This document shows positions 1 to 48,802 of a DNA stretch of 48,802 bases, piece after piece. Below the pieces are notes generated by a model, which worked only from the letters and a program-made list of their open reading frames with translations, searched no databases and was not told the origin of the DNA. The stretch lies in the NCBI GenBank assembly GCA_023248635.1, contig JAHFED010000049.1:1-48802 (forward strand), written 5' to 3'. The first letter of the stretch is position 1, and every line of letters begins with the position of its first letter. The position numbers and the translations under genes were made by a program. This stretch comes from Myxococcales bacterium (GTDB taxonomy: Bacteria > Myxococcota > UBA727 > VGSZ01).

Positions 1-1365
1 TCCCCCATTGGTGAACAGCCCCTCGCCGCCGTTGTCGGCGATCCGACAGTCGGTGCAGAAGGAGCCCGCCCCCCCGCCGATGAAGCCGCGACCACCGTTG
101 CGCTCCACCACGCAGCCGGTGCAGGCCAGAGTTCCGCCGAGGCCGTCGCCCGGGACGTTGTCGGTGATGACGTGGTCGCTGCCGACGGTGCTGACGTTGA
201 CGCCAGCGCCGTTGGCGACGATCAGGTTGCGGTTGCCGCTGATGGCATTGGCCCCCAAGCCGTTGGCAGTGACGAGGTTGTCATCGCCGGCGAGGCTGCC
301 GACCCCGATGCCGGCGTTGTCACTGACGATGTTGTCGTCGCCCACCAGAGCTTCGACCCCCGAACCTTCGTTGTGAGCGATGACGCAGCCATCGCACGCG
401 AGCGATCCGTCGACGCCAGAGCCGTGGTTTGGGGCCGCGGTCCCATCGGGGAGGGCGCCGACGAAGCTGTGGGTCGCCGTGAAGGACCCGCTCAACCCGA
501 TTCCGGCGCTGTTCACCACCGTCACGTCGCTGAGCGAGAAGGAAGCCGCGGAGCCGCTGAACACGGGCCCGGCGTTGCCGGCGGCGCTGCCATCGGCCAG
601 AGCGCCAATGGAGAGGTTGCTGAAGGCAACGGCGCCGGTGTTGCCCACGCCGAGAACAATGCTCTCGGTGGCGGCGACCAGGGCGCCCCCTGACCAACTC
701 AAGGACGCAAAAGTGCTGTCGGGGTGCATGACATTGCCGTTGCCCTCGACGACGCCGCCGGCCACGCCGACGTTGACGTCGCTGAAGGAGGCATTTCCGA
801 CGCCGAAGAAGTCAAGGGCGTTGCCGGTGTCACGCCGTCGGCCGACGATGTCGACGCGCGTCGCGGAGACGTCGCCCGAGGTGGTCTGGAGGAAGATGCC
901 GGTGGCGCCCTCCACGACCAAGCCGTCGATGCCCATGCCGACGCGGCAGTCCCTGAGGTCGTAGTTGACGTTGGCTCCGCTGATGAGCTCCACGCCTGTG
1001 TCGCCGGTGAACGCCAACCCGCGCAGACTCACTGTGAAGCTCGCGCCGTCGCCGTCGTGGTGCACCCGCAGGACGCCGTCCAGCTCAACCACTGGTTCAT
1101 GGGGGGCGAAGCCGTCAGCGCCCGTCGCATCGATGGTGACGTTGCCAAAGCGACCACCTCCGCTGAGGGTCAACTCCCCGTCGATGACGCCGCCGCCGGG
1201 CGGTTCCACCAGGATCACGATGTCATCGTTCAGGCCCGCGCTCAGGCGAAAGGACTCAACGAGCGAACAGTGGGTTGCGTCGCAGACGCCGTCGTCGTTG
1301 GTGGCCGTGGTGTTGACGACAAAGGTCGTCGTGCTGGCGAGGGTGGCCGCGAGGAGGAGGAGCAT
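1..1365 (-). CDS. CSLREA-type right-handed beta-helix surface protein, 3' end beyond window
   Basis: This reading frame is open from an ATG at 1365 to the left edge, so only the first 455 residues are seen. It begins with a short signal peptide (MLLLLAATLAS) followed by a region resembling the CSLREA domain (FVVNTTATNDDGVCDATHCS), then many short repeats rich in N, D, G and V of the kind that form parallel beta-helices in secreted proteins. The next gene upstream (stop 1427) starts in the same way, and both have the same purine-rich ACAAGG upstream of the ATG, which supports this start. The two genes are 61 bases apart and are probably tandem duplicates in one transcript. The role is inferred to be a cell-surface or secreted structural or adhesive protein; no enzyme motif was seen. 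The C-terminus, where a sorting signal would lie, is outside the window. Confidence 0.8.
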   Translation of the reverse strand, partial: MLLLLAATLASTTTFVVNTTATNDDGVCDATHCSLVESFRLSAGLNDDIVILVEPPGGGVIDGELTLSGGGRFGNVTIDATGADGFAPHEPVVELDGVLRVHHDGDGASFTVSLRGLAFTGDTGVELISGANVNYDLRDCRVGMGIDGLVVEGATGIFLQTTSGDVSATRVDIVGRRRDTGNALDFFGVGNASFSDVNVGVAGGVVEGNGNVMHPDSTFASLSWSGGALVAATESIVLGVGNTGAVAFSNLSIGALADGSAAGNAGPVFSGSAASFSLSDVTVVNSAGIGLSGSFTATHSFVGALPDGTAAPNHGSGVDGSLACDGCVIAHNEGSGVEALVGDDNIVSDNAGIGVGSLAGDDNLVTANGLGANAISGNRNLIVANGAGVNVSTVGSDHVITDNVPGDGLGGTLACTGCVVERNGGRGFIGGGAGSFCTDCRIADNGGEGLFTNGG

Positions 1366-1426
1366 CCCTTGTTCTAACGCCCCGACGTCGCGCCCGACGC
1401 TGGACCGCAGGAGTGTTCGCTGACGG

Positions 1427-4400
1427 TCAGCGGGCCCAGCGTCGCCGACGCACCACGAGGATGAGCAGGGCGAGCAGCATGACTTCGCGCGCCTGGCCGC
1501 CGCTCGCTCCGCAGACGGGGGGCACGGTTGGGCCCTGATCGTCGACGTCGAAGCAGCCAGCGTCGGTGCACACGAAACCAGCTTCCGCCGTGCACGCAGC
1601 AGAGCAGCCGTCGCCGTCGCCGTCGTTGGCGTCGTCACACAGCTCGGTGCCGGCCCTGATGCCGTCGCCGCACACCGTGCCGCAACCCTCGGCACCACAC
1701 ACCTGACCCGCGGGGGCCACGACGACGCTGGCAACGATTGTCGTCGCGCCACCCACATCGTTCAGGGAGGAGACATCGACGGCACCGGGCGTCGACACCG
1801 CCAGGTCGCCGCCGACACTCTCGAGAGCGCCGAGATCGACGTCGCCGCCGGCGCTCAGATCGAGGTCTCCCTGCACCTCTTGCAGCGCGGGCAAAGAGAC
1901 GTCGGCGAGGGCGTCGCAGTCGGTCAGGCGCACATCTCCGTCGACGGACTCGAGGACGGGCAGGGTGAGCGCGCCAAGGGCGTCGCAGTCGGCGAACACC
2001 AGGTCGCCGTCGACGCTCTCGAGCTGGGGTGCTGCGAAGTCGGCGAGGGCAGCGTTGCCTTCGACGTCGACGGAGCCGGCGCTCTCGAGATCGGGCAGTG
2101 CGAGGCTGGTGAGGCCATCGGCGTCGCGCACGTCGACGTCGCCGGTGACCACGACGAGGCCGGCGAGATCGACGCTGGTGACGCCCCCGCCGATGACCAG
2201 GTTGCCGACGATGCACTGCACCTCGCTGGCGACGAAGGCCGCGACGTCGTCGTCGTTGAGCAACACCACGTCGCCGCCAACGGTGTCGAGGCCGGCGCAG
2301 TCGCGCGGTGGCGCCAGCGGCGCCCGGGCCTCGAGGCAAGCGTTCGCCAAGGGGTTGGGAGCGCAGGGGTCCGTATCGGCCCGGTCGCTCTGGTTCACGA
2401 CGCCGTCGCCGTCGCCATCGGTCGTTGCCGACTCGAGGGCATCGACCTTGCCGTCGCCATCGCTGTCACCTCGTTCGTCGCCGTCGCCCACGCCGTCGAG
2501 GTCGCTGTCGCTGGCCGCGGGGTCGGTGCCTTGCGCGCGTTCATCGCGGTCGGAGACGCCGTCGCCGTCGCCGTCGCAGGCGTCGCCGTCAGGATCGGGG
2601 CTGCAGGGGTCGTTGTCGTCGTCGTCGCGTTCGGCACTCTTGCCGTCGCCATCGTCATCGACGTCATCGCGCTCGCTGGCATCGAGGGTGCCGTCGCCGT
2701 CGAAGTCGTTGCCCGCCTCGACAGCATCGCTCTTGCCGTCGCCGTCGGTGTCGGCGCTGGCGGGATCGGTGTCCCGCAAGAGCTCGACGCTGTCGGCGAC
2801 CCCGTCGCCATCGCTGTCGCAGAGCGCGAGGGTGGCATCGGGTACGCAAGCGTCGTTGTCGTCGACGTCGCGCTGGGCGCTGGCGCCGTCTCCGTCGTCG
2901 TCGACGTTGTCCGGTTCCAAAGCGTCGATGACGCCGTCGCCGTCCTGATCGCCCTCGCCCTCGATGTTGTCGTCGCGCCCATCGCCATCGCTGTCGGCGT
3001 CGCGGGGATCGGTGCCGCGGGCGATCTCCAGCGCATCGACCACGCCGTCGTCGTCGAAGTCGCAGCCAGCCCGCAGACAGATGGCCGCACCCGCAGCGCT
3101 GTCGATGACGATGTCGCCGCCGACCCGGGCCAGATCGGGGACCGTCAACGTCTGCAGCGCGGGCGCATCGACGATGAGGTCGCCGCCGATCGTCTGCAAG
3201 CTCGGCAACGAGAGGGAGAGCAGCGCCTCGTCTTCGTCGACGAGGAGGTCGCCGCCCACGCGCTGCAGGGCCGGCGACGAGATGTCCTCGAGGGCCGCGT
3301 TGCGCTCGATCTCGACGTGACCGCCCACCGTGATCAGATTCGGCAGCGCCAGGCTCGGCAGCGCGTCGTTGTCGTCGATGACGAGATCGCCCTGGATGTT
3401 GCCCAGCGTTCCCGCGATGACCACCAAGGACAAGAGCGGATTGCCAGCGACGATGACGTCGCCCCGCACGAGCCCGAGCAGGGGCAGGCCGAGCGAGGTC
3501 AGACCGGCATTGTCGGCGACGTCGACGGATCCTGCCTGGCCCAAGAGCGGCAGCTGCACCGTTGTGATGGTGCTCCCCTCGCACAAGATCACGCCGGTGA
3601 CGATGCGCAGCGCGGGCAGTTGCAACAGGCCGTTCGCATCGCCGCCGCGCAGCACCAGGCTGCCGACGATGCAGCCGGTGTTCTGGAGGGCGGCAAGGTC
3701 CGCGTCGTCGTCGACGGTCACCACGCCCCGGATGGTCGGCAACCCGGCGCAGGCAAAGGGGACCACCTCACGATCCCCTTGGTCGGGGATGCCGTCGCCG
3801 TCGCCGTCGAGGGAGAGGGATTCCAACGCATCGCTGATGCCGTCGCCGTCTTCGTCGCTGCGAACCTCGATCCCGTCGGGCAGGCCGTCGCCGTCGGTGT
3901 CGGCCCGTCGCGGGTCCGTCAAAAACACGGCCTCGTCGGCGGCGCTGAGGCCGTCGCCGTCCTCGTCGCAGCGAGGAGATGCGGCGGAAGGCACACAGGG
4001 ATCGAGGTCGTTGACGTCGCGCTGCTCGGAGAAAGAGTCCTGGTCGAGGTCGCGGCGGTCGCTCTCGAGGGCGTCGATGATGCCATCGCCGTCGAAGTCG
4101 GCCGTCCCTTCGACGCCGTCGGAGCGTGCGTCGCCATCGGTGTCGGCCGTGAGCGGGCTGGTGCCTCGTTGGGCCTCGACAACGGTGTTGAGCCCGTCGC
4201 GGTCGAAGTCGCAGTCGGGATCGTCGTCAGCGCGGGAGCAGGCGTCGAGGAAGAAGGCCGGGCTTGGCTCAGACGCGCGGCCGCCGATCGAGGCCAGGGC
4301 GACGAGCGGCACGGCCCCCGACCCCAGCTGAATGGCGCCGCGGGCGGCGGAGAAGCGGAAGGTGAAGGCGGCGGCATCGCGATCGCTGCCACGCGTTTCA

Positions 4401-7400
4401 TCGTCGTAGTTGCCGACTGAAGCATCGAGATCGGATCCGGCTCCTTCGAACGCCTCGCCGACGAAGGCGAAAGGTGCGGCATCGACGTCGCCGCTGCCGG
4501 CGACGAAGAAGAGGATGTCGGCCCCCGCCGGGGCAAAGCCGCGCACGAGGAAGTCGCCGCCGCTGCGATCGACGCTGGCGATGAAGGGCGCGTTGAGCAC
4601 GCCGTCGACGTCGCCGATGTCATTCGGTGTGCGGCCGTCGCCGCCGAAATCCAGACCTTGCCCATTGTCGAACAGGGAGAGGCCTGGGGTGACGTCAGCG
4701 ACGGCGTCGTTGAGCACCAGCACGCCGCCTTGGGCGTTCGCGCCGATGCGCAGCGGCAGCGTGATCAACTCGTCGCGCCGCAGAGACAGCTCCGCACCCA
4801 AGCCCACGCGAGCGTTGTCGCGCACGCGCAGTCCCGCACCCCGGTTCGGCAGGGTCGTGCCGAGCTCGAGATCCACCAGTCCGCCGATGAACGAATTCGT
4901 CAATGCGAGGTCAACGTCCTCGCCGACCTCGAGCCCATCGCCGCTGTTGTCGAAGGCCTGGAACTCGACGAGTGCTGTGGCCACATCCCCGATCAGCCGC
5001 AGACCGTCATCGCCATTGCCCTCGACGATCACCTGCGAGATCAAATCGGGGCCGCCATCGCTGAAGTGGGCCGGGTTGTTGTTGACGGCGTCGACGACGA
5101 TGCCAGCGCCGCCGTTGTCCCTGGCGATCAGCGGGGCCATGGAGATGGCGTTGTTGAGGCGGAGCTCGAGGCGCGCGCCGTCGCCGCTGTTGTCGTGGAC
5201 GTCGATGCCCAGGCCAGCCCCGTTGGCTTCGAAGTCGAAGTCCAGGCCCGCTGCACCGCAGTGGTCGGCCTCGAGCTGGGACAAATTCGCCTGCCCGATG
5301 AGCGCGTTTTGGATGGTGAAGCAGGTTCCCGCCGCGGCGGTGAAATGGGCGAGCCCTTCGGCGTCCAAGAACCCGATGTCGAGGTCGGAAAGCACCACGG
5401 CACCGCGAAAGAGACCGTTGAAACCAAAGATGTTGCCTGTCTTGCCGAGCAGATCGACAGCGAGAGGCGCGGTGATGATGTTGCCGCTCACCGTGAGGTT
5501 CCCCGTCAGATCGCGGGCCCGAATGCCGACGACGCTGGCGTTGACCAAGGCGCCGTCGAAGGTGATCGCGGTGCTGTCGACGACGTCGACTCCAGTGGCC
5601 ACGCCGCAGGGAATGCCTGCGTCCTGGCCCACGAGCCCGCCGACGTTGAGAGAGCCGACACTCTCTGCGTGCACGCCCGTCGTGACGTTGCAGACGGTGC
5701 TCGCCAGGGCGGCGAAGCCTCGGGTCACCGAAAGCCCAACGTCGCCACTCTCGATGCGCCCACCTGAGAAGGACATGCCGGTGTCGATGACGTTGACGAC
5801 GCTGCCGGTGCCTCGCCCGCGCACCCGGGTCCCCACGAAGTTCAGCGACGACGAGTCCTGGGCGCGCACTTCGACGAGCCCAACGTCGGCCTGGTGATCG
5901 GGCGCGGCGCTTCCATCGACGGCCAGGCCCACCCGGGCGTCGGTGATTGTGACGGTGCTCGAGCCTTGGACGTCGATGCCGAAGCCGCCATTGTCGCCGA
6001 TGGTGCACCCCACCGAGCTGAAGCTGGCGTTAGCGGACTCGATGAGCAGGCCGTCGCCGACGTTGCTCTCGACCACGCAATCGTTCACGGCACCGAAGCT
6101 GATGGCATGAACGCCGTGGCCCCCGTTGTTCCGAATGGTGCTGTCCAAGATGCTGGCTGCCGCGGGATCGCTGGGATCGACACCGTCGCCGAGGAGGTCG
6201 ACGAAGCCTGGCGCGTTTCCCCCGTCGATCACGACGCCGTCGCCGTCGTTGTCCTCGATGGTCGAGGAGCGAACGAGGCCGTTTTGCAAAACAAGCCCGA
6301 CCCCGCGGTTGTCGGCGATGGTGCAATCGATGAGGCCGCCGCCGTTCGATGAGCTGAGGGACAGGCCTACGCCGTTGTTGTGACTGATGGTGCAGGCGGT
6401 GCAGTTGAACTCAATTCCTGACACGCCGCTTCCGTTTCCAGCTGGGGTGCCGTCGGCGAGCTGTCCCACCAAGACACGGGTTCCGTCGATGCTGCTCTCT
6501 GATTGAATGCCAGCACCGACGCTGTTGACGACGACGACGTCGATGAAGCTGCCTCGGCCGACGATGCCGACACCATTGCCTGCAGGGGTGCCGTCCCGCA
6601 GCGCGCCGACCAGCACATTGGTCAGCCCTGAGAAGTTGGGAGAGACCTCGATGCCGATTCCGCTGTTGACGACGGTGACGGTGTTCAACGCGCAAAGACC
6701 CAGGCACTTCAGACCGTGCGCGGGTCCGTCCGCGAGGCCATCGACGCGGGCACCAATGAGTGTGTTGGTGATGGTGCCTGTGACCGAGCGATCAATGGTC
6801 ACTGCGGTGTCTCCGCCGACGATGTTGGCGCCAGCGATGGCAAGAACGACGCCCTGACTCGTGCCCGGCGACGCGATCGTTCGGATGCCAAAGTGGTTGG
6901 GGGCCTTGCCATCGCCGTCGCTGACGACGCCCATCAGCACGCTGCTGAGGGACGCAGTGAGGAAGGGTCCGCGGAAGAGAATACGGGTGTTGTCGAGCAG
7001 GATGCCCGTGTCCGTGTACCCAGCAACCGCGAGGTGTTGCAGCGTGGCGGCAATGGGAAAGTCACCTCCGCCGCCGGCGGAGTCATCTCCCGGGGAGTCG
7101 GCCATCACCAACCCCCTGGCGCCGCTGGCGGTGCGCGTGCCGTCGGGACCGAGGCCCAAGCGCACGTCGTCGAGATCCATGTTGCCGAGGGTTTCGAGGC
7201 GTATCCCTTCGGTCGAGCCGCCGGTGACGATGCGCAGGAGCCTCACCGCACTCGCGCCGACGTCAAGATTGAAGCCTGATGCGGTGCCGTCGCCGTCTTG
7301 GAGCAAGAGCCCGCGATCGCTGTGCGCTGCCGGGCTCCCGTCAAGATTGAAGCCGAACCAGCAGTCTTCGACGTCGATGGCTGAGCCAGCATCACCATCG

Positions 7401-7792
7401 TCGGCGACAGCGCGCAGCCCGGTCCCCATGCCGCCGAATGCCAGTCCTTTCACGGTGGTTGTCGACGTCGAGCGAACGCTCACGAGCGTCAAAACGGTGC
7501 CCGTCGGCGCACCCGTTCCCAAGAGTTGGACGCTGGGGTGCCCGGGGATGGCGCCGTCGGCGCCCGTGGCGTCGATGGTGAGCCCAGATATTGTCTTGGT
7601 GATCCCTGCGGTCTCGATGACGCCGCCGCCAGGGGGTTGCACCAAGATGGTGTCGTTGGCGCCGGCGACGCGCATCGCTTCGGAAAAAGAGCAGTGGACA
7701 TCGTCGACGGGGCAGGCGCCGGCATCGTCGGTCGAATCGGTGGTGTTCACGATGAGCGTCGTGCTCGCAATGGCCGTGAAGAGGAGGAGCAT
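1427..7792 (-). CDS. Giant CSLREA/beta-helix protein with TSP3-like repeats, L-domain-like repeats, DUF4215 and MYXO-CTERM-like tail
   Basis: A 2,121-residue secreted protein. The ATG at 7792 is preferred over the GTG at 7879 because it gives a signal peptide (MLLLFTAIAS) aligned with the downstream paralogue and has AAGGA just upstream. Order of parts: CSLREA-like segment (about residues 15-50), beta-helix repeats (to about 1150), thrombospondin type 3-like Ca-binding repeats of the DxDxDG type (about 1185-1340), leucine-rich L-domain-like repeats with 'SLPALQxVGGDL' units (about 1347-1573), a second TSP3-like array (1575-1820), a second L-like array (1831-2023), a DUF4215 cysteine repeat starting CGDGIRAGTELCDD (about 2033-2065), and a C-terminal Cys, hydrophobic stretch and RRRR. 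The last feature resembles a MYXO-CTERM sorting signal, so surface anchoring is inferred. The TSP3 plus L-repeat unit is present twice, which suggests internal duplication. Ligand unknown. Confidence 0.85.
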   Translation of the reverse strand: MLLLFTAIASTTLIVNTTDSTDDAGACPVDDVHCSFSEAMRVAGANDTILVQPPGGGVIETAGITKTISGLTIDATGADGAIPGHPSVQLLGTGAPTGTVLTLVSVRSTSTTTVKGLAFGGMGTGLRAVADDGDAGSAIDVEDCWFGFNLDGSPAAHSDRGLLLQDGDGTASGFNLDVGASAVRLLRIVTGGSTEGIRLETLGNMDLDDVRLGLGPDGTRTASGARGLVMADSPGDDSAGGGGDFPIAATLQHLAVAGYTDTGILLDNTRILFRGPFLTASLSSVLMGVVSDGDGKAPNHFGIRTIASPGTSQGVVLAIAGANIVGGDTAVTIDRSVTGTITNTLIGARVDGLADGPAHGLKCLGLCALNTVTVVNSGIGIEVSPNFSGLTNVLVGALRDGTPAGNGVGIVGRGSFIDVVVVNSVGAGIQSESSIDGTRVLVGQLADGTPAGNGSGVSGIEFNCTACTISHNNGVGLSLSSSNGGGLIDCTIADNRGVGLVLQNGLVRSSTIEDNDGDGVVIDGGNAPGFVDLLGDGVDPSDPAAASILDSTIRNNGGHGVHAISFGAVNDCVVESNVGDGLLIESANASFSSVGCTIGDNGGFGIDVQGSSTVTITDARVGLAVDGSAAPDHQADVGLVEVRAQDSSSLNFVGTRVRGRGTGSVVNVIDTGMSFSGGRIESGDVGLSVTRGFAALASTVCNVTTGVHAESVGSLNVGGLVGQDAGIPCGVATGVDVVDSTAITFDGALVNASVVGIRARDLTGNLTVSGNIITAPLAVDLLGKTGNIFGFNGLFRGAVVLSDLDIGFLDAEGLAHFTAAAGTCFTIQNALIGQANLSQLEADHCGAAGLDFDFEANGAGLGIDVHDNSGDGARLELRLNNAISMAPLIARDNGGAGIVVDAVNNNPAHFSDGGPDLISQVIVEGNGDDGLRLIGDVATALVEFQAFDNSGDGLEVGEDVDLALTNSFIGGLVDLELGTTLPNRGAGLRVRDNARVGLGAELSLRRDELITLPLRIGANAQGGVLVLNDAVADVTPGLSLFDNGQGLDFGGDGRTPNDIGDVDGVLNAPFIASVDRSGGDFLVRGFAPAGADILFFVAGSGDVDAAPFAFVGEAFEGAGSDLDASVGNYDDETRGSDRDAAAFTFRFSAARGAIQLGSGAVPLVALASIGGRASEPSPAFFLDACSRADDDPDCDFDRDGLNTVVEAQRGTSPLTADTDGDARSDGVEGTADFDGDGIIDALESDRRDLDQDSFSEQRDVNDLDPCVPSAASPRCDEDGDGLSAADEAVFLTDPRRADTDGDGLPDGIEVRSDEDGDGISDALESLSLDGDGDGIPDQGDREVVPFACAGLPTIRGVVTVDDDADLAALQNTGCIVGSLVLRGGDANGLLQLPALRIVTGVILCEGSTITTVQLPLLGQAGSVDVADNAGLTSLGLPLLGLVRGDVIVAGNPLLSLVVIAGTLGNIQGDLVIDDNDALPSLALPNLITVGGHVEIERNAALEDISSPALQRVGGDLLVDEDEALLSLSLPSLQTIGGDLIVDAPALQTLTVPDLARVGGDIVIDSAAGAAICLRAGCDFDDDGVVDALEIARGTDPRDADSDGDGRDDNIEGEGDQDGDGVIDALEPDNVDDDGDGASAQRDVDDNDACVPDATLALCDSDGDGVADSVELLRDTDPASADTDGDGKSDAVEAGNDFDGDGTLDASERDDVDDDGDGKSAERDDDDNDPCSPDPDGDACDGDGDGVSDRDERAQGTDPAASDSDLDGVGDGDERGDSDGDGKVDALESATTDGDGDGVVNQSDRADTDPCAPNPLANACLEARAPLAPPRDCAGLDTVGGDVVLLNDDDVAAFVASEVQCIVGNLVIGGGVTSVDLAGLVVVTGDVDVRDADGLTSLALPDLESAGSVDVEGNAALADFAAPQLESVDGDLVFADCDALGALTLPVLESVDGDVRLTDCDALADVSLPALQEVQGDLDLSAGGDVDLGALESVGGDLAVSTPGAVDVSSLNDVGGATTIVASVVVAPAGQVCGAEGCGTVCGDGIRAGTELCDDANDGDGDGCSAACTAEAGFVCTDAGCFDVDDQGPTVPPVCGASGGQAREVMLLALLILVVRRRRWAR

Positions 7793-7914
7793 CTTCCTTG
7801 TGTACCGCTTGAGGCCCCGCCACGCGTGAAGCCACACCTCGAGAGTCAGCGCGGTACAACCCCTGAAGGCCCGCACCACCGCAAGCGCTGTGGCGCTGGC
7901 ACCGCGGAGGAAGC
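7793..7914. promoter_or_regulatory. Divergent intergenic region between two surface-protein genes
   Basis: The 122 bases between the two divergent starts (7792 minus, 7915 plus) must hold both promoters if both genes are transcribed from here. No convincing -35/-10 pair was recognised. A strong ribosome binding site, GGAGGAAG, lies at about 7906-7913 directly before the plus-strand ATG; on the other side AAGGAAG directly precedes the minus-strand ATG. Confidence 0.4.
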
Positions 7915-10900
7915 ATGTTGTTTTCGCATCGGTTGTTCGCGAGCGTCGTCGTCGTCGGCGCGCTGGCCGGTGCGTCTTGCGGCGTCGTTGGCCCTGGTCT
8001 CTCAGATCTGCCGGGCGGCATCGCCGTCGCGCGCTTTCCCAAGGCCCAGCGCGATTTGCTGCGGGTGACGGCGGCCATCGATGGCGGTGTGCTGGCCGAG
8101 CAGGATCTCATCCTCGCCGACGACACCCACCTCTCTGGCGATCTGGCGCTCAACAACGTGGCCGAGGACGGCACCCACGCTGGACATCTGCGCATCTACG
8201 GGCGCTTCGAGGCCGGGGGCGGCGAAGTCTTGCTCGGGCAGCTCGACTTCGACGTCGACGTCAAGGCCAAGGGACAGACACGCCTCAACTTCTCCAAGAG
8301 CGATGACTTCGACACCTGCGGCGCCGACGCTCCACCTTGCGCCGCGCGCTTCGACGCCAACCGCAACGGCATCTCAAACCTCAAGGACCTGCTCCCCGAA
8401 GACGCCGACGGGCGCAGCGTCGACCCCGCTCCTGAGGCGCCCTTTGCCCGCATGGCGCCCGACCAGCTGGAGCTTGCCGCGGCCACAGCCGTCGGCGCCT
8501 TCGAGCGTCGGCTGGTGGTCATCGAGAACAACGGCGAAAACAGCGCCCGCATCGAACGCATCGACGTCGTCGGCGCGCCCGGGCTCGGTGTGTCGCTCTT
8601 CTCCATCGACGATGTCGGGCCGCCGCCGCGTCGCTCCCTCGATGGCGAGGTGCTCGGCGACGGCGGCCTCTTGCAGCCCACGCAGGACGCCTTCCTCGCC
8701 GTCACCTTCGCGCCCACCAATTCCTTCTTCGCCATCGGCGCCGTGCACGTCTCTCTCGTCGACGTCGTCACCGGGGTGCGCCAGACCGCCAACATGCGCG
8801 TGCTGCGCGACGGCGATCCCCAACAGGATCCGAACATCACCGCCCCCGATGCCTTCGCCGCCGCCGACCTCGCGGGTGCCGCGGTGCCGGTGCGCGTGCT
8901 CCCCGTTGCCAATCTGGTGAGCGGGGCGCCCATCGTCAGCGACAACCCCGAAAGCGACGACACCGGCCTCGCTCTCTTGGGCGAGACCCTGATCGCTGGG
9001 CCCGCCGCCGACGACAGCGAAGGCGTCGCGCGCACTCTTCCCGCTGATGCTGCCTTCCTCATCGAGGTCCCACCCGGCTACCGGCTCGCCGTCTCCCTCG
9101 ATGCCCTGGCCTCGGACGTCGACATCGCCTTGCTGCATCTCGGCGCCGGTGACGTCGTCGACGGACTTGCCTGCTCCGCTTGCGTCTCGGCCAACGCCGG
9201 CGCCAGCGCCGAAGGGACAGAGTTGCTGAATTCAGATCCCGCCGGAACGCCCAACCAGCGCTTGGTGTTGCTGCTCGGACGCGTCGACGTCGGCGACGAG
9301 CCCACCCGCGTGCCCTTCTCGCTCTCGGCTCTGCTTTCCAAGACGCCCGAGTTCCTCGATGACGATCCGGTGGCGCCCAGCACGGGCCCGTTGGAGGGTG
9401 GCATCCCGGTCACCCTGCGCGGCCGGGGCATCATCGCTGGAGCGAGCGTGACCGTGGGCGGAGCAGCGGCCCAAGATGTCAGCGTCGACGTCGACAGCGC
9501 GGGTCTGGCCTTGATCTCGTTGACCTTGCCGCCGGGCAGCCTCGACCCCGGACGAAATCCCGCAACCATCGTCGTGCAGAACCCGGGGGCGGCCGAGGGT
9601 GGCGATGGACAGGCCGCCACCCTCGCCAATGCCTTTGTCTACCAGCCACCAGCACCGCGCCTCATCGGTCTGGCGCCGCCCCTCGTGCCCATCGCCGACG
9701 GCGTCGTGCCGAACCTCACGCTCATCGATGGCGCCGCCTTCTCGTCGCGCTTTGGTCCGCCGGTCGTGGAGGTCGATGGCATCGCCGTCGCTGCGACCTT
9801 CGTCGACGCCGCGCACATCGCCTTTGTCCCGCCGGCGGCGAGCGCCTTCACGCCGGCGTTGACGGCGAGCACCGACGTCTTCGTGCGCGTCAAGAACAGC
9901 GTCGACGCGGCGGGGACGCTGGGGGCGTCGAGCAACGGCGTGCCCCTCTCCTATCGGGTGCGCGAGGGCCAGCCGCCGGTGGTGACGAGCGTGACCCCGG
10001 ACCGAGGATCCACCGAGGGCGGCGACGTCGTCACCATCGTTGGCACCGACTTTCGGACCGGGCTGCTTGTTTTTGTGGGCGGGTTGGCGGCGGCGGTGAC
10101 CCAGGTCGATGCGCTGACCCTCGACGTGGTGCTGCCGCCCCACGCCGGTGCCGGCGCGGTCGACGTCTTGGTGATGAACCGCGACGGCCAAAGCGGTTCG
10201 AGCCAGCTCACCTACCAAGTGACTCCGCCCAGCGTGACCTCCCTGTTCCCCGCGACCATTGCGACCGCGAGCGCGAGCACCTTCGTGGTCTTGCGCGGTG
10301 CTGGTCTGCGGGCAGACGCCGACGTGCATTTCGTCGACGAAGCCGGCACCCGCGACTTGCTGGCGGTCTCGGTGGCTGCCAGTGCCGGCAACGCCTTCAT
10401 CACCGCGCCCCAGCTCGATGTGCTGGGCGCTTGGCACCTGGTCATCGACGGCGTCGCCGGAGCCGCCGGCGCCGATCCCTGCGGCGCCCGCGCGGGTCGC
10501 AATGGCGCCAATGGCCGTTTCTGCGTCGAGGCCGGTGGCGCACCGCCAGTGATTCAGGCCCTTGACCCTGCAAGCGGAGCGGCAGGCGGTGGCACCGAGG
10601 TCACCCTCTTCGTCAGCGGTCGCAGCGACGCGCGGGTCGTCGTCGGCAACATCGTGCTCGACTCCGACGACGTCGTTGTCACCCTCGGGGCTCCCGATCA
10701 GTTGCGCTTCACCATGCCGCCGGCGGAAACGGCCGCCGGCGGCACCATCGAGGTGCGGGTCACCAACGACGACGGCCAGAGCACCTCTGCCAGCTTCGTC
10801 TACGTTGCAGATTCAGTGCTGACGCCGCGCATCGACGACGTCGACCCCGCGCGGGTGTCGGGGGTGCGCTCCCAGACGCTGCGCCTGCAGGTGGCCGGCC

Positions 10901-13083
10901 TCGCTGGGCGCTTTCAAGTGCTGCTCAACGGCGTCCCGCTGGCGGCGACGACGACGGCGACGCAGGGGATCATCGAGGTCGTGGTTCCCGCTCGCGCCCC
11001 CGGCACCTATGCGCTCACGCTGCAAAATGACGGCGGGGTCACCGCGAGCTTCCCGCTCCTCGTCACCGGCCCTGCCCGTGCGGTGCTGCTGTCGAGCACC
11101 ACCTTCCACGCGCAGGTGGCGGGCGATCTGATCGCAATCAATGGCGCGGCGCTCGACGTCGATCCCGTCGAATCGGTCTTGTTGCGCGTGGCCGGCGGGA
11201 CCCTCGCCACCCGCGTCGTCGACGTTGCCGATCAGGCGATCACCATCGAGATGCCGGCCGTGGCAACAGCGGCGACCTCGGTGCTCGAGATTCACTTCGT
11301 GGGCGACGCCCAACCCACGCTGCTCTCGCCTCCCATCACGGGTCGGCAGCCGCAGATCCACTTCGTCGACGTCGGCAGCCGCGCAGCCAGCGGAAACATC
11401 TCGGTGGTCTTCGTCGGCGACGCCCTCAACCCCGCTCGCCTCGAGACCGTGCTGCTCGCCCCCGTCGGCGGCGGGCCGCCCATTCCCTGCGGGGTCGATG
11501 CCAACGAGATCGGCGAGACCTCCGGCGCCTGCGTGACCCTCGTGCCCCCCCGCTCGGGCGTCGATTACGCCATGAACCTCGTCTACGACGGCACCTTCGC
11601 CGGGCAGGCGCAGGAGGTGACCATCTCTGAGACCTTCGTCATCGATGGCGGCGCCGACGGCGGCGTCGGCCTGCTCGACCCCTTGGTGCTGACGCCAATC
11701 AATGCGCTTCCGGATGTGCCCGACCTCAGCGGCTTTGCCTTGCTCTTCGGGCTCCCCGGCGCTGCTCTTGGTGACGCACCCGGGACCCTGCGCATCAGCG
11801 ATGATGGTGACAGCGCTTTGGTGCTCGGCGCGGCCGTCGTCGTCGCCGAAGGCGTCATCGGCGTCGTGTGCGGGCCGGCTCCGGCGGGGCCCCTGGGCTT
11901 CGGCCTCTACCAAGCGCAGCTCTTCGACCAAAACGACGTGCTCGTCGCCACCACGACCGGAGCCACGCTGGAGGTGGCCACGCCGCGCGTCGACACCGCC
12001 CCCCTCGAGGTCACTTGGCCGGCCCCCTTTGTCGTCGCCGGCATCCTCGCTCCTCTCGACGGACTCGCGGCGCTCCGCGTCGATGAGCCCGACTTCCGCG
12101 TCGATTTGACCACCACTCCCACCACCGACGGGGGCCTCAGCGCGACGAGCTCGAGGCCGTTGGGCGACGGCGACTGGCTGCTCTGCACGCCAGCACAGCT
12201 CGACGCCGACGCCTGCGACGACGACGCGCCCACCATCAGGGTGCAGGGTCTGGCGGCGCAGCTCGAGCCCAACGACGACGACGCCAACGCCAGCGCCATC
12301 CGGGTGGGCTCGTCGGCCACGGGCACCCTCTCGGCGAGCGATGTGATCGACAGCTGGTTCCTGTGGGGGCAACCCCGCGATCCCGTGCGGGTCGACGTCG
12401 AAGTGCTCGGCTGCACGGCGGGGCAACGGCCAACGGTGACCTTGCGACGGCGGGGCAACGCGGCGCCGGTTCGCGCGGCGACTGCGCCCCAGGGTCGTTG
12501 TGTGGTCGAAGTCGCGCTGCCCCTCGACGTCGTCGGCGATTGGGTGATCGACGTCCGGACCGCCACCGCGGCTCAGGCGGCGAGCTATGCCCTGCGCGTC
12601 GAAAACGCCCCCACTGACAACAACGGCGACGACGTCCCTGGCGGGGCGGCCGAGCTCCTCGGCGCCCCTGGGCCAGCCGGCGGCGGTACCCTCGGCGCTC
12701 CAGACCTGAGGGACCACTGGGTCTTCACGGTGCCCGAGGGCAGCGACGAATGGCTGGGTGTGCTCGAGGCCGAACCCTGCGACAGCGATCCCGTGTTGAC
12801 GCCCCTGTTCTGTCTCGACGCCGGCGATCCGAGCACCTGCGCGCCGCTGGGAGGACGGAGCGTGGTTGGCGTCGGCTGCGTCGCCGTTGCCGTCGACGTC
12901 GACGACCCTGGCCGCATCATCTGGCGCATCGATCTACCGTCGGGCAACGCGCCCCTGGGCTACACCTTCGCAACCATCTCTTCGACCTGTGGCGACGGTT
13001 TCATCGAAGGCGCCGAGGAGTGCGACGACCTCAACCGCGCCGACGCCGACGGGTGCTCGTCGGCTTGCCTCATCGAGGATTGA
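7915..13083 (+). CDS. Giant IPT/TIG-repeat lipoprotein with C-terminal PPC-like domains and DUF4215 repeat
   Basis: A 1,722-residue exported protein. The N-terminus is a signal peptide ending LAGASC, a fair lipobox with Cys at about residue 22, so outer-membrane lipidation is inferred. At least four IPT/TIG (immunoglobulin-like) repeats are visible between about residues 485 and 965, recognisable by 'P.V..V.P..GS.EGGD.VTI.G..F' starts. The region 965-1440 looks like further degenerate beta-sandwich units. Near residues 1445-1560 an 'LEPNDDDANAS..G' segment resembles a bacterial pre-peptidase C-terminal (PPC) domain, followed by a second similar unit. The last ~35 residues are a DUF4215 cysteine repeat (CGDGFIEGAEECDD). 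No catalytic motif was seen. The gene ends 3 bases before the next start, so the small downstream gene is probably co-transcribed. Confidence 0.85.
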   Translation: MLFSHRLFASVVVVGALAGASCGVVGPGLSDLPGGIAVARFPKAQRDLLRVTAAIDGGVLAEQDLILADDTHLSGDLALNNVAEDGTHAGHLRIYGRFEAGGGEVLLGQLDFDVDVKAKGQTRLNFSKSDDFDTCGADAPPCAARFDANRNGISNLKDLLPEDADGRSVDPAPEAPFARMAPDQLELAAATAVGAFERRLVVIENNGENSARIERIDVVGAPGLGVSLFSIDDVGPPPRRSLDGEVLGDGGLLQPTQDAFLAVTFAPTNSFFAIGAVHVSLVDVVTGVRQTANMRVLRDGDPQQDPNITAPDAFAAADLAGAAVPVRVLPVANLVSGAPIVSDNPESDDTGLALLGETLIAGPAADDSEGVARTLPADAAFLIEVPPGYRLAVSLDALASDVDIALLHLGAGDVVDGLACSACVSANAGASAEGTELLNSDPAGTPNQRLVLLLGRVDVGDEPTRVPFSLSALLSKTPEFLDDDPVAPSTGPLEGGIPVTLRGRGIIAGASVTVGGAAAQDVSVDVDSAGLALISLTLPPGSLDPGRNPATIVVQNPGAAEGGDGQAATLANAFVYQPPAPRLIGLAPPLVPIADGVVPNLTLIDGAAFSSRFGPPVVEVDGIAVAATFVDAAHIAFVPPAASAFTPALTASTDVFVRVKNSVDAAGTLGASSNGVPLSYRVREGQPPVVTSVTPDRGSTEGGDVVTIVGTDFRTGLLVFVGGLAAAVTQVDALTLDVVLPPHAGAGAVDVLVMNRDGQSGSSQLTYQVTPPSVTSLFPATIATASASTFVVLRGAGLRADADVHFVDEAGTRDLLAVSVAASAGNAFITAPQLDVLGAWHLVIDGVAGAAGADPCGARAGRNGANGRFCVEAGGAPPVIQALDPASGAAGGGTEVTLFVSGRSDARVVVGNIVLDSDDVVVTLGAPDQLRFTMPPAETAAGGTIEVRVTNDDGQSTSASFVYVADSVLTPRIDDVDPARVSGVRSQTLRLQVAGLAGRFQVLLNGVPLAATTTATQGIIEVVVPARAPGTYALTLQNDGGVTASFPLLVTGPARAVLLSSTTFHAQVAGDLIAINGAALDVDPVESVLLRVAGGTLATRVVDVADQAITIEMPAVATAATSVLEIHFVGDAQPTLLSPPITGRQPQIHFVDVGSRAASGNISVVFVGDALNPARLETVLLAPVGGGPPIPCGVDANEIGETSGACVTLVPPRSGVDYAMNLVYDGTFAGQAQEVTISETFVIDGGADGGVGLLDPLVLTPINALPDVPDLSGFALLFGLPGAALGDAPGTLRISDDGDSALVLGAAVVVAEGVIGVVCGPAPAGPLGFGLYQAQLFDQNDVLVATTTGATLEVATPRVDTAPLEVTWPAPFVVAGILAPLDGLAALRVDEPDFRVDLTTTPTTDGGLSATSSRPLGDGDWLLCTPAQLDADACDDDAPTIRVQGLAAQLEPNDDDANASAIRVGSSATGTLSASDVIDSWFLWGQPRDPVRVDVEVLGCTAGQRPTVTLRRRGNAAPVRAATAPQGRCVVEVALPLDVVGDWVIDVRTATAAQAASYALRVENAPTDNNGDDVPGGAAELLGAPGPAGGGTLGAPDLRDHWVFTVPEGSDEWLGVLEAEPCDSDPVLTPLFCLDAGDPSTCAPLGGRSVVGVGCVAVAVDVDDPGRIIWRIDLPSGNAPLGYTFATISSTCGDGFIEGAEECDDLNRADADGCSSACLIED

Positions 13084-13086
13084 GCG

Positions 13087-13386
13087 ATGGCCGAGATCAC
13101 CATCAAGTTCCGCCACAACGAGGCCACCGGCAAGCGCGAGCTGGTGATTCATCTCGAGAGCGACAGCGACGTGCTTTCGCACGAGCACGAAGCCGATCAC
13201 CGCCGCCTGGTCGAGAGCCTGATCGGGCAGCCCGTTGACGACGACACCACCGTCATCGTGGAGCGTGTGCCGGCGGGGTCGACGAGCGCTGTGCCAGCTG
13301 CGGCAACCCCGCCCCAGACCGAGTCCCCGGCCCACCCAGAAGCCGAGAAGGCTCGGCACTTCTCCGGACCGGCCCTTCAACGATGA
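13087..13386 (+). CDS. Small acidic protein of unknown function (99 aa)
   Basis: The ATG lies 3 bases after the stop of the IPT/TIG gene, and GAGG near 13074 can serve as ribosome binding site, so translation is likely coupled. The N-terminal ~60 residues predict a compact fold: a beta-hairpin (MAEITIKFRHN...KRELVIHLES), then a helix rich in His and acidic residues (HEHEADHRRLVESLIG), then another strand (TTVIVERVP). The last 40 residues are a Pro/Ala/Glu-rich tail likely to be disordered. There is no signal peptide, so it is cytoplasmic. It recalls very small accessory proteins encoded beside multi-gene AAA+/ternary conflict systems, but this is an impression only and no family is claimed. 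Its place directly before the ~1,110-residue gene suggests joint function. Confidence 0.75.
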   Translation: MAEITIKFRHNEATGKRELVIHLESDSDVLSHEHEADHRRLVESLIGQPVDDDTTVIVERVPAGSTSAVPAAATPPQTESPAHPEAEKARHFSGPALQR

Positions 13387-13414
13387 GAACCGTCCCAGCG
13401 ACCGAAGACGCCTG

Positions 13415-16400
13415 ATGCCTTGGGGATTGCGGCTCTCGGGACAGCAGAGTGATCGCGCGGGTCTGATCGCGGTGCTCGAACGCGCGCCCAAAGCGGGTGT
13501 GGCCGAGTGGTTGACGCTCGAGAGCGGTGCGCACTCTTTCGTCGTCACCGATGCCCTGCTTCGCGACGACGCCCTCGCTCTTCATGCCTTGGGACACGAT
13601 GTCGTGCAGGTGGTGCCCGACGTCGGCGGCCGCCTCGAAATTCTCTCCTTGAAGCGGGGCACCGCGGTGCCTTTGTCGCACCTCAAGAGCCGCAAGTCGC
13701 AGGGCTTGCTGCTCGCGCTGCGCCCCCAACCGCTCCTCGCCCACGTGCCCCCAGCCGAAGCTGTCTTCGTCGTCGACGAGGCCGGCGAAAGCGCCCGACT
13801 GTTGGAGCGACTGCTCTTGTTGGAGCGCTCCGACGCTCGGGTGTGTTCCATCGACTCGACCCAAAGCACGCTCGTGGTCCGCGTGCCGCGGCCGCCACTG
13901 TGGCTCTTGATGTGGTGCGGCGATGAGCCCCAGCGCGGGGTGCGGGCGTATGTGCGGGGTCACGACGACGCGCCCTCGCTGTTCACCGCCGTAGGCCTGC
14001 GGCACCCGCTGGCGTCGCTGCTCGCCGAAGCCCTGCACAAACGCGGCGAAGTGGGACTGCTGAACGCCGAGGGCGACCTGCAATGCACCAAAGCACCCTG
14101 GCCCGAGCAGAGCCTGCACGAGGCACTCAGGCCCGAGCTGCCGCCGTCGACGTCGTTGCGGGTGCTCACGCCCGTCCCCCTGCAGGCGCGTTTCTCGGTG
14201 CGCCTGCGCCTGGCGGCGGCCCTCGCCGACGACGTCAGCGAACCCGAGCTCTTCTTGCTGAACGACAGCGATGATCTCTTCTTGCTCGAGTCCTTCCTCG
14301 AAAGCGCCACCGCCGACGAGCTCTCCCGCCTGCTCTTGAGCCGGGTTGGCGACACCACAGGGCGCGCGCGCTTCGTGTTGCGCGAGACGGTGCGGGCCGG
14401 CGTGCCGCGCCTGGGAGCGCGTCTGTCGTCCTTGCTGCGTCGCCCTGGCTTTGCGCGCGTCCCGGGCGAAGCCGGACTCTATCTGCCGCCTGGACGACGA
14501 TTGGTGCCCCAGCTTCGGCGCGACGATCTGCGCGCCTTGCTCGCCTTGCAAGACGCCGGCGCTGTCGTCGTCGACGAAGACAGCGACGGCCTGCAGGTGG
14601 TGCGCCTGTCCCATCTCGATGACGAGCCCCTGCACAAGCTCGTGACCTGGATCGCCACCACCCGTCGCGTCGAGCTCGATCGCCTCCTCGAGGAAGCGGT
14701 GTTGAGCTTCCCCGGGCTGTCGCTGCAGCGGCCCAAGGACCCCAAAGAGCCTGTCCCAGCCCGTTCCCGCGCCGATGTCGTCGACGTTAGGCCGCGGCCT
14801 CAGGTCAGCGTGCGCCCCGCCCTCGTCCCCGCCGCGCCGACGGAGAGCCTGGATGTGCGTGCGTTGCGCGATCGTGAGAGCGCCCTTGAAGATCTCGTGT
14901 TGTCCGACGCCGACGACGCTGCGGCCTGGGCCGAACTTGGAGGCGTCAAGGCGGCCCTGGGCGACAACGACGACGCCACCGCCGCCCTGGTTGCCGCCTT
15001 GTTTCTGCAACCCGATCCTTCCTGGGTCGCGCTCTTGGTGCGCGCCAACGATCGCCCGGGCGGATCGGGCCCCGATGAACGCGGCGAGGCGACGACGCGC
15101 AGGCGGCAGGACCACCAAGATCTGATCGACCTCTGCACCACCGCACGCCCGAGCAACGCCATGGCCCAGCGCCTGTGTGCCTTGGTGCTGCAGACGCTGC
15201 TCGGGGGCCAGAACGTCGACGAAGGAGTGCTGCAGCAGGCGGAACGCATCCTGTTGGCACCCGAGACGCCGCTGCCCCGCCGGCTGCAATGGGCCGTCGT
15301 GCGTGCGCTGCACCACCGAACCCGCGACGCCATCGGGCTCACGCGCGCCAAAGAAGCCGTGCTCGGAGCGTTGAACGTTCGGGGACTCACCGAGGTCCTC
15401 GATCTGCCGCGCTTCGTGCGCGTGCGCCTGGCCCTCAACGACGACGGCGCACCCAGACGCAGCACTTCCCCTGGCCCCCGGCGTGCGCAGGCCGCCGAAG
15501 AATTGGTCGTCGTCGAACGGCTCTTGCCACGGGTGATCGACGATCCCCTCGACGTCAGCGACGGCCGTGGCGCCCTGTTGAAGGCCATCTTCTTGGTGGG
15601 CTTTGCGCGACTCGGAGCGCAGGTGGCCGACCTCAGCCGGGCCATCGACGACGAGCTGCCGGTGCACGACGGACCCGTACGCATTCTCTTGCGCCTTTAC
15701 CAATCGCGCGCGGCCTTCGCCCTCACCAGCGACGGTTCGCCGGCCTCGCAGGCGGCCTGGGCGAACGAGGTCCAGCACGCCCTCGGCGCCGCCGATCGAG
15801 CGGAGGATCGCCGCGTCGCCGAGTGGCTGATCAAGCGCTCGCTGTGGCTGCGTCCCGACGTCGTCGCCGAGCCTGTGCTCACCCTGCGCCCCAGCCTGGA
15901 GAAGGTGCTCTCCCGTGCGTCAGAGACTGGCATCGTGGTGGCCATCGAGGCCCTCACCGGCCACGCCGGCAGCTACGACTACGAGATCGCCGGGGGACTG
16001 GAGCGGCTGCTCGAGCTGGCCCTGCAGGGCGGGCGCGACGACGTCATCGAAGCCGCGGCCGAGGCCGCTCACGCCGCCGCGCCTTCGTTGCGCATCCTGG
16101 CCCACCGGGCGCGCTTGCTCGGTGCCGTGGTCCGGGCGGGGGCCACGGTGGGTGCCACCGACGTCGTCGAGCGCGCCCTCGACGACGTGGCCATCATCGC
16201 CGCCGACAAGAACGTGCCTTCGACGCGGGACCTGCTCCTCGCGGTGCGGCCCGCCCTCTTCGCCCTGCGTCGCCTGGGTGCGCTCGACGCCGCCCGCCGT
16301 TTCTTGGAGGCCTTTCAGGCACTGACGACCCAACCGGGTCGCGAGACCGGTCCTCTGGCGGCGGCCCTCGCCGAGGGGTTCCTGCAGATCGGCGATCAAG

Positions 16401-16747
16401 AACGCGCCGATGCCCTGCTCGCTCAAGCCCTCGAACGGGTCAGGCCCTCGACGGCGCACATCGATCGCTACGAGGCGGGCGCCGCCGTCGTCGCTGCGCT
16501 CCAACACTGGCCCCATGCGGCGCGCACGACGCGTTGCGAGGAGCTCTTTGGGCAGCTCGCGGTCTTTGCCGACATGTTCACGACGCGCGCCTGGTTCCCG
16601 ACCCACCAACTGCTGATGGCCGAGCGCTTGATCGAATGTCTCGTCGACAAAGTCACAGCCCGCGGCGATCGGGTGCAGGGCTTTCTCGATCAAGAAGAGG
16701 CCAGGGTTCGTCGCCGCATTCTCGCCGACTGGCGATCGGCGCTGTGA
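13415..16747 (+). CDS. Large two-part protein of unknown function, alpha/beta N-half and helical-repeat C-half (1,110 aa)
   Basis: The ATG at 13415 (MPWGLRLSG) is preferred to an in-frame upstream start at 13235, because the extra residues would lie inside the preceding gene and are Arg/Pro-rich shadow sequence. Residues 1-440 look globular alpha/beta, with segments such as LLWxxPRPPLWLLMWCGDE-like strands and an SLFTAVGLRHPLASLL motif near residue 190. Residues 440-475 are a Pro/Arg linker. Residues 475-1110 are almost all helical with TPR-like units (AAAWAELGGVKAALGDNDDA). There is no signal peptide or membrane span, so it is cytoplasmic. No NTPase motif was found. The layout (small protein, large protein with TPR-like half, SPFH protein) is reminiscent of components of AAA+-centred ternary systems, but no AAA+ gene is present here. 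Function unknown. Confidence 0.75.
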   Translation: MPWGLRLSGQQSDRAGLIAVLERAPKAGVAEWLTLESGAHSFVVTDALLRDDALALHALGHDVVQVVPDVGGRLEILSLKRGTAVPLSHLKSRKSQGLLLALRPQPLLAHVPPAEAVFVVDEAGESARLLERLLLLERSDARVCSIDSTQSTLVVRVPRPPLWLLMWCGDEPQRGVRAYVRGHDDAPSLFTAVGLRHPLASLLAEALHKRGEVGLLNAEGDLQCTKAPWPEQSLHEALRPELPPSTSLRVLTPVPLQARFSVRLRLAAALADDVSEPELFLLNDSDDLFLLESFLESATADELSRLLLSRVGDTTGRARFVLRETVRAGVPRLGARLSSLLRRPGFARVPGEAGLYLPPGRRLVPQLRRDDLRALLALQDAGAVVVDEDSDGLQVVRLSHLDDEPLHKLVTWIATTRRVELDRLLEEAVLSFPGLSLQRPKDPKEPVPARSRADVVDVRPRPQVSVRPALVPAAPTESLDVRALRDRESALEDLVLSDADDAAAWAELGGVKAALGDNDDATAALVAALFLQPDPSWVALLVRANDRPGGSGPDERGEATTRRRQDHQDLIDLCTTARPSNAMAQRLCALVLQTLLGGQNVDEGVLQQAERILLAPETPLPRRLQWAVVRALHHRTRDAIGLTRAKEAVLGALNVRGLTEVLDLPRFVRVRLALNDDGAPRRSTSPGPRRAQAAEELVVVERLLPRVIDDPLDVSDGRGALLKAIFLVGFARLGAQVADLSRAIDDELPVHDGPVRILLRLYQSRAAFALTSDGSPASQAAWANEVQHALGAADRAEDRRVAEWLIKRSLWLRPDVVAEPVLTLRPSLEKVLSRASETGIVVAIEALTGHAGSYDYEIAGGLERLLELALQGGRDDVIEAAAEAAHAAAPSLRILAHRARLLGAVVRAGATVGATDVVERALDDVAIIAADKNVPSTRDLLLAVRPALFALRRLGALDAARRFLEAFQALTTQPGRETGPLAAALAEGFLQIGDQERADALLAQALERVRPSTAHIDRYEAGAAVVAALQHWPHAARTTRCEELFGQLAVFADMFTTRAWFPTHQLLMAERLIECLVDKVTARGDRVQGFLDQEEARVRRRILADWRSAL

Positions 16748-16789
16748 TCACTGCAGTTGCGATCTCTTCCTCATCGCGCCCACGGTCCC

Positions 16790-16815
16790 TGCGGGACGAC
16801 TGCGGTCGTCCCGCA
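16790..16815 (+). promoter_or_regulatory. Perfect 11-bp stem-loop just upstream of the SPFH gene
   Basis: TGCGGGACGAC at 16790-16800 pairs exactly with GTCGTCCCGCA at 16805-16815 across a TGCG loop. It lies in the 84-base gap after the large gene and ends 16 bases before the SPFH ATG at 16832, overlapping the region where a ribosome must bind (GGGAG at about 16820-16824). It has no following T-run, so it is not a standard terminator. It could be an mRNA-processing or translation-control element, or an operator. Confidence 0.55.
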
Positions 16816-16831
16816 GCAAGGGAGCGCACAC

Positions 16832-18616
16832 ATGTCGACGGTCTTTCTGGTCTTTGTCGTTGTCCTGGGTGGGATCGTGGTGCTCGCCGCCCTGGGCCTG
16901 GTGGTGATCGGCGAAAACGAGAGTGGTCTGGTCATCAAGAGGCTGGGTCGCAACCTGCCGCAGGGGCGGCTGATCGCCGTCGACGGCGAGGCAGGCTTTC
17001 AGGCTGCCTTGCTGCCCCCGGGCTGGCACTTTCCGGTGTGGAGGTTCCTCGCCAAGGTCGAGACCATCCCGCTCATCACCGTCCCCGCTGGTGAGATCGG
17101 CTTGGTGATTGCCAACGACGGCGCCGCCATCCCCTCCTCCCGCATGCTCGGCCACGAGGTGAAATGCGACCGCTTTCAGGACGCCGAGGCCTTCTTGCGC
17201 TCCGGCGGGCAGCGCGGGCGACAGCTGGCTTTCATCACGGCGGGTACCTACCGCATCAACCCCTCGCTCTTCACCGTGGTCACCGCGGGTTCGGCGGCGT
17301 CGCATGGGCTCGAGGCAAGGCAGCTGCGGGTGACCTCGGTGCCGCCCGACAGCATCGGCATTGTCACCACTCTCGACGGCGCCCCCATTCCGGCCGGCGA
17401 CCTCGCTGGACCGATCATCCACGGACACGACTCCTTTCAACGCGGTGCGGAGTTCATCGCTGCGGGCGGACGACGCGGCCTACAAGAGGAGGTGCTCTTG
17501 TCGGGCACGTGGAACCTGAACCCTTGGTTTGCCAGCGTCGAGCTGCACCCCATGACCGAGATCCCCATCGGCACCGTCGGCGTCGTCGTCAGCTACGTGG
17601 GCAAAGAGCACCTCGATCTCAGCGGCGACGATTTCACCCACGGTGACCTCGTCGAGCGCGGTCGCAAAGGGGTCTGGCAAGAGCCGCTCCTGCCCGGCAA
17701 ACACCCAATCAACACGGCGGTCATGAAGGTCGAGCGGGTGCCGACCACCAACATCGTCCTGAACTGGGCGACCCGCACCGAGGCCCACAAATACGACGAG
17801 AAGCTCGCCCCGATCATGGTGCGCTCCAAGGACGGCTTCGGCTTCAACCTGGATGTCAGCCAGATCATCCACGTCGGCATGAAGAACGCCCCGCGGGTCA
17901 TCTCGCGGGTGGGCTCGATGCAGAACCTCGTCGATCATGTCCTGCAGCCGACGGTCGCCAACTACTTCCGCAACTCCGCCCAGGAGGTGACGGTGCTCGA
18001 GTTCTTGTCCAACCGCAGCGAGCGGCAAGCGCAGGCCTACGACGCCATTCGCCTGGCCACTGACGCCTACGACGTCGAGTGCATCGACACGCTGATCGGC
18101 GATATTCAACCGCCCGCCGAGTTGATGAAGACCCAGACCGACAAGAAGATCGCCGAGGAGCTGCGCCGCACCTATGACGCCCAGCGCGAAGCCCAGGTGG
18201 TGCGCCAACATCTCGAGCGCGAGCTGGCCATCGCCAACATGCAGGCCGAGGTCGTTCGCAGCGAGCAGATGGTGAGCATCGCCGAGAAGAACGCACTGGC
18301 GGTGGCGGCGACGGCGCGGGGTGAGGGCGAGCGCGTGAAGATCGCAGCGGAGGCCGAGGCGACGTCGACGACGCTGCGAGCGCAGGCCGACGCGACGGCG
18401 ACCCGGCTCGCCGGCGATGCCCAGGCCGAGGCCTACCTCAAGGGCGTCACCAGCGTCGGCGTCGATGCCTACACCGCGATGGAGCTGGCGAGCACCTTTG
18501 CGGCCGCCAAGACCAAGCTGGTGCCCGACGTCGTCGTCGGCGCGGGCGGCGGCCTCGCTGACGGCCTGCTTGCGCGCTTGGTGCTCGACGGCGGGTCCAA
18601 GGTCGCTCGCAGCTGA
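16832..18616 (+). CDS. Membrane-anchored SPFH/band 7 (flotillin-like) protein with four N-terminal vault-like repeats
   Basis: The ATG at 16832 gives 594 residues starting with a transmembrane helix (VFLVFVVVLGGIVVLAALGL, about 4-24); the longer in-frame start at 16757 would place a charged tail before it. Residues about 28-305 hold four repeats beginning 'GLV/GIV/GVV...' and ending in a 'PGxxxxNP' or 'PGxHPIN' type turn, similar to the shoulder repeats seen before SPFH domains in vault-like proteins. An SPFH/band 7 domain follows (about 305-460), then an Ala/Glu/Arg-rich coiled coil (about 455-545) and a glycine-rich end. SPFH proteins form membrane-bound oligomeric cages or microdomains and often bind membrane proteases. 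It lies downstream of the large unknown gene on the same strand and is inferred to be the membrane part of the same system. Confidence 0.88.
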   Translation: MSTVFLVFVVVLGGIVVLAALGLVVIGENESGLVIKRLGRNLPQGRLIAVDGEAGFQAALLPPGWHFPVWRFLAKVETIPLITVPAGEIGLVIANDGAAIPSSRMLGHEVKCDRFQDAEAFLRSGGQRGRQLAFITAGTYRINPSLFTVVTAGSAASHGLEARQLRVTSVPPDSIGIVTTLDGAPIPAGDLAGPIIHGHDSFQRGAEFIAAGGRRGLQEEVLLSGTWNLNPWFASVELHPMTEIPIGTVGVVVSYVGKEHLDLSGDDFTHGDLVERGRKGVWQEPLLPGKHPINTAVMKVERVPTTNIVLNWATRTEAHKYDEKLAPIMVRSKDGFGFNLDVSQIIHVGMKNAPRVISRVGSMQNLVDHVLQPTVANYFRNSAQEVTVLEFLSNRSERQAQAYDAIRLATDAYDVECIDTLIGDIQPPAELMKTQTDKKIAEELRRTYDAQREAQVVRQHLERELAIANMQAEVVRSEQMVSIAEKNALAVAATARGEGERVKIAAEAEATSTTLRAQADATATRLAGDAQAEAYLKGVTSVGVDAYTAMELASTFAAAKTKLVPDVVVGAGGGLADGLLARLVLDGGSKVARS

Positions 18617-18625
18617 GGGCTGCCT

Positions 18626-18646
18626 CCTTCCGTTGGCACCGGAAGG
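18626..18646. terminator. Stem-loop in the convergent gap (possible bidirectional terminator)
   Basis: CCTTCCG (18626-18632) pairs with CGGAAGG (18640-18646) over a 7-base loop in the 39-base gap between two convergent stop codons. Position fits a terminator for both strands, but neither side has a T-run. Confidence 0.4.
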
Positions 18647-18655
18647 TTGCTGAGC

Positions 18656-20125
18656 TCAGGGCCCGCACTTCACGTTGGAAGCCTGCGTGTCCATGCCCCG
18701 GGTGTCGCGCAGCGCTGTGGCCTCGTCGAGCAGCATGCGGAAGATCGCGTTGGCGAGTCGATGCTCCCCGCGCACATTCCACAGACGCACCGCGACCTCA
18801 CACAAGGTCCATTGGCTGGCGTCGTAGGCCAGGGCGCGGCCGTCGTCGCCCGTGCGCTGAACCAACAAGGCCAGGGCGCGGACGGCGGCAACCTCGCGGA
18901 GCTCGTCGACGGCGGCCAGGTCGATGCTTTGTTCGTTGCGCAGGCGCAGGGCCGCCGTTGCTGTTTCGAGGGCATCCAGGCGCTCGGAGCGCACGTGCTC
19001 GATGGCAGTCTGCAGGAGCAGCGGCTGCGTCTTGACGTCGACGGCAGAGAGATCGACCTCCTTGACCAGGTCAGCCAGCGACGTCGTCACCGTCTCTTCG
19101 ATGCCACGGGTGACATCGTCGACGTTGTGAACTCCGAGGGCGCGGGCGCGGATCGCGAGATCGCGCGCCGCCGATTTCAACGCCGGATCCCAGGCCGCCG
19201 CCAAGGCCTGCACCTCACCGAGGCTCGGTGCTGCTGCTTGCGTGGCCGCCACATGAAGGGCCAAGGCATGACCCAGTGGAGCCGTCGTCGTCGTCGTCGT
19301 CGTCTTGGCCGTCGGCGGCCGCGGCAGCGCCTGCAAAGCGGACCGACACAGCGCGCGGTTTCGTCGTCGTCGGGGCGCCAGCAGCCAGAGCCCTTGCAAC
19401 TGCGCGTCGCCCCACAACGAGCGCTGGTCGATGCCGATCAGCCGTCGGGCACAGGCCCGGGCGAAGCGCCCAAAGCGTGACCCTTTGACGTCGACGTCGA
19501 CGATGGCGGCCAGGTCGGCACTGCGCAGCAGCTCCAGGATGCGGTGCTCGATGGCGATGTGTCGCGCTGTCTTGGGGACCACGCGTGCATCGAAAGCGTC
19601 GAAGGCCCGCAGCAGCGCACGAGCGCGAGCGCCGTCGCCGTCGAGGTCGGCGAGCAGGGCGGTGGCAACAACGCCGGCGCCACCGAGGAGCTCGAGCCGC
19701 TGCAGGCGCTGGCGGGCCCAAGCGATGTCTTTGGGACGTTTCTTTGCTCCAGCAGCGAGGACAGCGGCGATCAGGGCCCCGCCGCCGCGGTCACGGCCCC
19801 ACGTCCAGTCGGCGAGGTGGGCGATGAGCCAAGCGCCGCGCGGCAAGCCGGCGGGGATGAAGACGAAGCGCACCAGCAGCCAGGGGATGCACAGCGGCGC
19901 AAGAGCGGTGGCAAAAGCCAGTGCCTCCCAAGAGCGTTCGCCGACGACGCCCCCCAGGATCAGGATCAGCCACAGGGGCCACACGAAGAGCCAGACCAAC
20001 AAGAAAGCGAGGCTGCGGTTCTGGTACGTGCGTCGCGGTCCCGACGTCGGGCTTTTCTGGTTGGCTTGGGCGGCGTAGCGGCCAGCGATGACGACGGCGG
20101 CGATGATCGCACCCACGGGGATCAT
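18656..20125 (-). CDS. Membrane protein with long cytoplasmic helical domain, unknown function (489 aa)
   Basis: The ATG at 20125 overlaps the TGA of the upstream J-like gene as ATGA, a classical coupling arrangement, so it is preferred to the GTG at 20134. The first 90 residues hold three hydrophobic segments (MIPVGAIIAAVVIAG; LAFLLVWLFVWPLWLILILGG; a weaker one near 65-85). The remaining ~390 residues are soluble, helical and Ala/Arg/Leu-rich with no recognised motif. A run of seven Thr near residue 275 is encoded by seven (ACG) codons, seen as (GTC)7 at 19284-19304, a simple-sequence expansion. The gene converges on the SPFH gene 39 bases away. It is likely a partner of the J-like protein at the inner membrane. 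Function unknown. Confidence 0.75.
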   Translation of the reverse strand: MIPVGAIIAAVVIAGRYAAQANQKSPTSGPRRTYQNRSLAFLLVWLFVWPLWLILILGGVVGERSWEALAFATALAPLCIPWLLVRFVFIPAGLPRGAWLIAHLADWTWGRDRGGGALIAAVLAAGAKKRPKDIAWARQRLQRLELLGGAGVVATALLADLDGDGARARALLRAFDAFDARVVPKTARHIAIEHRILELLRSADLAAIVDVDVKGSRFGRFARACARRLIGIDQRSLWGDAQLQGLWLLAPRRRRNRALCRSALQALPRPPTAKTTTTTTTAPLGHALALHVAATQAAAPSLGEVQALAAAWDPALKSAARDLAIRARALGVHNVDDVTRGIEETVTTSLADLVKEVDLSAVDVKTQPLLLQTAIEHVRSERLDALETATAALRLRNEQSIDLAAVDELREVAAVRALALLVQRTGDDGRALAYDASQWTLCEVAVRLWNVRGEHRLANAIFRMLLDEATALRDTRGMDTQASNVKCGP

Positions 20126-20493
20126 GGCTGCCACCAGACATGACCCTGCGGATCTGCAACAGCCGTCGTCGGGTCGTCGACGGACCCCAGCGGCTGCTCG
20201 GACGTCGTCGTCGGTGGTGCCGGGCCCGCGAAGGACGCCGAGGCCCAGGGCTCGAAGGGCAAGCGCCGTGCGGGATCGAGCAAAAGCTGCACGGCCTCGC
20301 GGATGCGCTCGGCAGTGCGGAGCTGCGGACCGTAGGGCGAGGCGAAGGTCAAGCTCTTCTGCAGATCGAGTTCGAGCATCGAGAGCAGTTTCTTGCCTTG
20401 GCGCTCGATCTCCATCGGCGTCGCCGTCGGCGGCAACTCGAGCACGAAGAAGGGGTTGTCTCTGAGCGGGTGCACGTCGCCGAGCCTACACAT
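20122..20493 (-). CDS. J-domain-like protein lacking a recognisable HPD motif (123 aa)
   Basis: Residues about 10-80 have the look of a J-domain scaffold: 'LRDNPFFVLELPPTATPMEIERQGKKLL' resembles the start of helix II in DnaJ-type domains ('..NPY.VLGL...A...EI....'), and 'ERIREAVQLLLDPARRLPFE' resembles helix III and the 'A..VL.DP..R..YD' end. The His-Pro-Asp signature needed to stimulate Hsp70 is not present; the loop instead reads around QKSLTFASPYGP. The C-terminal 40 residues are Pro/Thr-rich. Start is uncertain: ATG at 20493 or GTG at 20475. Its stop overlaps the membrane-protein start by ATGA. It may be a non-chaperone scaffold domain binding the membrane partner. Confidence 0.7.
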   Translation of the reverse strand: MCRLGDVHPLRDNPFFVLELPPTATPMEIERQGKKLLSMLELDLQKSLTFASPYGPQLRTAERIREAVQLLLDPARRLPFEPWASASFAGPAPPTTTSEQPLGSVDDPTTAVADPQGHVWWQP

Positions 20494-20525
20494 CGGAGCC
20501 GCCAGCGCGCGCGTTCGGAGGAGCC

Positions 20526-23276
20526 CTAAGGGGTGGGCTGGGTCACCTGCTCAGTGGCCGCGAGCCAGGGCGAAAAGCCGCCGTCGCCGTCGCCGTCGAC
20601 GTAGGCGGCTGGGCTGACGCACACCACTTCTCCGCCGCCGGTGGGATCGAGCCCCGATCCCCCGCGTGAAACGGCGACGACGACTGCGTCTTCGCCCAGG
20701 GGCAAGAGCGCCAGTTGGTGCTTCAATCGTTCACTGCCAGCAGCGGTGATGCCTTCGAGGGCCAACGACAAGACGCCGGCGGCGTCCACGCTGATGACGC
20801 CGTCGTCGACGCTGAGCTGTTGGGCGATGCCGTTCACATAGATCTCCAAGCGGCCGACGGTGACCTGAGGTGGAGCCTGCAGCCGGGCCACGAGACGATC
20901 ACCATCCCCGCGGGTCAGCAGATCGGCGCGACCCATGCGCGGCACGTCGTCGACGTCGAGGGTCAGCAGGCATCCTTCGCCGATGGCCGTGCGCTGCGCG
21001 CGGATGACATCTTGCAGCTCGTTCACGCCCAGGGTGGTCGGATCGTCGGAGCCGGTGAACAGGAAGGTGCGCGGATAGCCGACGCCTTCGTCGATCTTGT
21101 GCGAGTCGCTGTTGCCCATGGCCGCGACCGGCAGCCCGGCGCCGAGGAGGGCAAACCAATCGGCCAGCACGGGCACGGCGGTGGGGTCGTTGTCGGCGAG
21201 AGCAGCGAGCGCGCTGCCGTCGACGTTGAAGAGCTCGGGCGAGCCCAAATTGGTGTTCACTTCGATGGCGTCGAATTCCGGTGACCAGGCGTCGTAGATG
21301 CTGGGGGGCAAGCTCTTGAGGTCGGGGGGGGGGCGGGCGATGCGGTGGGCGTCGCTGGGATCGAGCTTCATCGAGGCCAACACACCGGTGCCGCTGGAGC
21401 GCGGATGGTTGAGCTGGATGATGGCGTCCGTGTCTGCGGCGGCGCGGATGTCGGCGAACATTTCGGGCAGGGTCTTCAACCACCACAAGCGGGTACCGAT
21501 GTCTCTGAAGGGGTCGGCGTCGTCGACGACGAAGGGGTAGGCGTTGAAGTGACCGATGCCTTGGTAGCTGACTTCGTTGCCGACGAAGGCGACCACATGG
21601 GGTGTGAGGCCGAGGGCGGCGACGAAGGGCCGGAAGTCGACGATGTTGTCGTGATCGGTGGCGACGGCGACCTCGATGCCTTCGGCGGCGTTCTCCATCA
21701 CCTTCAGAGGCAAGGGGACCACGGCGTCGAGGCTGCTCAAGCTGTGTTGGTGAAACTCACCGGCCAACCAGCCAGTAGAATCGATGGCCCGCACCAGGTT
21801 CGCCGTGAGAGTCGTCGTGGCGTTGGCAGCGACGTCGACCTCCTGGTCCTCGCGGGAGAATTCGAAGCCTCGAGTGACGAGCACGCGCCAGCGTCCCGGA
21901 GGCACTTCGACGTCGAAGCGGCCGTCTTTGCTCACGGCGTAGCGGGCGGCACCGTGTCTCTCGAACTCGAGCAGCACTGCAGAGGGAGTCTGGGTCGCAC
22001 CGACCGGAAGGAGGGTGAGCTTGGCCGGCCGGAGGACGCCGTCGTCGAAGGTCGTGATCACCTGCAGGCGACCGGCACCACCCAAGGTCAGCAATCCCGC
22101 GCCAACGCCGGCGCCGGCAACGACGTCGACGGCGACCTGGTTGCTGCGGTCGACGATCTCCCCGCTGAGATCGGGGACGTGGGCGACCAGCGTGTAGCTG
22201 CCGGGCAGCAGCGCCATGGTGTAGCTGCCATCGGCGGCCACCCGAGCCTCGTTCATGACCCGGCTGCCGTCGTCGCTGCCGTCGATGGGGAGCGGGGCTG
22301 TCAGGGCGCTGACCACGGTGCCGTCGACGGCGTTGTCGACCCTGCCGCTGAGCTCTCCGGTGGCGATGCCGCGCAAGGCCCACGCGGGGCGGGCCACGGA
22401 ATCCAGCGAGCCGTCGCCCACGATGATGAAGCGGGTGAAGCCGCCTTCGCTGCCGATGGTGAGATTGTCGTCGCAGATGGCAACCGTGGCCCCGGACTCC
22501 ACCAGTGGGATCACGACGTCGCGCTGGTTGCAGACGAAGGCGGTGTTGACCCCTTTGCCTCGTGCTCCGCCGAGAAAGGTGACGGCGCCGAAGGGGGGCA
22601 CGCTGCCAAACCCGTGCTCCGGGGTCATGGGCGGCGTCGCACCACCGAAGGACAAGAAGTCGGCGCCGAGTCCCGCTTGCACCACGTCGCCTTCGTTCTG
22701 CAGCGTCGTCGTGATCTCGATGATGTCGCTGTCGGGCCGCAGCAAGTAGTCGGTGAAGACGACGCCCTCCATGTCTTGGGAGAGGAAGGCAGCCTGAGGA
22801 GCCAGGGTGATTGTCGTCGGCCGGCCCTGCACCCGAATGATCCCGGGCTCACCATTTTGACCGTCGTTGACGATCTCGATGGACTCGACCCGCACCTCGT
22901 TGGCGCCCAGCGCCGGCAGGTATTCGCGAAAGGTGTCTTCGCCGTCTTTGAGCTCGTCGGGGCGCACGCGATCGATGTCGATCAAATCGCCCCCCTCGGA
23001 GGAATTGCCGATGGGTCGGGTGCCGTCTTGGATGAGGAAGCGGATGCGGCTGTTGTGGCAACGAAAGGAACGCCCCACCTGCCCATAGGCTTGAGGGCCG
23101 CCGATGAGCTCGGACTGCTTGGTGACCGGACCGCAGCGCACCTCGCCGGGCCCCAGCACGGTGTCGAGGTCGAGGTGAGGCACCGGCGGTGAGCGACCCG
23201 TGCAAGCGGAGGCCGCGGCCCACACTGCCATTGCCACCAACGCCGTGCGCCTTCGACCCTGCAAGCTTGCCTTCAT
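20526..23276 (-). CDS. PHP-domain (CehA/McbA-like) metal-dependent phosphoesterase-like lipoprotein
   Basis: A 916-residue exported protein. The signal peptide ends AASAC with the Cys at residue 25, giving a likely lipoprotein. The middle contains carboxypeptidase-regulatory-like beta-sandwich units (for example 'VAADGSYTMALLPGSYTLVAHV'), and the C-terminal half contains a PHP domain: FHQHS near residue 505, TDHDN near 545 and GIGHFNAYPF near 575, matching the metal-binding His/Asp set of CehA/McbA hydrolases. Family members hydrolyse phosphoesters or act on carbamate compounds; the substrate here cannot be read. A later GNSDSH segment may supply another metal ligand. It has no close operon partner except genes of unrelated type on the same strand. 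The hydrolase call is solid; the reaction is inferred. Confidence 0.85.
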   Translation of the reverse strand: MKASLQGRRRTALVAMAVWAAASACTGRSPPVPHLDLDTVLGPGEVRCGPVTKQSELIGGPQAYGQVGRSFRCHNSRIRFLIQDGTRPIGNSSEGGDLIDIDRVRPDELKDGEDTFREYLPALGANEVRVESIEIVNDGQNGEPGIIRVQGRPTTITLAPQAAFLSQDMEGVVFTDYLLRPDSDIIEITTTLQNEGDVVQAGLGADFLSFGGATPPMTPEHGFGSVPPFGAVTFLGGARGKGVNTAFVCNQRDVVIPLVESGATVAICDDNLTIGSEGGFTRFIIVGDGSLDSVARPAWALRGIATGELSGRVDNAVDGTVVSALTAPLPIDGSDDGSRVMNEARVAADGSYTMALLPGSYTLVAHVPDLSGEIVDRSNQVAVDVVAGAGVGAGLLTLGGAGRLQVITTFDDGVLRPAKLTLLPVGATQTPSAVLLEFERHGAARYAVSKDGRFDVEVPPGRWRVLVTRGFEFSREDQEVDVAANATTTLTANLVRAIDSTGWLAGEFHQHSLSSLDAVVPLPLKVMENAAEGIEVAVATDHDNIVDFRPFVAALGLTPHVVAFVGNEVSYQGIGHFNAYPFVVDDADPFRDIGTRLWWLKTLPEMFADIRAAADTDAIIQLNHPRSSGTGVLASMKLDPSDAHRIARPPPDLKSLPPSIYDAWSPEFDAIEVNTNLGSPELFNVDGSALAALADNDPTAVPVLADWFALLGAGLPVAAMGNSDSHKIDEGVGYPRTFLFTGSDDPTTLGVNELQDVIRAQRTAIGEGCLLTLDVDDVPRMGRADLLTRGDGDRLVARLQAPPQVTVGRLEIYVNGIAQQLSVDDGVISVDAAGVLSLALEGITAAGSERLKHQLALLPLGEDAVVVAVSRGGSGLDPTGGGEVVCVSPAAYVDGDGDGGFSPWLAATEQVTQPTP

Positions 23277-23346
23277 CCCCAGAGGTTATCTGTGCTCTGC
23301 GAAATTCTCGGGACAAATGTGTCGAGCTGCCTCGGGCCGTCGGCGC

Positions 23347-24009
23347 TCAGGTCGGAATCGGCACGGGTCCCTCGGCGCGGGCCTTCGTCGGCCGCAGCAC
23401 CCAGATCTCCTGCTCCCGGAGCAGCGCCGCCGGCCCCTCGGTGCGGATGACAGCGGCTTGGCTGCTGGCCTGGGCGAATTGGAAGGTCCCGTCGCCGTTG
23501 TCAGCCACAGCCAGGCGACAATGCCCGCCGTCGGCGCCGCTGCCTCCCTGGTGCCGCACGATGACCATGTCCCCGGGTTGCACGGTGGCCAGCAACTGCA
23601 CGATGCGTTGTTCGCGCGCCGCAGCATCGGGAAAGGCGCTGACCAGCATGGTGTCGCGCCTATCGAACAGGCCCTTGGTGCGGCCCTGGAGCTGCATCGA
23701 ATAACGGTGCAGCTCGACGGCGATGGCGTATTCGCCGCCGCGACCATTTCCGTAGGTCGCGGGTTGAAAGCCTGCAGCGGCCAGGCAGGAGTTCACAAAG
23801 AGGCTGCACTTCCAGCGGTTCATGGTGTTCGGCACCAGCGCGCCAGGGCCGGTGTAGAGCGGGTGTTTGCTGTCGATGAGGCGCAGCGTCTGACTCTCGC
23901 CGAAGGACGGTCCCAGCAATGGATGATTGACGATGGCAGCGGCGACTCTGACGAGGTCAGCGAGGGTCGGACCAGGGGTCGAAACGAGGGGTGGGCTGAT
24001 CTCGGGCAT
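23347..24009 (-). CDS. NlpC/P60- or CHAP-like putative cysteine hydrolase (220 aa)
   Basis: The protein has no signal peptide. A WKCSLFVNSCLAAAGF segment (Cys68, Cys75) looks like the active-site helix of NlpC/P60 or CHAP enzymes ('DCSGFV..C...G'), and GDMVIVRH followed by DGGHCRLAVAD (His163) looks like the strand carrying the catalytic His. Together they suggest a papain-like amidase or peptidase, possibly acting on peptidoglycan peptides. The spacing Cys-His of ~95 residues is compatible with those families. The overall similarity is weak and a structure-based search would be needed to be sure. The absence of a secretion signal leaves open that it is an effector or a cytoplasmic enzyme. 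Confidence 0.65.
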   Translation of the reverse strand: MPEISPPLVSTPGPTLADLVRVAAAIVNHPLLGPSFGESQTLRLIDSKHPLYTGPGALVPNTMNRWKCSLFVNSCLAAAGFQPATYGNGRGGEYAIAVELHRYSMQLQGRTKGLFDRRDTMLVSAFPDAAAREQRIVQLLATVQPGDMVIVRHQGGSGADGGHCRLAVADNGDGTFQFAQASSQAAVIRTEGPAALLREQEIWVLRPTKARAEGPVPIPT

Positions 24010-24152
24010 CGGGTCCTCCAGCGCGGATCACAGTGGACTCAGCGCCTCACACCAGAGTAGGAGGCGCGCATTTGACGCCCAACTTTCTGGCTGGACCTTG
24101 ATCAAATTGGAGCGCGGCGTGCAGCGCTCACAGCCCTCGTCTCAGCAGGCCA

Positions 24153-25070
24153 TCAGGACGCGGAAGCTGAGAGCACTTCGCGCAGAAAGGCGACGACGGG
24201 TTCCCACACCTGCCGCCGTGCGTGCCGCCCTGTGAGCACATCGATGTGACCAGCATCAACCTCGAGGAAGCGCTTCACGGGGGATCGCGCGCGGGCAAAG
24301 AGTGCGTGCACGCTGTCAGCGGGAGCGATGCCGTCGACGGCGCCAGCGACGCACAACAAGGGAGTGGTCAGCTCCCGCAAGCGATCGCCCAGCGGCACCC
24401 GACCCGCGCGCTCTCCGTTGCCCATCGCGAGCTCGCACAGATCCGCCAGCACGTGATGACCGTCGCAGGCGAAGGCGTGGTGCAGGGTGAAGGCAAGGTC
24501 GTCGTCGTCGAAGCTGCCGGGTTTCCACAGGGGCAGGGGCCATGGAAGGCCGGCGTCGATGGCGACGCGCAACGCGCGAAAGACGCCGGCGTACTGGCGC
24601 CCGGGAAACACGCGGGCCCGGCTCGCAAGCAAGCGCGAGAGCTTGTGCACGCCGTGGTCGACGGCGAGGCGGCGCAGGCGCGCGTCTCCGGGCATGAGCG
24701 GCGAGGCCAGGGCCACCACCGCGTGCAGCGGACGCTGAGCAGCAACACCGATGATCCCGCCCATGGAATGGCCGATCCACGAGACCGAGCGATGGCGGGG
24801 CGCGACGACGTCGAAGACCGCGGCTGCATCTTCGTCGACGTAGGTGGCGAGGTCGTGGTGGGCGCTCTCGCCGTGGCGGCCGCGGAGGTCGAGGGCGTAG
24901 ACGCAGAAGCCCTGGGTAACCAGGAGGTCGATGGCCGAGAAGGAAGGCACGGCGAAGGCGCGGCGGTTCTGGATGATCCCGTGACACAAGATGAGGGCGT
25001 CTTCGCCGCCCCCGTGCGCTTCGACGTCGAGGCGCGAACCATCGCGCGTCGTCACCGCCAGCGCGCTCAT
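24153..25070 (-). CDS. Alpha/beta hydrolase (305 aa)
   Basis: A typical alpha/beta-hydrolase fold: oxyanion region CHGIIQ (residues 29-34), RGRHGES after strand 4, nucleophile elbow GHSMGG with Ser102 at 100-105, an acid in VAGAVDGIAPADS, and His in EVDAGHIDVLTG near the C-terminus. No signal peptide. Such enzymes hydrolyse esters or related bonds; the substrate cannot be predicted from sequence. The start lies 7 bases before the upstream cyclic-nucleotide gene stop region ends (4-base gap between that stop and this ATG), so the two are transcribed together from the 26862 start side. Confidence 0.88.
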   Translation of the reverse strand: MSALAVTTRDGSRLDVEAHGGGEDALILCHGIIQNRRAFAVPSFSAIDLLVTQGFCVYALDLRGRHGESAHHDLATYVDEDAAAVFDVVAPRHRSVSWIGHSMGGIIGVAAQRPLHAVVALASPLMPGDARLRRLAVDHGVHKLSRLLASRARVFPGRQYAGVFRALRVAIDAGLPWPLPLWKPGSFDDDDLAFTLHHAFACDGHHVLADLCELAMGNGERAGRVPLGDRLRELTTPLLCVAGAVDGIAPADSVHALFARARSPVKRFLEVDAGHIDVLTGRHARRQVWEPVVAFLREVLSASAS

Positions 25071-25074
25071 GCCG

Positions 25075-26862
25075 TCAAACCAAGTAGTCGGAGGCGATGC
25101 CGGCGGCTTTCAGCTCCTGGTTCTGCTTGCTCCTCTTGTCGGAGAGCGCAGAGAGGGTCTCGAGGATCTGCGGATGCGTCATGATCACTTCGCTGAAATT
25201 CTGGCGGGGGAGACGCAGCACCACGCACGTCGTTTGCGCTCGCACGCTGGCGCAGGTGTCCTTGTTCCAGAGCATCGACATCTCACCGAAGATGTCGCCG
25301 TCGCGGAGCTCGGCAATGATGAACTCGCGACCGTCGGCGTTCTTGTCGAGCACTTCGCAGCGGCCGGAGAGCACCACGTACAGCCCATCGCCGGGGCGCT
25401 CCCGCGTGATTAGGTAGGTGCCTTCGGGGGCCTGCTGGCTCTTGAACTTCTCGATGAGCGCCTTCTTCTCGGGCGTCGAGAACGGCTGGAAGATCGAGCT
25501 CGTCTTGAGCAGGTTGGTGATGAGGCGGTTCTTGTGGAACTTCTTCATCACGTCGACGACCATCGGATGCTCGACGGCCATGGCGGCCAACATGTCGCGC
25601 GAGATCTCAAAGAGCATGGTCTCTTCGGTGGCGACGACGCTGGCGGTGCGCGGAGCGTCAGAGAGCAGCGCCATCTCGCCGAAGAAGGTCCCGTCGTTGA
25701 GCTCGGCGAGCACCGTCTCCTTGCCATCGTCGGTGCGCATGACCTTCACGCGCCCCTGGATGATGATGAACATCGAGGTGCCGACCTCGCCCTCCTGGAT
25801 GAGGACGTCGTCGACGCAGGCCACGCGCAGCTCCATCTTTTCGGTGAGCGCAACAAAGGCCGCGCGCGGCAAGTCCGAGAAAAGCGGGATGGGCGGAATG
25901 TCGTCGACGTCGACCTGATTCGACACCTCGGTGAGCTCGAGCACGTCGATTTCGTCGCTGACCTCGGCGATGAATTCGTCGGCGGCGTCGAGATTGTATT
26001 CCGGCGGTTCGGGTCCCCCGGCGTCGAGGCCGGGGCTGGCAATGGCTGCGGTGAGGATGGGCGCGCCCGCCGTGCGGGGGGGCTCGGGCAGGCTGTTGCC
26101 GACGACGACGGGTTCGGCGTCGTCGAAGGAAATGTCGAAGGGCAGGTCGTCGGGGATCGGCGGTTGGGGCAGCGGCAGCTGCGGCGGGCGCGGGGTCACG
26201 ACGACGGCGGCCTTGGCCTGGCTGGCGAGCACGGCCTGACGCGCGGCCTGCAGGGCGGAAATTTCCTGGGGGCTGGTGTGGCTCTGCCCCAGCGTCGCGT
26301 GGGGGGGACCGTTGGCAGCGATGTCGAGCTCGTCGAGGGAGCCTGGCTCGGGCTGTCCGGGGGGGATGTTCTTGCGCGGGCCGGCGCCGCCGAGGACGCC
26401 GCGGATGTGGTCGGCCGAGCGGATGTGATCGGCGGCGACGCCGCGCACCTGGCTCGGGATTTTCTTGCCGCTGGCACCGAGCGCTGAGCTCATCGCCATC
26501 GGCATCTCGACGACATTCTCGCCAGCGGGAGCCCCGACGCCGCGACGCCTCGTCGAGAGGTCGGCGAGAATGTTCTGGGTCTCGGTGTGGGCCGGGTCGA
26601 GCTGCAGGATGATCTTGCAGACGGCGATGGCCTTGAGCAGGAGGCCGTCGGCGGCATAGGAGCCGGCGACGCTTTGGTAGCACTCTACCGCTTGTTCTCT
26701 CTTGCCGAGGCGTCCGTAGAGTTCGGCGAGCTTCTGCCGCGCCGTGAGGTCCCGCGCGTCAATCTTGACGATCCGCTCGTAGCACTCGCACGCTTCGTCA
26801 AGCCGGGCCTTGGCGATGAGACGCGACGCGTCTTCTTTGAGTTTGCGGATCTTCTCCGACAT
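25075..26862 (-). CDS. TPR protein with two cyclic-nucleotide-binding domains (595 aa)
   Basis: Residues 1-110 form TPR-like helices (ARLDEACECYERIVKID; KREQAVECYQSVAGSY), residues 110-325 are a Pro/Ala/Asp-rich linker, and two cNMP-binding domains follow (about 328-445 and 455-575). The first has FGEMALL...APRTASV near 392-405, keeping the Glu and Arg that contact the cyclic phosphate. The second has FGEMSML...NKDTCASV near 525, where the Arg is replaced, so it may not bind nucleotide. No output enzyme or HTH is present, so it is probably a signal-sensing scaffold. It is the first gene of a minus-strand run and diverges from the gene at 26961 over 98 bases. Confidence 0.88.
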   Translation of the reverse strand: MSEKIRKLKEDASRLIAKARLDEACECYERIVKIDARDLTARQKLAELYGRLGKREQAVECYQSVAGSYAADGLLLKAIAVCKIILQLDPAHTETQNILADLSTRRRGVGAPAGENVVEMPMAMSSALGASGKKIPSQVRGVAADHIRSADHIRGVLGGAGPRKNIPPGQPEPGSLDELDIAANGPPHATLGQSHTSPQEISALQAARQAVLASQAKAAVVVTPRPPQLPLPQPPIPDDLPFDISFDDAEPVVVGNSLPEPPRTAGAPILTAAIASPGLDAGGPEPPEYNLDAADEFIAEVSDEIDVLELTEVSNQVDVDDIPPIPLFSDLPRAAFVALTEKMELRVACVDDVLIQEGEVGTSMFIIIQGRVKVMRTDDGKETVLAELNDGTFFGEMALLSDAPRTASVVATEETMLFEISRDMLAAMAVEHPMVVDVMKKFHKNRLITNLLKTSSIFQPFSTPEKKALIEKFKSQQAPEGTYLITRERPGDGLYVVLSGRCEVLDKNADGREFIIAELRDGDIFGEMSMLWNKDTCASVRAQTTCVVLRLPRQNFSEVIMTHPQILETLSALSDKRSKQNQELKAAGIASDYLV

Positions 26863-26960
26863 CGTGCTCGCAGCATCGCATCCATCGGGCGTTGCTCCAA
26901 CTTAAACGGTGCCGCTTGGCCCGCGAACGCCGCGGGGCGACCCGGTGTATGGTCGCGGAC

Positions 26961-28517
26961 ATGACGACGACGAACGGTTTGCCCCCGGTCTCTCTCCCCC
27001 CGCTGTCGACCCCGGCCACCACGGCGGTTGCCACGGCCACAGCGCCCGCGCCTGCGCCGGCTCCGTCGCCCACCGGCCTGAACGCCGCCACCACCTTGGG
27101 GCCCCTGCCCACCGGCGTCGTCATCCCGCCGAACCTGGGCAACGGGCTGTCGACCCTGGCTTCGCGTCTGTCGCCACAGCTGCTCTCGTCGCCCAAGGCC
27201 CCGCTTCTCGAGCTGCGCCCCGGCGTCGTCGCCGACGCCGTCAGCATCACGGCCGTGCTGAAGCAGCTGGGCAACGGTCCGCAGGGCCAGGCCCTCGTCG
27301 ACGGCCTGGCCGCGCAGATGAAGCAGCAGCTCGGCGTCGATCTGCCGCCGGCGCTGGTCGCCGCCGCCAAGGCCAACCCCGAACGCGTGGTCGACTTGTT
27401 GGCACTGACGACGGGGCAGATGCACGCGGGCTTTGACGCCATGCACGCGCACCACAAGATCCAGCCGCCCGCGGGCGCCGCACCGCCCGCCGCTGGCCGC
27501 GTGCGTCAGCTGCCCAAGACGTTGAAGACCCAGAACCTCGACACCATCGCCATTGCTCGTCCGGCCGGCGACCTGAAGCAGCTGCAACCCGGCCTGTGGC
27601 AGGGCGACGTCAAGAACGACAAGCTCGATGACCGGGCGGCGAAAAAGAACATCGTCCTCGCCGAGATCTTCGATCGCCTGGCCAGCAATCCCACCGCTGC
27701 CAAGGGCGAGCTGTTCGCCGTCGAGCACAACGGGCACCGCTTCACCCGTCTGCAGAACTTCGTCGCCGAGCTGGTGAAGGACGGTCACACGGTCGAGGCC
27801 ACCATCGGCCATCGCGTCGCCGACTTCTGTGCGCTCAAGACCAAGGCACCAGACGGCTCCATCCTCGACGTCCCCGCGGCCGTGCTGGTCAAGACCGGCA
27901 TCACGGACGCCGCCGGGAATGAAGCCGTGGTGCCGGGTGTGCATTCCGAGGTGGTCTTTCGCGTGCGCTCAGGTCCGAGCACCAAGGGCGAGAAGCTCGA
28001 CGGTGACATCAAGTGGTACCAGGGCGTGCCCAACACCGGCTTTTTCCCCTGCGATCTCATGCGCAAGTCGACGTGGACGGGCGCTGTCGAGGTCGCCCAC
28101 CTCGATCAAGCCAAGGCGCTCGAGGCTATTTCCCTGGCAGCGGCGCTCGGCGACGTCATCCAGGATGTTGGCCGCCAGCTGAACCTGGCCATGTCGGGCT
28201 ACGGCGTCACCGGCGTCTGCAACGACTCCGTGGCCGTCATCCAACAGGCCACGACGGGCCGGGCCACGGGCTACCCCCTCTTCATGCGCGACGACGTGCT
28301 CCTCCCCGAAATCCAAAAGCGCCTGAAGGACAAGAACCACCGCGACGACCACGCCTTGCAGACCCTGCAGGTGGCCATCGGGCAGGTCCCCTCCGACGAC
28401 GTCGCCCGCGTCGCTGGCAGCTCGCAAAAGACCCGCGCCCTGGCGTCGATCCCCTGGACAGCTGGCAACGAGCCCTTCACCTCCGTGCAGGACGCCCGCA
28501 CCATCCTCTCCACCTGA
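26961..28517 (+). CDS. Unrecognised protein with Pro/Ala-rich N-terminus (518 aa)
   Basis: The ATG at 26961 (MTTTNGLPPVS) is the most natural start; earlier in-frame codons add Arg-rich residues without a binding site. Residues 1-60 are Pro/Thr/Ala-rich and probably disordered, then a helical region to about 190, then a mixed alpha/beta domain (about 200-518) with patterns such as GELFAVEHNGHRFTRLQNFVAELVKDG and a Cys in SGYGVTGVCNDSVAVIQ. No signal peptide, membrane span or known catalytic motif was seen. A disordered N-terminus on a globular domain is also seen in type III effectors, and a SctO/FliJ-like gene lies 600 bases downstream, but no other secretion genes are here. Function unknown. 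Confidence 0.8.
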   Translation: MTTTNGLPPVSLPPLSTPATTAVATATAPAPAPAPSPTGLNAATTLGPLPTGVVIPPNLGNGLSTLASRLSPQLLSSPKAPLLELRPGVVADAVSITAVLKQLGNGPQGQALVDGLAAQMKQQLGVDLPPALVAAAKANPERVVDLLALTTGQMHAGFDAMHAHHKIQPPAGAAPPAAGRVRQLPKTLKTQNLDTIAIARPAGDLKQLQPGLWQGDVKNDKLDDRAAKKNIVLAEIFDRLASNPTAAKGELFAVEHNGHRFTRLQNFVAELVKDGHTVEATIGHRVADFCALKTKAPDGSILDVPAAVLVKTGITDAAGNEAVVPGVHSEVVFRVRSGPSTKGEKLDGDIKWYQGVPNTGFFPCDLMRKSTWTGAVEVAHLDQAKALEAISLAAALGDVIQDVGRQLNLAMSGYGVTGVCNDSVAVIQQATTGRATGYPLFMRDDVLLPEIQKRLKDKNHRDDHALQTLQVAIGQVPSDDVARVAGSSQKTRALASIPWTAGNEPFTSVQDARTILST

Positions 28518-28530
28518 GGGCACAAAACCG

Positions 28531-28953
28531 ATGACCACCGATCGTCGTGCGGCCGAACGTCGCCAAAAGAGACTCGCCGCCGCTGCCAGTCTCGTCGACC
28601 GCCGCAACCACAGTGATCGCCGCGGCGGGGACCGGCGTCGGGCTGCGCGTGCTCCCCTCGATCTTTGGGTCGAAGAAGAGAAGGGCAACGAGCTCTATTT
28701 TCGACGCACCGGCAACGTCTCCATCGGCGGCATCTACTTCGAGCAGACCATTCCCCACGCCCTCGGCACCGTCGTGCGTCTGCGCTTCTCGCTGCCCGGC
28801 AATGACTCGTTGATCGAAGCCCAGGCCGAGATCGTGAATACCCCTGCGATCAAAGACGGCCTCGGCATGGGATTGGAGTTCCGCGAGCTCTCCGGCGACG
28901 CCCGCAGCGCCCTCTCGAAGTTCCTGGACGAGCACGGCCACGACGGCGCGTAG
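28531..28953 (+). CDS. PilZ-domain protein (140 aa)
   Basis: Starts 13 bases after the preceding stop with GAGGG at about 28516-28520 as ribosome binding site. The first 40 residues are very basic (clusters such as RRQKR, RRNHSDRRGGDRRRAAR). The PilZ core follows: an Arg-rich RxxxR element (RRAAR, about 36-40) and NVSIGGIYF (about 62-70, the [D/N]xSxxG motif), then the beta-barrel end GLGMGLEFREL. These two motifs together are those that bind cyclic di-GMP. It is inferred to be a cytoplasmic c-di-GMP receptor, possibly acting with the neighbouring unknown protein. Confidence 0.9.
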   Translation: MTTDRRAAERRQKRLAAAASLVDRRNHSDRRGGDRRRAARAPLDLWVEEEKGNELYFRRTGNVSIGGIYFEQTIPHALGTVVRLRFSLPGNDSLIEAQAEIVNTPAIKDGLGMGLEFRELSGDARSALSKFLDEHGHDGA

Positions 28954-29112
28954 AGAACCGAACCGCCTGCGCCGTACAGGACGTACGGCTCGTCGCTCCA
29001 TCCGGCCTCCTCGCCGCCGACTTCGTCGGGCACCGCCTCGCTACGGTGTAGGATGCGGATCGGCTCTCTGGTCCTCGGCTTCGCTACACTGCAACGACGA
29101 GGAAGGGACACC

Positions 29113-29625
29113 ATGGCCAAGGGTCCGGCGTATCGGCTGCAGGTCCTGTTCGAGATGCGCGACAAAGCCAAAGAGGCCGCCGAAGAGGTCTACGCGGCCA
29201 AGAAGAAACTGGTCGTTGCCGAGCAAAAGAAGCTCGATGATATGAAGATTCATTTGAAAGAAATGATTCAGAAAAGACAAGAGAAAAAGGCCGACTACGC
29301 CGAGCGCACTCGCAAGGGTGAATACACGATTAATCAGATCCAGCAGAACGATCGCCACATTGAAAAGATGAAGCAGCAGGAGGCGGCCTATCAGGTGGAG
29401 ATCGACCGCCAGCAGGAGCGGGTCGTCGAAGCCGAACGCGTCGCCGACGAAGCCATGCAGCAGCTCATCAAGGCCACCCAGGACTACAAGGCGCTCGAGA
29501 AGCACAAAGAGAAATGGCAAAAAGCGGTCAAGCGCGAGCTGGCGATGAAGGAAGAGGACCAGATCGAAGACATCGCGCAGGCGCAGTACTTCAAGAAGCT
29601 CCTCGAACAATTGGGTGATGGATGA
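29113..29625 (+). CDS. FliJ/SctO-like coiled-coil protein (170 aa)
   Basis: The ATG at 29113 follows a strong AGGAAGG ribosome binding site (about 29100-29106); the upstream in-frame ATG at 29053 is less likely. The whole protein is charged coiled coil, starting MAKGPAYRLQVLFEMRDKAK, which resembles the N-terminus of FliJ and its type III secretion counterpart SctO/YscO. Those proteins form the central stalk of the export ATPase. Part of the gene (29230-29350) has lower GC and more AAA/GAA codons than its neighbours, as expected for a Lys/Glu-rich coil. No other flagellar or secretion gene is nearby, so an orphan role, or simply a coincidental coiled coil, remains possible. Confidence 0.7.
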   Translation: MAKGPAYRLQVLFEMRDKAKEAAEEVYAAKKKLVVAEQKKLDDMKIHLKEMIQKRQEKKADYAERTRKGEYTINQIQQNDRHIEKMKQQEAAYQVEIDRQQERVVEAERVADEAMQQLIKATQDYKALEKHKEKWQKAVKRELAMKEEDQIEDIAQAQYFKKLLEQLGDG

Positions 29626-29948
29626 GGAATCACTCCGGCGACCAAGGCGAAGTCTTTTCGCTGCTTCAGCTGTGCCGTCCTCGAGGTCCCCTGGGTGGCC
29701 CACCCCTGGTGAGCGTGATCGTCGAGGTATCCAAGGCGCTGGCCAAGGCTGTGGTCACCGGCGTGGGCCTGGAGCTGGCGCGGGTGGCCAGTCAACGCGT
29801 GCGCCGGCGCCTCGGCGTGAAAGACGACGAGGAGACGACGGAAGAGAGCGATCTCGAGCGCATCAAGCGCGAAAATGCCGAGCTGCGTCGCGAGCTCGAT
29901 GCCATCAAGGCCGAGCGCAACAAGGCCGCAGAGCCCAAAACCAGCTGA
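29622..29948 (+). CDS. Small hypothetical protein with C-terminal coil (108 aa)
   Basis: The ATG at 29622 overlaps the TGA of the FliJ-like gene (ATGA), so the two are translationally coupled; an internal GTG near 29709 is an alternative start. Residues 30-60 form an amphipathic or weakly hydrophobic helix (VSVIVEVSKALAKAVVTGVG), and residues 65-108 an acidic/basic coiled coil (DLERIKRENAELRRELDAIKAERN). No known family recognised. It may bind the coiled-coil protein encoded just before it. Confidence 0.65.
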   Translation: MRNHSGDQGEVFSLLQLCRPRGPLGGPPLVSVIVEVSKALAKAVVTGVGLELARVASQRVRRRLGVKDDEETTEESDLERIKRENAELRRELDAIKAERNKAAEPKTS

Positions 29949-30142
29949 GGCCGCGGGCCGTTCACGACCGTCGACGCCGAAGGGTGCGCGTTTCTGATAC
30001 GCGTCGATGAGCAGGCGGCGTCCACAGCCAGCCGGCTTGGCCGTTGGGCGCCAGATCAAGAGGTCGAAAAGTTGGAGAAGGATGGGACCGGACTCATTGT
30101 GGCTCCGGCGGGCACCCACTGGTGACCGTTGGAGGAGACCGG

Positions 30143-31876
30143 ATGCACAACGCCCGCCTGACCGAGCGCGCTTCCTTTCAGGGACAGGTCGACGTCGTTC
30201 CGCACGCCAGCGATCGGCCGCTGCGCGTGTGGGGACAAGACGTCTCTGAGACCGGGATGTTCCTGCAGACGACCCAGCCCTTTTGCGCCGGCGAGACCGT
30301 CTCTTTGCGCTTCGACGTCGACGAAGCCGAGGTGCACGTTCGCGCCGCCGAGGTCGTGTGGGTGCGTGGGCCTGTGCGCGTTGACGGCAAGGTGCCGGGC
30401 ATCGGTCTGCGCTTCCTCTCGCTGGATGCCCGCGCGCGTTCGGCGCTGCGCCGGCGCGCTCGTCCTGTCGAAGAAGCGCGGGACACCATCGTCGACGTCG
30501 CTCCCGCCGAGAGCCGGTCCGCTGGCGGTGGGCCGGCCGGCCAGGGGCTGCCCGAACCGCGCGTGACCCTGCCACCCCTCACCGAGTCGATTCTGCAGAA
30601 AGCCCGGGGCCTGTTTCGCTCACGCCGGATCCGGCAGGAAGCCGCCGGAGCTGACGTGCCGACGCTGTCGCTCGCTCCCTTCTCGCGCCCACCGCTGGCG
30701 ATCTCTCTGCCCCCCGATCAGCCCCCAAGCCCGCGCGCCGTGACCCTGGGGCCGGCGCCGCGCGAGCGCCGGCTCGAAGGGGACGACGCCGACGTCGACC
30801 TCTTCGTGGGCTGGACCTTCCGCCCGCGCGACAAGGACGACGAATTCACCGACAGCGCTTCGCGTGTCGGTCAATTGTCTACAGGTTCATCGCCTGGCGG
30901 CGATGAATTGGCCGCCCGGCCTGAGGGCAGAGAATTCCACGAGCCCTTCGACGACGACGCACCCTTCTCGCTGATCAAGAGCATCATCGAGGATCCTTCG
31001 ATTGTGGAGAGCGCCTCCCTGCCACCTGAGGACTCTCGCGAGACGCCCTCCTTGGACGCGGGCCCGCAGCGGGACGAGTTCCTGCTCGGGAGCCTGCCCC
31101 CCGCGGTCGACGAGGGCGCCCTGTCCATCAGGCACTTGCCTTTGGTCGACGAGCGACGGCCCGCGCCCCGCACCCAGCACCGCCTGCGCACCGCAGCGAC
31201 CTTCATCCTGGCCGGCAGTTGCGCGGGCGCTGTGGTGGGGATGCTGCTGCACGAGCGCGGGCAGACGACGACGACGACGCTGAGCTCCTTGCCGGCGCCG
31301 GTCACGAGCGCACCTGGCGCCCAGCCAGAGCCTTCGTTGCCGACGCTTCAGCCCTTGGTCCCGCCTTCGGTCGACGTCGCTGAAGTCGGGCTGCCGCGCG
31401 CCGAAGCTCCGCGCCTGGCTTTGATTCAGACCATCGCAACGGACCAGGCACCGCCCGCGGCGACAGCGCACAAGAGCGCGCCGAACCAGCCCAAGGCAGC
31501 GTCGACGGGCGCCGGGCGGGCACCGGCAGCGACGAGCTCGGGTCCGAGCGTTGCCGCAAACAACCAGGCCATCGGCAAGACGACCGCCAGCTCCCCCAGG
31601 GCGCGGCCCGGGCACCTCGAGGTCGATCTGCCGCTGGCTGGCAAGGTGAAGGGCGTGTTTGCTCTGTCCTCGCCGAGCCGAGTCGTCATCGACCTCGAGG
31701 GGGCGCGTCTGCCGGCCGCGACCATGAACATCGATGAGGGCGGCATCGTGCAACTCCGCTTTGGGCACCCCCAGCCGCAGATCCAGCGCGTCGTCGTCGT
31801 CGTCGCTGGCGACAAGCCGCAGCAACCGCGCGCGCGCGTGGCCGGGCAACGCCTCCGGGTGAGCTGGGGCAGCTGA
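30143..31876 (+). CDS. PilZ - transmembrane - AMIN-like protein (577 aa)
   Basis: The ATG at 30143 follows GGAGGAGA (30131-30138). Residues 1-110 are a PilZ domain with RLTER (5-9, RxxxR) and DVSETGMFL (DxSxxG), so c-di-GMP binding is likely. Residues 110-350 are a long disordered, acidic and Pro-rich cytoplasmic linker. A single transmembrane helix lies at about 352-372 (AATFILAGSCAGAVVGMLL), followed by a Pro/Ala/Ser linker. The last ~85 residues (from HLEVDLPLAGKVKGVFALS) look like an AMIN domain, known to bind peptidoglycan or secretin components in the periplasm. It would couple a cytoplasmic second messenger to the cell envelope. It ends 122 bases before the sigma-factor operon on the same strand. 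Confidence 0.82.
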   Translation: MHNARLTERASFQGQVDVVPHASDRPLRVWGQDVSETGMFLQTTQPFCAGETVSLRFDVDEAEVHVRAAEVVWVRGPVRVDGKVPGIGLRFLSLDARARSALRRRARPVEEARDTIVDVAPAESRSAGGGPAGQGLPEPRVTLPPLTESILQKARGLFRSRRIRQEAAGADVPTLSLAPFSRPPLAISLPPDQPPSPRAVTLGPAPRERRLEGDDADVDLFVGWTFRPRDKDDEFTDSASRVGQLSTGSSPGGDELAARPEGREFHEPFDDDAPFSLIKSIIEDPSIVESASLPPEDSRETPSLDAGPQRDEFLLGSLPPAVDEGALSIRHLPLVDERRPAPRTQHRLRTAATFILAGSCAGAVVGMLLHERGQTTTTTLSSLPAPVTSAPGAQPEPSLPTLQPLVPPSVDVAEVGLPRAEAPRLALIQTIATDQAPPAATAHKSAPNQPKAASTGAGRAPAATSSGPSVAANNQAIGKTTASSPRARPGHLEVDLPLAGKVKGVFALSSPSRVVIDLEGARLPAATMNIDEGGIVQLRFGHPQPQIQRVVVVVAGDKPQQPRARVAGQRLRVSWGS

Positions 31877-31998
31877 CGCTACGCCCTCTGTGACTGCCCG
31901 AAGCGGCCAAGATCCATCGGTCCGAGGCGTCTTTTTCGGCGTGGTTCGGCGTCTGGCGGCGCTGTCGGGGCTCGCGCTTTCTGTGGGAGACCCCAGCA

Positions 31999-32565
31999 GT
32001 GTCCATCTCACAGATGAAAGACCAAGAGCTCCTGACCGGGCTCTACCGCACCCACGGAGGTCGCGTGTACGCCCGCTGTTTCTACTTGCTGAGGAACAAA
32101 GAGGAGGCGCAGGACGCGCTGCATGAAGTCTTCATCAAGGTGCACAAGAACCTCGCCGGCTTTCGCAACGAAGCGAGTCCGCTGACCTGGATGACGCGCA
32201 TCGCCACGAACCACTGCCTCAACGTGCTGCGCGCCAAGCGAGCCCCCTGGCACGAGAAATACAAGCAAGAGGTCGACGTCGGCGTCGCTGCGTCTGTGGC
32301 AGGTGGCGGCGGCGCCGGCTTCTCGTTGCTCGAGAACCGCGAGTTGCTGCGCTTGTGTCTGGCCAAAGTCGCGACCACCGACGGCTCGCTGGCCGAGCTC
32401 GCCACCTATGCCTTCGTCGACGACATGAAGCAGGCCGACATCTGCGTGCTGGTGGGCATGAGCGCCCCCACGCTGCGCAAACGCCTGCGCGAGTTCATCA
32501 CCATCTGCCGCGCCGAGATCGAGGCCCACGTGCCGGGCGTCGTCTTTGCCCCCGCCCCCATCTGA
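31999..32565 (+). CDS. ECF-type RNA polymerase sigma factor (188 aa)
   Basis: The GTG at 31999 has GGAGA eight bases upstream; an ATG at 32014 is an alternative. Region sigma-2 is clear at about residues 15-85 (LYRTHGGRVYARCFYLL, QDALHEVFIKVHKNL, SPLTWMTRIATNHCLN), the part that binds core polymerase and the -10 element. The C-terminal HTH (about 140-175, MKQADICVLVGMSAPTLRKRL) matches sigma-4 only loosely. Its stop is 8 bases before the GTG of the next gene (anti-sigma-like) and the caspase-like gene overlaps that one, so all three form one operon, the usual arrangement for an ECF factor and its regulator. Confidence 0.88.
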   Translation: MSISQMKDQELLTGLYRTHGGRVYARCFYLLRNKEEAQDALHEVFIKVHKNLAGFRNEASPLTWMTRIATNHCLNVLRAKRAPWHEKYKQEVDVGVAASVAGGGGAGFSLLENRELLRLCLAKVATTDGSLAELATYAFVDDMKQADICVLVGMSAPTLRKRLREFITICRAEIEAHVPGVVFAPAPI

Positions 32566-32575
32566 GGAGTGCCTC

Positions 32576-33400
32576 GTGACCGCTGCTCCAACGATTTTCT
32601 TGCCGGAGGTGCCTGACGGCGACGACGTGGGTCTTGCCCCCTCCATCTCTCGCTTCGAGCTCGAGCGCTTCATTTGTGGCGAGCTGCCGCCCGAGCGGCG
32701 TGCGGTCATCGATCGCGCCCTCGCGGCCGATCCTGCGCTCAAGGCCCTGCACGACGACGTCGTCGCCGCCGATCGCGCCTTCTTGATCGAGCAGCCCCCG
32801 CTTCCTTTCTTTCAGCGGCCGGCCAAGGCCCCCTCGTGGTGGGCGGGCCTGCTCTCTCATTGGCATGCGGGCTTGGGAGCCGCAGCCGCCGCAGCAGCCG
32901 TCGTGGTCGTCGTCGTCGTCGCGACCCCGGACGAGAGCAACCGCACCAAAGGCGGTGTCGAAGGACCACGGGTCTCCTTCTTTGTGAAGGAAGAGAGCGC
33001 AGCGCGTCTCGGCCACGCTGGGGAGGAGCTCAAAGCCGGCGACCAGATCCAGCTGGCGGTCAAAGACGTCGACAAGAAGGCCCTGGTCGTCGTCGGCGTC
33101 GACGGCGCGGGCAGCGTGACGGTCTATGCGAGCGAATCGGTGCAGGGCGGGCTGTCGAAGGGCGCTGGCTCGCCGCGGGTGCTGCCGGCTTCGTTGGTGC
33201 TCGACGAGACCACCGGGCCCGAGCGCTTCTTCGTCGTCTACGGCGACGACGTCGACACGCTCTTGCAGGCGGTGGACTCCGCAGCCCGGCACCTCGGTGA
33301 CGACGTCAAAGCCGGACGCGCCGATCTGGCCCGCACCGATCAGCTGCCGCTGGGCGCTGCTTTTCCCCAATCGTCGGTCCACATCGTCAAGATCCGGTGA
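32576..33400 (+). CDS. Membrane anti-sigma-like protein with DUF4384-like outer domain (274 aa)
   Basis: The GTG at 32576 has GAGGAG at 32564-32569, overlapping the sigma stop, so it is preferred to the TTG at 32546. The N-terminal ~75 residues (ISRFELERFICGELPPERRAVIDRAL) resemble the sigma-binding domain of anti-sigma factors, without the HxxxCxxC zinc motif. A single transmembrane helix made almost only of Ala and Val (about 107-125) follows. The outer domain (about 140-250) has 'LKAGDQIQLAVKDVDKKALVVV...GSVTVYA', like DUF4384 domains found in or beside caspase-like proteins. Inference: it holds the sigma factor at the membrane and senses an envelope signal, perhaps through the caspase-like protein encoded next (4-base GTGA overlap). 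Confidence 0.82.
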   Translation: MTAAPTIFLPEVPDGDDVGLAPSISRFELERFICGELPPERRAVIDRALAADPALKALHDDVVAADRAFLIEQPPLPFFQRPAKAPSWWAGLLSHWHAGLGAAAAAAAVVVVVVVATPDESNRTKGGVEGPRVSFFVKEESAARLGHAGEELKAGDQIQLAVKDVDKKALVVVGVDGAGSVTVYASESVQGGLSKGAGSPRVLPASLVLDETTGPERFFVVYGDDVDTLLQAVDSAARHLGDDVKAGRADLARTDQLPLGAAFPQSSVHIVKIR

Positions 33401-35052
33401 CGCGAGCCTTGCCGCTCCTGTTCACCATCGGGGCGCTGCTGCTGGCGCCGGGCGAGGTGCTGGCGGCGACGGCCCATGTGCAGCGCTTTGCTCTGCTGAT
33501 TGCGGCCCACGACGGCGGCAAGGAGCTTCCCCGTCTGCGCTACGCCGGCCGCGACGCCACCCGACTCGCAGACGTGCTGGTCGACGTCGGCGGCTTCGAG
33601 CGGGCGGACATTCTCTCCGTCGTCGACGGCGACGCCAGCGTGGTGCTCGACCTCTTTGACGAGCTCGAACAGCGCGTGCAGCAGGCCAAAGCCCGCGGCG
33701 ATGACGTCGTCGTCGTCGCCTACTACTCCGGCCACGCCCAAGACGGTCGCCTGCGGCTGGGCCAGACCACCCTGGAGATGAGCGAGCTGCGCCGGCGCCT
33801 CGAGACCTCCAGCGCCGACGTGCGCCTGGGCTTCCTTGATTCCTGCGGCGCGGGGGCCATCACGCAGGGCAAAGGCGCGACCCTGGCTGCACCCTTCGTG
33901 GTGCGGGTCGACGAGGACCTCAGCGCCAAAGGCCAGGTCATCATCGCCAGCTCCTCCTCCGACGAGGTCTCCCAAGAAAGCGACGACATCCAGGGCAGCT
34001 TCTTCACCCACTATCTGGCGAGCGGCTTGCGCGGCGACGCCGATCGCTCCCGCGATGGACGCGTCACCCTCGACGAGGCCTATGCCTACGCCTACGGCCG
34101 TACGGTGGCAGCGACCTCGGCGACCCGCGCCGGCGCCCAACACCCCACCTACGCCTTCGAGCTCAAGGGCGCCGGCGACGTCGTCCTCACCAATCCGGGC
34201 GACGCCTTCGTCACCGTGGAATTCCCCGAGGTGCTCGAGGGCCGCTACTTCGTCGTCGATCTCGAGCGCCAGCTCTTTGTCGCCGAAGTGGAAAAGCAAA
34301 AGGGCGGGGCCAGCCGCATCGCCCTGCCCAAGGGCCAATACGCCGTGAAAAAGCGCCTGGACTCCCACCTGCTGATCACGCGGGTGCAAGGCCTGCAGAA
34401 GGGCACCATCGTCATCGACGACGCCACCATGGAGCGGGTCGCTTTCAACAACGACTACGCCAAGGGCACGCCCATCTCGGTATCGGCCAGCTTGGATCGA
34501 GAGATCGGCTTCTCCCTCGCCGGAGGCGTAGGGCTGCAGCAGGTCCTGGGTCCCGTCGACGACGGCGGCCTCTTTCCCACCATGCCGCTCTTCGTGCTCG
34601 ATGCGCGCGCCCACCACCTCTTGCGCAGTCAGCTCACCCTCGACGTCGACCTGGGCTTCGGCTCGGTGCAGGCCGTGCGCACCGTCGACGGCGGCGCCTT
34701 GGGATCGGTGGACTTCTCCGTGCAGGCCAGCGAGGTACAAGGCGGGGTCGCCGTCTTGTGGGAACAGCCCCTGCGAGAGCTCCTGGGCAGCGACGTCGTC
34801 GTCGGCGCCGGACCGCGCATGGCCGGCTTGTTCTTCGTGCACGAATTCAACGGCGCCACGCGGCCCCAGGGGCTCACGCAGCAGAGCTATCTGACCTTCA
34901 CGCCGGGGATCGCGGCCTTCGTCGCCTGGTCGCCTTGGGACTTTGCCCACCTCGAGGTCTCGGCGCGGGCCCAATACCTCGCCTACAACGTCGACGAGCT
35001 GCGTCACATGGCGGTGCTCGAGGGCTTCGCCTCCGTTTGGCTGGATCTCTGA
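33397..35052 (+). CDS. Secreted caspase-like protein with C-terminal beta-barrel-like domain (551 aa)
   Basis: The GTG at 33397 overlaps the anti-sigma stop (GTGA). Signal peptide at 1-24 (LLFTIGALLLAPGEVLAATA). Residues about 28-265 form a caspase/metacaspase (C14) domain: strand FALLIAAHDG, then RDATRLADVL, the catalytic His in AYYSGHAQ (His113) and catalytic Cys in GFLDSCGAG (Cys150), both intact. Residues about 270-355 are a linker domain of unknown type. Residues about 360-551 show alternating polar/hydrophobic strands typical of an outer-membrane beta-barrel (GFSLAGGVGL, LTLDVDLGFG, LEVSARAQYLAY, ending ASVWLDL). A periplasmic protease fused to an outer-membrane barrel, co-encoded with a sigma/anti-sigma pair, suggests envelope-triggered proteolytic signalling. 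That role is inferred. Confidence 0.85.
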   Translation: MTRALPLLFTIGALLLAPGEVLAATAHVQRFALLIAAHDGGKELPRLRYAGRDATRLADVLVDVGGFERADILSVVDGDASVVLDLFDELEQRVQQAKARGDDVVVVAYYSGHAQDGRLRLGQTTLEMSELRRRLETSSADVRLGFLDSCGAGAITQGKGATLAAPFVVRVDEDLSAKGQVIIASSSSDEVSQESDDIQGSFFTHYLASGLRGDADRSRDGRVTLDEAYAYAYGRTVAATSATRAGAQHPTYAFELKGAGDVVLTNPGDAFVTVEFPEVLEGRYFVVDLERQLFVAEVEKQKGGASRIALPKGQYAVKKRLDSHLLITRVQGLQKGTIVIDDATMERVAFNNDYAKGTPISVSASLDREIGFSLAGGVGLQQVLGPVDDGGLFPTMPLFVLDARAHHLLRSQLTLDVDLGFGSVQAVRTVDGGALGSVDFSVQASEVQGGVAVLWEQPLRELLGSDVVVGAGPRMAGLFFVHEFNGATRPQGLTQQSYLTFTPGIAAFVAWSPWDFAHLEVSARAQYLAYNVDELRHMAVLEGFASVWLDL

Positions 35053-35102
35053 TCGTGGGGCAAGCTCCTTTCTGCTTCGAACTGCTGTGGGGTCCATCAC
35101 TC

Positions 35103-36143
35103 ATGCTTCGCGTCGTCGTCGTTGCGGCCTTGGGTGCTTGGCTCGGTGGGCTCGTCGGCTGCGGCGACCTCTCCGAAGAAGACCTTTTGTTTCGCGCCGC
35201 GGTGCCGCCGAAAGAGGCCGTGGCGGTGACGCCGCCGGGGAGCGGCGACATCGACGAAGGGGGCAACAGCCTGGTGCAGGGCCTCATCGTCGTCTGCGCC
35301 GAGGGCGATCTGCGTTGCGAGGCGCAGAAGATAGCGACGGGCTTCAACACCCTGACCTTCGGCCTCCTCGACGCCATCGACGCCGTCGCTGCCTTGACGC
35401 CCACCATTCGCGAGCGCGGCCGCCGCATCTGGGGTCCGATCTACGATGCTCAGAAGGACCAGACCTTCCGCTTCGAGATGGTGCGCGCCGACGACGACGT
35501 CACCTTCACCTTCTGCCTCTTCATGGCCCAGGGACAGGTCGAGCTCGGCGAGCGCAACCGCGAGCTCAACTGCGACTCTCTCGAGCCGGGCTTTCTGAAC
35601 GTCTTCTCGGGCTCCTTTCAGCCCTCGTCGATCGAGGACGGGGCCCGCCGGGGTCAGGGCACCATGCGCTTCGAGGCCGACAGGGTGAGTCGCTTTGATG
35701 GCTCTTCTCCCTTCGCGCGCACGCTGGACTTCGCCTTCGACAACCAGCAGGAGCGCACCGACATCCACGTCGACGTTGTCGGCGCCTCCGTCGGCGATGA
35801 GGAGCGCGACGCCGCCTACGACTTCGAACGCGAGGCCGACGGCAGCGGCACCTTCTTGTTCGACGTCTTCGCCGACTTGATCTCCCAAGGTTTGCTTCCC
35901 ACCCGCCGCCTCGAGCACATCCGCCTCTCTGCCCGGTGGAACGTCGAGCAAGGCGGTCGCGCCCTCGGCGTCGTCGACGACGGCGACATCGCCATCGGCA
36001 GCGTCTTGACGGTGGAGCAGTGCTGGGCCGCCGCACCCGAGTTTGAGACCAGCTACTTCGACGTCGTCGACGACGTCGTGCAGCCTGTCGGCGACGCCGA
36101 CGCTTGTGTGTTCGCTGTGGCGGATGTCACTCCCGCAAGCTGA
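35103..36143 (+). CDS. Outer-membrane lipoprotein of unknown function (346 aa)
   Basis: The ATG at 35103 gives a signal peptide with lipobox LVGC (Cys near residue 20); the longer frame starting at 34758 lies inside the caspase-like gene and is rejected. The mature part has mixed beta content with Cys pairs (VVCAEGDLRCEAQ; FTFCLFM...LNCDS; VEQCWAAA). No known domain recognised. It follows the caspase-like gene after a 50-base gap on the same strand and may belong to the same operon. Confidence 0.78.
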   Translation: MLRVVVVAALGAWLGGLVGCGDLSEEDLLFRAAVPPKEAVAVTPPGSGDIDEGGNSLVQGLIVVCAEGDLRCEAQKIATGFNTLTFGLLDAIDAVAALTPTIRERGRRIWGPIYDAQKDQTFRFEMVRADDDVTFTFCLFMAQGQVELGERNRELNCDSLEPGFLNVFSGSFQPSSIEDGARRGQGTMRFEADRVSRFDGSSPFARTLDFAFDNQQERTDIHVDVVGASVGDEERDAAYDFEREADGSGTFLFDVFADLISQGLLPTRRLEHIRLSARWNVEQGGRALGVVDDGDIAIGSVLTVEQCWAAAPEFETSYFDVVDDVVQPVGDADACVFAVADVTPAS

Positions 36144-36308
36144 GCGGATGGTCAGGTGGGTGCGGGTCGCAGTACACGCAGCCACCACCAGTGTCGTCAA
36201 AGTGCACACCTGTTGGGCGGCGTCGATGGCGTCAGCGTGCGCCGACGCCGAAAGGCGGATGGCATGTCTCGTGAGTTCCGGCGATCACTTGCTCGCCGGG
36301 AGGCCCTC

Positions 36309-38216
36309 ATGATCCGTCCGCGTTCGATCGCCTTGATCCTCAGCTTCGTCGCCGTGCCCGCCGCCGCCTTCTCACCAGCGGAGGCCGCGAGTGCCGCCCA
36401 GCGCCTGGGGCGCCCTTTGCCCAGCGTGATCCAAGTCGCGCCCCGCGCGCAGCCAGCCGATCGCCCGGGGATGCTCTTTGCTCCCGGTGGAGCGGCGCTG
36501 CCCATCTACTTGAACCGCCATGGCGGCAACTACCAATGCGGCGACGACGACAGCTCGCGCAATCTCTCCTCGGTGGTGTGCCCGGGCAGCGGTGAGATCG
36601 GCGGCTTCTCGGGCAGCGACAGCCAATGGACCCGCGTGCTCGACTGCGTCACCGAACAGTTCGCGCCTTTCAATGTCCGCGTCACCGACGTCGAGCCGAC
36701 CAGCGGCGCCTACGTCGAATCGCTAGTGGGCGGCACCCCCGATCAAGCGGGCATGCCCCAAGGCGTCGGCGGCGTCGCTCCCTTCTCGTGCGGCCTCATC
36801 GACACCGCCGTCGTCTACACCTTCGCCGACGTCTACGGCGGTGACACCCAGGGCATCTGCGAGACCGTGGCCCAAGAGGTCGCCCACGCCTTCGGGCTCG
36901 ATCACGAGTTCCTCTGCGAGGATCCGATGACCTACCTGAGCGGCTGCGGCGACAAGAGCTTCCTCGACACCTACTCCCCCTGTGGCGAATTCGAGCCGCG
37001 CCAGTGCCAATGCGGCGACGCCAGCCAGAACAGCGTGCAGATGATGCTGCAAGTGCTCGGCGCTTCCGACGGCAGCGTCGCTCCGCCGCCGACCGACGAT
37101 CTCGAGATCCCAACCGTCTCCATCACCAGCCCCGCCGACGGCGACATCCTCGAAGCCAACGGTCCCATGACGGTGGTGGCCGAAGCCCACGACGACGTCG
37201 GACTGCCGACGGTGGAGCTCGAGTGGGACTTCACGGCCAGCCTCATGTTCTGCCCGGCCAGCTTCGAGCAGACCGGCAACTACGAGTGCTCGCGCCAAGG
37301 CGACCGCTACACCTGGAACATCAACGTCGGCGCCGGCGCACGCACCTTCCGCGTTCACGTCGTCGATGTCGTCGGCAACGAAGCCACCACCGACACGCGC
37401 GCGGTGTGGCTCTCCGAAGACGGCAGCGGTCCTCCCACCGACGGCGGCGCTCCCACGGTCTTTGTCGCCACGCCGGCGGATGGTTCGGTGTTGCCCGCCA
37501 ACGACACGATGGAGGTCGTCGCCGCCATCGCCGACGACTCCGGCATTGCCCGCGCGGAGTTGGTGTGGAGCCAAGGGGACCAGGTCTTTGCCTGTCCGCT
37601 GGACACCCAAGGCGTCACCTGTGTCGTCGACGGCTCGACGTACACTTGGAGGCTCGAGGTCGGAGAAGGCTCGCGTTCGTTCTACGTTCGGGCCACTGAC
37701 GTCGTCGGCAACGTCACCGAGAGCGCAGGACGCACCATCGAGCTCGACGTCGGCGCCACCGCCATAGACGACGACGACGACGACACCCTGGGAGCGGCCA
37801 CGACCTTGGGTTGTGGGGAGTCCCTCGATCTCGTCGCCTCCGACGCCGACTGGTTCAGCGTCGATGCCCCGAGCGGGCGCACGGTGACCGTGAGCGTGAG
37901 CGGCGACGCCGCCGGCAGCGTGTCGCTGGTTGCGACCCGTGGTCCCCTGGACACCGACGTGCTCGGCAACGGCGCCGACGACGTCGACTTCACCGGCGAC
38001 GGCGAGCCCGTGGGCGTGGCGGTGGTCCCCGACGACGCCGCCGCCGGCAACTACCACATCACGGTGGTCTGCGAAGAATCCACCGGCGAGGGAGCGAGCG
38101 CGGTGGCACCCGCTGGGGGCTGTGGCTGCACGCAGACCAGCAGCGACGGCGTTGGGGCCGGGTTGGGGCTGTTGGTGCTGACGCGCTTGCGTCGCCGGCA
38201 CCGCCGCGCCGGCTGA
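36309..38216 (+). CDS. Zincin-like secreted protein with Ig-like repeats and MYXO-CTERM anchor (635 aa)
   Basis: The ATG at 36309 follows GGGAGG at 36298-36303. Signal peptide 1-27. Residues about 65-245 form a metzincin-like domain: QEVAHAFGLDHE at 189-200 fits HExxHxxGxxH except that the first His is Gln, and a Met-turn-like DPMTYLSG lies at about 206-213. Conserved Cys residues suggest disulfides. Two bacterial Ig-like repeats follow (from about 267 'PTVSITSPADGDIL' and about 380 'PTVFVATPADGSVL'), then a PPC-like domain. The C-terminus has GGCGCTQ, a hydrophobic stretch and RRRHRR, a MYXO-CTERM sorting signal, so it is anchored at the surface. Whether it is an active protease is doubtful because of Gln189. 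Confidence 0.85.
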   Translation: MIRPRSIALILSFVAVPAAAFSPAEAASAAQRLGRPLPSVIQVAPRAQPADRPGMLFAPGGAALPIYLNRHGGNYQCGDDDSSRNLSSVVCPGSGEIGGFSGSDSQWTRVLDCVTEQFAPFNVRVTDVEPTSGAYVESLVGGTPDQAGMPQGVGGVAPFSCGLIDTAVVYTFADVYGGDTQGICETVAQEVAHAFGLDHEFLCEDPMTYLSGCGDKSFLDTYSPCGEFEPRQCQCGDASQNSVQMMLQVLGASDGSVAPPPTDDLEIPTVSITSPADGDILEANGPMTVVAEAHDDVGLPTVELEWDFTASLMFCPASFEQTGNYECSRQGDRYTWNINVGAGARTFRVHVVDVVGNEATTDTRAVWLSEDGSGPPTDGGAPTVFVATPADGSVLPANDTMEVVAAIADDSGIARAELVWSQGDQVFACPLDTQGVTCVVDGSTYTWRLEVGEGSRSFYVRATDVVGNVTESAGRTIELDVGATAIDDDDDDTLGAATTLGCGESLDLVASDADWFSVDAPSGRTVTVSVSGDAAGSVSLVATRGPLDTDVLGNGADDVDFTGDGEPVGVAVVPDDAAAGNYHITVVCEESTGEGASAVAPAGGCGCTQTSSDGVGAGLGLLVLTRLRRRHRRAG

Positions 38217-38334
38217 TCCCGGGTCCGGGTGATCTTGTCGGCTGCGCCGACTGCATCCCGGCTCCGGAATATTCTGTGCCCTCGCGGGCGGCACTTTTTC
38301 CGCTGCGCTTCGCTCGCGCTGAAGCCACGAAATC

Positions 38335-38352
38335 ACTCATCTTGGAATGAGT
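38335..38352. repeat. Small hairpin in convergent gap
   Basis: ACTCAT (38335-38340) pairs with ATGAGT (38347-38352) around a 6-base loop, in the region between the MYXO-CTERM gene stop (38216) and the structured repeat starting at 38379. It may help terminate plus-strand transcripts. Confidence 0.4.
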
Positions 38353-38378
38353 GGCGTGCACCCCCCGGGGGTGATGTC

Positions 38379-38591
38379 ATCCCGCGTCCGCTTGATGTTC
38401 GACCGCGTTCCGAGATGGAAAGACGCGGGATGATGCGCGTGAAGCGCGCCCGCGGAACGCGGAGTTGGTGGGGGGCCCCGCGTCCGGCTCCGCCGGCGCG
38501 GGGGGAGGTCTGCACCAGACCTCCCAGAAGAGCATCCCCGACGGCGATGAACGAGACCGCTCCGCGGTCGAAGTTCAGCGAGATCGGGGAT
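38379..38591. repeat. Structured ~213-base dispersed repeat, copy 1
   Basis: About 97% identical to 44829-45042, same orientation. It contains several perfect stems: 38403-38411 with 38454-38462 (9 bp), 38503-38512 with 38516-38525 (10 bp, 3-base loop), and 38534-38541 with 38584-38591 (8 bp), the last enclosing a further GACCGC/GCGGTC hairpin. The right end touches the stop codon (38591-38593) of the Omp85-like gene. It lies between convergent genes. It could be a REP/MITE-like mobile element, a terminator module or a structured RNA; no coding potential was seen. Confidence 0.85.
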
Positions 38592-40156
38592 CAGAAGGGC
38601 TGGTTGATGGTCAGGTAGACCTGGGTTGCATAATTTTCTACCGGCGAGGCGGCGATGTCCAAACGGATAATGAAGTTGTCATTCCAGGCAACGCGCAGGG
38701 CGCCACCGCCGCCGCCCACGGTTCCGAGGTTCTTGGGATTGGCGAGCTCGTCGCCGATGATGGCGGCGTCGATAAAGGCGGCCAGGGTGAAGGCGAAGTT
38801 CTGTTCGAGGAAGTCGACTTCATAAAATCGATAGCGAAGCTCGGCCTGATCCAAGATCTTCAATTTCCCGAGATAGCGCTGCACGCGGATCCCGCGACCC
38901 GTGTCTGAGCCGCCAAAGGCGTACACGTCCTGACTTCCACCCAGCCGGGCGAGCTCCTGGATGGGGATGTCGCCGACGACGCCGTCGAAGGTGAGGCGAT
39001 TGGCCATCACCAGGCGCCGACCCAGCTCGGGGAACAGGGGGACGTAGCGGTAACCGCGCACGGTGGCGTTGAAACCCGCCCAGGTCCACGTCGACGCCCA
39101 CGCGGGGGTCGCTGCTCGCACCGAGCCTTCGATCCACCAGCCTTCGGTGGGCGCTGGCTCGTTGTCGCGCGAGTCGGTCATCAGGCCGAGGTTGAGCACC
39201 GAGTCGAAGCCCGGCTCGCCGTCGGGGTGGTCCTTGGCGAAAAGCGACCCGGGGTAGGGCGTGAGATCGGGAGCGCCGTCGCCGTCGTCGTCGCCGAAGG
39301 CGTTGCCGGGGATGAAGTAGAAGCCGCGGTAGCCGCCGGTGACCTCGACGCGCGGGCTGTCGGCGCTCTTCTCGACGAGGGCGTAGCGCAGGTTCACCAG
39401 ACCGTAGGGGTTCAGAAAACGGCGCTGGTAGAAGTGCCGCACGAACTCCTCGCGGGCGACGTCGTCGAGGCCGCGGGCGTCGGCCTCCTGCTCGGCCACT
39501 TTTACGTCGCAGCTGACGACGCCGCCGACGCCGCAGTAATTCTGGGTGAGCGAGCTCAGGTAGCCGACCCGAGCCGTGAGGCGCAGCGGCAGATCGAAGA
39601 GATGCAAGGTGTCGACGAGGACGTTGTGGTCTTGCACCAGGTTGGTGGTGGCGAAGATCTGCAGCGTCACGGCGGTGCGGTAGGGCAGGGTCACGCCGTC
39701 GTTGAAGTAGGCGGCGGCGATGACGCCGAGGCCGAGCCCGTTGTCCGAGGTGTAGTTCACCGCCGGGATGCCGCTGAAGGAGACACCGCTGGGCTTGGCA
39801 GCCGTCGGCCTCTTGACCAACACGGGGGGGGCGGGTTCGCTCGCGTCGTCGATGGCAGAGCTGGCGACGTCGACGGCGTGGGCTGGTCTCTCGTCGGCGG
39901 CGGCAGGATCATCGACGGCAGTGGCCGGGGCGTCGCTGGCGGTGGCGGGCACCGTGCTCGGCAGGATCGGGCTGTCGTCGGCGGTGGTGGCGACGTCGGT
40001 GGCCGTGCTGTCGGCGTCGGTGGTTGCCGTCGCGCTCTCGGTTGTGGTGGGCAAGGTGTCGTCGACGACGGGGGCGGGATCGGCGCTCTTTTTTTCGGCC
40101 GCAGCCGCGGCCAGAGCGAGAAAGGAGACGACAGCGACGACGAGGAGGCGGGTCAT
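38591..40156 (-). CDS. Omp85-superfamily (BamA/TamA or surface-antigen) outer-membrane barrel (521 aa)
   Basis: The ATG at 40156 gives a good signal peptide (LLVVAVVSFLALAAAAA); the ATG at 40192 adds a charged tail. Residues about 20-110 are a Thr/Asp/Ala-rich disordered linker. From about 120 onward there are alternating strands typical of a 16-stranded barrel: start GVSFSGIPAVNYTSDNGLGLG, and near the end AFGGSDTGRGIRVQRYLG, AELRYRFYEV, ending YLTINQPF with a terminal Phe, as in outer-membrane proteins inserted by BamA. POTRA domains were not seen, so it resembles the POTRA-less surface-antigen (D15) class more than BamA. Its last codons overlap structured repeat copy 1. Substrate unknown. 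Confidence 0.8.
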   Translation of the reverse strand: MTRLLVVAVVSFLALAAAAAEKKSADPAPVVDDTLPTTTESATATTDADSTATDVATTADDSPILPSTVPATASDAPATAVDDPAAADERPAHAVDVASSAIDDASEPAPPVLVKRPTAAKPSGVSFSGIPAVNYTSDNGLGLGVIAAAYFNDGVTLPYRTAVTLQIFATTNLVQDHNVLVDTLHLFDLPLRLTARVGYLSSLTQNYCGVGGVVSCDVKVAEQEADARGLDDVAREEFVRHFYQRRFLNPYGLVNLRYALVEKSADSPRVEVTGGYRGFYFIPGNAFGDDDGDGAPDLTPYPGSLFAKDHPDGEPGFDSVLNLGLMTDSRDNEPAPTEGWWIEGSVRAATPAWASTWTWAGFNATVRGYRYVPLFPELGRRLVMANRLTFDGVVGDIPIQELARLGGSQDVYAFGGSDTGRGIRVQRYLGKLKILDQAELRYRFYEVDFLEQNFAFTLAAFIDAAIIGDELANPKNLGTVGGGGGALRVAWNDNFIIRLDIAASPVENYATQVYLTINQPF

Positions 40157-40291
40157 GGGCTCATCCTGTGCCGAGGAGGCCCGAGAAGTCATGTCTTGGA
40201 TCCGTCGCGCAGGCTGGCTTTTCTGAGGCTGCCCGCTTCGCGTGTGCGAGAGGTCCCCCGAAGCCTCAGGCCGGGGGCCACTCCTGTCCCG

Positions 40292-41245
40292 CTACTCGAC
40301 GTCGCTCTTCACGTGTCCCCGGGCCAGCTCGCGGGCGAGGCGCTCCTGCAAATCGAGGGCGGAGTGCCGACCCATGCTTTTGAGCAGCTGGTTGCGAGCG
40401 GCGGCTTCGACGATCACGCCCATGTTGCGGCCCGGCCGAACGGGGATGGTGATCAGGGGGACTTCGACGTCGAGGATGGTAAAAAAGCGCTCGTCGACGC
40501 CCAGGCGATCGTACTCCTCATCGGCGCGCCATTCGACCAGCTCGGAGATCAAGTCGATGCGTTTTTTCTCACGCACGGCGCTGACGCCGAAGAGATCCTT
40601 CACGTTCAAGATGCCCAGACCGCGGATCTCGAGGAGGTGCTTGGTGAGCCCCGAGCCTTGACCGTAGAGAGTCTCGACGCCGCGTCGGCGAATCGTGACG
40701 ACGTCGTCGGCCACCAGCGGGTGTCCACGTTGCACGAGGTCGAGGGCGAGCTCGCTCTTGCCGATGCCGCTCTTGCCCAGCATCAAGACGCCGAGCCCAT
40801 ACACCTCGACCAACACGCCGTGCATGGTGGTCTGCGGCGCCAATCGATCCTCGAGCCAGCCCTCGACCCGGGAGATGAAGACGTCCGTCGTCTGCGGCGT
40901 CGACAGCAGCGGTGTGCCGGTGCGCTCACAGGCGTTGATGAGGGCCGGGGCCACCGACATCCCCTTGGTGCAGATGATCATCGCGACATGGACGGCGCAG
41001 AAGCCGTCGCAGGCCGCCTGTTTGGCGCTGTCGCTGAGGCGCTCGAGGTAGGTGAGCTCGGTGGAGCCCAGAATTTGGACCCGGTGTTCCTGCACGAAGT
41101 CGACGTAGCCGGTGAGGGCCAGGCCGGGCTTTTGGATGCGGGTGACGTTGACGGTGCGGGAGAAACCTGCGCGGCCTGCCAAGACGTCCAGCTGCAGCTC
41201 CGAGGCTGCGCTTTCGACGATCTCGGCAACTTTGACGGACTTCAT
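40292..41245 (-). CDS. hprK: HPr kinase/phosphorylase
   Basis: 317 residues, normal length for the family. The N-terminal domain is followed by Walker A GKSGIGKS (157-164) after HGVLVEVYGLGVLMLG, the acidic pair VADDVV, and the family signature EIRGLGILNVKDLFG at about 205-219, all as in HprK. The enzyme phosphorylates Ser46 of HPr and reverses the reaction, linking carbon status to regulation. Its ATG (41245) overlaps the stop of ptsN by ATGA, so the two are one operon. No HPr or enzyme I gene is in the window; one must lie elsewhere if the system is complete. Confidence 0.95.
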   Translation of the reverse strand: MKSVKVAEIVESAASELQLDVLAGRAGFSRTVNVTRIQKPGLALTGYVDFVQEHRVQILGSTELTYLERLSDSAKQAACDGFCAVHVAMIICTKGMSVAPALINACERTGTPLLSTPQTTDVFISRVEGWLEDRLAPQTTMHGVLVEVYGLGVLMLGKSGIGKSELALDLVQRGHPLVADDVVTIRRRGVETLYGQGSGLTKHLLEIRGLGILNVKDLFGVSAVREKKRIDLISELVEWRADEEYDRLGVDERFFTILDVEVPLITIPVRPGRNMGVIVEAAARNQLLKSMGRHSALDLQERLARELARGHVKSDVE

Positions 41246-41724
41246 CCGTAGCGGGCGTCTTCGGCGGCGAGCAGCGCGAAGATGGCCTCGGCCGACGGAG
41301 CCGCCAGGACGCGGGGGAGAACGGTGGTGTCAGAAAAGATGCGGCTGATGCGTGCCAGCGCTTTGAGGTGCAGTCCAGCACCGCTTTCGGGAGCCAGCAA
41401 GGCGACGAAGATCTGGCTCTTCTTGCCGTCGGGGGCGCCGAAATCCACGCCCTGCTCCGACACTCCCAGGGCTGCGAGCACGGTGTCGATGCGCCCGAGC
41501 TTGCCGTGGGGAATGGCGAGGCCGTCTTTGATCCCCGTCGAGAACATCCGCTCGCGCTCGAGGAGGACGCTGACGATGCGGTCTTCGTCGGCAATGCCGA
41601 GCTCGGTGTTGTTGCCGCGCTGCACGAAGCCGTTGTGCACGAGCTCGCGGAGCACTGCGTCTCTGGTCGTGCTCTCCAGACGATGAATCACCCGCACCGG
41701 TTCCAGAATGTCGACGAGCTTCAT
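41242..41724 (-). CDS. ptsN: PTS IIA-like nitrogen-regulatory protein PtsN
   Basis: The ATG at 41724 gives 160 residues, the usual length of EIIA-Ntr; the upstream frame to 41919 is Pro/Arg-rich shadow sequence. The phosphorylatable His is His73 in LAIPHGK, the family motif. Other matches are the N-terminal LVDILEPVRVI and SVLLERERMFSTGI. EIIA-Ntr proteins receive phosphate from HPr and regulate potassium uptake, nitrogen or other functions rather than transport sugar. The 4-base overlap with hprK is typical of proteobacterial PTS-Ntr operons, where these genes sit together. Confidence 0.93.
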   Translation of the reverse strand: MKLVDILEPVRVIHRLESTTRDAVLRELVHNGFVQRGNNTELGIADEDRIVSVLLERERMFSTGIKDGLAIPHGKLGRIDTVLAALGVSEQGVDFGAPDGKKSQIFVALLAPESGAGLHLKALARISRIFSDTTVLPRVLAAPSAEAIFALLAAEDARYG

Positions 41725-41856
41725 GTGAAGCCCGGGCCGATGGCTTCTGAGCGATGGGTCGCTTCGGGTCGGTGGTTGATGACGCGGGAGCGGGCAGATC
41801 CCGGGAGCAGTGCGGACGGACTGAGCTGTTGGCCTGCCTGACAGCTTTGCTGTTCC

Positions 41857-41905
41857 AGACGCTGGCGCGTCTTGAAGCCTTGATTTCCAAGACGCCGGTG
41901 CGTCT
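41857..41905. repeat. Two similar hairpins in tandem upstream of ptsN
   Basis: Two imperfect copies of a 16-base palindrome-like unit, period 33 bases: 41857-41872 (AGACGCtgGCGCGTCT) and 41890-41905 (AGACGCCGGTGCGTCT). They lie in the 291-base gap between the ptsN start (41724) and the end of the NtrC-like regulator (42016). They may form terminators for the regulator gene or be binding sites; the rest of the gap shows no gene. Confidence 0.5.
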
Positions 41906-42015
41906 CGAATCCGCTGCATTCAGCTTGATCAACGGACATGAATTCTCTGCCCTCAGGCCGGGGGGCCAAGACCGCTGTAGCCGTTGTTTTTTTCTCCCAC
42001 AAGCACCGCGCAGCC

Positions 42016-43377
42016 TCAGGCGTCGTCGTCGACGTCGCCGCTGTCGTCGATCCCCGGTTTTTCTCCCAACCGGCGGTAGAGGGTGCGCAGCGAGAGGCCC
42101 AGAAGCTTGGCAGCCTGCACCTTGTCGCCGGCGACAAAGATCATGGTGGCGTCGATGGCGGCGCGCTCCATCTGGGGAAGGCTCATCTGGCCGATGCGGA
42201 AGGTGAGAAAGCGAGCGGTTTCGTCGTTTTCGGCGGCGCGGATGGCGGGCGGGAGATCGTCGAAGCGCAGCGCATGGCCGTCGGGACACAAGAGCACGGC
42301 GCGCTCGACGGCGTGGCTCAGCTCGCGCACGTTGCTGGGGTAGGTCCACGACGACAACGCCTGCAGGGCCCTGGGCTCGAATCCCTGCGCACCTTCGGGC
42401 ATGTGGCGATCGTGTCGGGCCGCATGCAGCGTGAGGAAGGCCGCCGCCAGCAGCGCAACGTCGCCTTCGCGTTCCCGCAGCGGGGGCAGGCGAACGCTCG
42501 CGACGTCGAGGCTCCACGACAGATCTTCGCGAAAGCGGCCTTCTGCGACGCGCTGGGAAAGCTCGCTCCAGGTCGCGGCCACCACCCGCACATCGATGGG
42601 CACGGGGCCGTCGCCGCCATCGACGACGCCGTCTTGCAACAGCCGCAGGAGGGTCACCTGGGACGCCGGGCTGAGCTGAGAGACCTCATCGAGAAAGAGG
42701 GTTCCGCCCCGCGCGCGTTCCAGCCGGTGAAGGAGATCGGCGTCTGCCAGCGCGGCACCATGGACGACGACGAAAGGCGCCGCCGCTCGCGGAGACAGCT
42801 CGTGCAGCGCGCGCGCACAGAGCTCTTTGCCCGTTCCCGGCTCGCCCACCAAGAGAACCGGCGCCCGCGTGCCGGCCACCTGCGCCAAGGTGGTCTTGAC
42901 GGCGTGGATCGCCGGCGACGTTCCCACGATGCGATCCAGGCCCTGGGTGCCGCCACCCGCGCCGCCGAGCACGCTGGTGAGCTCCGCCTTGAGCGCGCGG
43001 TTTTCGCTCATGAGCCGCCGTCGTTCGAGGACGCGATCGAGGCAGGCCAGCAACTCCCCCCGCCGCGCCGGCTTCGAGAGGAAATCGGCCGCTCCCTGGC
43101 GCATGGCTTGGACGGCGTTTTCGACGTTGCCGTAGGCGGTCATCAAGACGACGTCGGCGTCGTTGCCGCGGGCTTTCACCGCCTCGAGCACGCTGAGCCC
43201 ATCGGCGTTGGGCATGATCAGATCCGTCAAGACGACGTCGACAGCGTGGGTCTGCAGCAAGGCCTGGGCTTCGGCGCCGTCTCTGGCGAGCGCGACCTCG
43301 TGACCGGCGCGCTGAAAGATGCGCCGGAGGCTGTCGCGGTGAGCGGCTTCGTCGTCGACGACGAGAATGCGGGCCAT
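42016..43377 (-). CDS. NtrC-family response regulator lacking the GAFTGA loop (453 aa)
   Basis: Receiver domain at 1-120 with phosphorylated Asp52 (VVLTDLIMPN), Thr/Ala switch (VLMTAYG) and Lys102 (LSKP). AAA+ domain from about 150: Walker A GEPGTGKE (178-185), Walker B TLFLDE (226-231), and sensor/arginine-finger region RFREDLSWSLDV...LPPLRERE. Between the two Walker motifs the protein reads AALADADLLHRLERARGGTLFLDE, so about 19 residues, including the GAFTGA loop that contacts sigma-54, are missing. The C-terminus has a Fis-type HTH (about 405-440, KVQAAKLLGLSLRTLYRRLG). It therefore probably does not activate sigma-54 promoters in the normal way. It diverges from the diguanylate cyclase gene over 123 bases. 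Confidence 0.92.
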   Translation of the reverse strand: MARILVVDDEAAHRDSLRRIFQRAGHEVALARDGAEAQALLQTHAVDVVLTDLIMPNADGLSVLEAVKARGNDADVVLMTAYGNVENAVQAMRQGAADFLSKPARRGELLACLDRVLERRRLMSENRALKAELTSVLGGAGGGTQGLDRIVGTSPAIHAVKTTLAQVAGTRAPVLLVGEPGTGKELCARALHELSPRAAAPFVVVHGAALADADLLHRLERARGGTLFLDEVSQLSPASQVTLLRLLQDGVVDGGDGPVPIDVRVVAATWSELSQRVAEGRFREDLSWSLDVASVRLPPLREREGDVALLAAAFLTLHAARHDRHMPEGAQGFEPRALQALSSWTYPSNVRELSHAVERAVLLCPDGHALRFDDLPPAIRAAENDETARFLTFRIGQMSLPQMERAAIDATMIFVAGDKVQAAKLLGLSLRTLYRRLGEKPGIDDSGDVDDDA

Positions 43378-43500
43378 GGTGGTCTTCTATGCTTTTTTCG
43401 CGCGGTGCGCTGGACCGCGCGGGTGGGTTCGAGAGGCGCGAGATGTCCAACCAACATTGCGCGCTCACGAACATTCCGCGGGACTGCTAGGCAGGGCGCC
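43378..43500. promoter_or_regulatory. Divergent gap between response regulator and diguanylate cyclase genes
   Basis: 123 bases between starts at 43377 (minus) and 43501 (plus). Likely to hold both promoters; no clear core promoter or operator repeat was identified. A weak ribosome binding site (AGGCAGGG) lies before the plus-strand ATG. Confidence 0.35.
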
Positions 43501-44829
43501 ATGGGCGTTCGCGGGCGGCTCATCCTCATCACGACTTTGGTGCTCGGGGCGACCGTGCTCGCGGCCCTGCTCTTGTCGGTGCGCGCCGAAGACTGGGAGG
43601 AGCGGCGCGCCGAAGCTGAGCGCGCCGAACAGCAGGCCAGCGCCTTCGCCACCGCCATCGTCGACGAGATGGGCGAAGTGGGTCAGCGAGAACCCCTGCG
43701 AATCCGGCATTTTGTCGCCGCCGTCGAACGCGAGCGCACAGCCTTTGGCCTCAGGGCGCTCTTTGTCCTCGACAAAGACGGCTTCGACGTCGCCCACGCC
43801 CAGAGTCCGCGCCTCGATGCCTTTTTGCAGGCGGCGTTGCTCGAGACCGGCGGGGCCGTGGCCGATCCGCCGCCGCCCGCTTGGCCCCGCCGCCTCGCGA
43901 CCCCGCTCTTCGTCGACGGCCGGCGCTACGTTCTCGTTTCGGTTCTGGATGAAACGGCGTTGAACGCCCAACTCGTGGAGCGCGCCCGCCGCCTCGCCGC
44001 CACCAACCTCGTGCTCTCGCTGGTGGGCTTGTTGGTGCTGCTCATGGTGCTGTCGCGCGAAGTGCTCGGCCCCCTTCATCGACTGGCGGAGATGGCCGAG
44101 GCCCTCGGTCGCGGCACGCTCCAAGTCTCCCGGCTGTTTGGCGGAGCCCGGGAGCTGCAACAGCTGGCGACGGCCTTGCGGGATGCATCAGCCCGCCTCG
44201 GTGCACAAAAAGAGGAGCTCGAAGCCGAAGTCGCTCGTCGCACGGCCGAGCTCGCGGGCGCCAACACCGAGCTCTCGTCGATGAACACGCGCCTGCAGCA
44301 ACTCGCGCTCACCGACTCGCTGACGGGCCTCTTCAACCGGCGTGCGCTGGAGCAGGCCCTCGATCAAGAGGTCACGCGGCAAAAACGCAGCCGTCGACCC
44401 TTTTCCCTGATGATGATTGACGTCGATCACTTCAAGGCCCTGAACGACGCCCACGGGCACGCCGTCGGCGATGTCGTTCTCAAGGGCATCGCCCGCGCTG
44501 TCGCCCGGACCCTGCGCGCGTCGGACATCGTCGCTCGCGTCGGCGGCGAAGAATTCGTCGTCTTGCTGCTCGACACCGAGCTGCCCCACGCCACCACCGC
44601 CGCCGACAAGGTCAGGCTGTCGGTCGGCGAACAGAGCTTCGCTGGCTTGCCCAAGTCGCGCGTGACCATCTCGATCGGTGTCGCAAGCTGGCCGCGCCAT
44701 GGCGACACAGCCGACGGCGTCCTCGCTGCCGCCGACAAGGCTCTCTACGCGGCCAAGGCCGCCGGTCGCGATCGCGTCTGCGCTGCTGTGGAAGACGCCG
44801 GCAGCGCCGAGCCGCGCCAACCGGTCTAA
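43501..44829 (+). CDS. Membrane-bound diguanylate cyclase with periplasmic sensor and HAMP-like linker (442 aa)
   Basis: Two transmembrane helices, at about 7-26 and 168-190, bracket a periplasmic sensor of about 140 residues. A HAMP-like linker and coiled coil follow (about 190-275), then a GGDEF domain: DSLTGLFNRRAL, DVDHFKALNDAHGH, and the active site GGEEF at 348-352. The inhibitory RxxD site (RASD, 339-342) is present five residues before it, so feedback by c-di-GMP is expected. It synthesises cyclic di-GMP from two GTP. Two PilZ receptors lie in the same window (28531 and 30143). The TAA stop touches structured repeat copy 2. Confidence 0.95.
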   Translation: MGVRGRLILITTLVLGATVLAALLLSVRAEDWEERRAEAERAEQQASAFATAIVDEMGEVGQREPLRIRHFVAAVERERTAFGLRALFVLDKDGFDVAHAQSPRLDAFLQAALLETGGAVADPPPPAWPRRLATPLFVDGRRYVLVSVLDETALNAQLVERARRLAATNLVLSLVGLLVLLMVLSREVLGPLHRLAEMAEALGRGTLQVSRLFGGARELQQLATALRDASARLGAQKEELEAEVARRTAELAGANTELSSMNTRLQQLALTDSLTGLFNRRALEQALDQEVTRQKRSRRPFSLMMIDVDHFKALNDAHGHAVGDVVLKGIARAVARTLRASDIVARVGGEEFVVLLLDTELPHATTAADKVRLSVGEQSFAGLPKSRVTISIGVASWPRHGDTADGVLAAADKALYAAKAAGRDRVCAAVEDAGSAEPRQPV

Positions 44830-45042
44830 TCCCGCATCCCCTTGATGTTCGACCGCGTTCCGAGCTGGGAAAGACGCGGGATGATGCGCGTGAAGCGCGC
44901 CCGCGGAACGCGGAGTTGGTGGGGGGCCCCGCGTCCGGCTCCGCCGGCGCGGGGGGAGGTCTGCATCAGACCTCCCAGAAGAGCATCCCCGACGGAGCTG
45001 AACGAGACCGCTCCGCGGTCGAAGTTCAGCGAGATCGGGGAT
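44829..45042. repeat. Structured ~214-base dispersed repeat, copy 2
   Basis: Same orientation and about 97% identical to 38379-38591. The left end touches the TAA of the diguanylate cyclase gene. One substitution (C to T) falls in the 3-base loop of the 10-bp hairpin, and two others create a longer stem (GCTGAAC with GTTCAGC) around the GACCGC/GCGGTC hairpin, so changes respect the fold. See copy 1 for the layout. Confidence 0.85.
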
Positions 45043-45239
45043 AAGCCCAAGGTCTCGGAGCCGTGGACATGCTGGGTGGCGACGACAACGACGTCGTCGT
45101 GGACGTTGGCTCATCGAAAACAGGCACAGCGCGCAGCCACAATCATGTCGTCTCGCGGGCTGATCAGCGTGGATCGCGCGAGCGCGGCAGCAATGGTCTC
45201 AACATGTCTTTGGATCATGGGTCTTGCAGAGGAACAAGA
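45043..45239. other. Intergenic stretch without a recognised gene
   Basis: Between structured repeat copy 2 and the terminator of the small Lys/Ala-rich gene. Short frames exist on both strands but none has a convincing start, ribosome binding site or composition. Nothing else recognised. Confidence 0.5.
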
Positions 45240-45283
45240 GACAAAAACAAAAGCGGGCGAAGACTTATCGTCCGTCGCCCGCT
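45240..45283 (-). terminator. Rho-independent terminator of the Lys/Ala-rich gene
   Basis: On the minus strand AGCGGGCGA (45283-45275) pairs with TCGCCCGCT (45260-45252), a 9-bp GC-rich stem, and is followed by TTTTGTTTTTGT (45251-45240). It is the clearest intrinsic terminator in the window and fits a transcript coming from the gene at 45591, with a ~140-base 3' untranslated region between the stop (45427) and the stem. Confidence 0.75.
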
Positions 45284-45359
45284 CTTGCCTGCGTCACGCA
45301 GTGACATGTGAAAACTTGATCGTTCAGGACGCCAAAAGCGACTTGAAGTTCGGATGTTC

Positions 45360-45377
45360 AAGACGCGATTGCGTCTT
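45360..45377. promoter_or_regulatory. Hairpin in the 3' untranslated region
   Basis: AAGACGC (45360-45366) pairs with GCGTCTT (45371-45377) around GATT. It lies between the Lys/Ala-rich gene stop and its terminator. Possible mRNA stability element. Confidence 0.45.
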
Positions 45378-45396
45378 GCAATGTCACTGTGTGTCG

Positions 45397-45426
45397 ACCG
45401 GAACGTCCAAAAGGACGCCATCCGGT
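45397..45426. promoter_or_regulatory. Stem-loop directly after the Lys/Ala-rich gene stop
   Basis: ACCGGA and TCCGGT at the ends pair, and an inner CGTCC/GGACG stem with a 4-base loop follows after a small bulge. It begins one base after the stop codon (45427) on the minus strand and has no T-run, so it is more likely a transcript 3' structure than the terminator. Confidence 0.45.
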
Positions 45427-45591
45427 TCAGCTCGCAGCAGCAGCCGCCGGCTTCTTCGCAGCCTTCTTCTTCGCCTTCTTCGCGGGCTTCTTCGCGGCCT
45501 TCTTCGCCGTCTTCTTTGCGGCTTTCTTCGCCGCCTTCTTCGCCGGCTTCTTCGCCGCAGCCTTCTTCTTACCAGCCTTCTTGGTCGCCAT
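45427..45591 (-). CDS. Very short Lys/Ala-rich histone H1-like DNA-binding protein (54 aa)
   Basis: 54 residues from ATG at 45591, with a strong ribosome binding site (GAGGAG, about 45598-45603 on the plus-strand numbering). The sequence starts MATKKAGKKKAAAKKPAKK and is almost only Lys, Ala and Pro in AAKKP/AAKKA units, like the C-terminal tail of eukaryotic histone H1 and the bacterial Lys/Ala-rich nucleoid proteins. It is inferred to bind DNA non-specifically and help compact the nucleoid. It has its own terminator (45240-45283). It is too short for ordinary gene-finding cut-offs and was found by reading the frame. Codon use is AAG- and GCG/GCC-rich, in line with the composition. Confidence 0.8.
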   Translation of the reverse strand: MATKKAGKKKAAAKKPAKKAAKKAAKKTAKKAAKKPAKKAKKKAAKKPAAAAAS

Positions 45592-46315
45592 GATTCACTC
45601 CTCTGTGGTTGAGCCGACGCCGTCGTCTCTGCAGGCGACGTCGGCGTTGGGCGTCCGGGCTCGAGCGGAAGGGCTCGGGCCGGAATTCTTGAAGGCCCCA
45701 ACGTGCCCGTTCAGCGCGCCCGGATGGCACGACACTGAAAAGCGCGAGAGGCCACCGCTCCTGGACCCAGCAGGGACCGGGAGTCTGTACGCAGCAATGC
45801 TGTTCTGGAGACGTTCGACGGCGGTTTTCCGACCCCTTGGGGGAGTCGAAGTGAACCGCATTCTCCGGCCGGACGACACCTTGTTGTTGCCGTTGGCGAT
45901 GGAGTTGTCCGCGCACTTGACATGCGCTGACGGATGCTGTGGTCCGTTTTCCGCTCTTTCGTTTGGACCGTGACTCACAAGACCGTTCATCGACACTCGC
46001 CTGAAGAGCACTGCTGCGCTCATTCCCTTTTTAATCCTTGATGGACTGTGAGCGCCAGTCTTTTTTGCAAGCGAGGCGCGCGCGTGATGCGTTGGCTGTC
46101 CGAAACACCATGCGCGAACGCAGCGCGCGCATGCACGTGTTGAAGCGCATCGATGAGTTGTCGTCGAGAAACATGGTTCGCGTGTGATCGATGCGCACGA
46201 GCACAGTGCTTCGCGTTGCACGTGAGGTTTTCTGTCTCGCGACTGTCTCACTGCGTTTTTTTTTTCGGAGCGAGCGCGCGCATCGCGTTGATCGCACGAT
46301 CACGATCGTGATCGA
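45592..46315. other. ~700-base gene-poor region upstream of the histone-like gene
   Basis: No convincing gene. A 218-residue frame on the minus strand (46251-45595) lacks a good start and has mixed, low-complexity composition, so it is not called. The region has lower GC than its surroundings, many GCGC and GATC steps near 46070-46315 and a run of ten T at 46256-46265. It probably holds the promoter and 5' leader of the 54-residue gene; no exact promoter was identified. Confidence 0.5.
46297..46314. repeat. 18-bp perfect palindrome next to a stop codon
   Basis: CGATCACGATCGTGATCG at 46297-46314 is fully self-complementary and ends two bases from the TGA of the RlmK-like gene (46316-46318). 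Several more GATC sites lie around it. It may be a protein-binding site, or in RNA a 7-bp stem with a GATC loop. Confidence 0.55.
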
Positions 46316-47344
46316 TCACCCGCGTGTCGCGCTCTTGATCGAGCGGCTGATGCGAAACGCGCAGTGCGGCGATCGCTGAAAATCCGGAGGGCAAGTTCGG
46401 GCCGTGACGTCGTCGACCACGACGTCCTGGCCCAGACCGGCGAGATCACCCAGACGAAAACCGCGCAGGTTGCTGGAGAACCACACCACACCAGCGGGCC
46501 GACACACGCGCAGCGCGGCACCGATCAACCAAAGATGATCTCGAGCGACATCAAAGTCCTGTTGGGCGCGTCGGCTGCGGGAGAAAGAAGGAGGATCGAC
46601 AACGACGACGTCGTAGGCGGCTTCGGTTTCTTCCTGCAGAAAGGCCAATGCGTCGGCTCGCAACACGCGGTGTGCTGGGCCCGCCGGACCGACGCCTCGC
46701 GCATCGATCCGGTTGAGCGCCAGATTCTCTTCGGCCCAGCGCGTGGTTTGGAGCGACAGATCCACCGATGTCGTCGACGACGCGCCGGCCAGCGCGGCCT
46801 GCACGCTGAAGCTGCCGGTGTAGGCAAAGAGGTTGAGCAGCGACAGGCCCTGACTCTCCTGGGCCACCAGCCGGCGGGTGGTGCGGTGATCGAGAAAAAG
46901 GCCCGGATCTCGTCGCGCGCCCAACTTCACGAGCAAACGCGCCGGTCCCTCGCGCACGATCAGCGAGAGGACCGAGGCCGCCGCATCTTCGCCTTCGACT
47001 TCGCCCCCGCGCTCGCGCTCGCGCAGCTGCGGAAAGACGTGGGCTTGGTGAATCGAGAGTGCGCCAGCCACCACGGCGACAGCGGCGGTGACGACGTCGT
47101 CGTAGGCCGCACCACCTCCGTGGCGGGGGGCGAAGGCCACGAGGCTCGCGGCCCGAAGGGGCTCACCCTCAGGCGTCGTGCCCTCGAAGACGTCGATCTG
47201 CAGCGGGAGCTCGGGAATGTCGCGGTCGTAGACGCGGTAGCAGGTCACGCCCTCGCGGCTGCGCCAAGAGCGCAGCCGCGCTTCGTTCTTTCGCAGCCGG
47301 TTTGCCAGCGCGGCCAGCGAACGCGCAGCCTCAGGTGCAGTCAT
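46316..47344 (-). CDS. RlmK/RlmI-like 23S rRNA methyltransferase (342 aa)
   Basis: Class I SAM-dependent methyltransferase. The N-terminus (RLRKNEARLRSWRSREGVTCYRVYDRDIPE) matches the start of the RlmK half of RlmKL, and KLGARRDPGLFLDHR (about 140-153) matches its 'DTGLFLDHR' element. SAM motif I is LLNLFAYTGSFSV (169-181) and the catalytic loop is VVVDPPSF (247-254). Known relatives make m7G2069 (RlmK) or m5C1962 (RlmI) in 23S rRNA; the N-terminal features favour RlmK, and the length fits a stand-alone RlmK rather than the fused RlmKL. Not certain which base is modified. Confidence 0.85.
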   Translation of the reverse strand: MTAPEAARSLAALANRLRKNEARLRSWRSREGVTCYRVYDRDIPELPLQIDVFEGTTPEGEPLRAASLVAFAPRHGGGAAYDDVVTAAVAVVAGALSIHQAHVFPQLRERERGGEVEGEDAAASVLSLIVREGPARLLVKLGARRDPGLFLDHRTTRRLVAQESQGLSLLNLFAYTGSFSVQAALAGASSTTSVDLSLQTTRWAEENLALNRIDARGVGPAGPAHRVLRADALAFLQEETEAAYDVVVVDPPSFSRSRRAQQDFDVARDHLWLIGAALRVCRPAGVVWFSSNLRGFRLGDLAGLGQDVVVDDVTARTCPPDFQRSPHCAFRISRSIKSATRG

Positions 47345-47380
47345 GGGGCCTCGCGCGCCGACGCTCCGAGAGCACTACGC

Positions 47381-48052
47381 TCAGGTGCCCAGCAGGGTCC
47401 AAGAGACCACGCACTCGGCCAGGGCAGACTTGACCTCGAGGCGGAGCTCCTCGGGGCCTGGCGCCCACACCGCGGTGCCGCTGGCGGCGTCGACAAGAGG
47501 GAAGCGGAAGAGATAGAGGTCGTCGAAGCGATCGATGAAGGGGAAAACCTCTTTCACCGCCGGCGATGGCCGCACGTTCTCGACGCTGAGGGGCTTCACC
47601 TTCTTGTCGCCGCGGACGAGCACGGTGTCCCAGATGCTGTAGCTGGCGGAGAGATCGCGGTTCTTCTGGTCGGCGGCGTACATGGCCACAAAGACCAGCA
47701 CCTGCTCTTCGCCCTCGGGATGGCTCAGCGTCTTCTTCGCACCCACGCCTTCGTCGGCGGTCCCCAGGCCCACGAGCTCGCGTTGGGTCTCGTCGGCAAA
47801 GCGGCCGTGGAAGTGATCGCGCTCGTCGAGGAAGGCCTTGCGCAGGCGGGGCGTGATCAGGGTGGCCCGCAGGTCCGCCTCTCGCATCGCCCACTTGTAC
47901 GGTTCGACCCGGCGGGTGGCGGCCAACAGCTCCTCTTGCCAGGTCGACGGCGACGCCGGCGGCGCCAGCGTCACTCCTCCCGTCTGGGGAAAAGCGGTGG
48001 CGCACGCGGCCAGGCCGAGCACCATCAAGAGACAGCTGAATCGGTGCTTCAT
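47381..48052 (-). CDS. Lipoprotein of unknown function (223 aa)
   Basis: Signal peptide MKHRFSCLLMVLGLAACATA with lipobox LAAC (Cys17). The mature part contains no recognised domain; it has mixed alpha/beta content with segments such as KWAMREADLRATLITPRLRKAFLDERDHFHGRF and LVFVAMYAADQKNRDLSA. Position between pyrE and the methyltransferase on the same strand suggests one transcript, but functions are unrelated. Confidence 0.8.
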   Translation of the reverse strand: MKHRFSCLLMVLGLAACATAFPQTGGVTLAPPASPSTWQEELLAATRRVEPYKWAMREADLRATLITPRLRKAFLDERDHFHGRFADETQRELVGLGTADEGVGAKKTLSHPEGEEQVLVFVAMYAADQKNRDLSASYSIWDTVLVRGDKKVKPLSVENVRPSPAVKEVFPFIDRFDDLYLFRFPLVDAASGTAVWAPGPEELRLEVKSALAECVVSWTLLGT

Positions 48053-48080
48053 CGTGGTTCCTCGGGGCCGTTTTCTGCCC

Positions 48081-48671
48081 TCAAACGGGGCCCCGCTGAG
48101 AAGGGAAGTCAGAGACGTCGAAGAGGGAATGCACCGACAGCCCCAGGGCGCTCAAGGCCTCCCGGCCGCCCGCCTGGCGATCGACGATGGTCAGCACCGT
48201 GTCGACGACGTAGCCGTAACCCCGCAGGCGCTCGACGGCGGTCTTGCTGGCCTGGCCGGTGGTGACGACGTCTTCGACGACCGCGACGCGGCTGCCCACT
48301 GGAACTTTGCGGGTGCCCTCGAGGTAGGCGCCCGTGCCGTGTCCTTTGGCCTCCTTGCGCACGTACACCGCATGCAGCTCACGCCCTTGCAGCGTCGACC
48401 ACATGGCCGTCGCCGATGCCAGCGGATCGGCCCCCAAGGTCAGCCCGCCGACGGCGACGTGGGCAGGGCGCCCGTCTTGCTCGGCGCGGGCAAGCAGCTC
48501 GCTGAAACATGCGCCCACGAGAACGTGGCCGGTCCCGGTGAGCACGGCTTGTTTGCAATCAATGTAGAAATGGGACTTCTGCCCCGACGACAGCGTCACG
48601 TCCCGCTCTTCGTAGGAGAGCTGCTTCAACAGCCCCAGCAAGGCCAAGCGGCGGCTCATGAAGGTGTCCAT
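48081..48671 (-). CDS. pyrE: Orotate phosphoribosyltransferase
   Basis: 196 residues, family length. The PRPP-binding motif VAVVEDVVTTG is at 129-139, the family AVYVRKEAKGHGTG element precedes it (about 101-114), and the N-terminus has VTLSSGQKSHFYIDCKQ, typical of PyrE. It joins orotate to PRPP to make OMP in pyrimidine synthesis. The ATG at 48671 is used; an in-frame ATG at 48659 is also possible. Confidence 0.95.
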   Translation of the reverse strand: MDTFMSRRLALLGLLKQLSYEERDVTLSSGQKSHFYIDCKQAVLTGTGHVLVGACFSELLARAEQDGRPAHVAVGGLTLGADPLASATAMWSTLQGRELHAVYVRKEAKGHGTGAYLEGTRKVPVGSRVAVVEDVVTTGQASKTAVERLRGYGYVVDTVLTIVDRQAGGREALSALGLSVHSLFDVSDFPSQRGPV

Positions 48672-48676
48672 GTTGC

Positions 48677-48802
48677 TTACTTCCGCTTCACGATCACCCG
48701 AGCCTTTTGCGCCTTTTGCGGGAGGCCCTTGGCGGCAGGGGGTTCGCCAGAGAGAACCGGAGCCTCTTCTTCTTCGTCGTCGACGAGCTGCGGTGCCGGT
48801 GG
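48677..48802 (-). CDS. C-terminal end of an unidentified gene, 5' part beyond window
   Basis: Only 41 residues and the TAA stop (48679-48677) are inside the window. The visible part is acidic then Pro/Ala-rich and ends with a basic tail (QKARVIVKRK), too short to identify. It ends 5 bases before the pyrE ATG, so it is probably the gene before pyrE in the same transcript. Confidence 0.6.
   Translation of the reverse strand, partial: PPAPQLVDDEEEEAPVLSGEPPAAKGLPQKAQKARVIVKRK

Follow-up and report, generated by a model that had tools for sequence, protein, structure and literature searches.

Four of the five metacaspases of Myxococcus xanthus have been reported to lie in operons with sigma factors, and the same arrangement was described in Anaeromyxobacter, Haliangium and Sorangium (Asplund-Samuelsson et al. 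2012, PMC3501461). The locus analyzed here shares with those sigma-70/metacaspase operons a sigma factor and a caspase homolog encoded in one conserved operon of the same lineage, and the published operons are almost certainly the same systems or siblings. The initial annotation of this DNA named no characterized example of this fusion and operon; the association of sigma factors with metacaspases in operons had been published in 2012. In the passages of that paper considered here a barrel is mentioned nowhere (0 occurrences), and no anti-sigma factor, lipoproteins, promoter or cleavage sites are described, all of which are features of the present locus; relative to those passages, the barrel, the lipoproteins, the promoter and the cut sites appear to be new. 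Two other systems present partial similarities. The two-gene EACC1-caspase system (PMC7159879) also pairs a membrane protein with a caspase, of a subtype only loosely alike: the best NCBIfam match of the window caspase is the EACC1-caspase model NF047832, at 69.9 bits, below the cut-off of 140. The EACC1 system has no sigma factor, barrel or lipoprotein, whereas the neighbor of the caspase is here an anti-sigma factor. ECF54 (PMC8999054) shares a proposed proteolytic control of an ECF sigma factor by neighboring products that include a CHAT caspase-fold protein, but it has no anti-sigma factor and its named representative is an actinobacterium.

With the Escherichia coli SigmaE-RseA-RseB system and its DegS and RseP proteases, the locus has in common an ECF sigma factor, a single-pass anti-sigma factor, a periplasmic, likely site-1 protease and an additional operon-encoded envelope regulator. 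DegS is a PDZ serine protease of the inner membrane, encoded elsewhere than the SigmaE operon, whereas the protease here is a caspase tied to a predicted outer-membrane barrel and encoded within the operon. In the FecA-FecR-FecI system, too, an ECF/anti-sigma pair is linked to a barrel protein of the outer membrane that has a periplasmic domain. FecA is a 22-stranded TonB-dependent transporter; the barrel considered here is predicted to have eight strands and is fused to a protease. The operon may belong to ECF/anti-sigma signaling by regulated proteolysis of the RseA type, a candidate site-1 cut being suggested by a conserved juxtamembrane Lys-Gly pair specific to caspase-linked anti-sigma factors. 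Literature searches on caspase-like site-1 proteases and on orthocaspases with sigma factors returned no paper.

Architecture and conservation of the operon

The window, a stretch of 48,802 nucleotides, makes up a whole contig (G000:C82) of a genome whose 135 contigs total 6.53 Mb, and the relatives used for comparison belong to the Myxococcota. Its operon stretch (31978-36143) comprises four co-directional genes encoding a sigma factor, an anti-sigma factor, a caspase-barrel protein and a lipoprotein (Table 1). Pfam domains and open reading frames agree with the set of sigma, anti-sigma and caspase genes outlined in the initial annotation, and the overlap that it noted between the caspase GTG and the anti-sigma stop (GTGA) is present. 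The annotation had omitted the lipoprotein gene lying within the same span, and had placed 8 bases between the sigma stop and the anti-sigma GTG, which are in fact separated by 10.

Table 1. Coordinates of the operon features in the window
Feature	Position	Strand	Evidence or remark
Promoter-like motif TTTCTGT-N14-GTGTCCA before sigma, predicted autoregulated promoter	31978..32005	+	Only exact match in the 6.5-Mb genome
ECF sigma factor	32014..32565	+	Sigma70_r2 E=3.2e-14; likely start ATG 32014
Membrane anti-sigma factor	32576..33400	+	N-terminal cytoplasmic domain, one TM segment, periplasmic DUF4384-like domain
R123-T-K125-G126, anti-sigma juxtamembrane periplasmic motif, candidate cleavage site	32942..32953	+	Conservation
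Secreted caspase-like protease with predicted C-terminal barrel (551 aa)	33397..35052	+	Pfam, AlphaFold2, Foldseek
Caspase domain, residues 26-262	33472..34182	+	H113 at 33733-33735, C150 at 33844-33846
K159-G160, loop after catalytic Cys, candidate autoprocessing site	33871..33876	+	87/87; pLDDT<50 at 158-175
Beta-rich middle domain, residues 263-355	34183..34461	+	AlphaFold2 model
K356-G357, linker before barrel, candidate self-release site	34462..34467	+	K 87/87, G 86/87; linker 357-367 pLDDT<50
Predicted 8-stranded outer-membrane beta-barrel, residues 371-550	34507..35046	+	AlphaFold2 and Foldseek
Second motif copy	35069..35096	+	2 mismatches; 6 bp before lipoprotein ATG
Lipoprotein (lipobox Cys20)	35103..36143	+	Family absent from Pfam

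Profiles from relatives recovered the same order and strand of the four genes in 20 wide regions from 20 genera, except at contig ends. In the best 80 named loci from public genomes, with only loci having enough flank scored for each gene, the sigma gene was in place in 70/70, the anti-sigma gene in 72/72 and the lipoprotein gene in 71/71. The order that the initial annotation had suggested seeking in other Myxococcota is thus kept in every testable locus of both samples, and its conservation is far beyond chance. These 80 loci belong to Myxococcota (the named ones spanning Anaeromyxobacter, Archangium, Corallococcus, Myxococcus, Pyxidicoccus and Citreicoccus) or to apparently mislabeled records. 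In two records, labeled Comamonas sp. KCTC 72670 and a Klebsiella pneumoniae MAG, the operon is of the typical Myxococcota form, and these records are probably mislabeled or contaminated. A second, homologous lipoprotein gene lies ahead of the sigma gene in 49 of 65 loci; the window genome has no such upstream copy. The operon was not found in a sister genome of the same genus (94% complete), and it is therefore not universal.

The identification of the first gene as an ECF sigma factor holds: its Sigma70_r2 match (Table 1) and the NCBIfam sigma70-ECF model TIGR02937 (49.8 bits against a cut-off of 42.9) both pass, and region 4 is weak (Sigma70_r4_2 E=0.032, below cut-off). Its start had been placed at GTG 31999. 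That codon is the GTG of the conserved GTGTCCA motif, so ATG 32014 is the likelier start, and the N-terminus read from it matches orthologs such as MTDQELLRKLYEAYG.

The product of the second gene is predicted to be a membrane anti-sigma factor, able to bind and inhibit the sigma factor, from its position, its N-terminal domain and its single transmembrane segment; its homologs adjoin the sigma gene in 72/72 loci. The zf-HC2 domain is matched by 14 of 32 orthologs and not by the window copy. The outer domain, described as DUF4384-like in the initial annotation, matches DUF4384 (PF14326) weakly in the window copy (E=0.075, below cut-off), and 16 of 32 orthologs match it at E<=0.01. Eight genomes yielded 15 loci for DUF4384-type anti-sigma factors, and every one of these adjoins a caspase gene, which in three cases lies on the other side of the sigma gene from the usual order. 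Two DUF4384 anti-sigma genes that seemed to lack a caspase proved to have one upstream of the sigma gene. Within this sample of eight genomes, the caspase and the anti-sigma family occur together.

The caspase, its predicted barrel and the lipoprotein family

Peptidase_C14 (PF00656) matched the window caspase with E=2.8e-9 (37.5 bits against a cut-off of 21.4) and was found in 24/24 family members. The retention of His113 and Cys150 noted at the outset extends to the whole family: H113 (YYSGH), D148, C150 (DSC) and E194 are invariant in 87/87 unique sequences. Foldseek searches with the caspase domain returned both metacaspases and caspases, including Yca1, caspase-7, caspase-3, AtMCA9 and legumain. 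These results point to a C14-type caspase fold with a His-Cys dyad and a predicted protease activity. The AlphaFold2 model of the protein (24 relatives) has a mean pLDDT of 81.5 and a pTM of only 0.60, so the arrangement of its domains is uncertain. The beta-rich middle domain occurs also in sigma-linked caspases that do not carry this barrel.

The C-terminal outer-membrane barrel proposed in the initial annotation is recovered in this model, which places exactly eight long strands at residues 371-550, after a disordered linker. Foldseek searches with the C-terminus matched OmpA (E=6.6e-8) and OmpX (1.8e-7), as well as Ail and NspA, with TM-scores of 0.72-0.76 against the smaller barrels (TMt 0.76 for NspA); the sequence profile also picks NspA at the barrel (E=0.004), and a Pfam outer-membrane barrel is matched in 3 of 24 family members. 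The C-terminal domain is therefore predicted to be an 8-stranded outer-membrane barrel of the OmpA/OmpX type. Both termini of such barrels are periplasmic, and hence the caspase domain should face the periplasm, with the barrel in the outer membrane. Sigma and DUF4384-type anti-sigma operons whose caspases carry other C-termini, some of them barrel-like or hydrophobic, were also observed (L080-L089 and L200-L217); in three of these (L215-L217) the caspase gene lies on the opposite side of the sigma gene.

The lipoproteins encoded by the fourth gene and its homologs share three invariant cysteines (Cys20 of the lipobox and, near the C-terminus, C307 and C335) in 65 sequences, none of which matched a Pfam family. 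The AlphaFold2 model of the window lipoprotein is confident (pLDDT 86.7, pTM 0.84), and Foldseek found no relative for it among solved structures (best E=0.03, probability 0.03), on which account an RseB/LolA-like assignment was dropped. The family is present in 138 of 193 genomes of the phylum, and the window genome carries two further lipoprotein genes elsewhere. At four loci (L097, L109, L111 and L126), the caspase-barrel gene is followed by lipoprotein genes in tandem, two or three in number. Members of the family were also observed in three genomes where no barrel-caspase operon was found (G167, G184 and G042), and the family therefore has a role outside the operon too. As a predicted regulon member and operon partner, the lipoprotein may sense or restrain the protease. 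Searches of the four operon proteins against Pfam, NCBIfam and PADLOC gave no defense-system or known equivalog assignment, PADLOC returning no credible match.

A promoter-like motif and its predicted regulon

The motif preceding the sigma gene (Table 1) recurs before the operon in other Myxococcota. In 31 of 60 loci the exact words TTTCTGTTTT-N11-GTGTCCAT occur ahead of the gene that opens the operon (the second lipoprotein), against 0.14 in shuffled sequences, and looser versions stand ahead of the operon in most of the remaining loci. Across 146 genomes there are 51 exact motif matches, against about 7-8 for a reversed control, usually one per genome and before this operon. In the window, the chance expectation for the motif with up to 2 mismatches, as in its second copy, is 0.08. 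A slightly degenerate pattern has two perfect sites in the window genome, one at the operon and the other before the lipoprotein paralog on contig 36, and its one-mismatch sites include those before the contig 40 paralog and the window lipoprotein. One-mismatch sites are no commoner genome-wide than in the control, and it is therefore their position before all the lipoprotein genes that is telling. The genome thus has motif sites before the sigma gene and before each of its three lipoprotein genes, which implies an autoregulated sigma factor with a small regulon, and the sigma factor presumably reads TTTCTGT-N14-GTGTCCA. Regarding solitary lipoprotein genes, clear sites precede the two of the window genome and one elsewhere (L286), with a weak site at another (L281); several solitary lipoprotein genes of other genomes presented no motif, and where a genome has no such operon, none was found before these genes. 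No enrichment of the usual ECF promoter consensus (GGAAC..GT) was seen in the region ahead of the operon.

Conserved Lys-Gly pairs and a proposed signaling mechanism

Out of 551 residues, the only fully invariant basic ones in 87 caspases are K159, R320 and K356, and two of these three, K159 and K356, are followed by glycine in loops predicted to be disordered. K159-G160 closely follows the catalytic Cys, within the loop where caspases undergo processing between subunits; K356-G357 is located in the linker before the barrel. A third pair is found in the anti-sigma factor, in which K125 is the sole invariant column of the alignment. It belongs to an R-x-K-G motif that immediately follows the membrane segment in the periplasm, a location at which a lysine runs against the positive-inside rule. 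This motif is present in 74 of about 81 intact anti-sigma factors, and the remainder keep K followed by G, A or S. Among 17 zf-HC2 control anti-sigma factors from seven Myxococcota genomes, picked independently of any caspase, none has a juxtamembrane K-G (0/17).

The same pattern extends to the operons with other caspase C-termini. Sigma-linked caspases of this kind have K-G after the catalytic Cys in 10/10 cases; where the middle domain ends, 10/10 have K-G or R-G, with K swapping only with R. The anti-sigma factors of non-barrel caspase operons present the juxtamembrane K-G in 9/9 cases. One anti-sigma factor has R-G instead of K-G, and two caspase-paired ones (L205/L217 and L212) have no clear K-G. 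The K/R swaps at the tether and anti-sigma sites fit a basic P1 residue, and would be allowed by it. A basic P1 is also predicted from two invariant acids, D148, two residues before the catalytic Cys, and E194, which we take, from the motif register, to stand at the place of caspase-1 Arg341; PDB sequence alignments spanned only the first half of the caspase domain, so the S1-pocket assignment is tentative. Metacaspases are reported to cleave after arginine and lysine (Vercammen 2004, cited in PMC6426788). The K-G pairs may be structural, K159-G160 shaping the active-site loop and K125-G126 beginning the DUF4384 fold. All three pairs are conserved and lie at places where a cut would be of consequence.

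The anatomy of the operon, its conservation and the barrel are well supported; the mechanism that we infer from them is specific and testable. We favor, with moderate confidence, an autoregulated envelope-signaling operon in which the caspase becomes active, frees itself from the barrel and acts as the site-1 protease of the anti-sigma factor. The anti-sigma factor would hold the ECF sigma factor at the inner membrane, while the exported caspase would be anchored by its barrel in the outer membrane with the caspase domain in the periplasm. A signal would be perceived through the barrel, the middle domain or the lipoproteins and would activate the caspase, which, as the conservation of the pairs suggests, would cut after lysine at K159-G160 for maturation and at K356-G357 for release from the barrel. 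The freed caspase could then cross the periplasm and cut the anti-sigma factor at K125-G126, just outside the inner membrane; self-release would explain how a protease fixed in the outer membrane reaches a site near the inner one. By analogy with RseA/RseP, a site-2 intramembrane protease would finish the anti-sigma factor and free the sigma factor, which would use TTTCTGT-N14-GTGTCCA promoters to transcribe the lipoprotein genes and the operon that encodes it. The lipoproteins, as the main predicted regulon, probably feed back on the protease or the barrel.

The initial annotation had proposed a circuit in which the caspase and the anti-sigma factor meet across the envelope to release the sigma factor. 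The invariant Lys-Gly pairs in the anti-sigma juxtamembrane segment and the caspase loops, together with the absence of the anti-sigma motif from all 17 control anti-sigma factors, lend further support to this predicted circuit. Autoregulated operons often encode effectors, and the caspase might instead be the output of the system, the sigma factor inducing a barrel-tethered protease and lipoproteins for other targets (developmental lysis or predation, for instance) while a DegS-like protease cuts the anti-sigma factor. A role of Myxococcus metacaspases in developmental cell death has indeed been proposed (PMC3501461). We consider this unlikely, since it leaves unexplained both the pairing of the anti-sigma K-G with a caspase (about 81 + 9 paired loci against 0/17 controls) and the presence of a caspase gene beside every DUF4384-type anti-sigma locus found.

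That same anti-sigma K-G weighs against the very improbable reading in which the caspase acts on other envelope proteins, its K-G sites serving its own processing only and the lipoproteins or the barrel restraining it, a reading with which the location of K159-G160 and K356-G357 within the protease and the predicted lipoprotein regulon both agree. The presence of an outer-membrane barrel and a membrane anti-sigma factor in one operon also resembles cell-surface signaling, and the barrel protein could conceivably bind the periplasmic domain of the anti-sigma factor stoichiometrically, signaling by conformation as in FecA-FecR-FecI; such a non-cleaving role is improbable, as it would not require the His and Cys that are invariant in 87/87 sequences, and the eight-stranded barrel is unlike the TonB-dependent kind.

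To our knowledge, little is established about what bacterial caspases naturally do, and they are usually discussed in terms of cell death. If the proteolytic mechanism favored here is true, a large class of them would be signaling proteases that switch on gene expression across the envelope, reaching an ECF sigma factor from the outer membrane by a route distinct from those of DegS/RseA and FecA/FecR/FecI. The sister operons, whose caspases end in other anchors and have K-G or R-G at corresponding positions, would then reflect a general Myxococcota design, and the substrate, cut site, promoter and regulon, all of them predicted, could be tested in a few mutants of a myxobacterium. There is a fair chance that the system merits a class of its own. 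Its fuller definition as a trans-envelope signaling class, with a barrel-held caspase, one Lys-Gly code for self-activation, self-release and substrate, and a new lipoprotein family as its regulon, is put forward more tentatively, with slightly less than even odds.

Further genes were noted around the operon. Directly upstream lie a YscO-like gene (29053-29625; PF16789 E=5.5e-21), of the type III secretion/flagellar stalk kind, and a gene for a protein with PilZ and AMIN domains (30044-31876). Directly downstream of the lipoprotein gene, positions 36156-38216 encode a secreted protein that combines bacterial Ig-like domains (Big_7) with a metalloprotease-like HAFGLDH stretch. An outer-membrane protein of the Omp85 superfamily (PF01103 E=3.6e-11) is encoded on the opposite strand at 38591-40192.
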